Shown here: positions 1-61,432 of the stretch, in pieces | Layout: each line of letters opens with the position of its first letter | How positions within the stretch are numbered: the stretch's first letter is position 1 | DNA from: Verrucomicrobiota bacterium | GTDB taxonomy: Bacteria; Verrucomicrobiota; Verrucomicrobiia; Limisphaerales; VHCN01 | Length of the DNA stretch: 61,432 nt | Assembly: GCA_016871675.1 (NCBI GenBank) | Contig: VHCN01000016.1 | Span: 1 to 61,432, forward strand | Reading direction: 5' to 3' | The notes under the pieces: model-generated | Told to the model about the DNA's origin: nothing | Database searches by the model: none | The model's input: only the letters and a program-made list of their open reading frames with translations | Position numbers and translations under genes: made by a program

Positions 1-1
1 C

Positions 2-442
2 GGCGACATGGACATCGGCCGCAACCGAAACGCCGTCCTCAAGGCGGATTCCCGCAAGCGCAGCGTTTACCTGCCCATCGTTCGCGACATGGTGCCCGAC
101 GTGCTCGACCTGTTCGACTTCGCCGAACCCAGCCTCGTGGTGGCAAACCGCGATGTGACCACTGTGCCGTCGCAAGCGTTGTTCATGTTGAACAGCCCGT
201 TCATCCACGAGAACTCCACCGCGCTGGCGAAGCGTGTGCAGACCGCTGCGTCCGATGATCGCGCGCGAATCACGAGCGCGTATCTGACCGCGCTCTCGCG
301 CCCGCCAACCCCCGTCGAACTCGCGCGCGGCGAGAGTTACTTGAAGAAGTTGTCCGCCGAGCCGGGTTGTTCGCCCGAGACCGCGTGGACGACCTTTTGC
401 CAGGCCTTGATAGCGAGCGCCGAGTTCAGGTATATCAAATAG
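2..442 (+). CDS. DUF1553 protein, C-terminal part (5' end outside window)
   Basis: The reading frame is open to the left edge of the window, so this is the 3' end of a larger gene; the first ATG visible is at 8. The 146 residues present match the C-terminal portion of DUF1553 (PSD1) proteins: the segment TTVPSQALFMLN followed by a helical stretch with LSRPPTPVELARG and a final ALIASAEFRYIK is typical of this family. DUF1553 normally follows DUF1549 and often a PSCyt1 cytochrome domain in large exported proteins of Planctomycetota and Verrucomicrobiota. The biochemical role is not established. Only 9 nt separate it from the DUF1501 gene downstream, the usual pairing, so the two are probably one transcript. 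Domains upstream of the edge cannot be judged. Confidence 0.85.
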   Translation, partial: GDMDIGRNRNAVLKADSRKRSVYLPIVRDMVPDVLDLFDFAEPSLVVANRDVTTVPSQALFMLNSPFIHENSTALAKRVQTAASDDRARITSAYLTALSRPPTPVELARGESYLKKLSAEPGCSPETAWTTFCQALIASAEFRYIK

Positions 443-451
443 ACACAAACC

Positions 452-1876
452 ATGAGCACCAACCGCCCGTTTGATTGTTCCCAGGTGCAGCCCCTCGTTT
501 TGACCCGCCGCGACATGCTCAAAGGCGCGGGCGCGGGTTTCGGCTACCTCGCGTTTGCAGGGTTGTGCGCCGAGGCCGCCGCGCCGTATCAGAGCCCGCT
601 GCTGCCCAAGGCCCCGCACTTCACGCCCAAGGCCAAACGCATCATTTTCCTCGCGATGCAGGGCGGGCCTTCGCACCTCGACACTTTCGACTACAAGCCC
701 AAGCTCATCGCCGACGCAGGCAAGGCCGGGGACAAGGGCAAGCTCGTCGCGCCCGTCGCAGAGTTCAAGCAGCGCGGCCAGAGCGGTCTGTGGATTTCCG
801 ACGCATTTTCAAAAGTCGCCGAACACGCCGACGACATCTGCCTGCTTCGCGGCATGACCACGGACATCCCGAACCACCCGCAGGCCTTCGTCCAAATGCA
901 CACCGGCAGCGCGCGATTCGTGCGGCCCTCGATGGGCGCGTGGACGCTTTACGGACTCGGCACCGAGAATCAGAACCTGCCCGGCTTCATCACCATCGCC
1001 GCGCCCGTCGCGCTGGGCGGCGCGCAGAACTACGGGAGCGCGTTCCTGCCCGCGTCGTTCCAGGGCACGCGCATCGACCAACCCGCCGGCAACGCCTCGG
1101 CCAAGCCCGCGAAGGGCAACGCGGCCATGGCCACCGAGGGCATCGGCAACATCCGCAACCCGCGCTTGTCCGAGAAGGCCCAGCGCGAGCAGCTCGACTT
1201 GGTGCAGTCCATGAACCGCGACTTGCTCACCGGCGGTGCAAACCCCGAGGTCGAAGGCGTCATCCAGTCCTACGAACTCGCGTTCCGCATGCAGGCTGAA
1301 ATCCCGAAGGTCATGGACTTCCGCAAGGAATCCGCCGCGACCCTGCAATCGTATGGCATCGGCGGCGGGCCGACCGAAGGCTTCGGCAAGCAATGCCTCA
1401 TGGCGCGGCGGTTCGCCGAAGCAGGCGTGCGCTTCATCGAGGTCTGCCACCAGGGCTGGGACCACCACAACGGCCTGAAGACCCGGCTCAACGGCAGCAG
1501 CGCCGCGGTGGACCAGCCCATCGCCGCGTTGCTCGCCGACCTCAAGCGCCGCGACATGCTCAAGGACACGCTCGTCATCTGGGGCGGTGAATTCGGCCGC
1601 ACGCCGACCAACGGCTCGGCCGACGGCCGCGGCCACAACGCGAAGGGCTACACCATGTGGATGGCCGGCGGCGGCGTGAAGGGCGGCTACTCGCACGGCG
1701 CGACCGACGACCACGGCGGCACGGCGGTCGAGGACAAGACGCACGTGCACGACATGCACGCGACGGCGTTGCACCTGCTCGGGCTCGACCACGAGAAGCT
1801 CACCTACCGATACGCGGGCCGCGACTTCCGCCTCACCGACGTCCACGGCCACGTGGCGCAGAAGGTGATCGCGTAA
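452..1876 (+). CDS. DUF1501 family protein, Tat-exported
   Basis: A 474-residue protein with a twin-arginine leader (TRRDMLKGAGAGFGYLAFAG, residues 18-37), so probably exported folded. The body has DUF1501 hallmarks: a first strand ending in MQGGPSHLDTFDYKP (about 69-83), a central WDHHNG segment and GGEFGRTPTNGSADGRGHN near 376-394. DUF1501 belongs to the alkaline phosphatase/sulfatase-like fold group; the reaction is not known and the classical sulfatase Cys/Ser activation motif is not evident. It lies 9 nt after the DUF1553 gene, its usual partner. The ATG at 452 is supported by the leader position. It is one of four DUF1501 genes in the window. Confidence 0.9.
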   Translation: MSTNRPFDCSQVQPLVLTRRDMLKGAGAGFGYLAFAGLCAEAAAPYQSPLLPKAPHFTPKAKRIIFLAMQGGPSHLDTFDYKPKLIADAGKAGDKGKLVAPVAEFKQRGQSGLWISDAFSKVAEHADDICLLRGMTTDIPNHPQAFVQMHTGSARFVRPSMGAWTLYGLGTENQNLPGFITIAAPVALGGAQNYGSAFLPASFQGTRIDQPAGNASAKPAKGNAAMATEGIGNIRNPRLSEKAQREQLDLVQSMNRDLLTGGANPEVEGVIQSYELAFRMQAEIPKVMDFRKESAATLQSYGIGGGPTEGFGKQCLMARRFAEAGVRFIEVCHQGWDHHNGLKTRLNGSSAAVDQPIAALLADLKRRDMLKDTLVIWGGEFGRTPTNGSADGRGHNAKGYTMWMAGGGVKGGYSHGATDDHGGTAVEDKTHVHDMHATALHLLGLDHEKLTYRYAGRDFRLTDVHGHVAQKVIA

Positions 1877-1935
1877 CGGATGCGCTCAACGTCTGTCCCC
1901 ACGGTCTCCCGCGGGATGCCGGCAGCGTCGTCGCG

Positions 1936-3906
1936 TCACTTCGTTTCCCTGATGAACTTGAGGATCGCCTTCGCCGTGTCGTTCTGGTCCTGCAGGAAGG
2001 CGAACACTTCCATGATGTGGGTCTCGCCCGGCGTGTAGACGAGCTGCGACTCGACGCCCGACTTCCGCAGCGCATTGTGAAACGCGCGCGCCTGCGCGGG
2101 CAGCGTGAAGTAATCGAACTGGCAGTAGCTCACGAGGAACGGCGGCGCGGGCGATTTCACAAAGCCCAGCGGCGAAGCGTCGCGACGCACGCCGGGATCG
2201 TTGCCGAAGACCGACGTGAGCCCGTCAATGTTCATGTCGTAGACACCGCTCAATCCGAGCACGCCCTTGATCTGCCGCGCCGAAAGCCCGTGCGCCGCGA
2301 GGAATCGCGGATTCAACGCCAGCAGCGCCGACAGGTGCCCGCCCGCGGAGTGCCCGCCCATGAACAGGCGCTTCGGGTCGCCGCCGTGTTCCGCGACATG
2401 CTTGACGGTCCACGCAAACGCAGCCGCGGCATCCTCGGCCTGCGCGGGCCATGGACTTCGCGGCGCGAGCCGGTAGCTCGGCACCACGCACACGATGCCG
2501 TGCCGCGCGTAAAACGTGCCGAGCGACGGATACAAGTTGCGGTCGCCGAACCGCCACGCCCCGCCGTGCAGGAAGACATACACGGGCGCGTTCGTCGCGC
2601 CCTTCGGTGAATACACGTCGAGCATCTGCTTCGTCGCGAGGTCGGCGCCGCCGGTCTCCGAATAACGGATGTTCTTCGCCGCCAAAACCCCGGGCGCCTC
2701 GATGGGCGTCATGCGGATTCCATTCAGCGAACTGGCGCCCACGTGGATGGCGTTCGCGTAAATCCACGGCCGGTCCTCGCCCGCGATGTTCAGCCACGCC
2801 TCGAGCCTGTAGGAGCCGTTCTCCTTGGGTTCGTGCTCGAAGCGCGTCGCGACGCGGTCCGCGATGACTTTGCCGTCGCGGATCAGCTTGTAGCGCGCGG
2901 CCACCGGCGCCTGCGCGACGAACCGCGTGCGCCCGCTGCCGACACCGAGTTGCGCCGAGTCGCCCATGCCAAAGGTGCCGAGGTTGTTGATGCACGCGAA
3001 GCCGAAGCCCGTCGGGTCGCAAAGCCAGTCGTGCGCGACGTAGCAGCGACCCGCCGCGAGCGCGTCACGGATCGCCCGCTCGGCCAGGTCGGGCGCGAGG
3101 ATGTGCGTGGTCAGGTTGCGGAAGCTCACGTCGTAGGGATCGAACGTAATGTCCTTGAACACCTGGTTCTGGTGCGCGTCGTTCGCGGCGATGCCGGTGA
3201 AGAACCTTCGCGCGACAAGCTCGCGGTCCCACTTGGCCATGATCAGGTCGCGATGATCGCTGCCCGCCCCGAACAGTTCGTCGGGATACTCCTTGAATGT
3301 CGCGACCAGCCTCTGCCACGAGATCTCACTCACGGAATTCGCCAGCAGGTAGAGGTGCAAGCCCTTGTCGAGTTTCGCGTCGGTGTGGCGGTTGACAATC
3401 TCGAGCCCGGCGAAGCCCTTCGAGTCCGCGTCGAATCGCTCCTCGATGTGCGAGAGGAAGCGCAGCCCGCTCTTCTCGACGGCCCTGCCGTCCGCGCCGA
3501 ATTCGGGGAACCACAACTCGCCGCCGCCGCCGACTTCGGAGCCGGCGAAGAACAGCACGCCGTCGCGCAACCCGCGCCATGTGTCGGCCTTGGGCCCGCG
3601 GTGGTCGGTGAACATCACCACCTGCACGCCGGTCTTCTTCGCAGCCGCGAGGACCTGCTCGCGCGTGCCCTTCGTGTGGTCGCTGTCCTCCGCGTGGACG
3701 TGCAACACGGCGCGGTAGTCGTTGTAGTGACCGAAGCCCGGGACGGGCTGGCGTTCGCGGGCAAGCCGCTCGCGCGCCTCGCGCGTGGCCTTGAGGTGGG
3801 CGGGTTCGAGCCGCTGAAGGACCGTGAAGCGGTTCGTGGACTGCGCGGTGGCGGCGTGCGCGAAAAGGACTGCGCCCAAAATCCCGGCGATGCGGACTGG
3901 CTGCAT
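1936..3906 (-). CDS. Secreted PHP-domain / alpha-beta hydrolase fusion protein
   Basis: A 656-residue protein with a signal peptide (residues 1-21, cleavage near ATA-QS). Residues about 60-390 form a PHP-type metal-dependent region: LHVHAEDSDH (H69, H71), FTDHRGPK (D101, H102), GSDHRD (D217, H218) and NDAHQ (D243, H245) are plausible metal ligands, resembling secreted CehA-like PHP proteins. Residues about 415-656 form a separate alpha/beta hydrolase of the carboxylesterase/BD-FAE type, with oxyanion-hole HGGAW (447-451), nucleophile GGHSAGG (S520), acid QFD (D598) and GETH (H630). Both catalytic sets look intact, so the protein could attack phosphoester- or amide-like and ester bonds in the same substrate. 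It is convergent with the DUF1501 gene and lies 81 nt downstream of the HEAT lipoprotein gene. The substrate is unknown. Confidence 0.8.
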   Translation of the reverse strand: MQPVRIAGILGAVLFAHAATAQSTNRFTVLQRLEPAHLKATREARERLARERQPVPGFGHYNDYRAVLHVHAEDSDHTKGTREQVLAAAKKTGVQVVMFTDHRGPKADTWRGLRDGVLFFAGSEVGGGGELWFPEFGADGRAVEKSGLRFLSHIEERFDADSKGFAGLEIVNRHTDAKLDKGLHLYLLANSVSEISWQRLVATFKEYPDELFGAGSDHRDLIMAKWDRELVARRFFTGIAANDAHQNQVFKDITFDPYDVSFRNLTTHILAPDLAERAIRDALAAGRCYVAHDWLCDPTGFGFACINNLGTFGMGDSAQLGVGSGRTRFVAQAPVAARYKLIRDGKVIADRVATRFEHEPKENGSYRLEAWLNIAGEDRPWIYANAIHVGASSLNGIRMTPIEAPGVLAAKNIRYSETGGADLATKQMLDVYSPKGATNAPVYVFLHGGAWRFGDRNLYPSLGTFYARHGIVCVVPSYRLAPRSPWPAQAEDAAAAFAWTVKHVAEHGGDPKRLFMGGHSAGGHLSALLALNPRFLAAHGLSARQIKGVLGLSGVYDMNIDGLTSVFGNDPGVRRDASPLGFVKSPAPPFLVSYCQFDYFTLPAQARAFHNALRKSGVESQLVYTPGETHIMEVFAFLQDQNDTAKAILKFIRETK

Positions 3907-3987
3907 GGAGCGATACTAGCGGCTCCAGCCGTAATTGTCACACGCCGCTTAGGCGGCGGCTCACTATGGCCTAGATGTTAGCCTTGG

Positions 3988-4899
3988 TTAGCGCTCTGAC
4001 GGCCCAGTGTAGGTTACGGGCTTGATTAGGGATTCGTCGATCCCAGCCTTCCTTGCCTCGTCCGGACTGATCCGCCAAACCGCGATCCCGGCAGAATCCC
4101 GCAATGATTTCTCCGCGGCTTTCTTTGCTAGCGGGAGGAGGAAAGGCACCGCTGAAACAGCTCTCGATTCGAGCGCACCCAACCCGACGCACGCCGCAAC
4201 TTGCACGGCTTCTTCGCGATCGTGGAGGAGTCGCGAGATTTCGACAACGGAGGTCTCGGGCTCCTGGCGGCTTCGCCCCAGGGCCCTGGCAACAGCCGCG
4301 CGTGCCACAGCGTTTGTGTCCCTTAGCCGTGCGAGAAGAACACGGGCGGCGTCCGGAGTTGATGGGTTGACCGAGTCGAGCGCGGTCAGCGCGTTGCCGA
4401 CGAGCCGCGGGTTGGGATCGGAGAGCATGTCCACAAGCGGGTTCAAGGTGTCGCCCCCGATGCATGCCATTGCCAGAGTCGCAGTCACGGAAGTTTTTGT
4501 GTCCCGCGCCATTCCCAAGAGCGCGGGACCGGCGGGCGCACCGGCCGCACCGAGTGCCCGGAATCCATTCAAAGCTTGAGCTCGCCGGACCACTGGAGGC
4601 GCAAGCTTCAACTCATCCAGTTTGTCGGTTCCCACGACCGCCTTGAGTTGCTTGTTGAATTCAGTGTCGTCGGATCGGGCCATCTCCACGAGCACGGGCA
4701 CCACCATCGCCGCGGAAGCTCGCAGCGCGTCCGAAGCATTGTTCCGAACTGCCTCGGTGGCACTGGTAAGGTCTTTGAGCAAGTCGGGAATGGGCTTGGT
4801 TCCAGCCGTTGGCTCGACCGGTCGTGAACAGGCGGCTATGGCCAGGGTGACCATTCCGACTGCAACCAAACGCGAGCCGAGTGGTCGGGAAGGAATCAT
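3988..4899 (-). CDS. HEAT-repeat lipoprotein
   Basis: A 303-residue protein whose N-terminus (residues 1-24) is a short basic segment, a hydrophobic stretch and a lipobox-like LAIAAC, so it is probably lipid-anchored at the Cys. The remainder is a series of paired helices of HEAT/PBS-lyase type, for example DPNPRLVGNALTALDSV, DTNAVARAAVARALG and DREEAVQVAACVGLGALES, each around 30-37 residues. Such solenoids bind other proteins. No catalytic motif is seen. It is followed on the same strand by the PHP/esterase gene after 81 nt; a 6-bp GC hairpin with a TTAG loop (3943-3958) lies in that gap but has no U-tract. The partner is unknown. Confidence 0.75.
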   Translation of the reverse strand: MIPSRPLGSRLVAVGMVTLAIAACSRPVEPTAGTKPIPDLLKDLTSATEAVRNNASDALRASAAMVVPVLVEMARSDDTEFNKQLKAVVGTDKLDELKLAPPVVRRAQALNGFRALGAAGAPAGPALLGMARDTKTSVTATLAMACIGGDTLNPLVDMLSDPNPRLVGNALTALDSVNPSTPDAARVLLARLRDTNAVARAAVARALGRSRQEPETSVVEISRLLHDREEAVQVAACVGLGALESRAVSAVPFLLPLAKKAAEKSLRDSAGIAVWRISPDEARKAGIDESLIKPVTYTGPSER

Positions 4900-4948
4900 G
4901 ACGATCTTACTTGTATGGTCCGAGCCCTTCCGAAATCCAGCCGAAACT

Positions 4949-5806
4949 TCACGCGGATCGATTGCATTCAGAGAATTGAACGGATTGCGGTTTCGCTGGA
5001 GCGCCCGCCAGCGTGAACTTCGGACACTGGCTCATGAAGCGGATGGGGTTGCCGTAAACCACGGCGTCCACGTCCGCCGCCGTCCAGCCGCGCTTGCGCA
5101 TTTCCAGCGCGGTGTAGGGCACGTTGAGCGGGATGCTCACGCCCCAGTCGCAGGCGCTGTTCATCCAGAGGCGCTCGCGCCCGTAACATTCGAGGATGTC
5201 AATCGCGCGCGCCGGCGAGCATTTGCTCTCGGGATACAGCGTCATGCCCGCCCAGAAGCCCGCGTCGAGCACGAGTTTCACCGTGTGTTCCTCGACGTGG
5301 TCAATGATGCAACGCGCGGGCTCGATGCGCCGGTCGGCCTTCAGGGCGTCAATGATCAGCCGCGTGCCCTTGAGCTTGTCCTCGAGGTGCGGCGTGTGGA
5401 CGAGGATCAACTGGTTCGTGCGCGCGGCGAGGTCAATGTGCCATTCGAGCACCTTGAGTTCGTTCTTCGAATTCTTGTTCAATCCGATTTCGCCGATGCC
5501 GAGCACGTTGGGCCGGTCGAGGAACTTGGGGATGATGGAGACGACTTCCTCGGCGAGTTTGGTGTCCTCGGATTCCTTGGGGTTGATGCACAGCCAGCAG
5601 AAATGCGGCAGGCCGAACTTGGCGGCGCGCTTCGGCTCGTAGTCGGTGAGCTGGCAGAAGTAGTCGTGGAAGCCGTCCACGCTGCTGCGGTCGTAGCCCG
5701 CCCAGAACGCCGGCTCGCACACGGCGGCGCACCCGGCGGTGACCATGTCGCGGTAATCATCCGTCGTGCGGCTGACCATGTGGCCGTGGGGTTCGATGTA
5801 GCGCAT
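4949..5806 (-). CDS. TatD-family metal-dependent hydrolase
   Basis: A 285-residue TIM-barrel amidohydrolase of the TatD/EboB-like group. Near the N-terminus is EPHGHM (H7, H9), the first metal-binding pair. Later come GIGEIGLNKNS (a metal-bridging Glu in TatD), VHTPH, IIDHVEEHT and SACDWG, in the order expected for TatD-type barrels. TatD enzymes are 3'-5' exonucleases, but this distant group has not been shown to share that activity, so the substrate is left open. No signal peptide is present; it should be cytoplasmic. The stop lies 42-50 nt from the lipoprotein start on the same strand, and the VapC-like gene ends 2 nt upstream of its ATG, giving a tight minus-strand gene row. Confidence 0.75.
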   Translation of the reverse strand: MRYIEPHGHMVSRTTDDYRDMVTAGCAAVCEPAFWAGYDRSSVDGFHDYFCQLTDYEPKRAAKFGLPHFCWLCINPKESEDTKLAEEVVSIIPKFLDRPNVLGIGEIGLNKNSKNELKVLEWHIDLAARTNQLILVHTPHLEDKLKGTRLIIDALKADRRIEPARCIIDHVEEHTVKLVLDAGFWAGMTLYPESKCSPARAIDILECYGRERLWMNSACDWGVSIPLNVPYTALEMRKRGWTAADVDAVVYGNPIRFMSQCPKFTLAGAPAKPQSVQFSECNRSA

Positions 5807-5807
5807 G

Positions 5808-6239
5808 TCAAATCCTCACAAGTTTGAGTCCTGCCGCCGCCGCCAGCTTCCGCTGCCGGTCGTCGAAGGTCAGGAAGTGCTTCAGCTTGAGTTCCACTGC
5901 GCAGGCCACGTGCAGCACGTCTGCCGCGCGAGTGCCGAATCGCGGCGAGTGGGCCTGGCTCAATGCGACCGCCTCATTCAACGCCGCGCGCCAAGCCAGT
6001 GAGACCAGGTGCAGGTGGCCCTCGGCTATGTCGTGATCCAGCAAGGCCCAAGCTTCGGTGGCTTTGTCCGCTGCAATCTCGGCGCGAAACCTGGCCAAAC
6101 TGATGGCATTGACTACCTCAGCCCGTCCGTGGTGGGTGATCGGCAGCGAGCCGCCCAGCCTTGCCCGCCATGCGACTAGTTCGCGCGAGCGCGGCTGGTG
6201 CAGATAAAGAGGAATCAGCGCGCTCGGGTCGCAATACAT
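5808..6239 (-). CDS. PIN-domain toxin (VapC-like)
   Basis: A 143-residue PIN-domain protein, counting from the ATG at 6239. It opens with MYCDPSALIPLYL, the standard strand-plus-Asp start of VapC-type RNases, followed by an HHGRAEVVNAI segment (conserved Glu), GTRAADVLHVACAVE (third acidic position) and FLTFDDRQRKLA (fourth acidic site). The acidic quartet therefore looks intact and the protein should be a magnesium-dependent ribonuclease, probably acting on RNA such as tRNA. A GTG at 6257 would add six residues and overlap the antitoxin gene by 14 nt; the ATG is preferred because PIN proteins normally begin at this strand. It lies 4 nt after the antitoxin gene on the same strand. Confidence 0.85.
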   Translation of the reverse strand: MYCDPSALIPLYLHQPRSRELVAWRARLGGSLPITHHGRAEVVNAISLARFRAEIAADKATEAWALLDHDIAEGHLHLVSLAWRAALNEAVALSQAHSPRFGTRAADVLHVACAVELKLKHFLTFDDRQRKLAAAAGLKLVRI

Positions 6240-6243
6240 GGAC

Positions 6244-6498
6244 TCAGCGGTCGCCACGGTTGAAATCGTGAATGGCCTGGGCTGCTTCGATCGACATCGG
6301 TTCCGCTCGCTGCGCCTTCAACCTCGCCATGTAGTCGGGCAGCGGCTTGCGCTTCCTGGGCTTGGGCGCCACCGGCTCCATGACATAGGCCGGATGACCG
6401 TTGTCCGTGATGGTGACTCGTCCAAACTCCTCGACCTTCCTCTTCACGGAGCGGAAGTCGGTGCGAAGCTCGCGGATGCTGACCGTGGCGGTGCTCAT
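6244..6498 (-). CDS. Phd/YefM-type antitoxin
   Basis: An 84-residue protein beginning MSTATVSIRELRTDFRSVKR, then EFGRVTITDNGHPAYVMEP. This is the compact DNA-binding N-terminal fold of Phd/YefM antitoxins, which binds its own promoter. The C-terminal half (PLPDYMARLKAQRAEPMSIE) is charged and likely disordered until it wraps the PIN toxin encoded 4 nt downstream. Known antitoxins of this class neutralise VapC- or Doc-like partners and autorepress. A perfect inverted repeat lies 3 nt upstream of the ATG and fits as the operator. Size and gene order (antitoxin first) are normal. Confidence 0.85.
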   Translation of the reverse strand: MSTATVSIRELRTDFRSVKRKVEEFGRVTITDNGHPAYVMEPVAPKPRKRKPLPDYMARLKAQRAEPMSIEAAQAIHDFNRGDR

Positions 6499-6501
6499 GG
6501 T

Positions 6502-6521
6502 GTGAAACGGTAGTGTTTCAC
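6502..6521 (-). promoter_or_regulatory. Operator of the toxin-antitoxin operon
   Basis: Perfect 7-bp inverted repeat GTGAAAC-GGTAGT-GTTTCAC ending 3 nt before the antitoxin ATG. Position and symmetry fit binding by the Phd-type antitoxin dimer; autorepression is an inference from the family. Confidence 0.65.
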
Positions 6522-6535
6522 GGCAGGCGGGTCAA
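6507..6535 (-). promoter_or_regulatory. Probable promoter of the toxin-antitoxin operon
   Basis: On the minus strand TTGACC (6535-6530) lies 17 nt before TACCGT (6512-6507). The -35 match is good (five of six), the -10 keeps only the TAnnnT frame. The -10 sits inside the inverted repeat, so a bound repressor would block polymerase. The -35 overlaps the stop codon region of the preceding gene. Confidence 0.4.
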
Positions 6536-6801
6536 CTGGCCTTTCCCGGCCACGCCCCCGTCGCCCCCTTCACCGTTGCCTTCGTCAGCGGCTTGGTCGT
6601 CGGGTCGCTGAGGGACAGCAGGACTTGCCTGGCGCGTTCAGGTTGTTTCTTCGCGAGTTCCTTCATCGCCTCGCGGAAGGCGCGGATGCGGAAGTCGTCT
6701 TCGCCCGGCGCACGGTCCACGCGGTCGAGGAACGCGGCGAGTTCGATGAGCTTGAAGCGGGCGTCCATGAAGTAGAGGTCGAGCACTTGGTCGCGTGTCA
6801 T
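6532..6801 (-). CDS. Small uncharacterised protein
   Basis: An 89-residue, mostly helical protein that I do not recognise by function. The N-terminal two thirds (YFMDARFKLIELAAFLDRVD, then FRIRAFREAMKELAKKQPER) look like an amphipathic helical bundle; the tail is Lys/Thr-rich. It has no signal peptide, metal motif or DNA-binding helix that I can identify. Codon use is like its neighbours and the ATG follows a sensible distance from the divergent gene at 7044, so I treat it as real. It is the first gene of the minus-strand row leading through the toxin-antitoxin pair to the TatD-like hydrolase. Confidence 0.6.
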   Translation of the reverse strand: MTRDQVLDLYFMDARFKLIELAAFLDRVDRAPGEDDFRIRAFREAMKELAKKQPERARQVLLSLSDPTTKPLTKATVKGATGAWPGKAS

Positions 6802-7043
6802 GGTGAGGTGTTCGAGTGCGGGATCGTCGCAGTCTGCGGCGACGGGTCGGCCGCTGGTTCGGGGCCAATTAAGCCACGCCCCGTCGAAATGACAACCGGG
6901 ATTCGCCGCGCCGTCATGCGGTTTCGGCGTGGATGGGCGCCGGGCGCGCGCCGGGGCGGCGAAAATGTCTGAACATTCCTTAAATTGATCTTGCGGGCCG
7001 GGCGTCGGAAGTTCATAAACTTACCAAAGAACCAGCCCTGTTT

Positions 7044-8390
7044 ATGCTAACGATACTCGGCCCCAAGCACACCGGCTTCTGTGACGGCGTCTCGCGCCGC
7101 AACTTCCTGAAGATCGGCACGCTTGGACTCGGCGGTCTCGCGCTGCCGGAGTTGTTCCGCGCCGAGGCGCAGGCCGGCACGCGACTCGGCCACAAGGCCG
7201 TCATCATGATCTTCCTGCCGGGCGGACCCTCGCATCAGGACATGTTCGACCTGAAGCCCGATGCGCCGAGCGAGTTCCGCGGTGCGTTCAATCCCATCGC
7301 GACGAACGTGGACGGCATTCAGATTTGCGAGCACCTGCCGCGCATGGCGAAGCTGATGGACAAGTGCACGATCATCCGCTCGATGGTCGGCGCGGCCGAT
7401 GACCACTCGTCGTTCCAATGCTACACGGGACGGCTTCGTCGCAACCAGCCGCCCGGCGGCTGGCCCGCGCTCGGCTCGGTGCTCTCGAAGGTCGAAGGTG
7501 CGGCGCGGCGCGACATGGTCCCGTTCGTCGGCCTTGCGCCGAAGATGGGCCACACGCCATGGTCGGAGAATGGCCAGCCCGGTTTTCTTGGCCCCGGCCA
7601 CTCGCCGTTCCAGCCGAACAAAGGCGGCGGCATGGAGGACATGGTGCTCAACGGCCTCACGCTCGACCGGCTCGGTGACCGCAAGACGTTGCTCGCGAGC
7701 TTCGACAAGTTTCGCCGCGACGTGGACGCGAGCGGGTTGATGGAAGGTCTCGACACGTTCAACGAGCAGGCGTTCGGAGTGCTCACGTCGAGCCGGCTGA
7801 TGGAGGCGCTCGACATCTCGAAAGAAGACCCGAAAGTCCGCGACAGCTACGGCAAGGGCGACCCAAAGAACCGCGACGACGGCGGGCCGAAGCTGATGGA
7901 ACATTTCCTCGCCGCGCGACGGCTCGTCGAGGCGGGCGCGCGCTGCGTGACGCTTGCCTTCAGCCGGTGGGACCACCACGGCGACAACTTCGGCGCGCTG
8001 CGCCAGGATTTGCCGCTGCTCGACCAAGGGCTGAGCGCGCTGCTCACGGACATCTATCAACGCGGTCTCGACAAGGACGTGTCCGTTGTCGTGTGGGGCG
8101 AGTTCGGCCGCACGCCGAAGATCAACGGCTCCGCCGGCCGCGACCACTGGCCGAATGTTTCCTTCGCGCTGCTCTCCGCGGGCGGCATGAAGCACGGGCA
8201 GGTCATCGGCGCGACGGACCGCATCGCCGGTGAAGCCGTGGACCGGCCGGTGAAGTTCGGCGAAGTCTTCGCCACGCTCTATCGCAATCTTGGCATTGAT
8301 GTGCACAAGACTTACGTCAACGACCTGAGCGGCCGCCCGCAGCACCTCGTCGAGCCGGACTGCGACCCGATGCGGGAAATGTTGGGGTAG
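7044..8390 (+). CDS. DUF1501 family protein, Tat-exported (tandem copy 1)
   Basis: A 448-residue DUF1501 protein. The leader [20 protein letters not shown] (residues 14-33) carries a twin-arginine motif ending at an AQA-type site, so export in folded form is expected. Diagnostic segments are [30 protein letters not shown] and [20 protein letters not shown]. It is closely similar along its length to the next gene (8462), indicating a tandem duplication. The 242-bp region upstream is divergent with the minus-strand small-protein gene and probably holds the promoter; TTGCGG and CATAAA with 17-nt spacing near 6988-7017 are a weak candidate. The catalytic role of the family is unknown. Confidence 0.9.
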
Positions 8391-8461
8391 TTGAGCCGGG
8401 CGTCCCCCTCGATCCGTTACAAGGGATCGCGGCTGGAAGCTCATCGGAACATCAAGATCTC

Positions 8462-9751
8462 ATGCTGACAATTTACGGCGACAAGAATCGATTCTGCGAC
8501 GGCGTGAGCCGCCGCAACTTCCTCCGCATCGGCGCGCTCGGCATGGGCGCGTTTTCGCTGCCATCGCTGATGCGACTCGACGCGCTCGCCGGCAACGGCG
8601 CGTCGAACAAGTCCGTCATCATGATTTACCTGCCGGGCGGCGCGTCGCACCTCGACATGTATGACATCAAGGAGAACGCGCCCTCTGAAATCCGCGGCGA
8701 GTTCCGCGCCATCTCCTCGAACGTCCCCGGCATCCGCGTCTGCGAGCACATGCCACGACTCGCGGCGGCCATGGACAAGTTCGTGCCCATCCGCGCGCTC
8801 GTCGGGCAGGTGGACCAGCACAGCCCCTTCCAGACGATGACCGGCCGCGTGGAGCAGAAACAGCCGCCCGGCGGCTGGCCTTCGGTCGGCGCGACGCTCT
8901 CGCGATTCCTCGGCGCGCGCGAGGGCGTGCCCGCGTTCGTCGCGCTTTCCGGGAGGACGGCGCCGAGCGGTTACGCGGGCGCGGCGCACGGTTCCTTCGA
9001 GCCGAGCGGCCCCGGCAAGAACGACATGGTGCTCAACGGCGTCACGCTTGACCGCCTCGAGGACCGCAAGGCGCTGCTCACTTCCTTTGACAAGTTCCGC
9101 CGTGACGCCGACGCGAGCCGGATGATGGAGGGCTTCGATGGCTTCAATCAAAGGGCGTTCGACGTCATCACCTCGAGCCGGCTCGTGAAGGCGCTCGACC
9201 TCAAGAACGAAGATCCGAGGGTCGTCGCGCGCTACAACTCACCGACGCAGGGACGGCGCGGGCTGGAGAATTTCCTCATCGCGCGGCGCCTCGTCGAGGC
9301 CGGCGCACGCTGCGTGACTTTGAACTTCGGCGGCTGGGACACGCACAGCCAGAATTTCCAGACGCTACGCACGCAACTGCCGCAACTCGACCAAGGAGTC
9401 ACCACGCTCGTCGAGGAATTGCACGAACGCGGACTCGCGAAGGACGTGAGCGTCGTCGTGTGGGGCGAATTCGGCCGCACGCCGCGCGTGAATGGCAGCG
9501 CGGGCCGCGACCACTGGTCACGCGTTGGCAGCGCGCTGCTCGCCGGCGGCGGCATGAAAACCGGTCAGGTGCTCGGCGCGACCGACCGCGGCGGCGGCGA
9601 GGCGGCGGACCGCCCGGTGCATCTCGGCGAAGTGCTCGCGACACTCTATCACAACTGCGGCCTCCAGCCCAACGTGCAGACGTTGCCCGATTTCGCCGGC
9701 CGGCCGCACTACCTCGTCGACAAGCATGCGCCGATTCCTGAATTGGTGTGA
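8462..9751 (+). CDS. DUF1501 family protein, Tat-exported (tandem copy 2)
   Basis: A 429-residue DUF1501 protein with leader [20 protein letters not shown] near residues 13-32. Core segments IMIYLPGGASHLDMYDIKE, GGWDTHSQNF and [20 protein letters not shown] match those of the preceding gene one for one, including the shared N-terminal MLTI start and FCDG before the twin arginines. The gap from the first copy is 71 nt. It is followed after 48 nt by the BIG2-DUF1549-DUF1553 gene, the usual type of partner. Divergence between the copies suggests they are kept for different partners rather than a recent duplication. Confidence 0.9.
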   Translation: MLTIYGDKNRFCDGVSRRNFLRIGALGMGAFSLPSLMRLDALAGNGASNKSVIMIYLPGGASHLDMYDIKENAPSEIRGEFRAISSNVPGIRVCEHMPRLAAAMDKFVPIRALVGQVDQHSPFQTMTGRVEQKQPPGGWPSVGATLSRFLGAREGVPAFVALSGRTAPSGYAGAAHGSFEPSGPGKNDMVLNGVTLDRLEDRKALLTSFDKFRRDADASRMMEGFDGFNQRAFDVITSSRLVKALDLKNEDPRVVARYNSPTQGRRGLENFLIARRLVEAGARCVTLNFGGWDTHSQNFQTLRTQLPQLDQGVTTLVEELHERGLAKDVSVVVWGEFGRTPRVNGSAGRDHWSRVGSALLAGGGMKTGQVLGATDRGGGEAADRPVHLGEVLATLYHNCGLQPNVQTLPDFAGRPHYLVDKHAPIPELV

Positions 9752-9799
9752 TGGAGCCGGCTCGGCAAGCGTTCGAAACTGACCTGGCAACAGAGGATT

Positions 9800-12364
9800 A
9801 TGCGACTGAAAAACCATTGGTTACACTCGACCGCGGCGTTTGTGGCGGCGTCCACACTCGCCTGCGCCGCCGCTGCGATTGGCCCCTCGAAGGAAACGCC
9901 CAAGCCCGCCAAGGACTCCACCGCGGCCAGGCCTTCCGAGAAACCCGCGTCGCTCGTGCTGCACATCGCCGACCCCGACCAACCCGCGTCCATCAAGCTC
10001 AAGGGCGGCGATGCGCGACAGCAGTTGCTCGCGACCGCAAAGTTCGCCGCCGGCAACGTCCGCGATTACACGCGGACCGTCACTTACTCCGCCGCGCCCG
10101 CGAACATCGTCGCCGTGGACAAGGAAGGTCTCGTGACGCCTGTCGCCGATGGCAGGGCCACCGTCACCGCACGATCGAAGGACGGCGTCACCGCCAGCAT
10201 CGAGGTCGCAGTCGAGAACGCGAAGTCCGTCAACGCGATCAATTTCGCGAACCAGATCGTGCCCATCTTCACCAAGGCCGGATGCAACGGCGGCGGCTGC
10301 CACGGCAAGGCGAGCGGACAGAACGGCTTCAAGCTCTCACTGCTAGGCTTCGAGCCGGTGGAGGATTACGAGCACCTCGTGAAGGAGGCGCGCGGCCGCC
10401 GTCTCTTCCCGCCCGCGCCCGACCAGAGTCTGCTGCTGCTCAAGGCCGCCGCGGTCGCGCCGCACGGCGGCGGCAAGCGCATTGACATCGGCTCCTACGA
10501 TTACGAACTCATCAAGCGCTGGATCGCCCAGGGCATGCCTTACGGCGACCCGAAAGACCCGACCGTCGCGCGCATCGAGGTCTTCCCGAAGGAGCGCACC
10601 ATGACGAAGGACAGTGAGCAGCAAATCGTCGTCGTGGCCACATACACCGACGGCCGCACCGAGGACGTCACCCGCGGCGCGCTCTACGAGGCGAACGACA
10701 AGGACATCGCCGCCACCGACAGCAACGGCCGCGTGACGATGACCGGCCAGACCGGCGACGTCGCGGTGATGGTCCGCTATCAGGCGAAGGTGGCGACGTT
10801 TGTCGCCACGGTGCCGCTCGGCGAGAAGGTCGAAAACCTGCCCGTCGCGAAAAACTTCGTGGACGAGCTGGTCTTCAAGAAGCTCGTCAAAGTCGGCATG
10901 CCGCCGTCGCCCGTGTGCGACGACGCAACCTTCCTGCGACGCGCGACCCTCGACATTGCCGGCCGCACGCCGACGGCCGCCGAGGTGGAAAAGTTCCTCG
11001 CCGACAAGTCGGCCGACAAGCGCGACAAGTGGATTGACCAGCTCCTCGACAGCTCGGACTACGCGGACTACTTCGCGAACAAATGGGCCGCGCTGCTTCG
11101 CAACAAGCGCGTCCAGCCCACGCACACCCGCGGCACCTACGCCTTCTACAACTGGATTCGCGACAGCCTCGTGGTGAACAAGCCCTACGACCAGTTCGTG
11201 CGCGAAATCCTCGCGGCCTCCGGCGACATCGGCGAGAACCCGCCCGTGGCGTGGTATCGGCAGGTCAACAACATGACCACGCAGCTCGAGGACACCGCGC
11301 AGCTATTCCTCGGCACGCGGCTCCAGTGCGCGCAGTGCCACCACCACCCCTACGAGAAGTGGAGCCAGGCCGACTACTACAGCTTCGGCGCGTTCTTCTC
11401 GCAGGTCAGCCGCAAGCCCAGCGGCCAGCCCGGCGAGGAAATCATCTTCGCCAAGCGCGCCGTGCCCACGACGCAGAACAAGAAGAACAACCAGACCGTC
11501 AAGCCCGCCGGGCTCGGCGCGCCGCCGCTCGACATCATCCCCGACGAAGACGCCCGGCATGCGCTCGCCGACTGGATGAGCGCGCGCGACAACCGCTTCT
11601 TCGCCCACTCACTCGCGAACCGCTACTGGAAGCACTTCTTCAACCGCGGCCTGGTCGAGCCCGAGGACGACATGCGCGAGACCAACCCCGCGACGAACCC
11701 CGAGCTGCTCGACGCGCTCGCGAAAAGCTTCATCGAATCGGGCTTCGACATGAAGGCCCTCGTGCGCACGATCACCCGCTCGACGACTTACCAGCTCAGC
11801 GCCATCCCGAACGACTTCAACAAGGCCGACAAGCACTACTACTCGCGCTATTACCCGAAGCGCCTCACCGCCGAGGTGCTTTTCGACGCCATCAATGTCG
11901 TCACCAAGTCCGAGCCCACGTGGGCCGGCCTCCCGCCCGGCACCCGCGCCGTGCAGCTCCCCGACAACAGCTACAACGCCAGCTCCTACTTCCTCACGGT
12001 CTTCGGCCGCCCCGACTCGTCGAGCTCGTGCGAGTGCGAGCGTTCGCAGGACGCCTCGCTCGCGCAGAGCCTGCATCTGCTCAACTCAAAGGACATCCAG
12101 TCCAAGCTCGCCGCCGACAACGGCCGCGCCGCCGCGCTCGCCACCGACGACAAGCGCACCGACGACGACAAGCTTCGCGAACTCTACCAGTGGGCCTACG
12201 CGCGCAACCCCGAGTCCTACGAGGCCGAACTCGCCAAGCAGCACATCGAGAAAGTCCTCAAGAAGGAAGCCGACGCCGCGAAGAAGCCCGTCGCGAAGCG
12301 CCAGGCCTACGAGGACATCGTGTGGGCGCTCGTGAGCAGCAAGGAGTTCCTGTTCAACCATTGA
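9800..12364 (+). CDS. BIG2 / PSCyt1 / DUF1549 / DUF1553 exported protein
   Basis: An 854-residue protein with an N-terminal signal-like hydrophobic stretch (residues about 8-27). Domains in order: a BIG2 immunoglobulin-like domain (about 75-140); a planctomycete-type cytochrome region with CNGGGCH (C162, C167, H168), a C-X4-C-H spacing; a second BIG2-like domain (about 254-343); DUF1549 (about 350-560) containing a canonical CAQCH (C510-H514); and DUF1553 (about 580-850) ending SSKEFLFNH. The two Cys-His motifs could bind haem, pointing to an electron-transfer role, but that is not demonstrated for the family. BIG2 domains suggest surface adhesion or polymer contact. The downstream DUF1501 gene begins 7 nt after its stop, so the pair should be cotranslated. 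Confidence 0.85.
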   Translation: MRLKNHWLHSTAAFVAASTLACAAAAIGPSKETPKPAKDSTAARPSEKPASLVLHIADPDQPASIKLKGGDARQQLLATAKFAAGNVRDYTRTVTYSAAPANIVAVDKEGLVTPVADGRATVTARSKDGVTASIEVAVENAKSVNAINFANQIVPIFTKAGCNGGGCHGKASGQNGFKLSLLGFEPVEDYEHLVKEARGRRLFPPAPDQSLLLLKAAAVAPHGGGKRIDIGSYDYELIKRWIAQGMPYGDPKDPTVARIEVFPKERTMTKDSEQQIVVVATYTDGRTEDVTRGALYEANDKDIAATDSNGRVTMTGQTGDVAVMVRYQAKVATFVATVPLGEKVENLPVAKNFVDELVFKKLVKVGMPPSPVCDDATFLRRATLDIAGRTPTAAEVEKFLADKSADKRDKWIDQLLDSSDYADYFANKWAALLRNKRVQPTHTRGTYAFYNWIRDSLVVNKPYDQFVREILAASGDIGENPPVAWYRQVNNMTTQLEDTAQLFLGTRLQCAQCHHHPYEKWSQADYYSFGAFFSQVSRKPSGQPGEEIIFAKRAVPTTQNKKNNQTVKPAGLGAPPLDIIPDEDARHALADWMSARDNRFFAHSLANRYWKHFFNRGLVEPEDDMRETNPATNPELLDALAKSFIESGFDMKALVRTITRSTTYQLSAIPNDFNKADKHYYSRYYPKRLTAEVLFDAINVVTKSEPTWAGLPPGTRAVQLPDNSYNASSYFLTVFGRPDSSSSCECERSQDASLAQSLHLLNSKDIQSKLAADNGRAAALATDDKRTDDDKLRELYQWAYARNPESYEAELAKQHIEKVLKKEADAAKKPVAKRQAYEDIVWALVSSKEFLFNH

Positions 12365-12371
12365 CCGCCGC

Positions 12372-13769
12372 ATGACTCGCCTCGACCAGCCCAACCGTGT
12401 CGGCTGTCCCGAGTTCCGGAGCCTGCTCCGCCAGAACCGCCGCGGCTTCCTCAAGTCGGGTTTCCTCGCCAGCGCCGGCTTCGGTCTCGCGGACCTGCTC
12501 CGCGTCGAATCCGCCGCGCGCGCCGCGGGCAAGCCCACCTCGCGCGACAAGTCGGTCATCATCCTCTGGATGCGCGGCGGCCCCAGCCAGCACGAGACGT
12601 GGGACCCGAAGCCCGACGCGCCCGAGGATTATCGCGGCTCATTCGGCGCGATGAGCACGAGCGTGCCCGGCATCCAGATCTGCGACCTGCTGCCGATGCA
12701 CGCGAAGATCCAGCACAAATACAGCATCATCCGCAGCCTGCACCACACCGACGCCGGCCACTCCGCGGGCGACCAGATTTGCTTCACGGGCTACCTGCCG
12801 AATCCGGGCCAGCCGGACATCAACGTCTATCCGAGCTGCGGCTCCATCGTCTCGAAGCAACTCGGCCACTTGAACCCGAAGATGCCGCCCTACGTCATCA
12901 TCCCGCGCGATATGCCGGGGAGCGGCGCGGCGTATCTCGGGCAGAAGCACGCCGCGTTCGCCACGAACGCAGACCCGGCCAAGGACGGCCCGTTCAGCGT
13001 GCCAAATTTCGAGCTGTCCGAGGGGCTTTCCTTCGACCGCCTCACCGACCGCCGCTCGCTCATCAGCGGCATTGACCGCATCCGCCGCGAAGCCGACGCC
13101 AGCGGCCAGATGGTGGCGCTCGACAGCTTCCAGCAGCGCGCGTGGGACATCGTCACCGGCGCCGCCGCGCGCGACGCCTTCAACCTCGACGCCGAGCCCG
13201 CGAAGATTCGCGAGCGCTACGGCTTCATGCCCGAATACAAGGCGCCCACGCCCGACCGCTGCGGCGTGCCCGCGTGGAGCCAGCGCATCCTGCTCGCGCG
13301 GCGGCTCGTCGAGTATGGCGTGCGCCTCGTCACCGTGGATGTCCGCTGGTGGGACACCCACGTGAAGGGCTACGAGACGATGCGCGACGGCTTCCTGCCG
13401 CGATGGGACCGCGCCTACACCGCGCTCATCGAGGACCTCGAATCCCGCGGCATGCTCGACTCGACGATGGTCATCGCGTGGGGCGAATTCGGCCGCACAC
13501 CCAAGGTCAACTCCACGGGCGGGCGCGACCACTGGCCGAACGTCTTCAGCGCCGCCATCGCCGGCGGCGGCGTCAAGGGCGGCCGCGTCGTCGGCTCTTC
13601 CGACGCGCGCGGAGGTGAGCCCAAGGACAACCCGAAGCATCCCGCCGACGTCCTCGCCACGATGTATCGCCACCTCGGCGTGGACACCTCCGTGAACTAC
13701 GAGGATCATCAGGGCCGCCCGCACCCGGTGCTCCCACGCGGCACGCCGATTGATGAGCTGACGGTTTGA
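12372..13769 (+). CDS. DUF1501 family protein, exported
   Basis: A 465-residue DUF1501 protein. The leader has QNRRGFLKSGFLASAGFGLA (residues about 22-41), a Tat-type twin-arginine motif. The core shows VIILWMRGGPSQHETWDPKP, DVRWWDTHVKG and [20 protein letters not shown]. It begins 7 nt after the BIG2/DUF1549/DUF1553 gene and is its evident partner. Compared with the tandem copies at 7044 and 8462 it has a longer N-terminus and belongs to a different DUF1501 subgroup, nearer the common planctomycete type with CPEF before the leader. Confidence 0.9.
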   Translation: MTRLDQPNRVGCPEFRSLLRQNRRGFLKSGFLASAGFGLADLLRVESAARAAGKPTSRDKSVIILWMRGGPSQHETWDPKPDAPEDYRGSFGAMSTSVPGIQICDLLPMHAKIQHKYSIIRSLHHTDAGHSAGDQICFTGYLPNPGQPDINVYPSCGSIVSKQLGHLNPKMPPYVIIPRDMPGSGAAYLGQKHAAFATNADPAKDGPFSVPNFELSEGLSFDRLTDRRSLISGIDRIRREADASGQMVALDSFQQRAWDIVTGAAARDAFNLDAEPAKIRERYGFMPEYKAPTPDRCGVPAWSQRILLARRLVEYGVRLVTVDVRWWDTHVKGYETMRDGFLPRWDRAYTALIEDLESRGMLDSTMVIAWGEFGRTPKVNSTGGRDHWPNVFSAAIAGGGVKGGRVVGSSDARGGEPKDNPKHPADVLATMYRHLGVDTSVNYEDHQGRPHPVLPRGTPIDELTV

Positions 13770-13809
13770 CAGGACGTCACCCTTTCCGCGGCCAAGTTTT
13801 GTCGAAGAA

Positions 13810-13827
13810 ACCCCGTTCCAGCGGGGT
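13810..13827 (+). promoter_or_regulatory. GC hairpin before the PPC-protein gene
   Basis: ACCCCG-TTCCAG-CGGGGT, 6-bp stem and 6-nt loop, in the 76-nt gap after the DUF1501 gene. There is no U-tract, so it may slow polymerase or protect an mRNA end rather than terminate. Confidence 0.3.
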
Positions 13828-13845
13828 CATTACTGGGGCAAAACC

Positions 13846-16791
13846 ATGCAGAACTCGTTCTCACATCTTGAATCGTCACCGCGCCTCGCCCGCACGCTCG
13901 TTCTCGGCGTGTGCCTCATCGCCGCGTCCGCGGCGGCCCAGGTCCAGCTCCCGCAGACGCGCCTGCTCACCGTCTTCCCGCCCGGTGCCAGGTCCGGCGC
14001 GACCACCGAGGTCGTCATCACCGGCGGCGACCTCGACGAGGTGGACCGCATGACGTTTACCCACGCCGGCATCACCGCCGCGCAGAAGAGAGCCGGCGAC
14101 CAGCCCGTCGCCAACACCTTCGTCGTCAACGTCGCCGCGAACGTCCCGCCGGGCGTGTATGAGGCGCGCATCATCGGCCGCTTCGGCATCTCGAACCCGC
14201 GCGCGTTCGTCGTCGGCTCGCTGCCGGAATCCAACGAGGCCAGCACCAACAACAGCCTGGCAGGCGCGATCGCGCTCGCGGTCAACGCCACGGTCAACGC
14301 CCGCGCCGAGGCCAACAACGCCGACCACTTCAAGTTCGCCGCGAAGAAGGGCCAGCGCCTCATCGTGCGCTGCGACTCGCGCGACATTGACTCGCGCATG
14401 GACGCCGTGCTCGTGCTGCTCGACGCCACCGGCCGCGAGCTCGACCGCGTCCGCCGCGCCGGCCTGCTCGACTTCACCGCGCCCGCTGACATGGATTGCA
14501 TCATCAAGGCGCACGACTTCACCTTCGGCGGCGGCGCCGAGCATTTCTACCGCCTCACCGTCAGCACGGGCCCGTGGATTGACTTCGTGTTCCCGCCGTG
14601 CGGCCAGCCCGGCACGAAGGCGAAGTTCACGCTCTACGGCCGCAACCTCCCCGGCGGCACCGCGGCAAACGTGAAGTCCGCCGACGGCAAGCCGCTCGAA
14701 AAGCTCGTCGTGGACATCGACGTGCCCGGCGATGCCGCCACGCGCTTGCGCCTGTCCGGCCGCACACACACGTCGCCCGCGCAAGCCGCGCTCGATGGCT
14801 TCGAGTATGCCATCACCACGCCGCTCGGCGTCTCGAATCCCGCGCTCATCACCTTCGCCACCGCGCCCGTCGTCGCCGAGGCCGAACCAAACTCCAAGCC
14901 CGCGCAGGCGCAGAAGATTTCGCTGCCCGCGGAAATCTGCGGCCAGTTCCATCCCGCGCGCGACGAGGATTGGTTCGCCTTCGACGCAAAGAAAGGCGAC
15001 GCGTTCTGGGTCGAAGTCACCTCCGCGCGGCTCGGTTTGCCGACCGCGCCGCTCGTCATCATCCAGCGCGTGACGAAGGACGACAAGGGCGCCGAGACCA
15101 CGACGGATGTGCTCACACTCGAGGGCTCCGACACGAACCCGAGCGGCGCGCCCGACTTCAACGCCGCCTCGCGCGACCCGGCCGGCCGCTTCGAGGCCAA
15201 AGACGACGGCGCGTATCGCATCGTGGTCCGCGACACTTACATCAACCGCACCGTGTCGAATCCCGCGCTCGTCTATCGCCTCGCCCTGCGCAAGGAGTCG
15301 CCCGACTTCCGCCTCGTCGCCATCCCCGCCGCACCCATGCCGAAGAAGGACGCGAAGAACCTCGAGTTCAGCAAGCCGCTCCTCCGCCGCGGCGAGACGC
15401 AGCCCATCCGCGTCATCGCGCTGCGCCGCGACAACTTCGGCGGCGACATCACCGTGGCCGCCGAGTCGCTGCCCGCGGGCGTCACGGCGGGAAGCGTCGT
15501 TATTCCCGGCGGCCGCAACGTGGGCACACTGCTCCTCACCGCGAGCGACAACGCGGCCTCCTTCACCGGCCCGCTCAAAGTCACGGGCCGCGCGAAGGTC
15601 GGCGACACGGAAGTTGCGCGCGAGGCCCGCGGCGCGGCGCTCGTGTGGACGATCGCCGACCCGTCGAACGAGGCCGTCCGCGCGCGGCTGGCGAGCGAGA
15701 CCGTGCTGTCCGTCAGCGGTGTCGAAGCCGCCCCCGTCGTGGTCCGGCCCGCTGACGCGAAGCCGTTCGAGAACTCCATCGCGGCCAAGCTTCAGATCCC
15801 CCTCGTCGTCATGCGCCGCGGCGACTTCACGCAAAACCTCAGCCTCAAGGCCACCGGCCTGCCCGTGCTCGATCCGATGCCCGCGATCACCGTGGACGGC
15901 AAGGCCACCAACACCACGCTCACGATCGACCTCGCGCAATTCAAGCTGCCCGCGGGCGACCACACCTTCTACCTCGCCTCGCAGACGCAGGGCAAATACC
16001 GCAACAACCCCGAAGGCGCAAAGGCCGCGGACGAAGCCGCAAAGACGATGGAAAAATCCGCCGCCGACCTCGCCACCGCCGCGAAGAAAGCCGCCGCCGA
16101 CCTCGCCACCGCCGTCAAAGCCCAGGCCGATGCCGACGCCGCCGCGAAAACCGCCGCCGAAAAGGCCGCTCAGGCGAAGACCGCCGCCGAGAAAGCCGCC
16201 GCCGACCAGAACCTTGCCAAAGCCGCCGTCGACGCCGCGAAAGCTGCGGACGACGCCAAGGCCAGGGCCGCCGCCGCCGCAACCGCGAAAGCCGCCGCCC
16301 AGAAAACCAGCGAGGAAGCCGCCGCGAAACAAAAGGCGGCCGAGACCCAGCGCGACCAGTTGAAAGCCAAGGCCACCGCTGCCGCGACCATCGCCACGCC
16401 GAAGGACGTCCTCGCCTCCGTTTATTCCGCGCCCATCCAGATCAAGCTCGCCCCCGCCCCCATCACCGTCGAACTCGGCGCACCCGCGGGCCAGGTTTCG
16501 CAGGGCGCCAAGCTCGACGTCCCCGTCAAGATCACGCGCCTCTTCGGCTACGCCGATCCCGTGGACGTCGTCCTCACCGTCCCCGGCGCGGTGAAAGGCG
16601 TGCAAGCCGCGAAAGTCACCATCGCCAAAGACCAGACCCAGGCCACGCTCTCCCTGACCGCCGGTGCCGACGCCACCGCCGGCGACCACAAACTCACCGT
16701 CCAAGCCCAGCTCAAGCTCAACAACCAGAACCTCACCGTGGACCAACCCCTCGCCCTCAAACTGCTCGAGCTCCCGAAGGCGAAGAAGTGA
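13846..16791 (+). CDS. Exported PPC-domain / alanine-rich coiled-coil protein
   Basis: A 981-residue protein with a signal peptide (residues 1-32). It then shows a TIG-like beta domain (about 36-125), a pre-peptidase C-terminal (PPC) domain (about 130-240, with ADHFKFAAKKGQRL), another TIG-like segment (about 245-335), a second PPC domain (about 345-490, EPNSKPAQAQ then DEDWFAFDAKKGD) and further beta-rich modules to about 720. Residues 725-855 are a long Ala/Lys-rich helical stretch, predicted coiled coil or helical rod. The C-terminus (about 870-981) is another Ig-like module. No catalytic site is visible; it looks like a surface or periplasmic scaffold. Its stop overlaps the region where the next gene's ORF begins, so the two are closely linked. 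Confidence 0.75.
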   Translation: MQNSFSHLESSPRLARTLVLGVCLIAASAAAQVQLPQTRLLTVFPPGARSGATTEVVITGGDLDEVDRMTFTHAGITAAQKRAGDQPVANTFVVNVAANVPPGVYEARIIGRFGISNPRAFVVGSLPESNEASTNNSLAGAIALAVNATVNARAEANNADHFKFAAKKGQRLIVRCDSRDIDSRMDAVLVLLDATGRELDRVRRAGLLDFTAPADMDCIIKAHDFTFGGGAEHFYRLTVSTGPWIDFVFPPCGQPGTKAKFTLYGRNLPGGTAANVKSADGKPLEKLVVDIDVPGDAATRLRLSGRTHTSPAQAALDGFEYAITTPLGVSNPALITFATAPVVAEAEPNSKPAQAQKISLPAEICGQFHPARDEDWFAFDAKKGDAFWVEVTSARLGLPTAPLVIIQRVTKDDKGAETTTDVLTLEGSDTNPSGAPDFNAASRDPAGRFEAKDDGAYRIVVRDTYINRTVSNPALVYRLALRKESPDFRLVAIPAAPMPKKDAKNLEFSKPLLRRGETQPIRVIALRRDNFGGDITVAAESLPAGVTAGSVVIPGGRNVGTLLLTASDNAASFTGPLKVTGRAKVGDTEVAREARGAALVWTIADPSNEAVRARLASETVLSVSGVEAAPVVVRPADAKPFENSIAAKLQIPLVVMRRGDFTQNLSLKATGLPVLDPMPAITVDGKATNTTLTIDLAQFKLPAGDHTFYLASQTQGKYRNNPEGAKAADEAAKTMEKSAADLATAAKKAAADLATAVKAQADADAAAKTAAEKAAQAKTAAEKAAADQNLAKAAVDAAKAADDAKARAAAAATAKAAAQKTSEEAAAKQKAAETQRDQLKAKATAAATIATPKDVLASVYSAPIQIKLAPAPITVELGAPAGQVSQGAKLDVPVKITRLFGYADPVDVVLTVPGAVKGVQAAKVTIAKDQTQATLSLTAGADATAGDHKLTVQAQLKLNNQNLTVDQPLALKLLELPKAKK

Positions 16792-16838
16792 TGCTTGGCA
16801 CGAGCAGCCGTGCGATCCCAAGTTTGATCCAGCCACTT

Positions 16839-19800
16839 ATGACCACTGCCATGACCCGTTTCATTCCCACAACCACGCACGCACTCACCGTCGCATTCTG
16901 CCTGGCGACGTCGTTCGGCGCTGACTCCAAAACGGTGAAGAAAGAGCCCGAGAAAAAGGACGCCGAAAAAGCCGCCGCGCCGGCCGAGGCGCCCAAGTCG
17001 GACGCGCACCAGCCCATCGCCATCGCCAAGATCAAGCACCCGAAGGCGGTGGATTTCGAGAAGGAGATCCTGCCCATCCTCCGCGCCAAGTGCCTCGCGT
17101 GCCACAACGAGACGACCGCCGAGGAGAAGCTCGTGCTCGAGACGCCGAAGGACATCCTGAAAGGCGGCGATTCCGGCCCGGCCGCGAAGGCGCGCAAGTC
17201 CGCCGCGAGCCTCCTGATCCAGCTCGGCGCGCAGCAGAAGAAACCCTACATGCCGCCGCCCAAGAACAAGGTCGGCGCGAAGGACCTCACGCCCGAGGAA
17301 CTCGGCCTCATCGCGCAGTGGATTGACGAGGGCGCGAAGGGCGAGGTCAAGGGCGCCGGGCCCATCGTGTGGCAGCCGTTGCCGCCGGGGCTCAACCCGA
17401 TTTACGCCGTCGCCCTCACGCAGGACGGCCAGTTCGCCGCCGCCGGCCGCGCGGACCAGATTTTCATCTATCACGTGCCATCCTCCAACGCCGTCACGCG
17501 CCTCGTGGACCCGGCGATGGCGAAGATTCCCGGCAAAGGCGCGGTCGCGCACCGCGACATGGTGCACTCGCTCGCCTTCAATCCCGACGGCACCTTGCTC
17601 GCGTCGGGCGATTACCGGCAGGTGAAGTTGTGGAAACGCCCGGCCACCGCGCAAAAAGCGAAGCTTCCCGGCGGCGCGGAGAAGTCATTCGCCGTCACCG
17701 CCGCAAGTCCCGACGGTCAGTGGCTCGCCGCAGCGGGCGACGACAACAGCATCAAGATTTGGAACCTCGCGACCGGCAAGAGCACGAAGACCCTCTCGAA
17801 GCACAGCGCACCGGTGACGGGCCTCAAGTTCACCCCCGACTCCGCGCGGCTCATCTCCGGTTCGACCGACAAGTCCGTGCGCGTGTGGACCGTCGCGGAT
17901 GGCGCGCTGTTCGCCGAAGCCGAGCTGCCCGCCGAGGTGAACGCCGTCACGTGGGCCGCGGACGCGAAGCAGGTCGCCGCCGGCTGCGCGGACAATCTCA
18001 TCCGCGTGCTCAAGCTCCCCGACGCCGCGGGCGGCAAACTCGACGCCGTGAAGGAACTCAAGGGCCACACGAAGTCGGTCACTTCGCTCGACACCGTCAC
18101 AACCAACGGCGTGCAGCTCCTCTCCGGCAGCGCGGACGGCAAGGTGACGCATTGGGACCTGGAGAAGGGCACGGCGATCCGCTCGATGGCGCACGGCAGC
18201 GCGGTCACGTCGGTCGCGGCGCGCCCCGACGGCAAGTTCTTCGCGTCCGCCGCGGGCACGAACGTGGCCGCGAAGCTGTGGAACGCCGCCGATGGCAAGC
18301 TCGTCGCAGACTTGAAGGGCGACCGTTACGCGCAGGAAACGCAGGCCACGCGGGAGACCGATGCCGCGTTCGCCGTGACCGAGGTCACCTTCCGCAAGGC
18401 TGCACAGAAGTCCGCGGAGGACGCCCAAAAACAGCGCGACGACGCCGCGAAGAAAACCGGCGACGAGAAGGACGCGCTCGCGAAGACGCTCCCCGAAAAA
18501 AAGAAGGCCGTGGACGAGGCGAAGGCCAAGCAGGAACCCGTCGAGAAAGAACTTGAGCCGCTGAAAGCCGCCGAGACGAAGGCGAGGGACGCGAAGGACT
18601 CGAACGACAAGATCATCGGCGGCGCCGATGCCGGCACGAAGGCCGCGACCAACAAGGTCGCGATGGCGAAGGCTGGCTTTGACAAACTCGCCGCCGACAA
18701 GAAATCGAAGGCGAAGGACAAGGAAACAGCCGCGAAGGCGCTCGCCGATGCGGAGAAAGCCGTCGCCGAGTTGACCGCGAAGATCAAGGCCGCGAACGAG
18801 TCGAAGGCAAACCTCGACAAGGCGTTCACCGATGCCGCAGCGGCGGCCAAGACCGTGAACGACAAGCTTGCTCCGTTGACGAAAGCGTTCACAGACGCGA
18901 CCGCCGAGGTGAAGAAATACACCACCGCCGAGGAGAACTTCGCCCTCGCGCAAGCACAAGCGAAGAAGGCCGCCGGTGTCACTGCCACCGCAAAAGCCGA
19001 CGTCGCGAAGGCCGAGGAAACGCAGAAAAAGGCCGACGCAGATTCCGCCGCGGCGAAGAAAGCCGCGGCGGACGCGGAGAAGCCGGTGCGAATCGTCGCG
19101 TTCTCGCCCGACAATCGCGCGCTCGCGACCGCGGGCGACGATGGAATGGTCAGGACCTGGAGTGCCGAGACGGGCGCGCCGTTCGAGGTGTTCAAGGGCC
19201 ACACCGGCGCGGTGGTTTCGCTGCAGTTCACCAGCGCGGCGACGCTCGCGAGCGGTTCCACGGACAAGAGCGCGGTCATGTGGGATTTGAACCCGCCGTG
19301 GACACTCGAGCGCGTCATCGGCACGGGCGAACCGGGCTCGCCCTTGAGCGGCCGCGTGAACGCGCTGGACTTCAGCCCCGACGGCAAACTGCTCGCGACC
19401 GGCTCGGGCGACCCGTCGCGCAGCGGGCAGCTCAAGATTTGGAACGTCGCCGACGGCACGCTCGCGCACGACTTGAAGAACGCGCACAGCGACACCGTGC
19501 AGGGCGTGGACTTCTCGCCCGACGGCACGAGGCTTGTGTCGGGCGCGGCGGACAAGTTCGTGAAAGTGTGGGACCTCGCCGAGGTGAAACTCGTCAAGTC
19601 CTTCGAGGGCCACACGCACCAGGTGCTCGGCGTGAGCTTCCGCCGCGAAGGCCGGACGATCGCGAGCGCAGGCGCGGACAACAACATCAAGGTGTGGAGC
19701 CTCGACACGGGGGAGGGCAAGCGCACCATCGCGGGCGCGACGAAGGAAGTGACCTCGCTCTGCTACGTGGGTGCGAGCGACCAGTTCGTGGCGACCTCAG

Positions 19801-20057
19801 GCGACAATCTGGTCCGGCTCGTCGCCGAGGGCGGCAACACCGTGCGGAGTTTTCCGGGTTCGACCGACTTCGTGTATTCCGCGGCCGTGAAGCCCGACGG
19901 CAGGCTCGTCATCGCCGGTGGCCAGGACAGCGTGCTTCGCATGTGGGACGGCGCCAGCGGCGCGCTGCTGGCCGCGTTCAGCCCGCCTGACGCCGACCTG
20001 ATTTCCAAGCCACCCCCGCCGAAGGTTGAGCCGGCGACGAAGAAGAAAAAGAAGTGA
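16839..20057 (+). CDS. Cytochrome c (PSCyt1) - WD40 - coiled coil - WD40 exported protein
   Basis: About 1072 residues from the ATG at 16839; the frame is open from 16788 (GTG, then ATG at 16791), but a convincing signal peptide (TTTHALTVAFCLATSFGA) starts only after the ATGs at 16839 and 16851. Residues about 74-165 form a PSCyt1 domain with a haem motif CLACH and a YMPPP segment. WD40 repeats follow (about 184-497; repeats ending IKIWNL, VRVWTV, VTHWDL). A Lys/Ala/Glu-rich coiled coil of about 230 residues (517-747) separates them from a second WD40 set (about 748-1050; VRTWSA, VKVWDL, IKVWSL). Known planctomycete proteins combine PSCyt1 with WD40; a long helical insertion between two propellers is unusual. 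It probably acts outside the cytoplasmic membrane. Confidence 0.8.
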   Translation: MTTAMTRFIPTTTHALTVAFCLATSFGADSKTVKKEPEKKDAEKAAAPAEAPKSDAHQPIAIAKIKHPKAVDFEKEILPILRAKCLACHNETTAEEKLVLETPKDILKGGDSGPAAKARKSAASLLIQLGAQQKKPYMPPPKNKVGAKDLTPEELGLIAQWIDEGAKGEVKGAGPIVWQPLPPGLNPIYAVALTQDGQFAAAGRADQIFIYHVPSSNAVTRLVDPAMAKIPGKGAVAHRDMVHSLAFNPDGTLLASGDYRQVKLWKRPATAQKAKLPGGAEKSFAVTAASPDGQWLAAAGDDNSIKIWNLATGKSTKTLSKHSAPVTGLKFTPDSARLISGSTDKSVRVWTVADGALFAEAELPAEVNAVTWAADAKQVAAGCADNLIRVLKLPDAAGGKLDAVKELKGHTKSVTSLDTVTTNGVQLLSGSADGKVTHWDLEKGTAIRSMAHGSAVTSVAARPDGKFFASAAGTNVAAKLWNAADGKLVADLKGDRYAQETQATRETDAAFAVTEVTFRKAAQKSAEDAQKQRDDAAKKTGDEKDALAKTLPEKKKAVDEAKAKQEPVEKELEPLKAAETKARDAKDSNDKIIGGADAGTKAATNKVAMAKAGFDKLAADKKSKAKDKETAAKALADAEKAVAELTAKIKAANESKANLDKAFTDAAAAAKTVNDKLAPLTKAFTDATAEVKKYTTAEENFALAQAQAKKAAGVTATAKADVAKAEETQKKADADSAAAKKAAADAEKPVRIVAFSPDNRALATAGDDGMVRTWSAETGAPFEVFKGHTGAVVSLQFTSAATLASGSTDKSAVMWDLNPPWTLERVIGTGEPGSPLSGRVNALDFSPDGKLLATGSGDPSRSGQLKIWNVADGTLAHDLKNAHSDTVQGVDFSPDGTRLVSGAADKFVKVWDLAEVKLVKSFEGHTHQVLGVSFRREGRTIASAGADNNIKVWSLDTGEGKRTIAGATKEVTSLCYVGASDQFVATSGDNLVRLVAEGGNTVRSFPGSTDFVYSAAVKPDGRLVIAGGQDSVLRMWDGASGALLAAFSPPDADLISKPPPPKVEPATKKKKK

Positions 20058-20240
20058 CGGCTGGCGCGGGCGAGTGCAACCCGGTCATCGTGTCGGGGCG
20101 CTTGAATCAGGATTTGCGCGCGGTGTGTGGACCGGCAGCTTGGGACCGATGAGTCCCGCCGTGTCGGTCGCGTATTCGGGCTTCCCGTCCGGAGGTTTTC
20201 AGGGTAGAGAACGTCCAACTCTGCGACCATCGGCGACACC
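20058..20240 (+). other. 183-bp spacer
   Basis: Between the WD40 gene and the next membrane-protein gene. I found no ORF, tRNA, terminator with U-tract or convincing promoter in it. Confidence 0.5.
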
Positions 20241-23200
20241 ATGAACACTCACGACGATCATCTCGCGCTGCCCGACCCGCTGCGCGCGAAGTTCGCGGCG
20301 ATGGAGCGGCGGCTTTGGCGGACAGAAACCACGGCGGCCGCGTGCGGCGCGCTGCTTGCGCTGGCGGTGAGTTTCAGCCTGCTTTTCTTCTCGGACCGGC
20401 TATGGGACACGCCGGTCTGGCTGCGCGCCACGCTCACGCTCGCAGGTCTCGCCGGGCTCGCGTGGTTCGCACTCGGGTGGGGACGACACTGGGTTTGGAA
20501 CCGCCGCGACTGGCGTTCGCTCTCGATGATCGTGCAGCGCGAATTCCCGCGCCTCGGCGACCGGTTGCTCGGCATCGTCGAACTTTCGGACGAATCGAAG
20601 CGCCCCGCGGGAATGTCCGCCGGCTTGTGCCGCGCCGCGATCCGGCAGGTCGCCGACGAGGCCGCGCGGTTTGATTTCACCGAGGCCGTGAACCCGCGCC
20701 CCGCCCGCGGATTCGCGCTCGGGCTCGCGGTGGCGCTCGTGCCGCTGGTGCTCGCGGGCGTCGTCGCCTCGCAGGCGAGCTGGAACGCCTTCACGCGCTG
20801 GGCTGCGCCGGTCGCGGACATCCCGCGATACACGTTCGTGGAAATCACGAACCTTCCCGACCGCATCGTGGCCGCGCACGGCGAGGCGTTTGAAGTGCGG
20901 TTCGGCGTGAACTACCGGTCATTCTGGCGGCCTTCCGGCGCGTCGGCGCGGTTTGAAGCCCAACAGCGCCTCGCGTCGCAAGTCGCAGACAAGCAGGTCG
21001 CGCTCAAGGTTCCCGCCCAGACGCGCGACGGCGTGCTCAAGGTGCGCGTCGGCGATGTCCGCCGCAGGGTGACGATCGTGCCGACGCACCGCCCCGCGTT
21101 GAAATCGCTCCAAGCGATGGTCGCGCTCCCCGCCTACCTGCGGTATCCGGTCGAGGACAAGCCGGTGCAAAGCGCCGCGATGAACGTGCTCGAGGGCAGC
21201 TCCGTCGTGTTGATTGGCACGGTGAACCGCGAGCTCACCGGCGCGCAGATGCGCATCGAGAACGACCCCGCGGCCACGCTCGACGTCATCGGCGATTCCT
21301 TCCGCTCGGGTCCGCTCAAGCTCGACGGCCGCTCGCACGCGGGCTTCACGTGGCGCGACAAACTCGGCCTCGAAGTCGCCGCGCCGTGGGTGCTTTCGCT
21401 GCAAACGCAGAAAGACCTCGCGCCGCGCGTGGACATGCCCGACCTCTCGACCGAGCTCTCGATCCTCGAGACCGATGTCCTGCCGCTGCGGATTCTCGCG
21501 ACAGATGATTTCGGCGTGAAGGAATCCGGTTTCGCATGGGAAGTCATCTCGTTCCTCGACTCGACCAACGTCGCGCCGAAAAAGGAATTCCGCGCCGCCG
21601 CCGGCACGCCGCAGGAAAAACGGCTCACGAACACGTTCTCGTTCAGCCCCGCCGTGATGCGCATCCCGCCTGATTCGACCGTGGAACTTCGCGCGCAAGC
21701 CCTGGACTTCCTGCCCGGGCGCAAGCCGAGCGAATCGCAGGTCTTTCGCATCAACATCGTGAGCATCGCCAAGCACGCGGAGCTGGTGCGCCAGCAGCTT
21801 GAGGCGGTCTTCGCACGGCTCGAGGAAGTCACACGGCAGGAGGAGGGCATCGAGAACAAGACCACCGACCTCAAGCGACTGTCCGAGGAAAAAATGGCGA
21901 CCGAGGAAACGGCGACGAAGGCCGGCGAACAGGCCGACGAGCAGGCCAAGACCGCGCGCCAGCTCGAGCAACTCGCGCAGGAAGGCGTCAAGGCCGTTGC
22001 CGAGGCATTGCGCAACCCGGCTTTCAAAGAGCAGCAGCTCAAGGAATGGACCGAGGCGCTCCAGCAGATGAAGAACATTTCACAGGGCGACATGAAGCAG
22101 GCGCAGCAGGCGCTCAAGGCCGCGCAGAAGAGCCCACCCGAGCGCGCCGAGCAACTCGGCAAGGCCCAGGAGTCCGAGCAGAACGCGCTCGAGAACCTGA
22201 AGGAACTCCAGCAGAAGATGAACGAGAGCCTCGACAACCTGCAGGCGCTCACGCTCGCGCAGCGGCTTCGGAAGCTCGCCGGCACCGAGCAGGATCTCGG
22301 CGGCAAGATCAACCGCATGGTGCCCGACACCATCGGCCTGCAGCCGAAGGAACTTCCCCCGCGGCTCAAGAAAGCCAACGACTCGCTCGCGAAGGACCAG
22401 GGCATCGCGCGCAACGAGGCGCAAACCGTGCAGGAGGAGATGAGCCGGTTCTTCGAGCGCACGCAAAGCGCCAACTACGGCGTCGTGAGCCTTGAAATGA
22501 AACAGCAGAACGTCGGCGAGGACCTCGACCGCATCCGCAAGCTCATCGACGCGAACATCTCCATGGAAGCCATGGGCGGGCTCGCAACGTGGACGAAGAA
22601 GTTCAACGCATGGGCCGAAGTGCTCGACCCGCCCTCCGAGGACGGCGGCGGCGGGGGCGGCGGCGGGGGCGGCGGCGGCGGCGAAGACCTGCTCAAGCTG
22701 CTGATGGCTTACGTCCGCATGCGCGGCGCGGAGGTAAACATCCATGAACGCACCCGCCTGCTCGACGAACAGAAGGACGTGGATCCCGGCTTCGCGAGCG
22801 CGCTGCAAAAGCTCGCGAACCAGCAGCGGGACTTGCGCGGGGACCTGACGAAGATGCAGTTGGAAAACCGGATCAACCCGATCGTCGACTTGCTTGTGGA
22901 AGCGCAGGACGCAACCCGCGCGGCCGAGTCGAAGCTGTTCGAGAACAAGTCCGACGAATCCGCGCGCAAATCGCAGATGCTCGCCGTCCAGCACTTCTCG
23001 GACATCATCAACCTCATCAACGAGCAGATTCAGAAGGGCGGCGGCTCGCCACAGCCATCACCCGGGGATCCGGCGGCGATGGAACAGTTATTGCAGATGA
23101 TCCAGCAAATGCAGCCCGGCATGGGGCCGCCCGGGCAAAACCCCGGCGGAAACCTGATGGGCGGGAGCACCGACCGGCCGAACTCCGGCATGCCCGGCGA

Positions 23201-23330
23201 CGGGCGCGGCGTGGCACCGGGTGCGCGTGGCACCACCAAGTCCAGCGGCGTGACAAGGCCCGTTCCAGCGGAGTTTCGCGAGGCCCTCGAGAATTTCTAC
23301 CGCGCGGTGGAGAGGCAAGGGGGCAAATGA
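20241..23330 (+). CDS. DUF4175-like membrane protein with coiled coils and polyglycine run
   Basis: A 1029-residue protein with three N-terminal hydrophobic helices (about 33-52, 58-78 and 155-175), after which the bulk should be extracytoplasmic. The middle (about 185-510) is beta-rich, resembling DUF4175-type proteins (for example VALPAYLRYP and VLPLRILATDDFGVKESG). Residues about 510-720 are a Gln/Glu/Lys-rich coiled coil, then a run of about a dozen Gly near 801-813, more helices and a Pro/Gly/Met-rich tail (about 935-1010). In other genomes such proteins lie in MoxR/von Willebrand clusters, which are not present here. The stop overlaps the next start by 4 nt (ATGA), indicating translational coupling. 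Function is unknown; a membrane-anchored scaffold is inferred. Confidence 0.65.
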   Translation: MNTHDDHLALPDPLRAKFAAMERRLWRTETTAAACGALLALAVSFSLLFFSDRLWDTPVWLRATLTLAGLAGLAWFALGWGRHWVWNRRDWRSLSMIVQREFPRLGDRLLGIVELSDESKRPAGMSAGLCRAAIRQVADEAARFDFTEAVNPRPARGFALGLAVALVPLVLAGVVASQASWNAFTRWAAPVADIPRYTFVEITNLPDRIVAAHGEAFEVRFGVNYRSFWRPSGASARFEAQQRLASQVADKQVALKVPAQTRDGVLKVRVGDVRRRVTIVPTHRPALKSLQAMVALPAYLRYPVEDKPVQSAAMNVLEGSSVVLIGTVNRELTGAQMRIENDPAATLDVIGDSFRSGPLKLDGRSHAGFTWRDKLGLEVAAPWVLSLQTQKDLAPRVDMPDLSTELSILETDVLPLRILATDDFGVKESGFAWEVISFLDSTNVAPKKEFRAAAGTPQEKRLTNTFSFSPAVMRIPPDSTVELRAQALDFLPGRKPSESQVFRINIVSIAKHAELVRQQLEAVFARLEEVTRQEEGIENKTTDLKRLSEEKMATEETATKAGEQADEQAKTARQLEQLAQEGVKAVAEALRNPAFKEQQLKEWTEALQQMKNISQGDMKQAQQALKAAQKSPPERAEQLGKAQESEQNALENLKELQQKMNESLDNLQALTLAQRLRKLAGTEQDLGGKINRMVPDTIGLQPKELPPRLKKANDSLAKDQGIARNEAQTVQEEMSRFFERTQSANYGVVSLEMKQQNVGEDLDRIRKLIDANISMEAMGGLATWTKKFNAWAEVLDPPSEDGGGGGGGGGGGGGEDLLKLLMAYVRMRGAEVNIHERTRLLDEQKDVDPGFASALQKLANQQRDLRGDLTKMQLENRINPIVDLLVEAQDATRAAESKLFENKSDESARKSQMLAVQHFSDIINLINEQIQKGGGSPQPSPGDPAAMEQLLQMIQQMQPGMGPPGQNPGGNLMGGSTDRPNSGMPGDGRGVAPGARGTTKSSGVTRPVPAEFREALENFYRAVERQGGK

Positions 23331-24394
23331 ATCCGATGCAGAATGCGGAACGTGGGATGCCGAACGACTGGACTCCGGTGTGTTGGTTCAATGCCGCATG
23401 CCGCATGCCGCATGCCGCAATCATCGCGCTCGCGGTCGCCGTCGCGTTGGTCCAATCCACATTCGCCCAACAGCTCTTCATCGAGAAGTCGGACATCAAC
23501 CCGACCACCATCGACGCGATGTATGTCAAGGGGCTGCGCTTCCTCGTCAAGACGCAGGCCCGCGAGGGCAACTGGAAGGACCAGCCCTACGGCTCCGAGC
23601 CTGCGGTCGTCGGCCTGACCGTCGTCGCGATGCTCGCGCACGGGGATGATCCCAATTACGGGCCTTACAACCTCTCGATCCGCAAGGGACTCGAGTTCAT
23701 CCTCGCCCAGCAGAACAAAGACACCGGCTACATCGGCCGCTCGATGTATAACCACGGTTTCGCCGCACTCGCGCTCGCCGAGGCATACGGCGCCGTGGAC
23801 GACGCCCGCCTCGGCCCGGCGTTGCAGAAGGCCGTGAACCTCATCCTCACCTCGCAATCGCGCAATCCCTACAGCGCGTGGCGCTACAGTCCGGAGAGCA
23901 ACGACGCGGACACGACCGTGAGCGGCGCGCAGATGGTGGCGCTCTTTGCTGCGCGGAACGCGGGCATCGCCGTGCCGGAGGATGCGATTCAAAAGGGGCT
24001 CAAGTATTTCACCACCTGCCAGTCTTCGGACGGCGGGATTGGTTACACCTCCGCCGCGGGGCCCAATGGTGCGCGCACCGCGATCGCCGCGCTGTGCTTC
24101 GCGCTGGCGAAGGAGAAGACCAATCCGGCCTTCAAGTCCGCGATCGACTACCTCGAGCGCTCGCCCGGCGAGGGACACTACTACCACTACTACCTCTACT
24201 ACGCGGCGCAGGCGCACTTTCATGCCAGTCCGGCCTCATGGCGCACGTGGAACACGAAAAACATCAAGACGCTCTCCGCCTCGCAGACCGCCGAGGGGAG
24301 CTGGGAAGGACAGTTTGGCTCCACGTTCTCCACGACCGCGTCGCTGCTCTCGCTTGCGCTGAACTACCGGTTCCTGCCGATTTATGAACGCTAA
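23327..24394 (+). CDS. Secreted squalene-cyclase-fold (prenyltransferase/squalene oxidase repeat) protein
   Basis: A 355-residue protein with helical alpha/alpha-toroid repeats of the prenyltransferase/squalene oxidase type: GLRFLVKTQAREGNWKD, GLEFILAQQNKDTGYIG, AVNLILTSQSRNPYSAWRYS, GLKYFTTCQSSDGGIGYT and TLSASQTAEGSWEGQF. A signal-like segment precedes them (IIALAVAVALVQSTFAQQ, about 25-43). The DxDDTA acid motif of true squalene-hopene cyclases is replaced by DADTTV, so cyclase activity is unlikely. Family members in this phylum are uncharacterised secreted proteins. The start chosen overlaps the preceding stop (ATGA); a heptamer repeat (23391-23418) lies in the N-terminal coding part, so a later ATG at 23405 or 23412 region could be used. 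The last 11 nt overlap the next gene. Confidence 0.7.
   Translation: MNPMQNAERGMPNDWTPVCWFNAACRMPHAAIIALAVAVALVQSTFAQQLFIEKSDINPTTIDAMYVKGLRFLVKTQAREGNWKDQPYGSEPAVVGLTVVAMLAHGDDPNYGPYNLSIRKGLEFILAQQNKDTGYIGRSMYNHGFAALALAEAYGAVDDARLGPALQKAVNLILTSQSRNPYSAWRYSPESNDADTTVSGAQMVALFAARNAGIAVPEDAIQKGLKYFTTCQSSDGGIGYTSAAGPNGARTAIAALCFALAKEKTNPAFKSAIDYLERSPGEGHYYHYYLYYAAQAHFHASPASWRTWNTKNIKTLSASQTAEGSWEGQFGSTFSTTASLLSLALNYRFLPIYER
23391..23418 (+). repeat. Heptamer tandem repeat (ATGCCGC)4
   Basis: Four exact copies of ATGCCGC within the predicted N-terminal coding region of the squalene-cyclase-fold gene. Because seven is not a multiple of three, a gain or loss of one copy would shift the frame ahead of the signal peptide, though each copy also supplies an ATG. 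Confidence 0.85.
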
Positions 24395-25964
24395 GTCTGG
24401 AGTTCCAATTTCCGATTTCCGGTTTCCGATGGAACGGGACTCCTTTCGAACGCATGCCCGCGAGTCCGCGCCCGGAACCTGCGTGCGGGCAACCGCGATC
24501 GTCTGGCTGCTCGTCGCAGCGCAGTGCGGGTTCAGCGCCGACGCGACAAATGCACCCGCACCGGCACCCGCGTCCTCGCTCGAGTTTCTCGACGGCTCGA
24601 TGTTGCTGGGCGCGCTCGATGGCATCAATGCGCAAACCGGCGTCCGCTGGAAGCACCCGGGCGTCAAGCAACCCATCGAGTTCGCCTCAAGCAACCTCCA
24701 TCAGGTGCGATTCGCCGCGCCGCGTCAGATCGCGACAACCGCCCCGGCCTCGTGCCGGTTCCGCTTCGCCAACGGGGACGAGGTCATCGGCGAACTCGTC
24801 TCGCTCGACGCGGAGGTCGTGGTGATCGATTCGTGGTTTGGCGGCAAGCTGCGCGCGCCGCGCAAGGAACTTCGCGCCATCGCGGTGAACGGCGCGGGCA
24901 ACGCGCTGATTTACGAGGGGCCGCTCAATGACGGCGGCTGGAAGTTCGGCGGCTCCGGCGTGGTGATGGGCGGCGTTGCGCGACCCGTGCTCATCAACCC
25001 CGCGGCGATCATCGGCGGCATCGTGGGTGGGGACGGTCCCCGGCCGCCGGCGACCCCGGCGTGGACCTTCAAGAACAACGGCTTCATCTCCACCGCGTCC
25101 GGCACGCTCGGGCGCGACTTCAAGCTGCCGCCGGTCGCGCGCGTCGAGTTCGACCTGGCGTGGAAGACGATGCCCAGCATGCGCATCGCGCTCTACACGG
25201 ACGTGATTGACCGCATGGATTACAACGCAGGCTACCAGTTTTACATCAGCAGCAGCTACGTTTACCTCTACCGGCGCACCGTCAACGAAGGCGGCGGCAT
25301 GGTCTTTTCCGCGACGGAAAACGCGCGCGTGCCGCAGATGAACAACCGCAGCAAGGTGCGGTTCGAGATGCGCATCAACAAGGAAAAGGAAACCGCGGCG
25401 CTCTATGCCGACGGCACGCACGTCAAAACGTGGCGCGTCAGCGGACCTCAACCCGAGGGCACGGGCATTCTCTTCTACTCGCAGCGCACCGACGGCTCCA
25501 TCCGCGTGAGCAACCTGCGCGTGTCCGCATGGGACGGCCGTGAGGAAATCTCGACCCCGACGAATGCCATGTCAGAGACACTGCTCCACCTGGCAAACAG
25601 CGACCGTGTTGCCGGCAAGGTCAACGCCATCAAGGACGGCAAGGTCGCGTTTGCCGGACCCGCGGGCGAATTGCAGATTCCGCTTCAACGCGCGACACAG
25701 ATTTTCTTCCCGTCGGACACCAACGCGCCGCCCGCGAACGCCACCGGCCGGAATGTTCGCGCCTCGCTCGTGCGCGGGGACTCGGTCACGTTCACGCTCG
25801 ACCGGTGGGAAGGCGCGGAGGTCACCGGCACGAGTGCGAACTTCGGCAAGGTCACGTTGCGCGTGGACAGCGTGAAAGACCTGCTCTTCAACCCCGAGTC
25901 GCCTCGGCCGCCCGCGGACGACCTCGGCGTCTGGGATGATTCGCCGTTCAGCCGGGAGGAATGA
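24384..25964 (+). CDS. Three-paralogue family protein 1 (beta modules + concanavalin-like domain)
   Basis: A 526-residue secreted protein I do not recognise by name. After a hydrophobic leader (ATAIVWLLVAAQCGFSA, about 37-53) come two short beta modules (about 65-112, LEFLDGSMLLGALDGI; and 123-168, FANGDEVIGELVSLDAEVVV). A jelly-roll region follows (about 225-390; GRDFKLPPVARVEFDLAW, IALYTDVIDRMD, GTGILFYSQR, IRVSNLRVSAWDG), resembling LamG/DUF1080-type concanavalin folds. Two more beta modules close it (about 400-443, NSDRVAGKVNAIKDGKVAF; and 457-505). The layout recurs in the next two genes. The gene overlaps the previous one by 11 nt. Its first residues come from a low-complexity TTTCCGAT-rich stretch (24405-24432), so the ATG at 24429 is an alternative start. 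Confidence 0.65.
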   Translation: MNAKSGVPISDFRFPMERDSFRTHARESAPGTCVRATAIVWLLVAAQCGFSADATNAPAPAPASSLEFLDGSMLLGALDGINAQTGVRWKHPGVKQPIEFASSNLHQVRFAAPRQIATTAPASCRFRFANGDEVIGELVSLDAEVVVIDSWFGGKLRAPRKELRAIAVNGAGNALIYEGPLNDGGWKFGGSGVVMGGVARPVLINPAAIIGGIVGGDGPRPPATPAWTFKNNGFISTASGTLGRDFKLPPVARVEFDLAWKTMPSMRIALYTDVIDRMDYNAGYQFYISSSYVYLYRRTVNEGGGMVFSATENARVPQMNNRSKVRFEMRINKEKETAALYADGTHVKTWRVSGPQPEGTGILFYSQRTDGSIRVSNLRVSAWDGREEISTPTNAMSETLLHLANSDRVAGKVNAIKDGKVAFAGPAGELQIPLQRATQIFFPSDTNAPPANATGRNVRASLVRGDSVTFTLDRWEGAEVTGTSANFGKVTLRVDSVKDLLFNPESPRPPADDLGVWDDSPFSREE

Positions 25965-27553
25965 TGCCGCCACGGTCCCAACGCGGCCCCGCACCGGATT
26001 CGTTTTGGGGCGGGCGTCCCCGATTTGCACCGCGGCGGGAAACGAGGAGCCTCGGCGGGGATTTCACCGATGGCCCAACGAAGAGCGGTGTCGCCGCTCC
26101 ACGGGGCCACCTCCCTCCGATGCCCCGCGGCCTTGCGAGCCTCTGCGAGCCGTGGATTCTCGCCGTGTGTTGCTTCGCCTGTTCGTTGCAGGCCCAATCT
26201 CCCGCGCTGACCGGGCAGCTTCAGTTCCTTGATGGCGCGTCCCTTCACGGCGCGTTGCTCGGCATCGATCCCCATCGCGGCGTGCGCTGGCAGCATCCCG
26301 CGGCCGCGCAGCCCATCGAGTTCAACCCGCGCAATCTCCAGCAGGTGCGATTCGACCGGTCGCCGCTCCTTCCCACAAACTCTGCGGCGTCGTGCCGGTT
26401 CGTGTTTCTCAACGGCGACGAGTTGCTTGGCAGGCTCGTGTCGCTCGATTCGGAGCGAGTCGTGCTGGAGACATGGTTCGCGGGCCGCGTGAGCGCGCCG
26501 CGCGATTCGCTGCGCTCCATGGCATTCATCACCGGGCCGCACGGCTCGTATTACGAGGGGCCGACCGGCACGGACGGGTGGAAGATCAGCTCGCAAGGGC
26601 CGCAGTTTATCATCCGCGCGGGTCCGGAAGGCGCCAAGCAGGTGCCCGCCGCGCCCGCGGCGCCGTGGCGCTATGCGGATGGCGCGTTCATTTCCGAGGG
26701 CGTGGGCTTCCTCGGCCGCGACTTCAAGCTGCCCGACCAGGCGCGCATCGAGTTCGACCTCGCATGGCAGGGACCGCTCGGCCTGCTGGTGAACGTCTAC
26801 ACCGACGTGCTGGATCGATTCGACTACAGCCAGGGCGCCTACCAGATCAACCTCGGCTCGGGCTACGCCAACCTCATGCGCATCCAGGGCAACGCCGGCA
26901 TGATGCACCTCGGCATGGCGCAAATCCCCGCGATGACGCTGAAGAACAAGGCCCGCATCGAGCTTCGCATGAGCCGCCAGCAAAACTCCATCACGCTGCT
27001 TTCCGACGGCGAGCAGATCCAGCACTGGCGCGACCCGGCGGGCTTTGCCGGACAGGGAACGGGCATCACATTTTACTCGCAGCGGATCGGGCCGGGCGTG
27101 CGCATCAGTTCCTTGCGCGTCTCGGCGTGGGACGGCAAAAGCGACGCGCAGGGCGAGCCCCACACCAATCACTCCGCGAACCTCGTCAAGCTTGCGAACA
27201 GCGACCGCGTCACCGGCCGGATGCAATCCGTCCGTGACGACAAGCTCGTCATCGCGACCGCGCAGGCCGAGCTGACGATCCCGCTCGCGCGCGTGACGGA
27301 GATCATTCTCGCGGGGGACAACGCATTGCGGCCGCCGCGCCAGCCGGGCTCCGTGCAGTTGCACCTGCCCACGGGCGAGCGCGTGACCCTCGCGGCTGCG
27401 ACGTGGAACGGATCGCTTGCGGGCGGAGTGAGCCCAAACTTTGGACCCGTGTCGCTCGGCGCCGCATGGGTTCGATCGCTGGAGTTCAACCCGGCGCGGC
27501 CGGGGAATTCGGCGGACGAACTGGACTTCTTCGGGACGGAGGTCCAGCGATGA
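25961..27553 (+). CDS. Three-paralogue family protein 2 (beta modules + concanavalin-like domain)
   Basis: A 530-residue paralogue of the preceding protein with the same plan: two N-terminal beta modules (LQFLDGASLHGALLGI; FLNGDELLGRLVSLDSERVV), a jelly-roll domain (GRDFKLPDQARIEFDLAW, VYTDVLDRFDYS, GTGITFYSQRIGPGVRISSL, RVSAWDG) and two C-terminal modules (NSDRVTGRMQSVRDDKLVI; LPTGERVTLAAATWNGSLAG). A signal peptide (LASLCEPWILAVCCFACSLQ) begins only near residue 58, so the ATG at 26120 may be the true start; the ATG at 25961 overlaps the previous stop by 4 nt and follows GGGAGGA at almost no spacing. No catalytic residues are assignable; carbohydrate or polymer binding is an inference from the fold. 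Confidence 0.65.
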   Translation: MMPPRSQRGPAPDSFWGGRPRFAPRRETRSLGGDFTDGPTKSGVAAPRGHLPPMPRGLASLCEPWILAVCCFACSLQAQSPALTGQLQFLDGASLHGALLGIDPHRGVRWQHPAAAQPIEFNPRNLQQVRFDRSPLLPTNSAASCRFVFLNGDELLGRLVSLDSERVVLETWFAGRVSAPRDSLRSMAFITGPHGSYYEGPTGTDGWKISSQGPQFIIRAGPEGAKQVPAAPAAPWRYADGAFISEGVGFLGRDFKLPDQARIEFDLAWQGPLGLLVNVYTDVLDRFDYSQGAYQINLGSGYANLMRIQGNAGMMHLGMAQIPAMTLKNKARIELRMSRQQNSITLLSDGEQIQHWRDPAGFAGQGTGITFYSQRIGPGVRISSLRVSAWDGKSDAQGEPHTNHSANLVKLANSDRVTGRMQSVRDDKLVIATAQAELTIPLARVTEIILAGDNALRPPRQPGSVQLHLPTGERVTLAAATWNGSLAGGVSPNFGPVSLGAAWVRSLEFNPARPGNSADELDFFGTEVQR

Positions 27554-28998
27554 GGGAGGGAATGGGGATGAAGTTCAAGAGCAGGATCAGGATTACGGCA
27601 GACTGCGTGCGGGCGTGGACAAACTGTTTCCCTCCCAATCTTGCGCGTAGTCCTCATCTCCTCCTCCTCTCCCTCCTCGCGCTCGCCGCGTTCCCCTCGG
27701 GCGCGCAATCGAACCTTGTCCCACCGCCGCGCCACGCGCTGCTGTTTCACAATGGTGACCTGCTCTACGGAACACTCCACTCCATCCGGCCCGGCGGTGA
27801 GTTGCGGTGGAATCATCCCGATGTCGGCGCCCCGATTCAGTTTGCGCTCACGAATTTCAGCGAAATCCACCTCGGCTCCCAGCCGCCACCGGCTTCGCGC
27901 CCGGAGAACTTCTGCCACGTGCAGCTTGTGAATGACGATGAACTGTCCGGCGGCTTGCTCTCGCTGGACGCGGACAGCGTGGTGCTCGACACGTGGTTCG
28001 CCGGGAAACTCGCGCTGCCGCGCGCGCGCGTGCGCTCGATTCTCCCCGTGCCGCCGCCCGCGGCGCTGCTGTTCGACGGTCCCACCGGGCTTGAGGGGTG
28101 GACCCATGGCAGGGTGCAGGGCATCGAAAACTCCGGGCAGTGGCGCTACGTGAACGGCGCCTTCACCGCGTCGCAGTCAGCGAGCCTTGCGCGCGACCTC
28201 AAGCTGCCCGACCGTTCGAACATCGAGTTCGAGATGGCGTGGCGCGGAACGTTCAACCTCGCCATCGCGCTCTACACCGACTCGCTGCAGCCCGTGAGCC
28301 TGCGCGCGAAGGAAAACGAGCCGGACTTCGGCGCGTTCTACTCGCTCCAATTGAACAACCCCGTGCTCAGCGTGCTGCATGTGTCCAAGGCCGCCCCCTT
28401 GAAGCAGCTCGGGCAGAGCGTGATCTCCTCCTTCAATCAGACCAACCGCTCGCGCATCGCCATCCGCACGGACCGCCCGCAGAACATCATCGCGCTCTAC
28501 GCCGACGGGGCGCTCATCAAGACTTGGTCCGACCCGGACGGCTTCAACGCCGGGGGCACGGGCGTGCGCTTCGTGCATCAGGGCGTCGGCGCGGTTCGCA
28601 TCTGGAACTTGCGCGTGACCGAGTGGGACGGCCGGTTCGACACGCCCGCGGCGCCCGCGGCCAATCCCGCGCTGGATCTTGCGCGCCTCGTGAATCACGA
28701 CACGGTCGTCGGCCCGCTCAAAACCCTGCGCGATGGCAGGCTCGTGTTTCACATCGGCGGGAACGACATCGAAGTCCCGTTGGCGCGAGTGACGCGAGTG
28801 GATTTCGCCCCGGCAAGGGCCGAGGCCCTTCCCGCCCGGCGCGGCGAATCGCGCTTCTTTTTTGCGCAGCGCGGGCACGTGACGATGGAACTTGCCGGGT
28901 GGGACTCGCGCCGGATGTCTGGAACCAGCCGGGTGTTCGGAACGGCCGGGTTCAACCCGGCGTCGTTCAGCCGGATCCAGTTCGCGCCACTGCCGTAG
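27550..28998 (+). CDS. Three-paralogue family protein 3 (beta modules + concanavalin-like domain)
   Basis: A 482-residue paralogue, counted from the ATG at 27550 that overlaps the previous stop by 4 nt (ATGA); the frame is open further upstream but that part lies inside the preceding gene. A clear signal peptide (SPHLLLLSLLALAAFPSGAQ, about 33-52) is followed by two beta modules (LLFHNGDLLYGTLHSIRPGG; LVNDDELSGGLLSLDADSVV), the jelly roll (ARDLKLPDRSNIEFEMAW, IALYTDSLQPV, GTGVRFVHQGVGAVRIWNL, RVTEWDG) and two more modules (LVNHDTVVGPLKTLRDGRLVF; VTMELAGWDSRRMSG). It is the most diverged of the three and ends the plus-strand run, 26 nt from a convergent gene. Confidence 0.7.
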   Translation: MREGMGMKFKSRIRITADCVRAWTNCFPPNLARSPHLLLLSLLALAAFPSGAQSNLVPPPRHALLFHNGDLLYGTLHSIRPGGELRWNHPDVGAPIQFALTNFSEIHLGSQPPPASRPENFCHVQLVNDDELSGGLLSLDADSVVLDTWFAGKLALPRARVRSILPVPPPAALLFDGPTGLEGWTHGRVQGIENSGQWRYVNGAFTASQSASLARDLKLPDRSNIEFEMAWRGTFNLAIALYTDSLQPVSLRAKENEPDFGAFYSLQLNNPVLSVLHVSKAAPLKQLGQSVISSFNQTNRSRIAIRTDRPQNIIALYADGALIKTWSDPDGFNAGGTGVRFVHQGVGAVRIWNLRVTEWDGRFDTPAAPAANPALDLARLVNHDTVVGPLKTLRDGRLVFHIGGNDIEVPLARVTRVDFAPARAEALPARRGESRFFFAQRGHVTMELAGWDSRRMSGTSRVFGTAGFNPASFSRIQFAPLP

Positions 28999-29024
28999 GT
29001 CGTCGTCCGCGATCGGGTCGAGGA

Positions 29025-30965
29025 CTACTTGCCGCCGGAAGCCGCCTGCTTCGGGTCGCCGCCGCTTTGGAGGAACGCGAGCAGGTCGAGAATCTGCTCG
29101 CGGCTCATCAGGTTCATCAACCCCGCGGGCATCAGCGAACTGGGCTGCGGCGTGCGCGAGGCAATGTCCTTCTTCGCAAACTTCTGGATGAGGTTTGCGC
29201 CGGGACCCGTCTGCACGAACAGCGTGTCGCCCTCCTCCTTCACGAGGAAGCCCGTGAACGGCTCGTTGTTCCCGACCGGCTTGAACTCGTAGGGCCGGTA
29301 TCGCGGCTCGATGATCTTCGACGGTTCGAGGATTTCCGACAGCACGGCCTTGGCGTCGCCCTTGTATTTGGCGAAGACGCCGGTGAGTTCGGGTCCGTAA
29401 TCCACTCCCTCCTTGCCGACTTTGTGGCACGCGACGCAGCCGATGGTGGTGAACAGCGCGCGGCCCTTCTCGAAGGCCCGCCCGCGCGCGAGCTCCGGCA
29501 GGTCGGGCTCGAGGTCGGCAAGCTTCCACTCCGTGATCACCGGCGCGGCCGGTTCTTCCGGCGCCTTCGCGAGGTGCTCGTCGAGGTCTTTCACCACCCT
29601 GAGCACGCCGCGCATGCGCTGCCAGTGGCCGGGAAACGTGCACACATACGGATAGTCACCCGGGGCCGAAGGTGCGGTGAACCGAAGCCGCGCGCTCTCG
29701 GACGGATTCAACATCTTCGTCGCCTGCAGGATCTTCGGCGACACCGGGACGTAAAGCCGGCCTTGCGCGTCGGGCACGGGTTGCATCCTTTCGGCCGCGG
29801 CGCCGATTTCGTCGAGCGCGCCCGGGAGCGTGAGCACAAAATTGTGCGGCATCGCGTCCGTGTTCTCGAACACCAGTTCGATCGGCTTGCCTGCCTCCGC
29901 GAGCAGCAGGACCTTGTCGAAAAACATCTGCTCGTGAAGCGTTCGCAGCCGCAGCACGTTCACGCCGAGCCCGCGAAACGCCGTCGCGAGGGGCGCGCCC
30001 GCGTCGCGCGGGAGTTTCGCCGCAAGCGCGACGCCGAGTTGCGTCATGTCGAGGAAGTCATCCTGCGTCCGCTGCGCCTCCGGCACTTTCCGGGCGGCGA
30101 CAAGCAGCGCGTCGGCGAAGGGCTTGATCTGCCCCTCCGGCCACTTGTCGCGCGGCAGGGCGAGCGCCGCGCGGGCGCAGTCCGGCGCGTCGATGCCCGC
30201 GGCGGCGAGTGCCGCGAGCGCGTTGAACACCTCCGCCTCGTGCCCGCCCATCACCGCCGCGGCCGAAATCGCCGCGCGTCGCACAACTGCGTCGCCACCG
30301 GGCTTGAGCAGGGGAAGCGTCCTCGCGACGAACGCTGCGCGCTTCGCGCCGTCAGCCACGAGGGGCACGCCGCCGAGCAGGTTCGCGAGGGCGCCCGGCT
30401 TGCCGTCCGCGAAAGTCCACAACGCATCCGCGGGGCGGATCGCGATGAGCGCCGCGAACGCGGCCTGACGCGCGGACGCCGGGCCGTCGCCGCCCGCGAG
30501 CGTCTCAAGGTCGGGCTGGTGCTTTTCCAATTCGGCCGGCTTCTGCGAGGCGAGCAGCCGGGACAACTCGGCGAGCACCTTCGCGTCTTCGGGTTTGAGC
30601 CGCCGGATGCCCGCGAGAATCTCCGTCGGCACGTCGGACTTGTTGATTTTCGCGAGCGCGGCGAGGGCGTCCTGCTTGAACTTCACGGCGATGCCAGGCC
30701 GGGCCACGATGGCCTCGTGAACGGGGGCGAATTTCGCGTGCGTGTCCTCGCGATCCACGAGCAGGAGCTGCTCATTCGAGAGCCGGCCGAGCTGGAACTT
30801 CACGATCACGGGGCTCTTGTCGAGGAACACGACGGGCTTGTCCGCCTTTGCGCCCTGGGGGTGGTCGTCGTGTTGCGCCATCGCGAACGAAGGCGGCGTG
30901 ACCAGCATCAAGCCGGCGGCGAGAAGGACGAGTTGAGGAAAGCCGCCCGGCCCGTTCGAGTTCAT
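29025..30965 (-). CDS. Secreted blue-copper / cytochrome c fusion protein
   Basis: A 646-residue protein from the ATG at 30965, chosen because the signal peptide (VLLAAGLMLVTPPSFAMA) follows directly; an upstream ATG at 31004 would put 13 residues before it. Residues about 40-340 are helical with HEAT-like character. A plastocyanin/azurin-type domain follows (about 350-465) with MPHNF and VCTFPGHWQRM, giving the His, Cys, His and Met expected of a type 1 copper site. The C-terminal region (about 485-640) is a cytochrome c domain of the PVC haem-binding type with CVACH near 508-512 and LMPAGLMNLM supplying a possible axial Met. It should be a periplasmic electron carrier. It is convergent with the paralogue gene array. 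Confidence 0.8.
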   Translation of the reverse strand: MNSNGPGGFPQLVLLAAGLMLVTPPSFAMAQHDDHPQGAKADKPVVFLDKSPVIVKFQLGRLSNEQLLLVDREDTHAKFAPVHEAIVARPGIAVKFKQDALAALAKINKSDVPTEILAGIRRLKPEDAKVLAELSRLLASQKPAELEKHQPDLETLAGGDGPASARQAAFAALIAIRPADALWTFADGKPGALANLLGGVPLVADGAKRAAFVARTLPLLKPGGDAVVRRAAISAAAVMGGHEAEVFNALAALAAAGIDAPDCARAALALPRDKWPEGQIKPFADALLVAARKVPEAQRTQDDFLDMTQLGVALAAKLPRDAGAPLATAFRGLGVNVLRLRTLHEQMFFDKVLLLAEAGKPIELVFENTDAMPHNFVLTLPGALDEIGAAAERMQPVPDAQGRLYVPVSPKILQATKMLNPSESARLRFTAPSAPGDYPYVCTFPGHWQRMRGVLRVVKDLDEHLAKAPEEPAAPVITEWKLADLEPDLPELARGRAFEKGRALFTTIGCVACHKVGKEGVDYGPELTGVFAKYKGDAKAVLSEILEPSKIIEPRYRPYEFKPVGNNEPFTGFLVKEEGDTLFVQTGPGANLIQKFAKKDIASRTPQPSSLMPAGLMNLMSREQILDLLAFLQSGGDPKQAASGGK

Positions 30966-31021
30966 GACGCGGCGACTATGGACGAAGCCGCGCGCGGATT
31001 CCATTCAAGAGTCGCCGCCCG

Positions 31022-32416
31022 TCACACTTCGAAGTGCTGCTTGTATTCGGGCACGTGGACCTCGGCCCGCGGCCGGAGCTTGCGCAACGTGTCGCCAAAG
31101 GCGAGCGCCTGCGACTCCTCGCCGTGGATCACGAAGATCTTCCGGAGGTTCCCGGTGAGTCGCCGGACGTATTCGCGCAGCTCGTGCTTGTCCGCGTGGC
31201 CGGAGAAGGCGTCGAGCCGGGCGACTTGCGCGCGGACTTCGTGGGGTTCGCCGAAGATGTTCACGGGGCATTTGCCCGCGAGAATTTGCGCGCCGAGCGT
31301 GTGCTCCGCGCAAAAGCCGATGAAGAGCACGAGATTCGCGGCATCGCCCATGTGGTTGATCAGGTGGTGCCGGATGCGCCCCGCCTCGCACATGCCGGAC
31401 GCGCTGATGATGATGGCCGGGCCTTTCAGCTCGTTGAGCTTCCGCGACTGCATCGAGTCGCGGATGTAGGTGAGGTTCTCCATCGCGAACGGGTTCGCCA
31501 CGTCGCGCAGGAATTTGTAGATGGACTCGTTGAAGCACTCCGGGTGGAGCCGGTAAACCTCGGTCGCGTTCACGCTCAGCGGGCTGTCCACGAACACCGG
31601 CACGCGGGGCAGCCGGTCGGCGAGGATCGCCTGATGCAGCGCGTAGACCGCCTGCTGCGTCCGGCCGACGCTGAACGCCGGGATGATGACCTTGCCGCCC
31701 CGCGAAAGCGTCTCGTGGACGATCCGGCCAGCCTCCTCGCGGGCGGAGGCCTTCACGAAGTGCTCGCGGTCGCCGTAGGTGCTCTCGACTTGCAGGAAGT
31801 CCACGTCTTCCACCGGCTGCGGGTCGCGCAGGATGTCGTCGTCGCCGCGGCCGACGTCGCCGCTGAAGAGCCAGCGGAACGTGCGGCCGCCCTCGCGCAC
31901 GTCGAGCACCACTTGCGCGCTGCCAAGGATGTGCCCCGCGTCGCGGAAGGTGACCGTCACGCCGTCGGCCACAGGCATCGGGCGGTCGTAGTTGATGGCA
32001 ACGAACTGGCGGATGGCCATCTCGGCATCGGTCGCGGAGTAGAGCGGTTCGACCGGTGGCAGCCCCTTCTTCGCGCGCTGCTTGGAGACGAACGCCGCGT
32101 CGTCCTTCTGGATGCCCGCGGAATCCTCAAGCATGATGCTCGCAAGGTCGCGCGTGGCAAAGGTGCAGTAGATGTTGCCGGTGAAGCCCTGCTTGCAGAG
32201 GTTCGGCAGGTTGCCGCAATGGTCGATGTGCGCGTGGCTGAGCACGACGCAGTCGAGCATCTTCGGGTCGAACGGGAAGCAGCAGTTGCGCGCGATGGAT
32301 TCCTCGCGCCGACCCTGAAACAGCCCGCACTCGACGAGGATGCGGCGGCCGTTCACCTCGAAGAGATACATCGAGCCGGTCGTGGTGCGCGTGGCGCCGA
32401 AGAAGTGGACTTTCAT
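31022..32416 (-). CDS. Beta-CASP metallo-beta-lactamase-fold RNase
   Basis: A 464-residue cytoplasmic protein of the CPSF73-like beta-CASP group. The first metal motif SHAHIDHCG is at residues 60-68 (H61, H63, D65, H66); DAGHILGSAQ and FSGDVGRGD supply further ligands; the beta-CASP insertion carries IIISASGMCEAGRIRHHL; the closing part has FSGHADKHEL and IHGEESQAL. These are the standard motifs for zinc-dependent RNA endo/exonucleases, so RNA cleavage is likely. Length is normal. It overlaps the MFS gene by 4 nt (ATGA), with the MFS gene upstream, an odd functional pairing. Confidence 0.9.
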   Translation of the reverse strand: MKVHFFGATRTTTGSMYLFEVNGRRILVECGLFQGRREESIARNCCFPFDPKMLDCVVLSHAHIDHCGNLPNLCKQGFTGNIYCTFATRDLASIMLEDSAGIQKDDAAFVSKQRAKKGLPPVEPLYSATDAEMAIRQFVAINYDRPMPVADGVTVTFRDAGHILGSAQVVLDVREGGRTFRWLFSGDVGRGDDDILRDPQPVEDVDFLQVESTYGDREHFVKASAREEAGRIVHETLSRGGKVIIPAFSVGRTQQAVYALHQAILADRLPRVPVFVDSPLSVNATEVYRLHPECFNESIYKFLRDVANPFAMENLTYIRDSMQSRKLNELKGPAIIISASGMCEAGRIRHHLINHMGDAANLVLFIGFCAEHTLGAQILAGKCPVNIFGEPHEVRAQVARLDAFSGHADKHELREYVRRLTGNLRKIFVIHGEESQALAFGDTLRKLRPRAEVHVPEYKQHFEV

Positions 32417-33735
32417 CTTGAGTTCGGTGGCTTTGCCGCGGGTGTTTGAGCAGCGCGGGGCGGACTCGGCTGGGCGGCGGCATCACTGTCCTTTCCCCAC
32501 AACAAGGTCAACGCGATGAAGCCGATGAGCGGCGCGAGCCCGGCAAGGGCGATGCCGAGGTCGAAGGACTTCGTGGTGTCGTAAAGCCTGCCAAACACCC
32601 ACTGCAACGGCGACGACGTGACCCAAGCGACGAAACCCAGCGTGCCCGTCACCTTGCCCTGATGTTTCGTGCTGAGTTCCTGGCTGAACGAGTAGTAGCA
32701 CGGGAACAACCCGAGCGAGCCGGCGGCAATCACAAGCAGCACTCCCAGCAAAGGCCAGCCGCGCGGCAGCCACGAGATTGCGCCCGTGAGCGCGCACAGC
32801 AGCGCGCAAACGCCGAACACCGTCGCGCGCGAGCGATGCACAGGCTGCCCGCGCCTGACCAGCCACAGCGACGCCGCGCCCGCGGCGAGACAGCCCACAT
32901 CCGTCGCCACGTAGTAGAGCGAGTTGAAGTAGAGCGCCTCCGGCTCCGCGTAGCCGCGCCCCTGGATGAGGAACTTCGGCAGCCACGCGCGGATGATCTG
33001 CCAGCAGGTGTTGATGCATGCGACCACCACCACGAGCGCGAGGAAGCGCCGGCTGAGGATGACCTCGAAGAACGGCCGGTCGGGCTGGTTCGCCGCGGGC
33101 TCGCCGGCTTTGTCCGTCTCCACCACGGCAGGCGTGTCGAAATCCTGCGGCTTGAGCAGCGCGAACCATGCGACCATCCACACGAGTCCGAAGCTGCCGA
33201 TGACCAGGAACGGCATCCGCCACGCCCCCTCCTCCGTCCGGCCCGCGAGCATCCACGTCATGATGAGCGGCGTGGTGATGGCGCCGATGGACGCGCCGCT
33301 TTGCAGCACGCTGTTGCCCATCGTGCGCTGCTCGCGCGAGAGCAGGCGCTGCGTGGTCTTGAGCGCGCACGGCCAGTGGCCCGCCTCGAACAGGCCGAGC
33401 AGCGTGCGGCACACCAGCAAGCCCTCGTAGCTTTTCACGAGCCCCGTGGCGAAGCCCATCAGCGACCACAACATCACGACGCAGGGATACAGCCAGCGGA
33501 CACTCCACTTGTCCGCGATGACGCCGAAGCTGACCGCGCCGACCGCGAACGCGTAGCCGAAGCACATCTCGAGCGTGCCGTATTGCGCCTCCGAGAGCTT
33601 GAACTCCGTGGTGATGCGGACCGAGACATTCGGCAGCGTCTGCCGGTCCATATAGAGCAGCATGGACGCAAGCAGGAGCAGTCCGCAGACGAGCCACTTC
33701 CAGGCAGCCGGACGATGAGCGGGCACATCACTCAT
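32413..33735 (-). CDS. MFS transporter, hexuronate/anion:cation symporter type
   Basis: A 440-residue membrane protein, from the ATG at 33735 (an in-frame ATG at 33816 would add a charged, non-homologous-looking 27 residues). The first transmembrane helix begins WKWLVCGLLLLASMLLYMDR, and the segment DRQTLPNVSVRITTEFKLSE is typical of the ExuT/GudP-like anion:cation symporters. The loop 2-3 region FGVIADKWSVRW matches the MFS signature. FEAGHWPCALKTTQRLLSR is a further family hallmark. Twelve helices can be traced. The likely substrate is a sugar acid, inferred from family only. Its stop overlaps the beta-CASP gene start. Confidence 0.85.
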   Translation of the reverse strand: MSDVPAHRPAAWKWLVCGLLLLASMLLYMDRQTLPNVSVRITTEFKLSEAQYGTLEMCFGYAFAVGAVSFGVIADKWSVRWLYPCVVMLWSLMGFATGLVKSYEGLLVCRTLLGLFEAGHWPCALKTTQRLLSREQRTMGNSVLQSGASIGAITTPLIMTWMLAGRTEEGAWRMPFLVIGSFGLVWMVAWFALLKPQDFDTPAVVETDKAGEPAANQPDRPFFEVILSRRFLALVVVVACINTCWQIIRAWLPKFLIQGRGYAEPEALYFNSLYYVATDVGCLAAGAASLWLVRRGQPVHRSRATVFGVCALLCALTGAISWLPRGWPLLGVLLVIAAGSLGLFPCYYSFSQELSTKHQGKVTGTLGFVAWVTSSPLQWVFGRLYDTTKSFDLGIALAGLAPLIGFIALTLLWGKDSDAAAQPSPPRAAQTPAAKPPNSR

Positions 33736-33788
33736 GGGGAGGTGGGGCGCACGAAGACGGGATTCTCGGGTTGCATTCTCACGGAACT

Positions 33789-34547
33789 TCATCCGTTCCA
33801 CGATCGCCCATCCCACTTGAGGATGCGTTCGAGGAGCTTGACCACGTCGTCCGTGAACACCCGGAAGATGGTTTCACCCTTGTCCGCCGTGGCAAAGCGC
33901 GGGTCGCCGATGTGGCCGGGCACGCTGCGGTCGCCCATGATCCAGCCGCGGTTCGCCGGCTCGAACGGGTTGCCAAACTCGACCGGTTCGACCTTCTTCA
34001 AGTCGCCGACGAGGTGCGGCGCGAGGCGGAGCATCATGCTCGTCTCCCACTCGCAGGCGTGGCCCATGCGCTGTTGCTTGATGTCGCGGTTGACCTCGTG
34101 CGGCTTGCCGCCGAGCAGCCAGTAGGTCGCGAAGAGCAGGAGCAGGTCGCGCCGCGCGCGATGTTTCTGGCGCAGCTCGAACACGGCCTGTTTGCCGGGC
34201 ACGTCGTTGCCGCCGTGGCCGTTGATGAAGACGATGCGCCGGAAGCCGTGCGTGATGAAGTTGTCCATCAGCCCGCCAAGCAAATCGAGATACGCGCGGG
34301 GCGCGGCGGAGAGCGTGCCGGGAAAGTCCATGTGATGCTCGGAGTTGCCGAGCCACTGGAGTGGCGCGAAAAGCACGCAGTCGCCGAGGCGCTCGCTCGC
34401 GCGGCGGATGATTTCGCCGCAGAGGAGGCTGTCGGTGAAGACGGGCATGTGGCGTCCATGCTGTTCGAGCGCGGCGACGGGGAAGACGACGGGCGTGTCC
34501 TTGCTGAGGGCCTGGACATCGGGCCACTTGAGGTCGGCGAGTTGCAT
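33789..34547 (-). CDS. Creatininase-family amidohydrolase
   Basis: A 252-residue protein of the creatininase family (creatinine amidohydrolase, also formamide hydrolases of riboflavin/F420 or mycofactocin pathways). Metal-ligand motifs are in order: ALEQHGRHMPVFTD (Glu, His, Asp), FINGHGGND (His) and ACEWETSMM (Glu). These place it as a zinc-dependent amide hydrolase of the cytoplasm. No riboflavin genes are adjacent, so the substrate cannot be assigned. It lies 53 nt upstream of the MFS gene on the same strand; together they may take up and open a small cyclic amide or sugar derivative. Confidence 0.85.
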   Translation of the reverse strand: MQLADLKWPDVQALSKDTPVVFPVAALEQHGRHMPVFTDSLLCGEIIRRASERLGDCVLFAPLQWLGNSEHHMDFPGTLSAAPRAYLDLLGGLMDNFITHGFRRIVFINGHGGNDVPGKQAVFELRQKHRARRDLLLLFATYWLLGGKPHEVNRDIKQQRMGHACEWETSMMLRLAPHLVGDLKKVEPVEFGNPFEPANRGWIMGDRSVPGHIGDPRFATADKGETIFRVFTDDVVKLLERILKWDGRSWNG

Positions 34548-34604
34548 GATGATTGAGGCGAAGGCTAGCGATCACACCGGCGATGACAAGCAGCGAGGCG
34601 CGTG

Positions 34605-34695
34605 GGGCGCATCTCAGTTCATTGCAACCCTCTCCCCTCGTCGGACGAGGGGGGGGAGGAACGGGGTGAGGGGCGCCATAAACTGAGATGCGCCC
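34605..34695. repeat. MITE-like palindromic element
   Basis: A 91-bp element bounded by perfect 15-bp inverted repeats (GGGCGCATCTCAGTT at 34605-34619 and its complement at 34681-34695), with similarity reaching further inward. The centre contains CTCCCCTCGTC next to GACGAGG and a G-run, a nested hairpin. No ORF and no clear target-site duplication. It resembles non-autonomous mobile or REP-type elements. Confidence 0.7.
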
Positions 34696-34860
34696 GGTTT
34701 CTTGGTGCCGTGAAAAAACCCGTTACACGAGGTTTACCCCTCCCTATTTTCGCAACGAATTCGAGCGCAGTAAGAAGCGTAAACACTCATCGGCCCGCAC
34801 CTACGGCGAAAGGCCAGCGAATGCGGGCGATGATTTTTTTTCGCTTTGAAGGGCGGCAGA

Positions 34861-34877
34861 ATTGAAGCGCTTTCAAT
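34861..34877. promoter_or_regulatory. Inverted repeat before tRNA-Thr
   Basis: ATTGAA-GCGCT-TTCAAT, ending one base before the tRNA 5' end. It could be a leader hairpin affecting RNase P processing, or a protein site. Six-bp arms only. Confidence 0.35.
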
Positions 34878-34878
34878 C

Positions 34879-34954
<76 letters not shown>

Positions 34955-34994
34955 CCGCAAAATGTCAGCGACAAACTAACAACCACGACACGCA

Positions 34995-36185
34995 ATGGCA
35001 AAAGAAGCATTCCAACGAACGAAACCCCACGTCAACGTCGGCACCATCGGGCACGTTGACCACGGCAAGTCCACGCTCACGGCGGCGATCGTCGCCACGC
35101 AGGCCCGCAAGGGACTTGCCAGCCAGATTTCGTATGCCGAAATCACGAAAGGCGGCACCGTGCGCGACGAGACCAAGACGGTCACGATCGCCGCGTCGCA
35201 CGTCGAGTATCAGAGCACGGAACGCCACTACGCGCACGTCGATTGCCCCGGCCACGCCGACTACGTGAAGAACATGATCACCGGCGCGGCGCAGATGGAC
35301 GGCGCGATTCTCGTCGTGAGCGCCGCCGACGGCCCGATGCCGCAGACGCGCGAGCACATCCTCCTCGCGCGGCAGGTCGGCGTCCCGGCGATCGTGGTTT
35401 ACCTCAACAAGGTGGACCTCGTGGACGACAAGGAACTGCTTGACCTCGTCGAGATGGAAATCCGCGACTTGCTCAACAAGTATCAATTCCCCGGCGACAC
35501 CACGCCGATCATCCGCGGCAGCTCCGCGGCTGCGCTCGCGGGCACACCCGAGGGCGAGGAGTCGATCCAGAAGCTTCTCGCCGCGGTGGACAGCTTCATC
35601 CCGCTGCCGATGCGCGAGGTGGACAAGCCCTTCCTGATGTGCATGGAGGACGTGTTCAACATTGAAGGTCGGGGCACGGTCGTCACCGGCCGCGTCGAGC
35701 GTGGTCTCCTCAAGAAGATGGAGGAGGTCGAGATCGTCGGTCTGAAGGACACGCGCAAGACCGTGGCAACGGACATCGAAATGTTCCGCAAGCTGCTCGA
35801 CTCCGCGCAGGCGGGTGACAACGTCGGGGTGCTGCTGCGCGGCATCAAGAAGGAAGAAGTCGAACGCGGCATGGTGCTCGCCAAGCCCGGATCGATCAAG
35901 CCGCACACCAAGTTCAAGGCCGAGGTCTACGTGTTGACCAAGGACGAGGGCGGCCGTCACACGCCGTTCTTCAACAAGTATCGTCCGCAGTTCTATTTCC
36001 GCACGTCGGACGTGACGGGCAACGTGAGTCTGCCCGCGGGCGTGGAAATGGTGATGCCGGGCGACAACGTCTCGGTGGACATCGAGCTGATCGCGCCGAT
36101 CGCGATGGAGAAGGGCCAGCGGTTCGCGATTCGAGAGGGCGGCCGGACCATCGGCGCCGGACGCGTGAGCGAAGTCATCGCCTAG
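34995..36185 (+). CDS. tuf: Elongation factor Tu
   Basis: A 396-residue EF-Tu, the GTPase that delivers aminoacyl-tRNA to the ribosome. GTP motifs: GHVDHGKST (residues about 19-27), DCPGHADY (about 81-88) and NKVDLVDD (about 136-143). Domains 2 and 3 are complete, ending GRVSEVIA. Length is normal. There is no Shine-Dalgarno sequence ahead of the ATG. It sits between tRNA-Thr and tRNA-Trp, the tufB-type location; no second tuf follows fusA in this window. Confidence 0.98.
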
Positions 36186-36267
36186 TGATGACGAGCCTGT
36201 GGCCGGGTCGGGAGATCCCCGTCCTGGACGGTTCGCTGAACGACACAAACCAGCTTCTCGATGGTTT

Positions 36268-36343
36268 ACGGCGTTAGCTCAATTGGTAGAGTAGCGGTCT
36301 CCAAAACCGTTGGTTGGGGGTTCGAGTCCCTCACGCCGTGCCA
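36268..36343 (+). tRNA. tRNA-Trp (CCA)
   Basis: A 76-nt cloverleaf: acceptor ACGGCGT/ACGCCGT, D arm GCTC-AATTGGTA-GAGT, anticodon stem GCGGT/ACCGT with loop CTCCAAA (anticodon CCA), T arm GGGGG-TTCGAGT-CCCTC, encoded CCA. The position between tuf and secE is the classical one. Confidence 0.97.
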
Positions 36344-36357
36344 GATTCTCAGCCACC

Positions 36358-36447
36358 GGAGGGGTGGCAGAGCGGTCGAATGCGGCGGTCTTGAAAACCG
36401 TTAGGGTCGCAAGGCCCTCGGGGGTTCGAATCCCCCCCCCTCCGCCA
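36358..36447 (+). tRNA. tRNA-Ser (TGA)
   Basis: A 90-nt class II tRNA: acceptor GGAGGGG/CCCCTCC, anticodon stem GCGGT/ACCGT with loop CTTGAAA (anticodon TGA), a long variable arm TAGGGTCGCAAGGCCCTC, T arm GGGGG-TTCGAAT-CCCCC, encoded CCA. It begins 14 nt after tRNA-Trp, so both are likely processed from the tuf-secE transcript. A tRNA-Ser at this place is not the usual arrangement. Confidence 0.96.
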
Positions 36448-36467
36448 GCAGCGTTTGCAGCAGTGAA

Positions 36468-36722
36468 ATGAGCACAAGCACGATCATCGCCTTCGTTGTC
36501 GTCGCCGTCCTCTTCGGATGGATGTGGCGCAAGGGCCATCTGCTGCGTTTTGCCCACTACGTGCAGGACACGCAGGTCGAACTCAAGAAGTGCACGTGGC
36601 CGACCTTTGGCGAGCTCAAGGGCTCGACGACGGTGGTGCTCGTGTCGACGGTGCTCATCGGGGCGTTCACCGTGCTGGTGGATTTTCTGGTCACCCTCGT
36701 GCTCAAGTTCCTCCGCACCTGA
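36468..36722 (+). CDS. secE: Preprotein translocase subunit SecE
   Basis: An 84-residue SecE, the small stabilising subunit of the SecYEG channel. The conserved amphipathic helix VQDTQVELKKCTWPTFGELK (about 33-52) precedes the essential transmembrane helix (about 57-80). A further N-terminal hydrophobic helix (about 5-18) is present, so it has two membrane segments. The gene lies 20 nt after tRNA-Ser and 16 nt before nusG, the standard pairing. Confidence 0.93.
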   Translation: MSTSTIIAFVVVAVLFGWMWRKGHLLRFAHYVQDTQVELKKCTWPTFGELKGSTTVVLVSTVLIGAFTVLVDFLVTLVLKFLRT

Positions 36723-36738
36723 TTCAACCGGATTGATT

Positions 36739-37287
36739 ATGCAGAGCCAATGGTTCGCCATCCATACGCTGTCCGGCCAGGAAATGAAGGTCAAGGACAG
36801 CATCGAACGCCGCATGAAGGCGGAAGAGATGCAGGACTACATCAAGGAAGTCCTCGTCCCGATGGAAAAGGTGGTCGAGGTGCGCGGCGGCAAGAAATCC
36901 GTGAGCACGCGCAAGCTGCATCCCGGCTACGTCTACATTGACATTGCGCTGCTGGACGAGAACCGCCGCGTCATGGAGAAGCCGTGGTATTTCATCCGGG
37001 AAACGCAGGGCATCATCGGATTTGTCGGCGGCGAGCGCCCCGTGGCGGTGATGCCGGACGAAATCGCGGTGATCAAGGAGCAGATCTCCGACTCGGAGGA
37101 CACCGAGAAACCGAAGGTCAACTTTGAGATTGGCGAGACCATCAAGATCAACGACGGCCCGTTCTTGAACTTCAGCGGCGTGATCGAGGAAATCGAGCCC
37201 GAGCGCGGCAAGCTCAAGGTGACCGTGAACATCTTCGGACGCAACACACCGGTGGAACTCGAATACTGGCAGGTGGAGAAGTCCTGA
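36739..37287 (+). CDS. nusG: Transcription termination/antitermination factor NusG
   Basis: A 182-residue NusG. The NGN domain (WFAIHTLSGQEMKVKDSIER; HPGYVYIDIAL; GIIGFVGGERP) binds RNA polymerase, and the C-terminal KOW domain (DGPFLNFSGVIEEIEPERG, KVTVNIFGRNTPVEL) contacts Rho or S10. NusG couples transcription with translation and termination. The ATG at 36739 was chosen because homology begins at MQSQWFAIH; upstream frame is out of the family. Length is normal. Confidence 0.97.
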   Translation: MQSQWFAIHTLSGQEMKVKDSIERRMKAEEMQDYIKEVLVPMEKVVEVRGGKKSVSTRKLHPGYVYIDIALLDENRRVMEKPWYFIRETQGIIGFVGGERPVAVMPDEIAVIKEQISDSEDTEKPKVNFEIGETIKINDGPFLNFSGVIEEIEPERGKLKVTVNIFGRNTPVELEYWQVEKS

Positions 37288-37296
37288 TCTCAACAC

Positions 37297-37316
37297 CGCG
37301 CCCGCGGACGGGCGCG
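37297..37316 (+). promoter_or_regulatory. GC hairpin between nusG and rplK
   Basis: CGCGCCCG-CGGA-CGGGCGCG, an 8-bp perfect stem with a 4-nt loop, 9 nt after the nusG stop. No U-tract follows, so a processing or attenuation role is more likely than full termination. Confidence 0.5.
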
Positions 37317-37339
37317 CCTGAACCCAACGCCCAAGACGC

Positions 37340-37765
37340 ATGGCAAAGAAGAAGACAGCAGAAATCAAGCTCCAGCTCCCCGCCGGACAGGCCAATCCCG
37401 CGCCGCCCGTCGGCACCGCGCTTGGCCAGCACGGCGTGAACATCATGGGCTTCTGCAAGGAATTCAACGCCGCCACCAAGGACCAGCCCGGGCTCATCAT
37501 CCCCGTGGTCATCTCGGTGTTTCAGGACAAGTCGTTCACCTTCATCACCAAGTCGCCGCCCGCCGCCGTGCTGCTCAAGAAGGCCGCCGGCATCGCCTCC
37601 GGCTCGAAGCAGCCGAACAAGGAAAAGGTCGGCAAAGTCACCCGCAAACAGGTCCTGGACATCGTGAAGCTCAAGATGAAGGACCTGAACGCGACCACCG
37701 AGGAAGCGGGCTTTCGGATGATTTGTGGCACCGCCCGCAACATGGGCATCGAGGTCGAAAACTAA
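37340..37765 (+). CDS. rplK: 50S ribosomal protein L11
   Basis: A 141-residue L11, which binds the GTPase-associated region of 23S rRNA and is needed for stringent-response sensing. The N-terminal [18 protein letters not shown] motif carries the prolines contacted by factors, and the C-terminal [11 protein letters not shown] is the rRNA-binding end. Length is standard. It is separated from rplA by 53 nt. Confidence 0.98.
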
Positions 37766-37818
37766 ACAATTGCGGGAGGATGCCGCCGGGGCATCCGTCA
37801 AGACCGCAAGCACTGGAA

Positions 37819-38529
37819 ATGGCAACCAAACACAGCAAGCGTTGGAAGAAGGGCGCCGAGAATTACGACGCCGCGAAACACTATCCGCTCAAGGAGGCCG
37901 TCGGCGTCCTCGCGAAGTTTCCGCGGGCGAAGTTCGTGGAGACCGTGGACCTTGCGTTCAAGCTGGGCATCGACCCGAAGCAGAGCGACCAGATGATCCG
38001 CGGCACCGTCCCGCTCCCGCACGGCAGCGGCAGGGTCGTCCGCGTCCTCGTCTTCGCACGGCCCGGCGACGCCGCCGATGCAGCGCGCGCCGCGGGCGCG
38101 GAGCACGTGGGATTTGACGACCTCATCAAGAAATGCGTCGAAGGCTGGTCAGAGTTCGACGTCGCGATAGCCACGCCCGAGGCGATGACCGAGGTTCGCA
38201 AGCTCGGCAAAGTCCTCGGTCCGCGCGGGCTCATGCCCAATCCCAAGACCGGCACCGTGACCGACAACACCGCCAAGGCCGTCAAGGAAGTCAAAGCCGG
38301 CCGGGTTGAATTCAAGACCGACAAGTCGGGCAACGTGCACGTCGTCGTAGGCAAGGCCAGCTTTCCACCCGAGCAACTGGAGGAGAACGCGCGGACGGTC
38401 ATCGACACGATTTTCAAGGCACGCCCTTCAGCCGCCAAAGGACAGTTTGTCGAGAGCATCACGCTTTCCGCAACCATGAGCCCGGGCATTCGCATCGACA
38501 TCAAGGACGTGCACGCTGGCACCCACTGA
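37819..38529 (+). CDS. rplA: 50S ribosomal protein L1
   Basis: A 236-residue L1, which forms the mobile stalk at the ribosomal E site and in other bacteria represses its own operon. The signature KVLGPRGLMPNPKTGTVT lies near residues 133-150. The start at MATKHSKRWKK follows homology; the frame is open farther upstream. A GGAA lies just before the ATG, a weak ribosome-binding site. Confidence 0.98.
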   Translation: MATKHSKRWKKGAENYDAAKHYPLKEAVGVLAKFPRAKFVETVDLAFKLGIDPKQSDQMIRGTVPLPHGSGRVVRVLVFARPGDAADAARAAGAEHVGFDDLIKKCVEGWSEFDVAIATPEAMTEVRKLGKVLGPRGLMPNPKTGTVTDNTAKAVKEVKAGRVEFKTDKSGNVHVVVGKASFPPEQLEENARTVIDTIFKARPSAAKGQFVESITLSATMSPGIRIDIKDVHAGTH

Positions 38530-38567
38530 GCCGCCACCCGAACTCTACCCCTATACCCCCACAGATC

Positions 38568-39092
38568 ATGCGCGCCGAAAAGAAACTCATCACCGCCGAA
38601 TACGTCACGCGGCTCAATGCCGCGCCGTTCTTTCTCGTCGTCGATTACCGCGGGTTGAATGTTCTGCAGTTCACGGAACTCCGCAAGCGACTCGCCCGGG
38701 CGAACGCCGAGGTGCACGTCGTCAAGAACTCCATCTTCCGCGCCGCAGCCAGGGAAGCAGGCGTCGGCGACCTCAACGGATTGCTCAATGGGCAACTTGC
38801 CGTCATCACTGGCTCCAAGGATGTCTCCGCGGCGGCAAAGATGCTCAAGAATTATCAGGCTGAATTCGAGAAACCCAAGACCCGGTTCGGTTATCTCGAC
38901 AACCGCAGGCTCGAGGCCGGCGACATTCAGGCCCTTGCCGACCTGCCCTCCATCGAGGTTCTGCGCTCCAAGTTCCTCGGGCTGCTCAAGGCGCCCGCCA
39001 CCCGGCTCGTTTGCCTGCTCAATACGCCCGCCAGCCAGCTCGCGCGCGTGCTCAAGGCGCGCGCCGACAAGGAAAGCGCGGCGCCTGCCTGA
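38568..39092 (+). CDS. rplJ: 50S ribosomal protein L10
   Basis: A 174-residue L10, the base of the L7/L12 stalk. N-terminal rRNA-binding part has FFLVVDYRGLNVLQFTELRK and the middle HVVKNSIFRAA. The C-terminal helix that carries L7/L12 dimers ends in RVLKARADKESAAPA. No Shine-Dalgarno precedes the ATG; the leader is C-rich (CTACCCCTATACCCCC). Confidence 0.97.
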   Translation: MRAEKKLITAEYVTRLNAAPFFLVVDYRGLNVLQFTELRKRLARANAEVHVVKNSIFRAAAREAGVGDLNGLLNGQLAVITGSKDVSAAAKMLKNYQAEFEKPKTRFGYLDNRRLEAGDIQALADLPSIEVLRSKFLGLLKAPATRLVCLLNTPASQLARVLKARADKESAAPA

Positions 39093-39156
39093 ACAAAAGC
39101 GCTGCCGCCAGCGTCAGCCGAACCCCTGACGAGCGGCCGCGCGCCAGACCAATCTC

Positions 39157-39256
39157 GCCCCGCCCGTTTGCGGGGCAGGAACACAGCAAAAACACGAACC
39201 ACCACACGTAACTCGTCGGCCCGCGGCTGCGGGCACAATTCCCCGGGGCTCCGGGG
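39157..39256 (+). promoter_or_regulatory. Three consecutive GC hairpins between rplJ and rplL
   Basis: Within the 185-nt spacer are GCCCCGC-CCGTTT-GCGGGGC (39157-39176), GCCCGC-GGCT-GCGGGC (39229-39244) and CCCCGG-GGCT-CCGGGG (39241-39256; overlapping edge region). The last two share a GGCT loop. None has a U-tract. They could adjust L7/L12 output, which is made in excess over L10. Confidence 0.5.
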
Positions 39257-39277
39257 GCGACGAAACAGAAAGCAACC

Positions 39278-39670
39278 ATGCCCGACATCGCCCAAATCGT
39301 TGAAGACCTGAGCAAGCTCACGGTCCTGGAAACCGCCGACCTCGTGAAGCAACTCGAAGCCAAGTGGGGCGTCACCGCCGCCGCGCCCGTTGCGGCTGCA
39401 TCCGCCGCACCCGCCGCGGGCGGCGCCGCCGCTGCCGCGCCCGCCGAGGCCAAGACTTCCTTCGACGTCGTGCTCGTGTCCGCCCCGGCGGACAAGAAGA
39501 TCGCCGTCATCAAGGCCGTCCGAGAAATCAAGGCCGGACTCGGCCTCGCCGAGGCCAAGGCCCTCGTCGAAGGCGCCCCCAAGACCATCCTCGAGGCCGC
39601 GAACAAGGCTGACACCGACACCGCCAAGAAGAAGCTGGAAGACGCCGGCGCCAAGGTCGAAGTCAAATGA
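39278..39670 (+). CDS. rplL: 50S ribosomal protein L7/L12
   Basis: A 130-residue L7/L12, present as dimers on L10 and recruiting translation factors. N-terminal dimer domain ([20 protein letters not shown]), a long Ala-rich hinge (about 36-62) and the C-terminal factor-binding domain ([20 protein letters not shown]). The hinge is longer and more alanine-rich than in E. coli. No Shine-Dalgarno is seen. Confidence 0.98.
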
Positions 39671-39681
39671 CTCCACCGCGT

Positions 39682-39716
39682 CCCGGCCGGTCGCGGCGCG
39701 AGCTGCGCCGGCCGGG
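39682..39716 (+). promoter_or_regulatory. Strong hairpin between rplL and rpoB (attenuator-like)
   Basis: CCCGGCCGG and CCGGCCGGG form a perfect 9-bp stem around a 17-nt loop that can pair further (CGC/GCG). It begins 12 nt after the rplL stop. No U-tract follows. The site matches where E. coli has its attenuator and RNase III site between rplL and rpoB. Confidence 0.55.
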
Positions 39717-39893
39717 TGCGCGAAACTCAGACACCCGACACCAACACACCCAGCACACCACGTCAGCGCACGTCCGAGCCAACTGAATCAGCGTGAACGA
39801 GGCAGGCCACCTGCGGGAGCGGGAGCTTTGCCTACAGCCGTCTAAGCGAACCCAAGGGCCGCGCCGCGCGGCGCCGCCAACCAGAAAGCCCCA

Positions 39894-43847
<3,954 letters not shown>

Positions 43848-43881
43848 CCCACGCCACCCGTTACCCATCACCCATCCCGCC

Positions 43882-48075
<4,194 letters not shown>

Positions 48076-48248
48076 GGGGGACGGCCAATTGTCAATGGCC
48101 AATTGGAAGTGAGGACAGGAAATGGAAAATGGCACAAACTTGTTGCAACACGAACGACCTCCGCTAATATCTCCGCTCCTTTCCCCGGGCGCCGGGGGCG
48201 GGAGATTGCCGATGGGCAATTGGAAATCGCGAATTGGAAATCAAATTA
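48076..48248 (+). repeat. Low-complexity spacer between rpoC and rpsL
   Basis: A 173-nt spacer rich in near-repeats such as GGCCAATT, CAATTGGAA and AATTGGAAATC (48088-48110 and 48208-48245), unlike the surrounding coding GC. It also contains a CCCCGG-GCG-CCGGGG hairpin (48183-48197) and a promoter-like site. Related spacer sequences recur downstream. Confidence 0.6.
48143..48170 (+). promoter_or_regulatory. Probable sigma70 promoter of rpsL-rpsG
   Basis: TTGCAA (48143-48148) and TAATAT (48165-48170) with 16-nt spacing, 79 nt before the rpsL ATG. Both hexamers are close to consensus (four and five of six). Confidence 0.55.
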
Positions 48249-48644
48249 ATGCCTACGATTAACCAACTGGTGCGGATGGGGCGGCGAAAGCTGACTTTCA
48301 AGAGCAAGTCTCCCGCGCTGGAGGTCGCGCCGTATCGGCGGGGTGTCTGCCTGCAGGTGATGACTCGCACGCCGAAGAAGCCAAACTCAGCGATGCGTAA
48401 GGTGGCGAAGGTGCGGCTTACGAACGGCTTTGAGGTGATCGCTTACATTCCGGACGAGGGTCACAACCTGCAGGAGCACTCGATTGTGCTTGTGCGTGGC
48501 GGTCGCGTGAAGGATTTGCCGGGTGTTCGTTATCATATTGTGCGCGGGACGTTGGACGCCACGGGCGTGGAGAAGCGTCGTGTGAGCCGTTCGAAGTATG
48601 GGGTGAAGCGCCCGAAGGCCGGGGCCAAACCTGCGACGGCTTGA
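48249..48644 (+). CDS. rpsL: 30S ribosomal protein S12
   Basis: A 131-residue S12, at the decoding centre. [18 protein letters not shown] and [17 protein letters not shown] are conserved; the lysines changed in streptomycin-resistant mutants (K43 and K88 positions) are present, so the wild-type form is inferred. The start MPTINQLV follows the family; the frame opens five codons earlier. The C-terminus has a short Lys/Ala tail. Confidence 0.98.
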
Positions 48645-48695
48645 GAATGGCGAATCTCGAATTGCGATTTCGAAACTCGAAACGAGGAACAAAGA

Positions 48696-49169
48696 ATGTC
48701 ACGTCGTCGACGAGCAGTGAAACGGCAGATGCAGCCGGATGGGCGGTTCAACAGCGTGCTGGTGGCGCGGTTGGTGTCCACGGTGATGGAGCGGGGCAAG
48801 AAGAGCACCGCGCAGCGGATCGTTTACGGGACGTTTGAGGCGATCGTGGAGAAGTTGCCGGCGACCAATCCGGTCGACGTGCTGCAGCGGGCGGTGGACA
48901 ACGCGAAGCCGCGGCTGGAGGTCAAGCCCCGGCGCGTCGGCGGGGCGACGTATCAGGTGCCGCTGGAGGTTCCGGCGGACCGGCAGGTGTCGCTGGCGGT
49001 GCGCTGGATTGTGAGTTTTGCGGACAGCCGGAAGGGTGCGCCGATGCGCGAGGCGCTGGCGGCGGAGATTCTCGATGCCTATGCCGGGCAGGGGAATGCC
49101 ATCCGGAAGCGGGATGATGTGCACAAGATGGCGCAGGCGAACAAGGCGTTCGCGCATTTTCGGTGGTAG
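48696..49169 (+). CDS. rpsG: 30S ribosomal protein S7
   Basis: A 157-residue S7, which nucleates assembly of the 30S head and contacts tRNA in the E site. MSRRRRAVKRQMQPDGRFNS, ALDVLQ-type NPVDVLQRAVDNAKPRLEVK and RWIVSFADSRKGAPM are typical. A GAGGA lies 8 nt before the ATG, one of few good Shine-Dalgarno sites in the cluster. A terminator follows 16 nt after the stop. Confidence 0.98.
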   Translation: MSRRRRAVKRQMQPDGRFNSVLVARLVSTVMERGKKSTAQRIVYGTFEAIVEKLPATNPVDVLQRAVDNAKPRLEVKPRRVGGATYQVPLEVPADRQVSLAVRWIVSFADSRKGAPMREALAAEILDAYAGQGNAIRKRDDVHKMAQANKAFAHFRW

Positions 49170-49185
49170 CAGGTCGGTGGGAAAA

Positions 49186-49220
49186 GCCCCGGGGGCGAGT
49201 GCAATCCGGGGCGTTTTTAT
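49186..49220 (+). terminator. Rho-independent terminator after rpsG
   Basis: GCCCCGG (49186-49192) and CCGGGGC (49206-49212) form a 7-bp GC stem with a 13-nt loop, followed by GTTTTTAT. It is the only clear stem plus U-tract in the translation cluster and separates rpsL-rpsG from fusA. Confidence 0.8.
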
Positions 49221-49229
49221 CGACAGGCT

Positions 49230-49238
49230 TGGTAGAAT
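49230..49238 (+). promoter_or_regulatory. Possible extended -10 promoter for fusA
   Basis: TGGTAGAAT fits the extended -10 form TGnTAnnnT and lies 10 nt past the terminator U-tract, 91 nt before the fusA ATG. No good -35 is seen. Confidence 0.35.
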
Positions 49239-49283
49239 GCGGCATGCCGACCGCCGACTGGACGTTGGACATTGGGAATTGGG

Positions 49284-49320
49284 AATCGTAATGAGTGAAT
49301 CGTAATGAGTGAATCGTAAA
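49284..49320 (+). repeat. 14-bp tandem repeat before fusA
   Basis: AATCGTAATGAGTG occurs twice in tandem (49284-49311) and begins a third time (AATCGTAAA). It is preceded by GGACATTGGGAATTGGG (49268 region), part of the low-complexity spacer family. Confidence 0.8.
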
Positions 49321-49328
49321 TCGAAAGC

Positions 49329-51563
49329 ATGACGGCCGTGGACAAAAAGGCAGCCAATTCGCCTCTCCGGCAATATCCGCTGGAGCGGACGCGCAACATC
49401 GGGATCGCCGCGCATATTGACGCGGGCAAGACGACCACGACGGAGCGGATTCTTTTTTACACGGGCTTGATCCACAAGATCGGCGATGTGGACGATGGGA
49501 ACACGGTGACGGATTGGATGGAGCAGGAGCGGGAGCGAGGCATCACGATCACGAGTGCGGCCGTGACGTGCTATTGGACGCAGAAGAAGGAGACTGGGCT
49601 CTACAAGGCGTTCGAGGGGCTGGGGCACCGGGTGAACATCATTGACACGCCGGGGCATGTGGATTTCACGGCGGAGGTGGAGCGGTCGATGCGGGTGCTG
49701 GACGGGGCGGTGGCTGTTTTCTGCGGCGTGGCGGGTGTGCAGCCGCAATCCGAGACGGTGTGGCGGCAGGCGACGAAGTATGGTGTGCCGCGGATTGCGT
49801 TCGTCAACAAGATGGATCGCACCGGGGCGGATTTTGGGAATGCGTTGTCGGACATGCGCAAGAAGTTGAATGCGTATGCGTGGCCGGTTTTCCTGCCCAT
49901 CGGCGCGGAGGAAAAGTTCGCCGGCGTGGTGGATGTGGTGAATTTGAAGGGGATCGTGTGGGGCGAGGGGGATATTGCGAACGAGGGGTTGCGGTATGAG
50001 GTGGTGGAGTTGGAGGAGCTGGACCGGAGATTCCCGATTTCCCAACTGCCATCGAGCGGCGGCACATGGGCCGACCGCGCCGGGCGCGCGCGGGCTGAGC
50101 TGGTGGACGCCGTGAGCAACAAGGACGATGGCGTGGCGGAGTTGGTGTTGGAGGAGAAGCCCGTGCCGGCGGAAGTGTTGAAGGCGGCGATCCGGCGCCT
50201 GACGTGCAAGCTGGAGTTCGTGCCCGTGTTGTGCGGGACGGCGTTCAAGAAGAAAGGCGTCCAGGTGCTGGTGGATGCGGTGGTGGATTATTTGCCGAGC
50301 CCGCTCGATGTGCCGGCAGCGCAGGGCCACGAGGCGGGCGCGGGTGCGGACGCCCCGGTGGTGGAGGCTCCGACTGATGACGGGCACAAGTTTTGTTCGC
50401 TGGCGTTCAAGCTCTGGCGTGATGCCTATGCCGGGAAGCTCGTGTTTTTCCGGGTGTATTCGGGGCAGTTGCGCAAAGGCGACATGATCTACAACCCTCG
50501 CACGCGCAAGCGAGATCGTGTGAGCCGGTTGATGATCATCCAGGGGAGCGAGCGCAAGGACGTGGATCATGTTTTTGCCGGGGATATCGCGGCGCTGGTC
50601 GGGCTCAGGAACATCACGACGGGCGACACGTTGTGTGACGAGGAGTTTGACATCGCACTCGAGCCGCCGACGTTCCCGGAGCCGGTGATCAGCATGGCGG
50701 TCGAACCCAAGACGAAAGCCGACCGTGACAAGATGAGCGAGGGGTTGCAGCAGTTGAGCGAGGAGGACCCGACGTTTCGTTGTTTCACGAATGAGGAGAC
50801 CAGCCAGCTCATCATCGCGGGCATGGGCGAGCTGCACTTGGAAATCATCATCGACCGGTTGAAACGGGAGTTCAAAGTCGAGGCGAATTCCGGCGCCCCG
50901 CAGATTGCGTATCGTGAGACAATCACGAAGGCGGCGGAGGGCGAGGGCAAGTTCATCCGGCAGTCGGGTGGCCGCGGGCAATACGGGCACGCGTGCATCA
51001 AAATTGCTCCGAACGAGAAGGGCAAGGGCGTGGAGATCGAGAACGGGATCGTGGGCGGGGCGATTCCAAAGGAATACATCCCGGCGGTGGTGGACGGGAT
51101 CGAGGAGGCGATCCAGGGCGGCGTGATCGCCGGCTTTCAAGTGATCGACATCAAGGTGGAAATCACCGACGGGACGTTCCACGAGGTGGACTCGAGCGAA
51201 CTGGCCTTCAAGATGGCCGGGATCTTCGCGTTGAAGGATGCGTTCAAGACCGCGGGCGCGATTCTGTTGGAGCCGATCATGAAGGTGGAGGTGACAACAC
51301 CCGACGAGTATCAAGGGGATTTGCTCGGCGACATCAACAGGCGTCGCGGGATCATCCACGGCGTCGACGCGAAGGCCGGGCAGACGGTATTGAGCGCGAA
51401 CGTGCCGTTGGCGGAGATGTTCGGTTATGCCACGGCGATCCGGTCGTTGAGCAAGGGCCGGGCAAGTTATTCGATGGAGCCGCACACGTTCGAGCAGGTG
51501 CCGGCGCAGATCGCGAAGGATATTTTGGACACGGCCTCCAAGAGGGCGGCCGCTCGCAGTTAA
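49329..51563 (+). CDS. fusA: Elongation factor G, with an inserted segment
   Basis: A 744-residue EF-G, the translocase GTPase. Motifs: [19 protein letters not shown] (P-loop), RGITITSAA (switch I), DTPGHVDFT (switch II) and VNKMDR; domains II to V are complete ([28 protein letters not shown]). It is about 40 residues longer than E. coli EF-G. Part is an N-terminal extension; about 15 residues ([15 protein letters not shown], near 236-250) interrupt the G' region after YEVVELEEL. The DNA for that insertion (50028-50052) resembles the spacer repeats in this cluster. The protein should still work since all motifs are intact. Confidence 0.97.
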
Positions 51564-51583
51564 CCTCACCCCCTGTTCTTTGT

Positions 51584-51892
51584 ATGCCTGGACAACGCAT
51601 TCGAATCCGCCTCAAGGCGTTTGACCATCGGGTCATCGACCAGTCGGCCTTGGAGATCGTCGAGACGGTCAAGCGCACGGGAGCGCGCGTGGCGGGGCCA
51701 ATCCCGCTGCCGACGCGCATCGAGCGCTTCACCGTCCACCGCTCGCCGCACGCCGACAAGAAATCGATGGAGACATTCGAGCAGCGGACGCACAAGCGGT
51801 TGCTGGACATCCTCGACCCCACCGCCAAGACCGTGGATGAGCTGAAGAAACTCAACCTTCCTGCCGGCGTGGACATCACCATCAAGATTTAG
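51584..51892 (+). CDS. rpsJ: 30S ribosomal protein S10
   Basis: A 102-residue S10, a 30S head protein and NusG/NusB partner in transcription antitermination. [19 protein letters not shown] and the loop [19 protein letters not shown] are conserved. It begins 20 nt after fusA, so the str and S10 clusters are joined without an intervening tuf. Codon choice returns to C-ending from here. Confidence 0.98.
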
Positions 51893-51897
51893 CGCGT

Positions 51898-52632
51898 ATG
51901 CCCATCGGACTTATCGGCAAGAAGCTCGGACACACCCGTGTCTACGATATGACCGGCAACATCGTGCCCGTGACGGTCGTCCTCGCCGGACCCAACCGGG
52001 TGCTTCAATGCAGGACCGTGGAGGCGGACGGCTACGCCGCCGTGCAACTCGGTTTCGGCCCGCAAAAACCCCAGCGGCTCAACAAACCCAAGATCGGCCA
52101 CCTGAAGAAACACGGCGTCGAATTCAAGGAAAACAGCACCGACCCGATCCCCGCCGTCCAGCGCATCCGCGAATTCCGAGACTTCTCCAAGGCCGTCAAA
52201 CCCGGCGACATCATCGGCCCCGACGTCTTTGCCCCGGGCGATTTCGTGGATGCCATCGGCATCACCAAGGGCCGCGGTTTTGAAGGCGTCGTGAAGCGAT
52301 GGGGATTCCGCGGCGGCGACTCGACGCACGGCGCGAAAGGCTGGCACCGCCGCTCCGGCGCGATCGGCCAGCGCCTGTTCCCCGGCACCGTGATGCGCGG
52401 CATGAAGATGCCCGGCCACATGGGGCAGGACCGTCGCACGGTGCAGAATCTTGAGGTCATCAAGGTGATCCCCGAGGAGAACATCCTCCTCATCAAGGGC
52501 AGCTTCGCCGGGGCGGAAGACGACTACTGCATCATTCGCGAAGCCAAGAAGCGCCCGAAAGGCTGGAAACCGCGGAGCGCGGCACAACCGCAGGCCAAGG
52601 CCAAGGTCAAGGTCGAGGTCCGAAAGAAGTAA
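51898..52632 (+). CDS. rplC: 50S ribosomal protein L3
   Basis: A 244-residue L3, an early assembly protein with a loop reaching the peptidyl transferase centre. GLIGKKLGHTRVYD opens it; the loop has RGFEGVVKRWGFRGGDSTHG and HRRSGAIGQRLFPG. The C-terminal 20 residues form a Lys/Ala/Gln/Val tail not seen in E. coli. It begins 5 nt after rpsJ. Confidence 0.98.
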   Translation: MPIGLIGKKLGHTRVYDMTGNIVPVTVVLAGPNRVLQCRTVEADGYAAVQLGFGPQKPQRLNKPKIGHLKKHGVEFKENSTDPIPAVQRIREFRDFSKAVKPGDIIGPDVFAPGDFVDAIGITKGRGFEGVVKRWGFRGGDSTHGAKGWHRRSGAIGQRLFPGTVMRGMKMPGHMGQDRRTVQNLEVIKVIPEENILLIKGSFAGAEDDYCIIREAKKRPKGWKPRSAAQPQAKAKVKVEVRKK

Positions 52633-52635
52633 GCC

Positions 52636-53268
52636 ATGAAGCTGCCTGTTCACGATTCCAATGGCGCCGCGCAAGGCGAGCTTGAGGTCAAGTTCCCCCT
52701 CGTCGAAAAGGACAAGGGTGCCCAGGCCGTGCATGATTACATCGTCGCCTACAACGCGGCGCAACGGCAGGGCAACGCCTGCACCAAGACGATGGGCGAG
52801 GTCGCCGGCACCGGCAAGAAACCCTGGAGGCAGAAAGGCACCGGTCGTGCGCGCGCAGGATCGTTCGCCTCGCCGCTCTGGCGTGGCGGCGGCGTTACCT
52901 TCGGCCCCAAGCCGCGTGATTATCGGAAGCAAGTCACGAAGACTGTGCGCGCCCTGGCGCTGCGCAAGGCGATGACGGAGCGGCTTAGCGCCGGCGACGT
53001 CATTGTCGTGGACGATTTGAAGCTCACGACGCACAGGACGAAGGAGTTTCTGGCGTTGCGCGCGCGACTCAAGATCGAGGGCACGTCGCTCTTTGTCACG
53101 CTGGGTGTGGACCGTAACCTCCTCGCCGGGTCGGGCAATGTGCAGGGCGTGGATGTGACCACCAGCGACATCCTCAACACCTACGACGTGCTCAAGCCCG
53201 ACAAGCTCGTGTTCACGCGCAGCGCCTTCGAGGCAGTCGACCAGCGCATCATTGCAGCCAAATCATGA
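52636..53268 (+). CDS. rplD: 50S ribosomal protein L4
   Basis: A 210-residue L4, which lines the exit tunnel. The tunnel loop [20 protein letters not shown] is complete, as is the downstream [20 protein letters not shown]. It begins 3 nt after rplC and its stop overlaps rplW by 4 nt. In E. coli L4 represses this operon; no such leader could be identified here because fusA lies directly before rpsJ. Confidence 0.98.
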
Positions 53269-53546
53269 GCCCCTACGACATTGTCAAGACCGTCCGCGTG
53301 ACCGAAAAGGGGACGCGGCAGGCCGACCTGTACAACCAGTATACGCTCGTGGTCGACCCACGCGCCACCAAACCCGAGATCAAGGCCGCCGTCCAATTCC
53401 TCTTCCAGGTCCACGTCGTCGCCGTTCGCACGATGCACGTTCGCGGCAAGCTCCGCCGACAGGGCCGCAAGGATGCCGGCTCCACGTCCGCGTGGAAGAA
53501 AGCCATCGTCCAGCTCAAAAAGGGCGAAAGAATCAACCTCGCCTGA
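53265..53546 (+). CDS. rplW: 50S ribosomal protein L23
   Basis: A 93-residue L23, at the tunnel exit and the docking site for trigger factor and [23 protein letters not shown] and a [19 protein letters not shown] segment are typical. The ATG overlaps the rplD stop (ATGA). Length is normal. Confidence 0.97.
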
Positions 53547-53554
53547 CGCACGCC

Positions 53555-54409
53555 ATGCCCGTCAAGACCTTCAGACCCCTCACGCCGTCGCGCCGCTACA
53601 TGACGGTGGCCTCGTTCGACGAGATCACCAAGTCGCGGCCTGAAAAGTCCCTGGTCTACACCAAGAAGCAGACGGGTGGCCGCAACAATCGTGGCCGCAT
53701 CACCGTCCGCGGCATCGGACACGCCCACAAGCGCAAAATCCGGATCGTCGACTTCCGCCGCGACAAGCACGGCATTCCCGCCGAGGTCCTGGCCATCGAA
53801 TACGACCCCAACCGTTCCGCCCGCATCGCGCTTGTTCAGTATCAGGACGGGGAGAAGCGCTACATCCTCGCACCCGTCGGCTTGGCCGTGGGCACCAAGC
53901 TCCACTCCGGCCCCGACGCCGAGCCAGAGATAGGCAACGCATTGCCTCTCTCAAAAATCCCCGTCGGCCTCACGATCCACAATATCGAGATGATCCCCGG
54001 CAAAGGCGGGCAGATGGTCCGCAGCGCCGGCGGCGGTGCGACGCTGATGTCCCGCGACGGCGGCTACGCCCAACTCCGGTTGCCCTCCGGCGAAATCCGT
54101 CGCATCCACGAAAAGTGCCTCGCAACCATCGGTCAGGTTGGGCACATCGAGCACGAGTCGATCGTTCTCGGGAAGGCCGGTCGCGCCCGCTGGCTGGGCA
54201 AGCGCCCCATCACCCGCGGCGTCGCCCGCAACCCTGTCGACCATCCCAACGGCGGCGGTGCCGGCAAGTCCAAGTCGGGCGGCGGCTGGCAACAGCTTAC
54301 CAACCCGTGGGGCCGGCTCGCGAAGGGCTACCGCACCCGGCGCAAGAAGAAAATCTCCAACCGCTTCATCGTTGTCCGCCGCGACGGCCGGCCCATGAAA
54401 CTGAGATAA
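53555..54409 (+). CDS. rplB: 50S ribosomal protein L2
   Basis: A 284-residue L2, needed for subunit joining and peptidyl transferase structure. [20 protein letters not shown], the [20 protein letters not shown] segment and the C-terminal [20 protein letters not shown] (bearing the universally conserved His) are present. The start at 53555 follows the family ([14 protein letters not shown]). No Shine-Dalgarno is seen. Confidence 0.98.
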
Positions 54410-54447
54410 CCGGAAACCCGAAACACCGACCCCGAAACCCGACCGCC

Positions 54448-54729
54448 ATGGGACGCTCCATCAAAAAAGGCCCGTTCATCGACCAACACCTTCTGGACAA
54501 GGTCGTGAAAGCCAAGGCCGCCAACACCCGCACCCCGATCAAGACATGGTCCCGGCGCTCCATGATCACGCCGGACTTTGTCGGCCTGACCTTCGCCGTG
54601 CACAACGGCAAAATCTTCAACCCCGTGTTCGTCACCGAGAACATGGTCGGCCACCGCCTCGGCGAATTCTCGCCAACGCGCGTTTTCAAGAAACACGGCG
54701 CCCACACCGCCAAAGCGGAGGCCAAATAG
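54448..54729 (+). CDS. rpsS: 30S ribosomal protein S19
   Basis: A 93-residue S19, in the 30S head. [19 protein letters not shown] and [20 protein letters not shown], then [11 protein letters not shown], are typical. The leader (54410-54447) is an AAACCCGAAAC-type low-complexity spacer. It ends 2 nt before rplV. Confidence 0.97.
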
Positions 54730-54731
54730 CC

Positions 54732-55073
54732 ATGGAAGTCACCTCCATCTACCGCAACTTCCGCATGTCCGCGCAAAAAGTCCGGGAAGTCGTCCGGCAA
54801 ATCCAGGGCAAGAGCGCTCTCGATGCGCAGAACGTGTTGGGTTATGTGACGCGCAAGTCCGCGCGCGCCGTGGCGAAGACCCTCAAGAGCGCCATCGCCA
54901 ACGCCGAGCACAACCACCAACTCCGCGCCGAGACATTGGTCGTGAAACTTGCCGTGGCCGAGACCGCCCGGAGCCTCAAACGCATGATCCCCAAGGCCCG
55001 CGGCTCCGCCGGGCCCATCATCAAGCGGTCCTGTCACATCCGCATCGTCCTCACCGACAACGCAGCCAACTAA
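54732..55073 (+). CDS. rplV: 50S ribosomal protein L22
   Basis: A 113-residue L22, whose beta hairpin lines the exit tunnel. FRMSAQKVREVVRQIQGKSA at the start and KRMIPKARGSAGPIIKRSCH at the hairpin are conserved. It begins 2 nt after rpsS. Confidence 0.97.
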   Translation: MEVTSIYRNFRMSAQKVREVVRQIQGKSALDAQNVLGYVTRKSARAVAKTLKSAIANAEHNHQLRAETLVVKLAVAETARSLKRMIPKARGSAGPIIKRSCHIRIVLTDNAAN

Positions 55074-55121
55074 GCACACGGATCTGAACCTTTGACTTTG
55101 AACTCTGACCCCTAGACGCCC

Positions 55122-55817
55122 ATGGGACAAAAGTGCAATCCAATCGGCCTGCGGACCGCGGTCAACAAGGACTGGCGTTCCAAGTGGTATGCGGACAAGC
55201 GGGACTACGCGCGACTGCTGAGCGAAGACCACAAGATCCGCGGCATCCTCAAGCGCAAGCTCGAGAGCGCGTCCGTGCCGCGCATTCAGATTGAGCGTGC
55301 GGCGAGCCGCTGCCGCATCACCATACACACCGCCCGCCCCGGCGTGGTCATTGGCCGCAAAGGCGCGGAGATTGACAAGCTCAAGGAAGAGCTGAGCCGG
55401 ATGACGGGCAAGGAAATCTACGTGGACATCCAGGAAGTGACACAACCCGAAGCCGACGCGCAACTCGTAGCCGAGGCGATCGCGATGCAACTGGAGCGGC
55501 GTGTGTCGTTCCGGCGTGCGATGAAAAAGGCGATCCAGACCGCGATGGGGATGGACGGCGTGGAAGGCATCAAACTGCGGGTGGCCGGCCGCCTCGGCGG
55601 GGCCGAGCTGGCGCGCGTGGAGCAATACCTGGAAGGCCGCGTGCCGCTGCACACGCTCCGGGCGAACATTGATTATGGATTCGCCGAAGCCCTCTGCACC
55701 TACGGCAAGCTTGGGGTGAAGTGCTGGATCTGCAAAGGCGACCGCAAACCCGCGAAACCCGTGACCGTGGTGACCACCGAAACCGCATCAGCGGCGACTG
55801 CCACTCCGTCGGCCTGA
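55122..55817 (+). CDS. rpsC: 30S ribosomal protein S3
   Basis: A 231-residue S3, at the mRNA entry channel with helicase-associated role. [11 protein letters not shown] opens it, the KH GxxG loop is in [13 protein letters not shown], and [13 protein letters not shown] and [10 protein letters not shown] close the second domain. The C-terminus carries a Thr/Ala-rich tail (about 215-231). The 48-nt leader is a low-complexity GAACCTTTGACTTTGAAC-type spacer. Confidence 0.98.
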
Positions 55818-55851
55818 CGCTGAACGCCAAGCACCAAAGGGAAAAAAGCCT

Positions 55852-56271
55852 ATGCCCATGATGCCCGCCCGAGTGAAGTATCGGAAGATGCACCGAGGCA
55901 GCCGCAAGGGGCTTGCCACGCGCGGGCACACCGTGGCCTTTGGCGAATACGGCTTGCAAGCGCTCGAGCGCTGCTGGCTCGATGCGAAAGTCATCGAAGC
56001 CTGCCGCGTCGCCATCAGCCGCCACATGAAACGGCGCGGCAAGATGTGGGTTCGCATCTTCCCGCAGAAATCCTACACCAAGAAGCCGCTTGAAGTCCGG
56101 ATGGGCACCGGCAAGGGCGGCGTCGAAGGTTGGGTCGCGGTCATCAAACCCGCCGCCGTGCTTTACGAGATCGACGGTGTGCCCGAGGCGCTCGCGCGCG
56201 AATCGCTGCGGCTTGCGGCGACCAAGATGCCGATCCGCACCCGGTTCATCTCACGCCACACCCACGCCTAG
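55852..56271 (+). CDS. rplP: 50S ribosomal protein L16
   Basis: A 139-residue L16, near the A-site t[23 protein letters not shown] and the later [20 protein letters not shown] are typical. ATGs at 55852, 55858 and 55861 compete for the start; the outermost is listed. GGGAAAAAAG lies just upstream, a weak site. Confidence 0.97.
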
Positions 56272-56281
56272 GACACCGACC

Positions 56282-56485
56282 ATGAAAATGTCCGAGCTCC
56301 AAGATCTCACGCTCAAGGAACTTGCCGTCAAGGGCCGCGAATTCCGGCAGGAGTTGTTCCACCTGCGGATCCAGCAGGCGACCTCCCAGTTGGAAAACCC
56401 GTCGCGCATCCGGCAACTTCGCAAGAACATCGCCCGGGTCGAGACCCAGATGTCCGCCGTTCGCATCAAGGCGGCCAAGAAGTAA
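56282..56485 (+). CDS. rpmC: 50S ribosomal protein L29
   Basis: A 67-residue L29, a two-helix protein at the tunnel exit. MKMSELQDLTLKELAVKGRE and LRIQQATSQLENPSRIRQLR are typical. It lies 10 nt after rplP and 3 nt before rpsQ. Confidence 0.96.
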   Translation: MKMSELQDLTLKELAVKGREFRQELFHLRIQQATSQLENPSRIRQLRKNIARVETQMSAVRIKAAKK

Positions 56486-56488
56486 CCT

Positions 56489-56791
56489 ATGACCGAGACC
56501 CAACCCATCCGCGAAACCCGACGCAAGGAGCGCGTCGGCGACGTCGTGTCCGACAAGATGGACAAGACCATCGTCGTGCGCGTCGAGCGGCGCTTCCAGC
56601 ACCCGATCTACAAGAAGGTCGTCACTTCCTCCAAGAAATACTACGCCCACGACGAGAAGGGCGAGGCGCGGACGGGCGACCGGGTCCGGATCACGGAGAC
56701 GCGCCCCCTTTCCAAGACCAAGCGCTGGCGGCTCGTGGAGATTGTCGAGCGCGGCGAACGAGTCCATGCGCCCGAACCCCCAACGTCCTGA
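56489..56791 (+). CDS. rpsQ: 30S ribosomal protein S17
   Basis: A 100-residue S17, a primary 16S rRNA binder. [20 protein letters not shown], then a [20 protein letters not shown] segment and [17 protein letters not shown] are conserved. Short charged extensions are present at both ends. Confidence 0.97.
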
Positions 56792-56799
56792 CCTGACCT

Positions 56800-57168
56800 A
56801 TGCTTCAAGTCCGTTCCATCGTTGATGTCGCCGACAACACCGGCGCCAAGCGGGCTGCTTGTATCGGCGCCACGCACAAGCCGAGCCAGCGATACTGTTT
56901 CGTGGGCGAGACGATCAAGGTCCACATCAAGGACGCCGCGCCCGACGGCCAGGTCAAGAAGGGTGAAGTCTGCGACGCCGTGATCGTGCGGACCCGCAAG
57001 GCCATCCGCCGCGACGACGGCTCCTACCTGCGATTCGACAGCAACGCGATCGTCATCATCAATGCCGAGGGCGAACCCCGCGGCACCCGCATCTTCGGCC
57101 CCGTTGCTCGCGAGCTTCGCGACCTCAAGTTCATGAAGATCATCTCCCTCGCCCCGGAAGTCCTATGA
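56800..57168 (+). CDS. rplN: 50S ribosomal protein L14
   Basis: A 122-residue L14, at the subunit interface. [20 protein letters not shown] and the [20 protein letters not shown] and [13 protein letters not shown] segments are typical. Its stop overlaps the rplX start by 4 nt. Confidence 0.98.
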
Positions 57169-57503
57169 AGAAACCCGTTCGGAACCGACGCCTCCACGTC
57201 AAGAAGGGCGACGAAGTGGTCGTGATCAGCGGCTCCAGCCGGGGCAAACGCGGCAAGATCATCCACGTCTTCATGAAGAAGATGCGCGTGTCCGTGGAGG
57301 GCTGCGCGATGATCAAGAAGCACATGCGCAAGAGCCAGCAGCACCCGCAGGGGGCGATCATCGAGCGCGAGGGCACCATCCACGCCTCCAACGTGATGCT
57401 GGCCTCCAAGTGGGACGCCCGCCGCGCCAAGCGCGCCGCCGCCCAACCCGCATTGGCCGCCGATGCGCCCGCCGCGCAGGCAGCGCCCCAACCCACAGCT
57501 TGA
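57165..57503 (+). CDS. rplX: 50S ribosomal protein L24
   Basis: A 112-residue L24, an assembly-initiating KOW protein. [20 protein letters not shown] is the KOW motif; [20 protein letters not shown] and NVML follow. The last 20 residues or so are Ala/Pro/Gln-rich and lack the usual end, a likely disordered tail. The ATG overlaps rplN (ATGA). Confidence 0.96.
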
Positions 57504-57504
57504 A

Positions 57505-58146
57505 ATGAAAGACAATCCCGCCGAAAAACCCGCGAAGCCCGCCAAGCCCGCGAAAGCGGAGGCCGTGAAGGCCGAGCCCGCGCCAAAGGGTCCGCCTCCC
57601 GCGCCGCCGCGGCTCTACACCAGATACATGGAGGCGGTGAAGCCGGCACTCTTTACATCGAGGAAGTATACCAACGTCCATCAGATCCCGGCTCTCGAGA
57701 AAATCGTGATCAACATGGGCATCAGCGCGGAACTTGAGAAGACCGCGGTGGAGGACGCCGCGCGCGACCTCACAACCATCACCGGCCGCAAGGCGGTCAT
57801 CACCAAGTCGCGCAAGAGCATCGCCAACTTCAAACTTCGCAAGGGCCAGGCGATCGGCTGCCGCGTGACCCTCCGGCGCGCGGTGATGTATGAGTTCTTC
57901 GACCGGCTGGTCGCCGCCGCGCTGCCGCGCATCCGCGACTTCCGCGGAGTCTCCAACCGCTCCTTCGACGGGCGCGGCAATTACACCCTGGGAATATCGG
58001 ACCAGACGATTTTCCCGGAGATCGACCTCGACAAAGTGAAGCGGCACCAGGGCATGGACGTCACGATCGTGACCACCGCGGAGACGGATGACGAAGCCCG
58101 CGAACTGCTCAAGCTGATGGGAATGCCGTTTTCCGAAAACCGGTAG
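57505..58146 (+). CDS. rplE: 50S ribosomal protein L5 with N-terminal extension
   Basis: A 213-residue L5, which binds 5S rRNA in the central protuberance. The conserved part begins near residue 37 (RLYTRYMEAVKPALF) and includes IPALEKIVINMGI, ITKSRKSIANFKLRKGQAIG and DFRGVSNRSFDGRGNYTLGI. Ahead of it is a Lys/Ala/Pro-rich extension of about 35 residues that most L5 proteins lack. The ATG lies 1 nt after the rplX stop; a later start is not excluded, but no ATG falls at the family boundary. Confidence 0.96.
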   Translation: MKDNPAEKPAKPAKPAKAEAVKAEPAPKGPPPAPPRLYTRYMEAVKPALFTSRKYTNVHQIPALEKIVINMGISAELEKTAVEDAARDLTTITGRKAVITKSRKSIANFKLRKGQAIGCRVTLRRAVMYEFFDRLVAAALPRIRDFRGVSNRSFDGRGNYTLGISDQTIFPEIDLDKVKRHQGMDVTIVTTAETDDEARELLKLMGMPFSENR

Positions 58147-58175
58147 AACCGCGACCGAGAAACCCGACAAGAGCT

Positions 58176-58445
58176 ATGGCAAAGAAAGCGTGGATCGAAC
58201 GGAACAAGCGCAAGCTGGCCACGGTGAAGAAATACGCGGCGGTGCGCGCCGAACTCAAGGCCAAGGGCGACTACGCCGGCCTTGCCAAACTGCCGAAGGA
58301 CGCGAGCCCCATCCGGCTCACGAACCGCTGCTCCGTGACCGGCCGCCGCCGGTCATTCATGCGCAAGTTCGGCGTGTCGCGGCTGACCTTTCGCGAACTG
58401 GCCCTGAACGGGCTGCTGCCGGGCGTCACCAAGGCCAGTTGGTAA
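58176..58445 (+). CDS. rpsN: 30S ribosomal protein S14, zinc-free type
   Basis: An 89-residue S14. RNKRKLATVKKYAAVRAELK and NRCSVTGRRRSFMRKFGVSR are typical. It is the long form without the two CxxC pairs, so it needs no zinc. It lies between rplE and rpsH as usual. Confidence 0.97.
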   Translation: MAKKAWIERNKRKLATVKKYAAVRAELKAKGDYAGLAKLPKDASPIRLTNRCSVTGRRRSFMRKFGVSRLTFRELALNGLLPGVTKASW

Positions 58446-58508
58446 CTCGCGAGATCCAAACCTCGAACCCGAAACGCAGAATCCGACTCCCAGAACCCGA
58501 AACGACGT
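58446..58508 (+). repeat. Low-complexity spacer before rpsH
   Basis: A 63-nt spacer built from CTCGAACCCGAAAC and CAGAACCCGAAAC-type near-repeats. No hairpin or promoter was recognised. It belongs to the spacer family described for the rpoC-rpsL gap. Confidence 0.55.
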
Positions 58509-58898
58509 ATGATGAGCGACCCCATTGCAGACATGCTCACGAGGATCCGGAATGGAAGCATGGCCTTGTTGCCGGCGGTGACAATGCCGCACTCGCGAAT
58601 CAAGGAGGGCATCGCGCGGTTGCTCTGCGCAGAGGGCTACGTGGGCGAGGTGGCCGTGGAGGGCGAGGTCAAGCGCAAGCTCACGGTGAAGCTGAAATAC
58701 GAGGGGCGCAAAGGCATCATCGGCGGCCTGCGCCGGGCGAGCCGTCCCGGGCGCCGGGTTTACGTGGCGTCGGGCGAAATCCCGAGAGTGTTGAACGGGA
58801 TGGGCGTCTCGATCGTGTCCACGTCGCGCGGGGTCATGACCGGGTCGGAGGCGCGCCGACAAGGTGTGGGCGGCGAGCTGCTTTGCACCGTCTGGTAG
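58509..58898 (+). CDS. rpsH: 30S ribosomal protein S8
   Basis: A 129-residue S8, a central-domain organiser and, in E. coli, the spc operon repressor. SDPIADMLTRIRNG opens it; KPGRRVY-like RPGRRVYVASGEIPRVLNGM and the closing STSRGVMTGSEARRQGVGGE are conserved. The ATGs at 58509 and 58512 are adjacent; the first is listed. Confidence 0.98.
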   Translation: MMSDPIADMLTRIRNGSMALLPAVTMPHSRIKEGIARLLCAEGYVGEVAVEGEVKRKLTVKLKYEGRKGIIGGLRRASRPGRRVYVASGEIPRVLNGMGVSIVSTSRGVMTGSEARRQGVGGELLCTVW

Positions 58899-58952
58899 GC
58901 CGGACCTTTGAACATTGAATTCGTAATTCTCAATCCGTAACTCGAAACTCAC
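58899..58952 (+). repeat. Low-complexity spacer before rplF
   Basis: A 54-nt, AT-richer spacer with GAACATTGAATTCGTAATTC and CGTAACTCGAAACTC, again of the family seen at 48.1, 48.65 and 49.26 kb. Confidence 0.55.
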
Positions 58953-59489
58953 ATGTCACGCATCGGCAAACAACCCATCGTCATCCCGGCGAAGGTCAAG
59001 GTGGAGGTCGCCGGGGACTCGGTTCAGGTGGAGGGTCCCAAGGGCCGGCTGCAGTTCAAGCTGCCGCCGCACACGCGGCTCGGCGTGGCGGAGGGACGGG
59101 TGGTCGTGTCGCGCGACGGCGATGAAGCCGAGGCGCGAGCGATGCACGGGCTTTGCCGTTCGGTCGTGAACAACATGGTCAAGGGCGTCACGGAGGGATT
59201 CGTGAAGCGACTCGAGATTCACGGGGTCGGGTTCAAGGCGGCGTTGACGGGGAACATCCTGAATCTGAGCCTTGGGTATTCGCATCCGATCAATTACACG
59301 GTGCCGCCGCAGATCAAGGTGACGGTGGAGGAGAATACGAAGATCACCGTGGAAGGGCCGGACCGGCAGGTGGTGGGCCAGGTGGCGGCGCACATCCGGA
59401 GCTTCTACCCGCCGGAGCCTTACAAGGGCAAAGGGGTGCGTTACACAGATGAGCGCATCATCCGGAAGGAAGGCAAGACGGTGCAATAA
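58953..59489 (+). CDS. rplF: 50S ribosomal protein L6
   Basis: A 178-residue L6, close to the sarcin-ricin loop. MSRIGKQPIVIPAKVKVEVA opens it, and LSLGYSHPINYTVP, GPDRQVVGQVAAHIRSFYPP and EPYKGKGVRYTDE are conserved in the second domain. Length is normal. Confidence 0.98.
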   Translation: MSRIGKQPIVIPAKVKVEVAGDSVQVEGPKGRLQFKLPPHTRLGVAEGRVVVSRDGDEAEARAMHGLCRSVVNNMVKGVTEGFVKRLEIHGVGFKAALTGNILNLSLGYSHPINYTVPPQIKVTVEENTKITVEGPDRQVVGQVAAHIRSFYPPEPYKGKGVRYTDERIIRKEGKTVQ

Positions 59490-59547
59490 GTGACGACCCC
59501 CGGTCGGCGGTCGCTGACCGGGACTTGGAATTTGAACTTCGGATGCC

Positions 59548-59913
59548 ATGAGAATTGAAAAGAAAAACGCGCTGCGGCAGAAACGCCGCTGGAGGATTCG
59601 CAAGCTGGTGATCGGCACGGCGGCGCGTCCCCGGATGAGCGTGCGGTTCACCGGGCAGCACATTTATGTGCAGTTCGTGGATGACGCGACAGGCACGACG
59701 CTGGCGAGCACGTCGACACGCGCGAAGTCGATGCCGGACCGCGAGACTCTGGCGGCGAATGTGAAAAGCGCGGTGCGCATCGGCAAGGCGGCTGCGGAGG
59801 CTGCGCTTGCGTCGGGCATCACAACGGTCGTGTTCGACCGGAGCGGCGCCCCGTTCCACGGCAAGGTGAAGGCGCTCGCGGATGCGGCGCGCGAGGCCGG
59901 CCTGAAATTCTAA
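59548..59913 (+). CDS. rplR: 50S ribosomal protein L18
   Basis: A 121-residue L18, which binds 5S r[23 protein letters not shown] (where most have GTxxRPRLxV), [20 protein letters not shown] and [20 protein letters not shown] are conserved. The 58-nt leader has a GGAATTTGAACTTCGGATGCC-like spacer sequence of the recurring type. Confidence 0.97.
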
Positions 59914-59926
59914 CCCCGAGGATTAC

Positions 59927-60592
59927 GTGAGCGACACTAACGAGACTTCACCCACGCCGCCGCCTTCTCCATCGCGCGAGCCGAGAGGGCCGGGCCGCGG
60001 CCCGGGCCGCGGCGGCCGCCGGAGCCGGCCACCCGCCCAGGAGGTCAAGACGGATCCCCTGACGGGGCTGCCGACGAGCGAGCTTGTGGAGAAGGTGATT
60101 TTTATCAACCGCTCCGCCAAGGTGGTCAAGGGCGGCCGGCGGTTCAGCTTCAGCGCGCTGGTGGTGAGCGGCGACAAGCGGGGCCGCGTGGGCATCGGCA
60201 TGGGCAAGGCCGGCGAGGTGGCGGATGCGATCAAGAAAGGGACGGAGGTTTCGAAGCAGAATCTGGTGAATGTGTCGCTGCTCGGGCCGACGATTCCGCA
60301 TGAGGCGTTCGCGGCGTTTGACGGGGCGCGGGTGTTGTTGCGGCCCGCGTCGCCGGGCACAGGCCTGATCGCGGGCAAAACGGTCCGCGCGGTGCTGGAA
60401 TCCGCGGGCGTGCGGGACGTGCTGACCAAGTCCCTCGGTTCGAAGAATGCCGCGAACGTGGCGAAGGCCACCTTGGGGGCGCTCTTGCAATTGCGGTTGC
60501 GCGAACACATCGCGCGGACACGCGGGGTGGATTTGCGTCCGCGGGACGCAGCGTCCGCGGCGCCGGCGGACAAGAAAGGCCCAGCTCAATGA
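59927..60592 (+). CDS. rpsE: 30S ribosomal protein S5 with N-terminal extension
   Basis: A 221-residue S5, important for decoding accuracy. The family region starts near residue 50 ([20 protein letters not shown]) and includes [20 protein letters not shown] and [20 protein letters not shown]. Before it is a Pro/Arg/Gly-rich extension of about 45 residues, likely disordered. The start is a GTG at 59927, placed after GAGGATTAC, giving a Shine-Dalgarno-like GAGG. The stop overlaps rplO by 4 nt; rpmD is absent between them. Confidence 0.96.
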
Positions 60593-61128
60593 CCATGCGA
60601 CTTCACAATCTGAAACGGATTCCCGGATCGAGGCACCGGCGGAAGAATGTCGGCCGCGGCGAGTCCAGCGGCCGTGGCAAGACATCAGGGCGCGGCGGCA
60701 AGGGACAGAGCGCGCGTTCGGGCAGTTCGATGCGTCCGGGGTTCGAGGGCGGGCAGATGCCGTTGATCCGGCGCGTGCCGAAGCGCGGATTCAACAACGC
60801 CCGGTTCAAGACGACTTGGCACCCGGTGAATCTGCGGGACTTGAACCAGTTCGCGGACGGGACGCGCGTGGATGAAAAGCTCCTGCGCGAGAAGCGCCTG
60901 GCCACGGGGAATTACGACGGGATCAAGCTGCTGGGCGACGGGAAGCTGGAGCGGCGGCTCTCGGTGGTGGTGCACGCGGCGAGCGCTTCGGCGCGCAAGG
61001 CGGTCGAGGATCTCGGCGGCGTGTGCGAGGTGCTCCCGCGCTACAAGCGGCTGAACAAGAAGCGCGTGTCTCCCGACTCCAAGCCCGCGGAGGCCGCGCC
61101 CGCTGCGCCCGAGGCACCGAAGGCGTAA
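60589..61128 (+). CDS. rplO: 50S ribosomal protein L15
   Basis: A 179-residue L15, a late assembly protein. [20 protein letters not shown], then [12 protein letters not shown] and [19 protein letters not shown] are typical. The C-terminal 25 residues form an Ala/Pro/Glu/Lys tail. The ATG at 60589 overlaps rpsE; another at 60595 is possible. L15 follows S5 directly because rpmD (L30) is missing. Confidence 0.97.
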
Positions 61129-61157
61129 GGCGATATCCCCCCGGCCCCCCTCGCCGC

Positions 61158-61432
61158 ATGCTCAAGAACATTTTCCAGACGTTTGCCAACTGCTTCAAGG
61201 TGCCGGAGCTCAAGTCCCGGATCCTGTTCACCTTGCTGCTGCTGGGGTTGACGCGGCTGGTGTCGCTCTGCCCGATCCCGAGCCTTGACGGGCAGTTGCT
61301 GGCCGAGTTTTTTGAGTTGCAGGCGCAGAAGGGCACGGGCGGCGGGTTGCTCGGCCTCTACAGCATGTTCACGGGCGGCGCGCTTGAGCGGTGCGCGATC
61401 GGGTCGCTGGGCATCATGCCGTATATCAGCGC
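61158..61432 (+). CDS. secY: Preprotein translocase subunit SecY, N-terminal part (cut by window edge)
   Basis: The first 91 residues of SecY, the channel of the Sec translocon. MLKNIFQTFANCFKVPELKS and the first transmembrane helix (RILFTLLLLGLTRLVSLCPI) match the family; LYSMFTGGALERCAIGSLGI begins the plug and second-helix region. The gene lies 29 nt after rplO, as expected. The remainder lies beyond the window. Confidence 0.97.
   Translation, partial: MLKNIFQTFANCFKVPELKSRILFTLLLLGLTRLVSLCPIPSLDGQLLAEFFELQAQKGTGGGLLGLYSMFTGGALERCAIGSLGIMPYIS

Follow-up and report, generated by a model that had tools for sequence, protein, structure and literature searches.

A 91-bp element upstream of tRNA-Thr and tuf in a Verrucomicrobiota genome is probably an ISKra4-family MITE placed before their promoter

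The element and its setting

The window, the whole 61,432-nucleotide stretch of DNA analysed here, carries a 91-bp palindrome at 34605-34695 flanked by divergent genes: a creatininase-family gene on the minus strand (33789..34547; Pfam PF02633, 1.2e-60) on one side, and tRNA-Thr (GGT; 34879..34954, +) followed by tuf, which encodes EF-Tu (34995..36185, +), on the other. The palindrome is bounded by exact 15-bp terminal inverted repeats (TIRs), GGGCGCATCTCAGTT, at 34605-34619 on the plus strand and 34681-34695 on the minus strand. The left TIR can be followed imperfectly beyond its 15 perfect positions (34605..34626, +; GGGCGCATCTCAGTTCATTGCA, with GGGCGCATCTCAGTTTCTTGCA as the family form), and the right TIR spans 34674..34695 (-), perfect over 34681-34695. 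Between them, the predicted fold places an inner hairpin at about 34628..34659 (+), which belongs to a palindrome scattered through the host genome, and an GGGGTGAGGGG arm of that palindrome lies at 34663..34673 (+), its usual left partner CCCCTCACCC being absent at the window copy.

The region 34590-34710 had an MFE of -68.4 kcal/mol (z -4.7), and none of 200 shuffles was equally stable; the perfect repeats and the enclosed hairpin described in the first-pass annotation were thus both recovered. One perfect 15-bp inverted repeat with a span of 200 bp or less was present in the window, and at least one occurred in 2 of 60 Markov-simulated windows, so that the arms by themselves are mildly unusual, their rarity against simulation being slight. 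The 91-bp feature is nevertheless beyond chance, because many other genomes harbour a transposon family that has GGGCGCATCTCAGTT as its terminal repeat. At 91 bp, the element lies within the size range of MITEs (under about 400 bp) and is too short for a transposase gene. It had been annotated as free of ORFs; there is indeed no room for a transposase, but two mechanically listed ORFs of at least 80 aa (34345-34686 and 34602-34865) cross it, neither with any marks of a gene.

The annotation had also proposed that the element might act as a transcription barrier. A structured terminator or barrier retained for that function between divergent genes would suit the location and the very stable fold, and a weak terminator-like site was detected nearby at 34719-34731 (-), at chance level (one found versus a mean of 0.6 in shuffles). 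However, this was the sole terminator-like site in 34400-35000 and lies outside the element, on which no GC stem with a T-run was found, and no Rfam family except tRNA reached the gathering score at the locus. Searching for tuf gave matches in 53 of 58 genomes, from which 30 loci were returned, our own included; tRNA-Thr precedes tuf at all 30, and a TIR pair was present at one, that of the window. Since the element lies upstream of the putative promoter (see below), the tRNA-Thr/tuf transcript need not cross it. From the missing terminator-like site, the Rfam result, and the single tuf locus with a TIR pair, we rejected a terminator or barrier function, which we regard as very improbable. The annotation had named a single-copy hairpin conserved across species as the pattern favouring a terminator; instead, other copies of the element exist, and the hairpin-bearing TIR pair is confined to one of the 30 tuf loci. 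The original reading of 34605-34695 is thus supported as to the MITE but not as to the barrier.

Elements with the same ends in Verrucomicrobiota

The word GGGCGCATCTCAGTTT (one mismatch or fewer) was found in 28 of 58 genomes, our own included and the others from the same order, with 135 matches in one of them (G036); the reversed TIR word, used as a control, gave two matches across all 58 genomes. Converging TIR pairs in the relatives spanned 71-302 bp, plus one of 2645 bp. A scan of genome contigs with GGGCGCATCTCAGTTYNTTGCA returned at least 115 stretches, and among the 80 titles listed, Verrucomicrobia or its subgroups are named in all but those of two assemblies (one titled Akkermansia muciniphila). 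These stretches yielded 73 TIR pairs, and 44 of 115 loci had no pair. The TIR-bounded elements comprise MITEs of 71-384 bp and insertion sequences of about 1.47 kb, most of the pairs found being gene-less MITEs in Verrucomicrobiota.

Target duplications of 9 bp (8/9 or better) accompanied 17 of 31 pairs in a first set, compared with 0 of 930 swapped-flank controls; this set consisted of chosen pairs and left out the duplicates L085, L087, L099, and L100, the contig-end L114, and unpaired loci. In a set of 71 assessable pairs, which has some elements in common with the first, 41 had duplications at this level and 30 fell below it. At the window copy, the flanks agreed at 4/9 positions, the chance level, and shifting the ends was also unconvincing. 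Absence of the duplication at one old copy is compatible with descent from an ISKra4-family element.

Three elements of 1473-1474 bp (L224, L240, and L260) have the same ends, apart from a single change at one end of L240, and contain one long ORF each. The L260 element (L260:588-2061; 1474 bp, TIR GGGCGCATCTCAGTTTCTTGCA) is flanked by a 9/9 duplication and encodes a 473-aa transposase that scored 233.5 bits against NCBIfam NF033572 (ISKra4 transposase; cut-off 205), a test that covers the ORF of L260, that of L224 having been translated only. All 15 terminal bases of the window TIR are identical to both ends of L260 and L224. Two further elements, L112 and L113, have the related ends GGGCGCATTTCA and GGGCGCAGATCA and transposases that also exceed the NF033572 cut-off. 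The ISKra4 family is a Mutator superfamily transposase group, and the three transposases tested matched ISKra4 far better than ISLre2. A 2645-bp element (L086:217-2861, on G013:C35) with family TIRs and a 9/9 duplication carries an ISKra4-like transposase gene below the cut-off (169.7 bits) that adjoins a DruA-family gene (PF14236, 1.6e-33). DruA is a name known from Druantia defence; PADLOC returned nothing for the two L086 proteins.

Among the 58 genomes of the family search, 28 had an ISKra4 match and 17 a DruA match, and the window's own genome (G000, a draft in 149 contigs) had no NF033572 or DruA match at E 1e-5. The annotated expectation of a transposase elsewhere with the same terminal repeats was therefore borne out in other genomes, by ISKra4-family enzymes, and not in the host. 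Because the genome yielded no ISKra4 transposase and no target duplication accompanies the element, the window copy is probably a relic, and it would now be immobile.

The own genome (3.61 Mb in draft, 96.87% complete) nonetheless holds further copies, as the annotation's suggested search for them anticipated: the same outer end is clear at C69, C14, and C104 and diverged at C34 and C52. Together with the matching transposases in other genomes and the TIRs and target duplications found across the family, these copies uphold the annotation of the element as MITE-like. Relative to the 168-bp copy at C69:4340-4507, the window element lacks a single 80-bp block and is identical at 77 of 88 ungapped positions, which suggests, at the sequence level, that it arose by internal deletion from a longer own-genome copy. 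Pairwise alignment puts the presumed junction at 34626..34628 (+), though the two edges of the gap share a repeated ACC, which leaves the exact base ambiguous. The left half of this sister copy gave matches with E < 0.001 only at C69 itself and at C34.

The inner palindrome recurs widely in the own genome. In this draft (e.g. at C3:88028, C28:38619, and C94:6789), it takes the form CACCCCTCACCC-GCCCTTCGGGC-ACCCTCTCCCCTCGTC..GACGAGGGGAGAGGG-GGGGTGAGGGGTG, mostly without TIRs in the copies listed. The core could be the real unit, a dispersed host palindrome of the REP/BIME or RAYT "TIR repeat" kind, with an outer likeness to ISKra4 TIRs that arose by chance. The 28 places listed besides the window copy, only three of which (L017, L018, and L019) show the outer end, would agree with this, and the palindrome arm GGGGTGAG conforms to GGGGWSAS, the motif given in PMC3733652 for the TIRs of RAYT-like genes. 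Against it, autonomous ISKra4 elements end in exactly the outer TIR seen here, and the same outer end recurs on the own-genome copies C69, C14, and C104, so that we consider a host palindrome with chance ends unlikely. A palindrome driven by RAYT was rejected, as the Y1 (IS200/RAYT-type) transposase family PF01797 had 0 matches in the own genome. The dispersed palindrome in the element's interior resembles the REP/BIME and RAYT "TIRtron" repeats as described in that source, but the element differs from them in its ISKra4-type outer ends and in a genome where no Y1 transposase was found. The size of 70-300 bp, the TIRs of 15-30 bp, and the non-coding, hairpin-forming character given there for the bacterial MITEs Nezha, NEMIS, and ERIC are shared by the elements here, a likeness of description.

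In G036, a GGCAGGCATCCTTGCCTGCC-type palindrome gave 220 matches, which frequently form inverted pairs separated by about 106 bp and occur within ISKra4 TIRs as well as elsewhere. A TIR (three mismatches or fewer) lay within 260 bp at 14 of 30 fetched loci, some of which represent two matches in one element. The interiors of family elements are often host repeats, whichever of the two came first. A palindromic interior is no family property, however, and was rejected as such because only 21 of 65 MITE interiors folded with z < -3 (20 simulated sequences each).

Spacing between family elements and promoters

We analysed 183 outward flanks, including those of 84 elements with both flanks. Excluded were pairs from the 73-pair scan measuring 400-1380 bp or more than 1520 bp, flanks shorter than 90 bases, and duplicate flanks. 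A TTG started at offset 27 beyond the element end in 42 of the 183 flanks, compared with 2.17 expected, and matches of 5/6 or better to TTGACA occurred at this offset in 19 flanks, compared with 0.45 expected. A/T content peaked at offsets 18-21 and 50-51, and the -10 score behind the offset-27 TTGs was above that of 170 other TTGs (P 5e-12). In a leave-one-out analysis of the 84 elements, the better flank exceeded the 99th background percentile in 65% of cases (choosing the better of two random flanks would give about 2%) and the other flank in 2.4%. Among these elements, a TTG exactly at 27 was present on one side in 34, on both in 3, and on neither in 47 (37/84 on some side); allowing offsets 26-28, the numbers were 45, 5, and 34 (50/84 on some side). 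The 42 flanks came from 17 labelled sources, plus six flanks whose loci had no title shown; at least two of the labels, CAMAUZ and G036, probably stand for a single assembly. Insertion sequence copies followed the same spacing at 27 (L086, L112, L122, L240, and L260) or 28 (L113), and it was absent from L111 and L224 (one flank each) and from L284. The family thus prefers a fixed distance of 27 bp from sigma-70 promoters, an unexpected property that suggests promoter targeting at the family level.

Promoter-chosen insertion sites are unusual among transposons, and promoter insertion specificity is called unique in the available text of Guerillot et al. 2014 (PMC3942029). According to that text, the insertion sites of some ISKra4 elements lie 13-17 bp upstream of sigma-A promoters. 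The family described here resembles this published ISKra4 group (p-MULT 4) in its NF033572 transposase, insertion upstream of promoters, nearly perfect inverted repeats (18-39 bp in the published group), promoters on either side, and direct repeats of 8-9 bp. It differs in the distance from the inverted repeat end to the -35 hexamer (27 bp versus 13-17 bp), in consisting mostly of gene-less MITEs, and in its host phylum, as Verrucomicrobiota is not in the list for p-MULT 4 in the same text. The TnGBS/ISLre2 elements (p-MULT 3) described there likewise belong to the Mutator superfamily and insert at a fixed distance upstream of promoters, but in an oriented manner and at about 16 bp. In the literature searched, with subscription papers and ISfinder outside the search, we found neither a 27-bp spacing nor these MITEs described.

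A spacing this sharp in several genomes would serve as a ruler for how the transposase senses the promoter or RNA polymerase; it can be compared with that of the 16-bp class and may help to locate promoters in uncultured Verrucomicrobiota. On balance, we lean towards a clade of ISKra4-type transposons and MITEs in Verrucomicrobiota whose members are guided to 27 bp upstream of the -35 hexamer, roughly one helical turn beyond the distance of the known ISKra4/TnGBS elements, sparing the UP-element region, perhaps through docking of the transposase on promoter-bound RNA polymerase. The transposase may be guided by the polymerase or by the promoter DNA, and MITE sites would then mark promoters in uncultured genomes, the window copy marking that of tRNA-Thr/tuf. 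If so, the spacing would explain how the element came to lie beside this promoter without apparently breaking it.

The putative tRNA-Thr/tuf promoter beside the window copy

Within the 260 bp preceding tRNA-Thr, the highest-scoring sigma-70 match was GTTACA-17-TATTTT (34722-34750), 157 bp upstream of the tRNA gene. It consists of a putative -35 hexamer, GTTACA (34722..34727, +), 26 bp from the element end, and a putative -10 hexamer, TATTTT (34745..34750, +), with a spacer of 17. Its score of 9.5 was reached by 6 of 40 shuffled versions of this region and is not significant alone, so that the match rests on its position and not on its hexamers; a simple promoter scan returned nothing at its threshold. 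At offset 27 the right flank of the window copy lacks a TTG, but the matrix built from family flanks ranks it within the top 0.7% of positions when both strands of the window are scored, and a matrix start 1 bp earlier is the best place on the intergenic plus strand. An A-tract at 34713..34718 (+), at offsets 17-22 from the element end, coincides with the family A/T peak at 18-21 and may occupy the place of a proximal UP element. UP elements lie at about -40 to -60.

In the 260 bp before tRNA-Thr, 29 of 29 relatives had a promoter score of at least 10; this level was reached by 262 of 1160 shuffles and, within the tuf gene itself, by 4 of 29 stretches. The top listed match in these 29 combined a TTGAC hexamer with a -10 starting in TA, 130-207 bp before tRNA-Thr (two with ties), a place comparable with that of the putative -35 in the window; when ties were broken otherwise, such a pair was best in 27 of 29 relatives and in 23 of 1160 shuffles. 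Based on the flank score, the position of the window match, and the conserved promoter place in relatives, the element most likely lies just upstream of the tRNA-Thr/tuf promoter, leaving 26-27 bp intact, enough for a UP element, and the degenerate hexamers at 34722-34750 would be this promoter. The putative window -35, GTTACA, is without the TTG of the relatives' TTGAC, through real decay or an error of the draft assembly.

The left flank of the window copy also scored high (top 1.4% of window positions), and TTGTCA at 34584..34589 (-), 15 bp from the left end, is a weak candidate for a -35 hexamer directed towards the creatininase gene. No creatininase gene was detected in the tuf loci of the 29 relatives (tblastn 1e-5, loci extending at most about 1.5 kb to either side); the left neighbour is therefore probably lineage-specific, and the left junction may be rearranged. 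A variant that overlaps with our preferred explanation would have the left junction of the ISKra4-family MITE formed by recombination or an adjacent deletion, with the promoter spacing inherited on the right side only. The probably lineage-specific neighbour, the missing target duplication, and the right-hand agreement with the family spacing are all consistent with it; yet 30 of 71 family pairs also fall below an 8/9 duplication, so loss of the duplication is common and no special event is necessary. We regard a secondary left junction as possible but rather doubtful.

Taken with the family evidence, these observations make it quite probable that the 91-bp feature is an ISKra4-family MITE of Verrucomicrobiota that was placed upstream of the tRNA-Thr/tuf promoter by a transposase acting in trans. 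The element would be a non-autonomous member of this Mutator-superfamily insertion-sequence group in the phylum, and its GGGCGCATCTCAGTT ends would have been recognised by a transposase that is absent today from the element's genome as far as searched. The window copy would have arrived through transposition, with no target duplication left, about 27 bp upstream of a sigma-70 -35 hexamer, here that of the tRNA-Thr/tuf promoter, so that the promoter and its upstream A-tract were left intact. About 80 bp may have been lost internally, before or after insertion, leaving the two TIRs around a partial host palindrome.

Flanks of the other own-genome copies were scored with the same matrix, one each for C14, C52, and C104 and two each for C34 and C69; the flank start was shifted one base outward for C69 and C104, where the final TIR base was assumed to have changed. 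The flanks of C52 and C104 scored low (-12.7 and -4.3), and the better or only flank reached 13.3 at C14, 12.2 at C34, and 7.9 at C69, where the 99.9th background percentile is 7.7.
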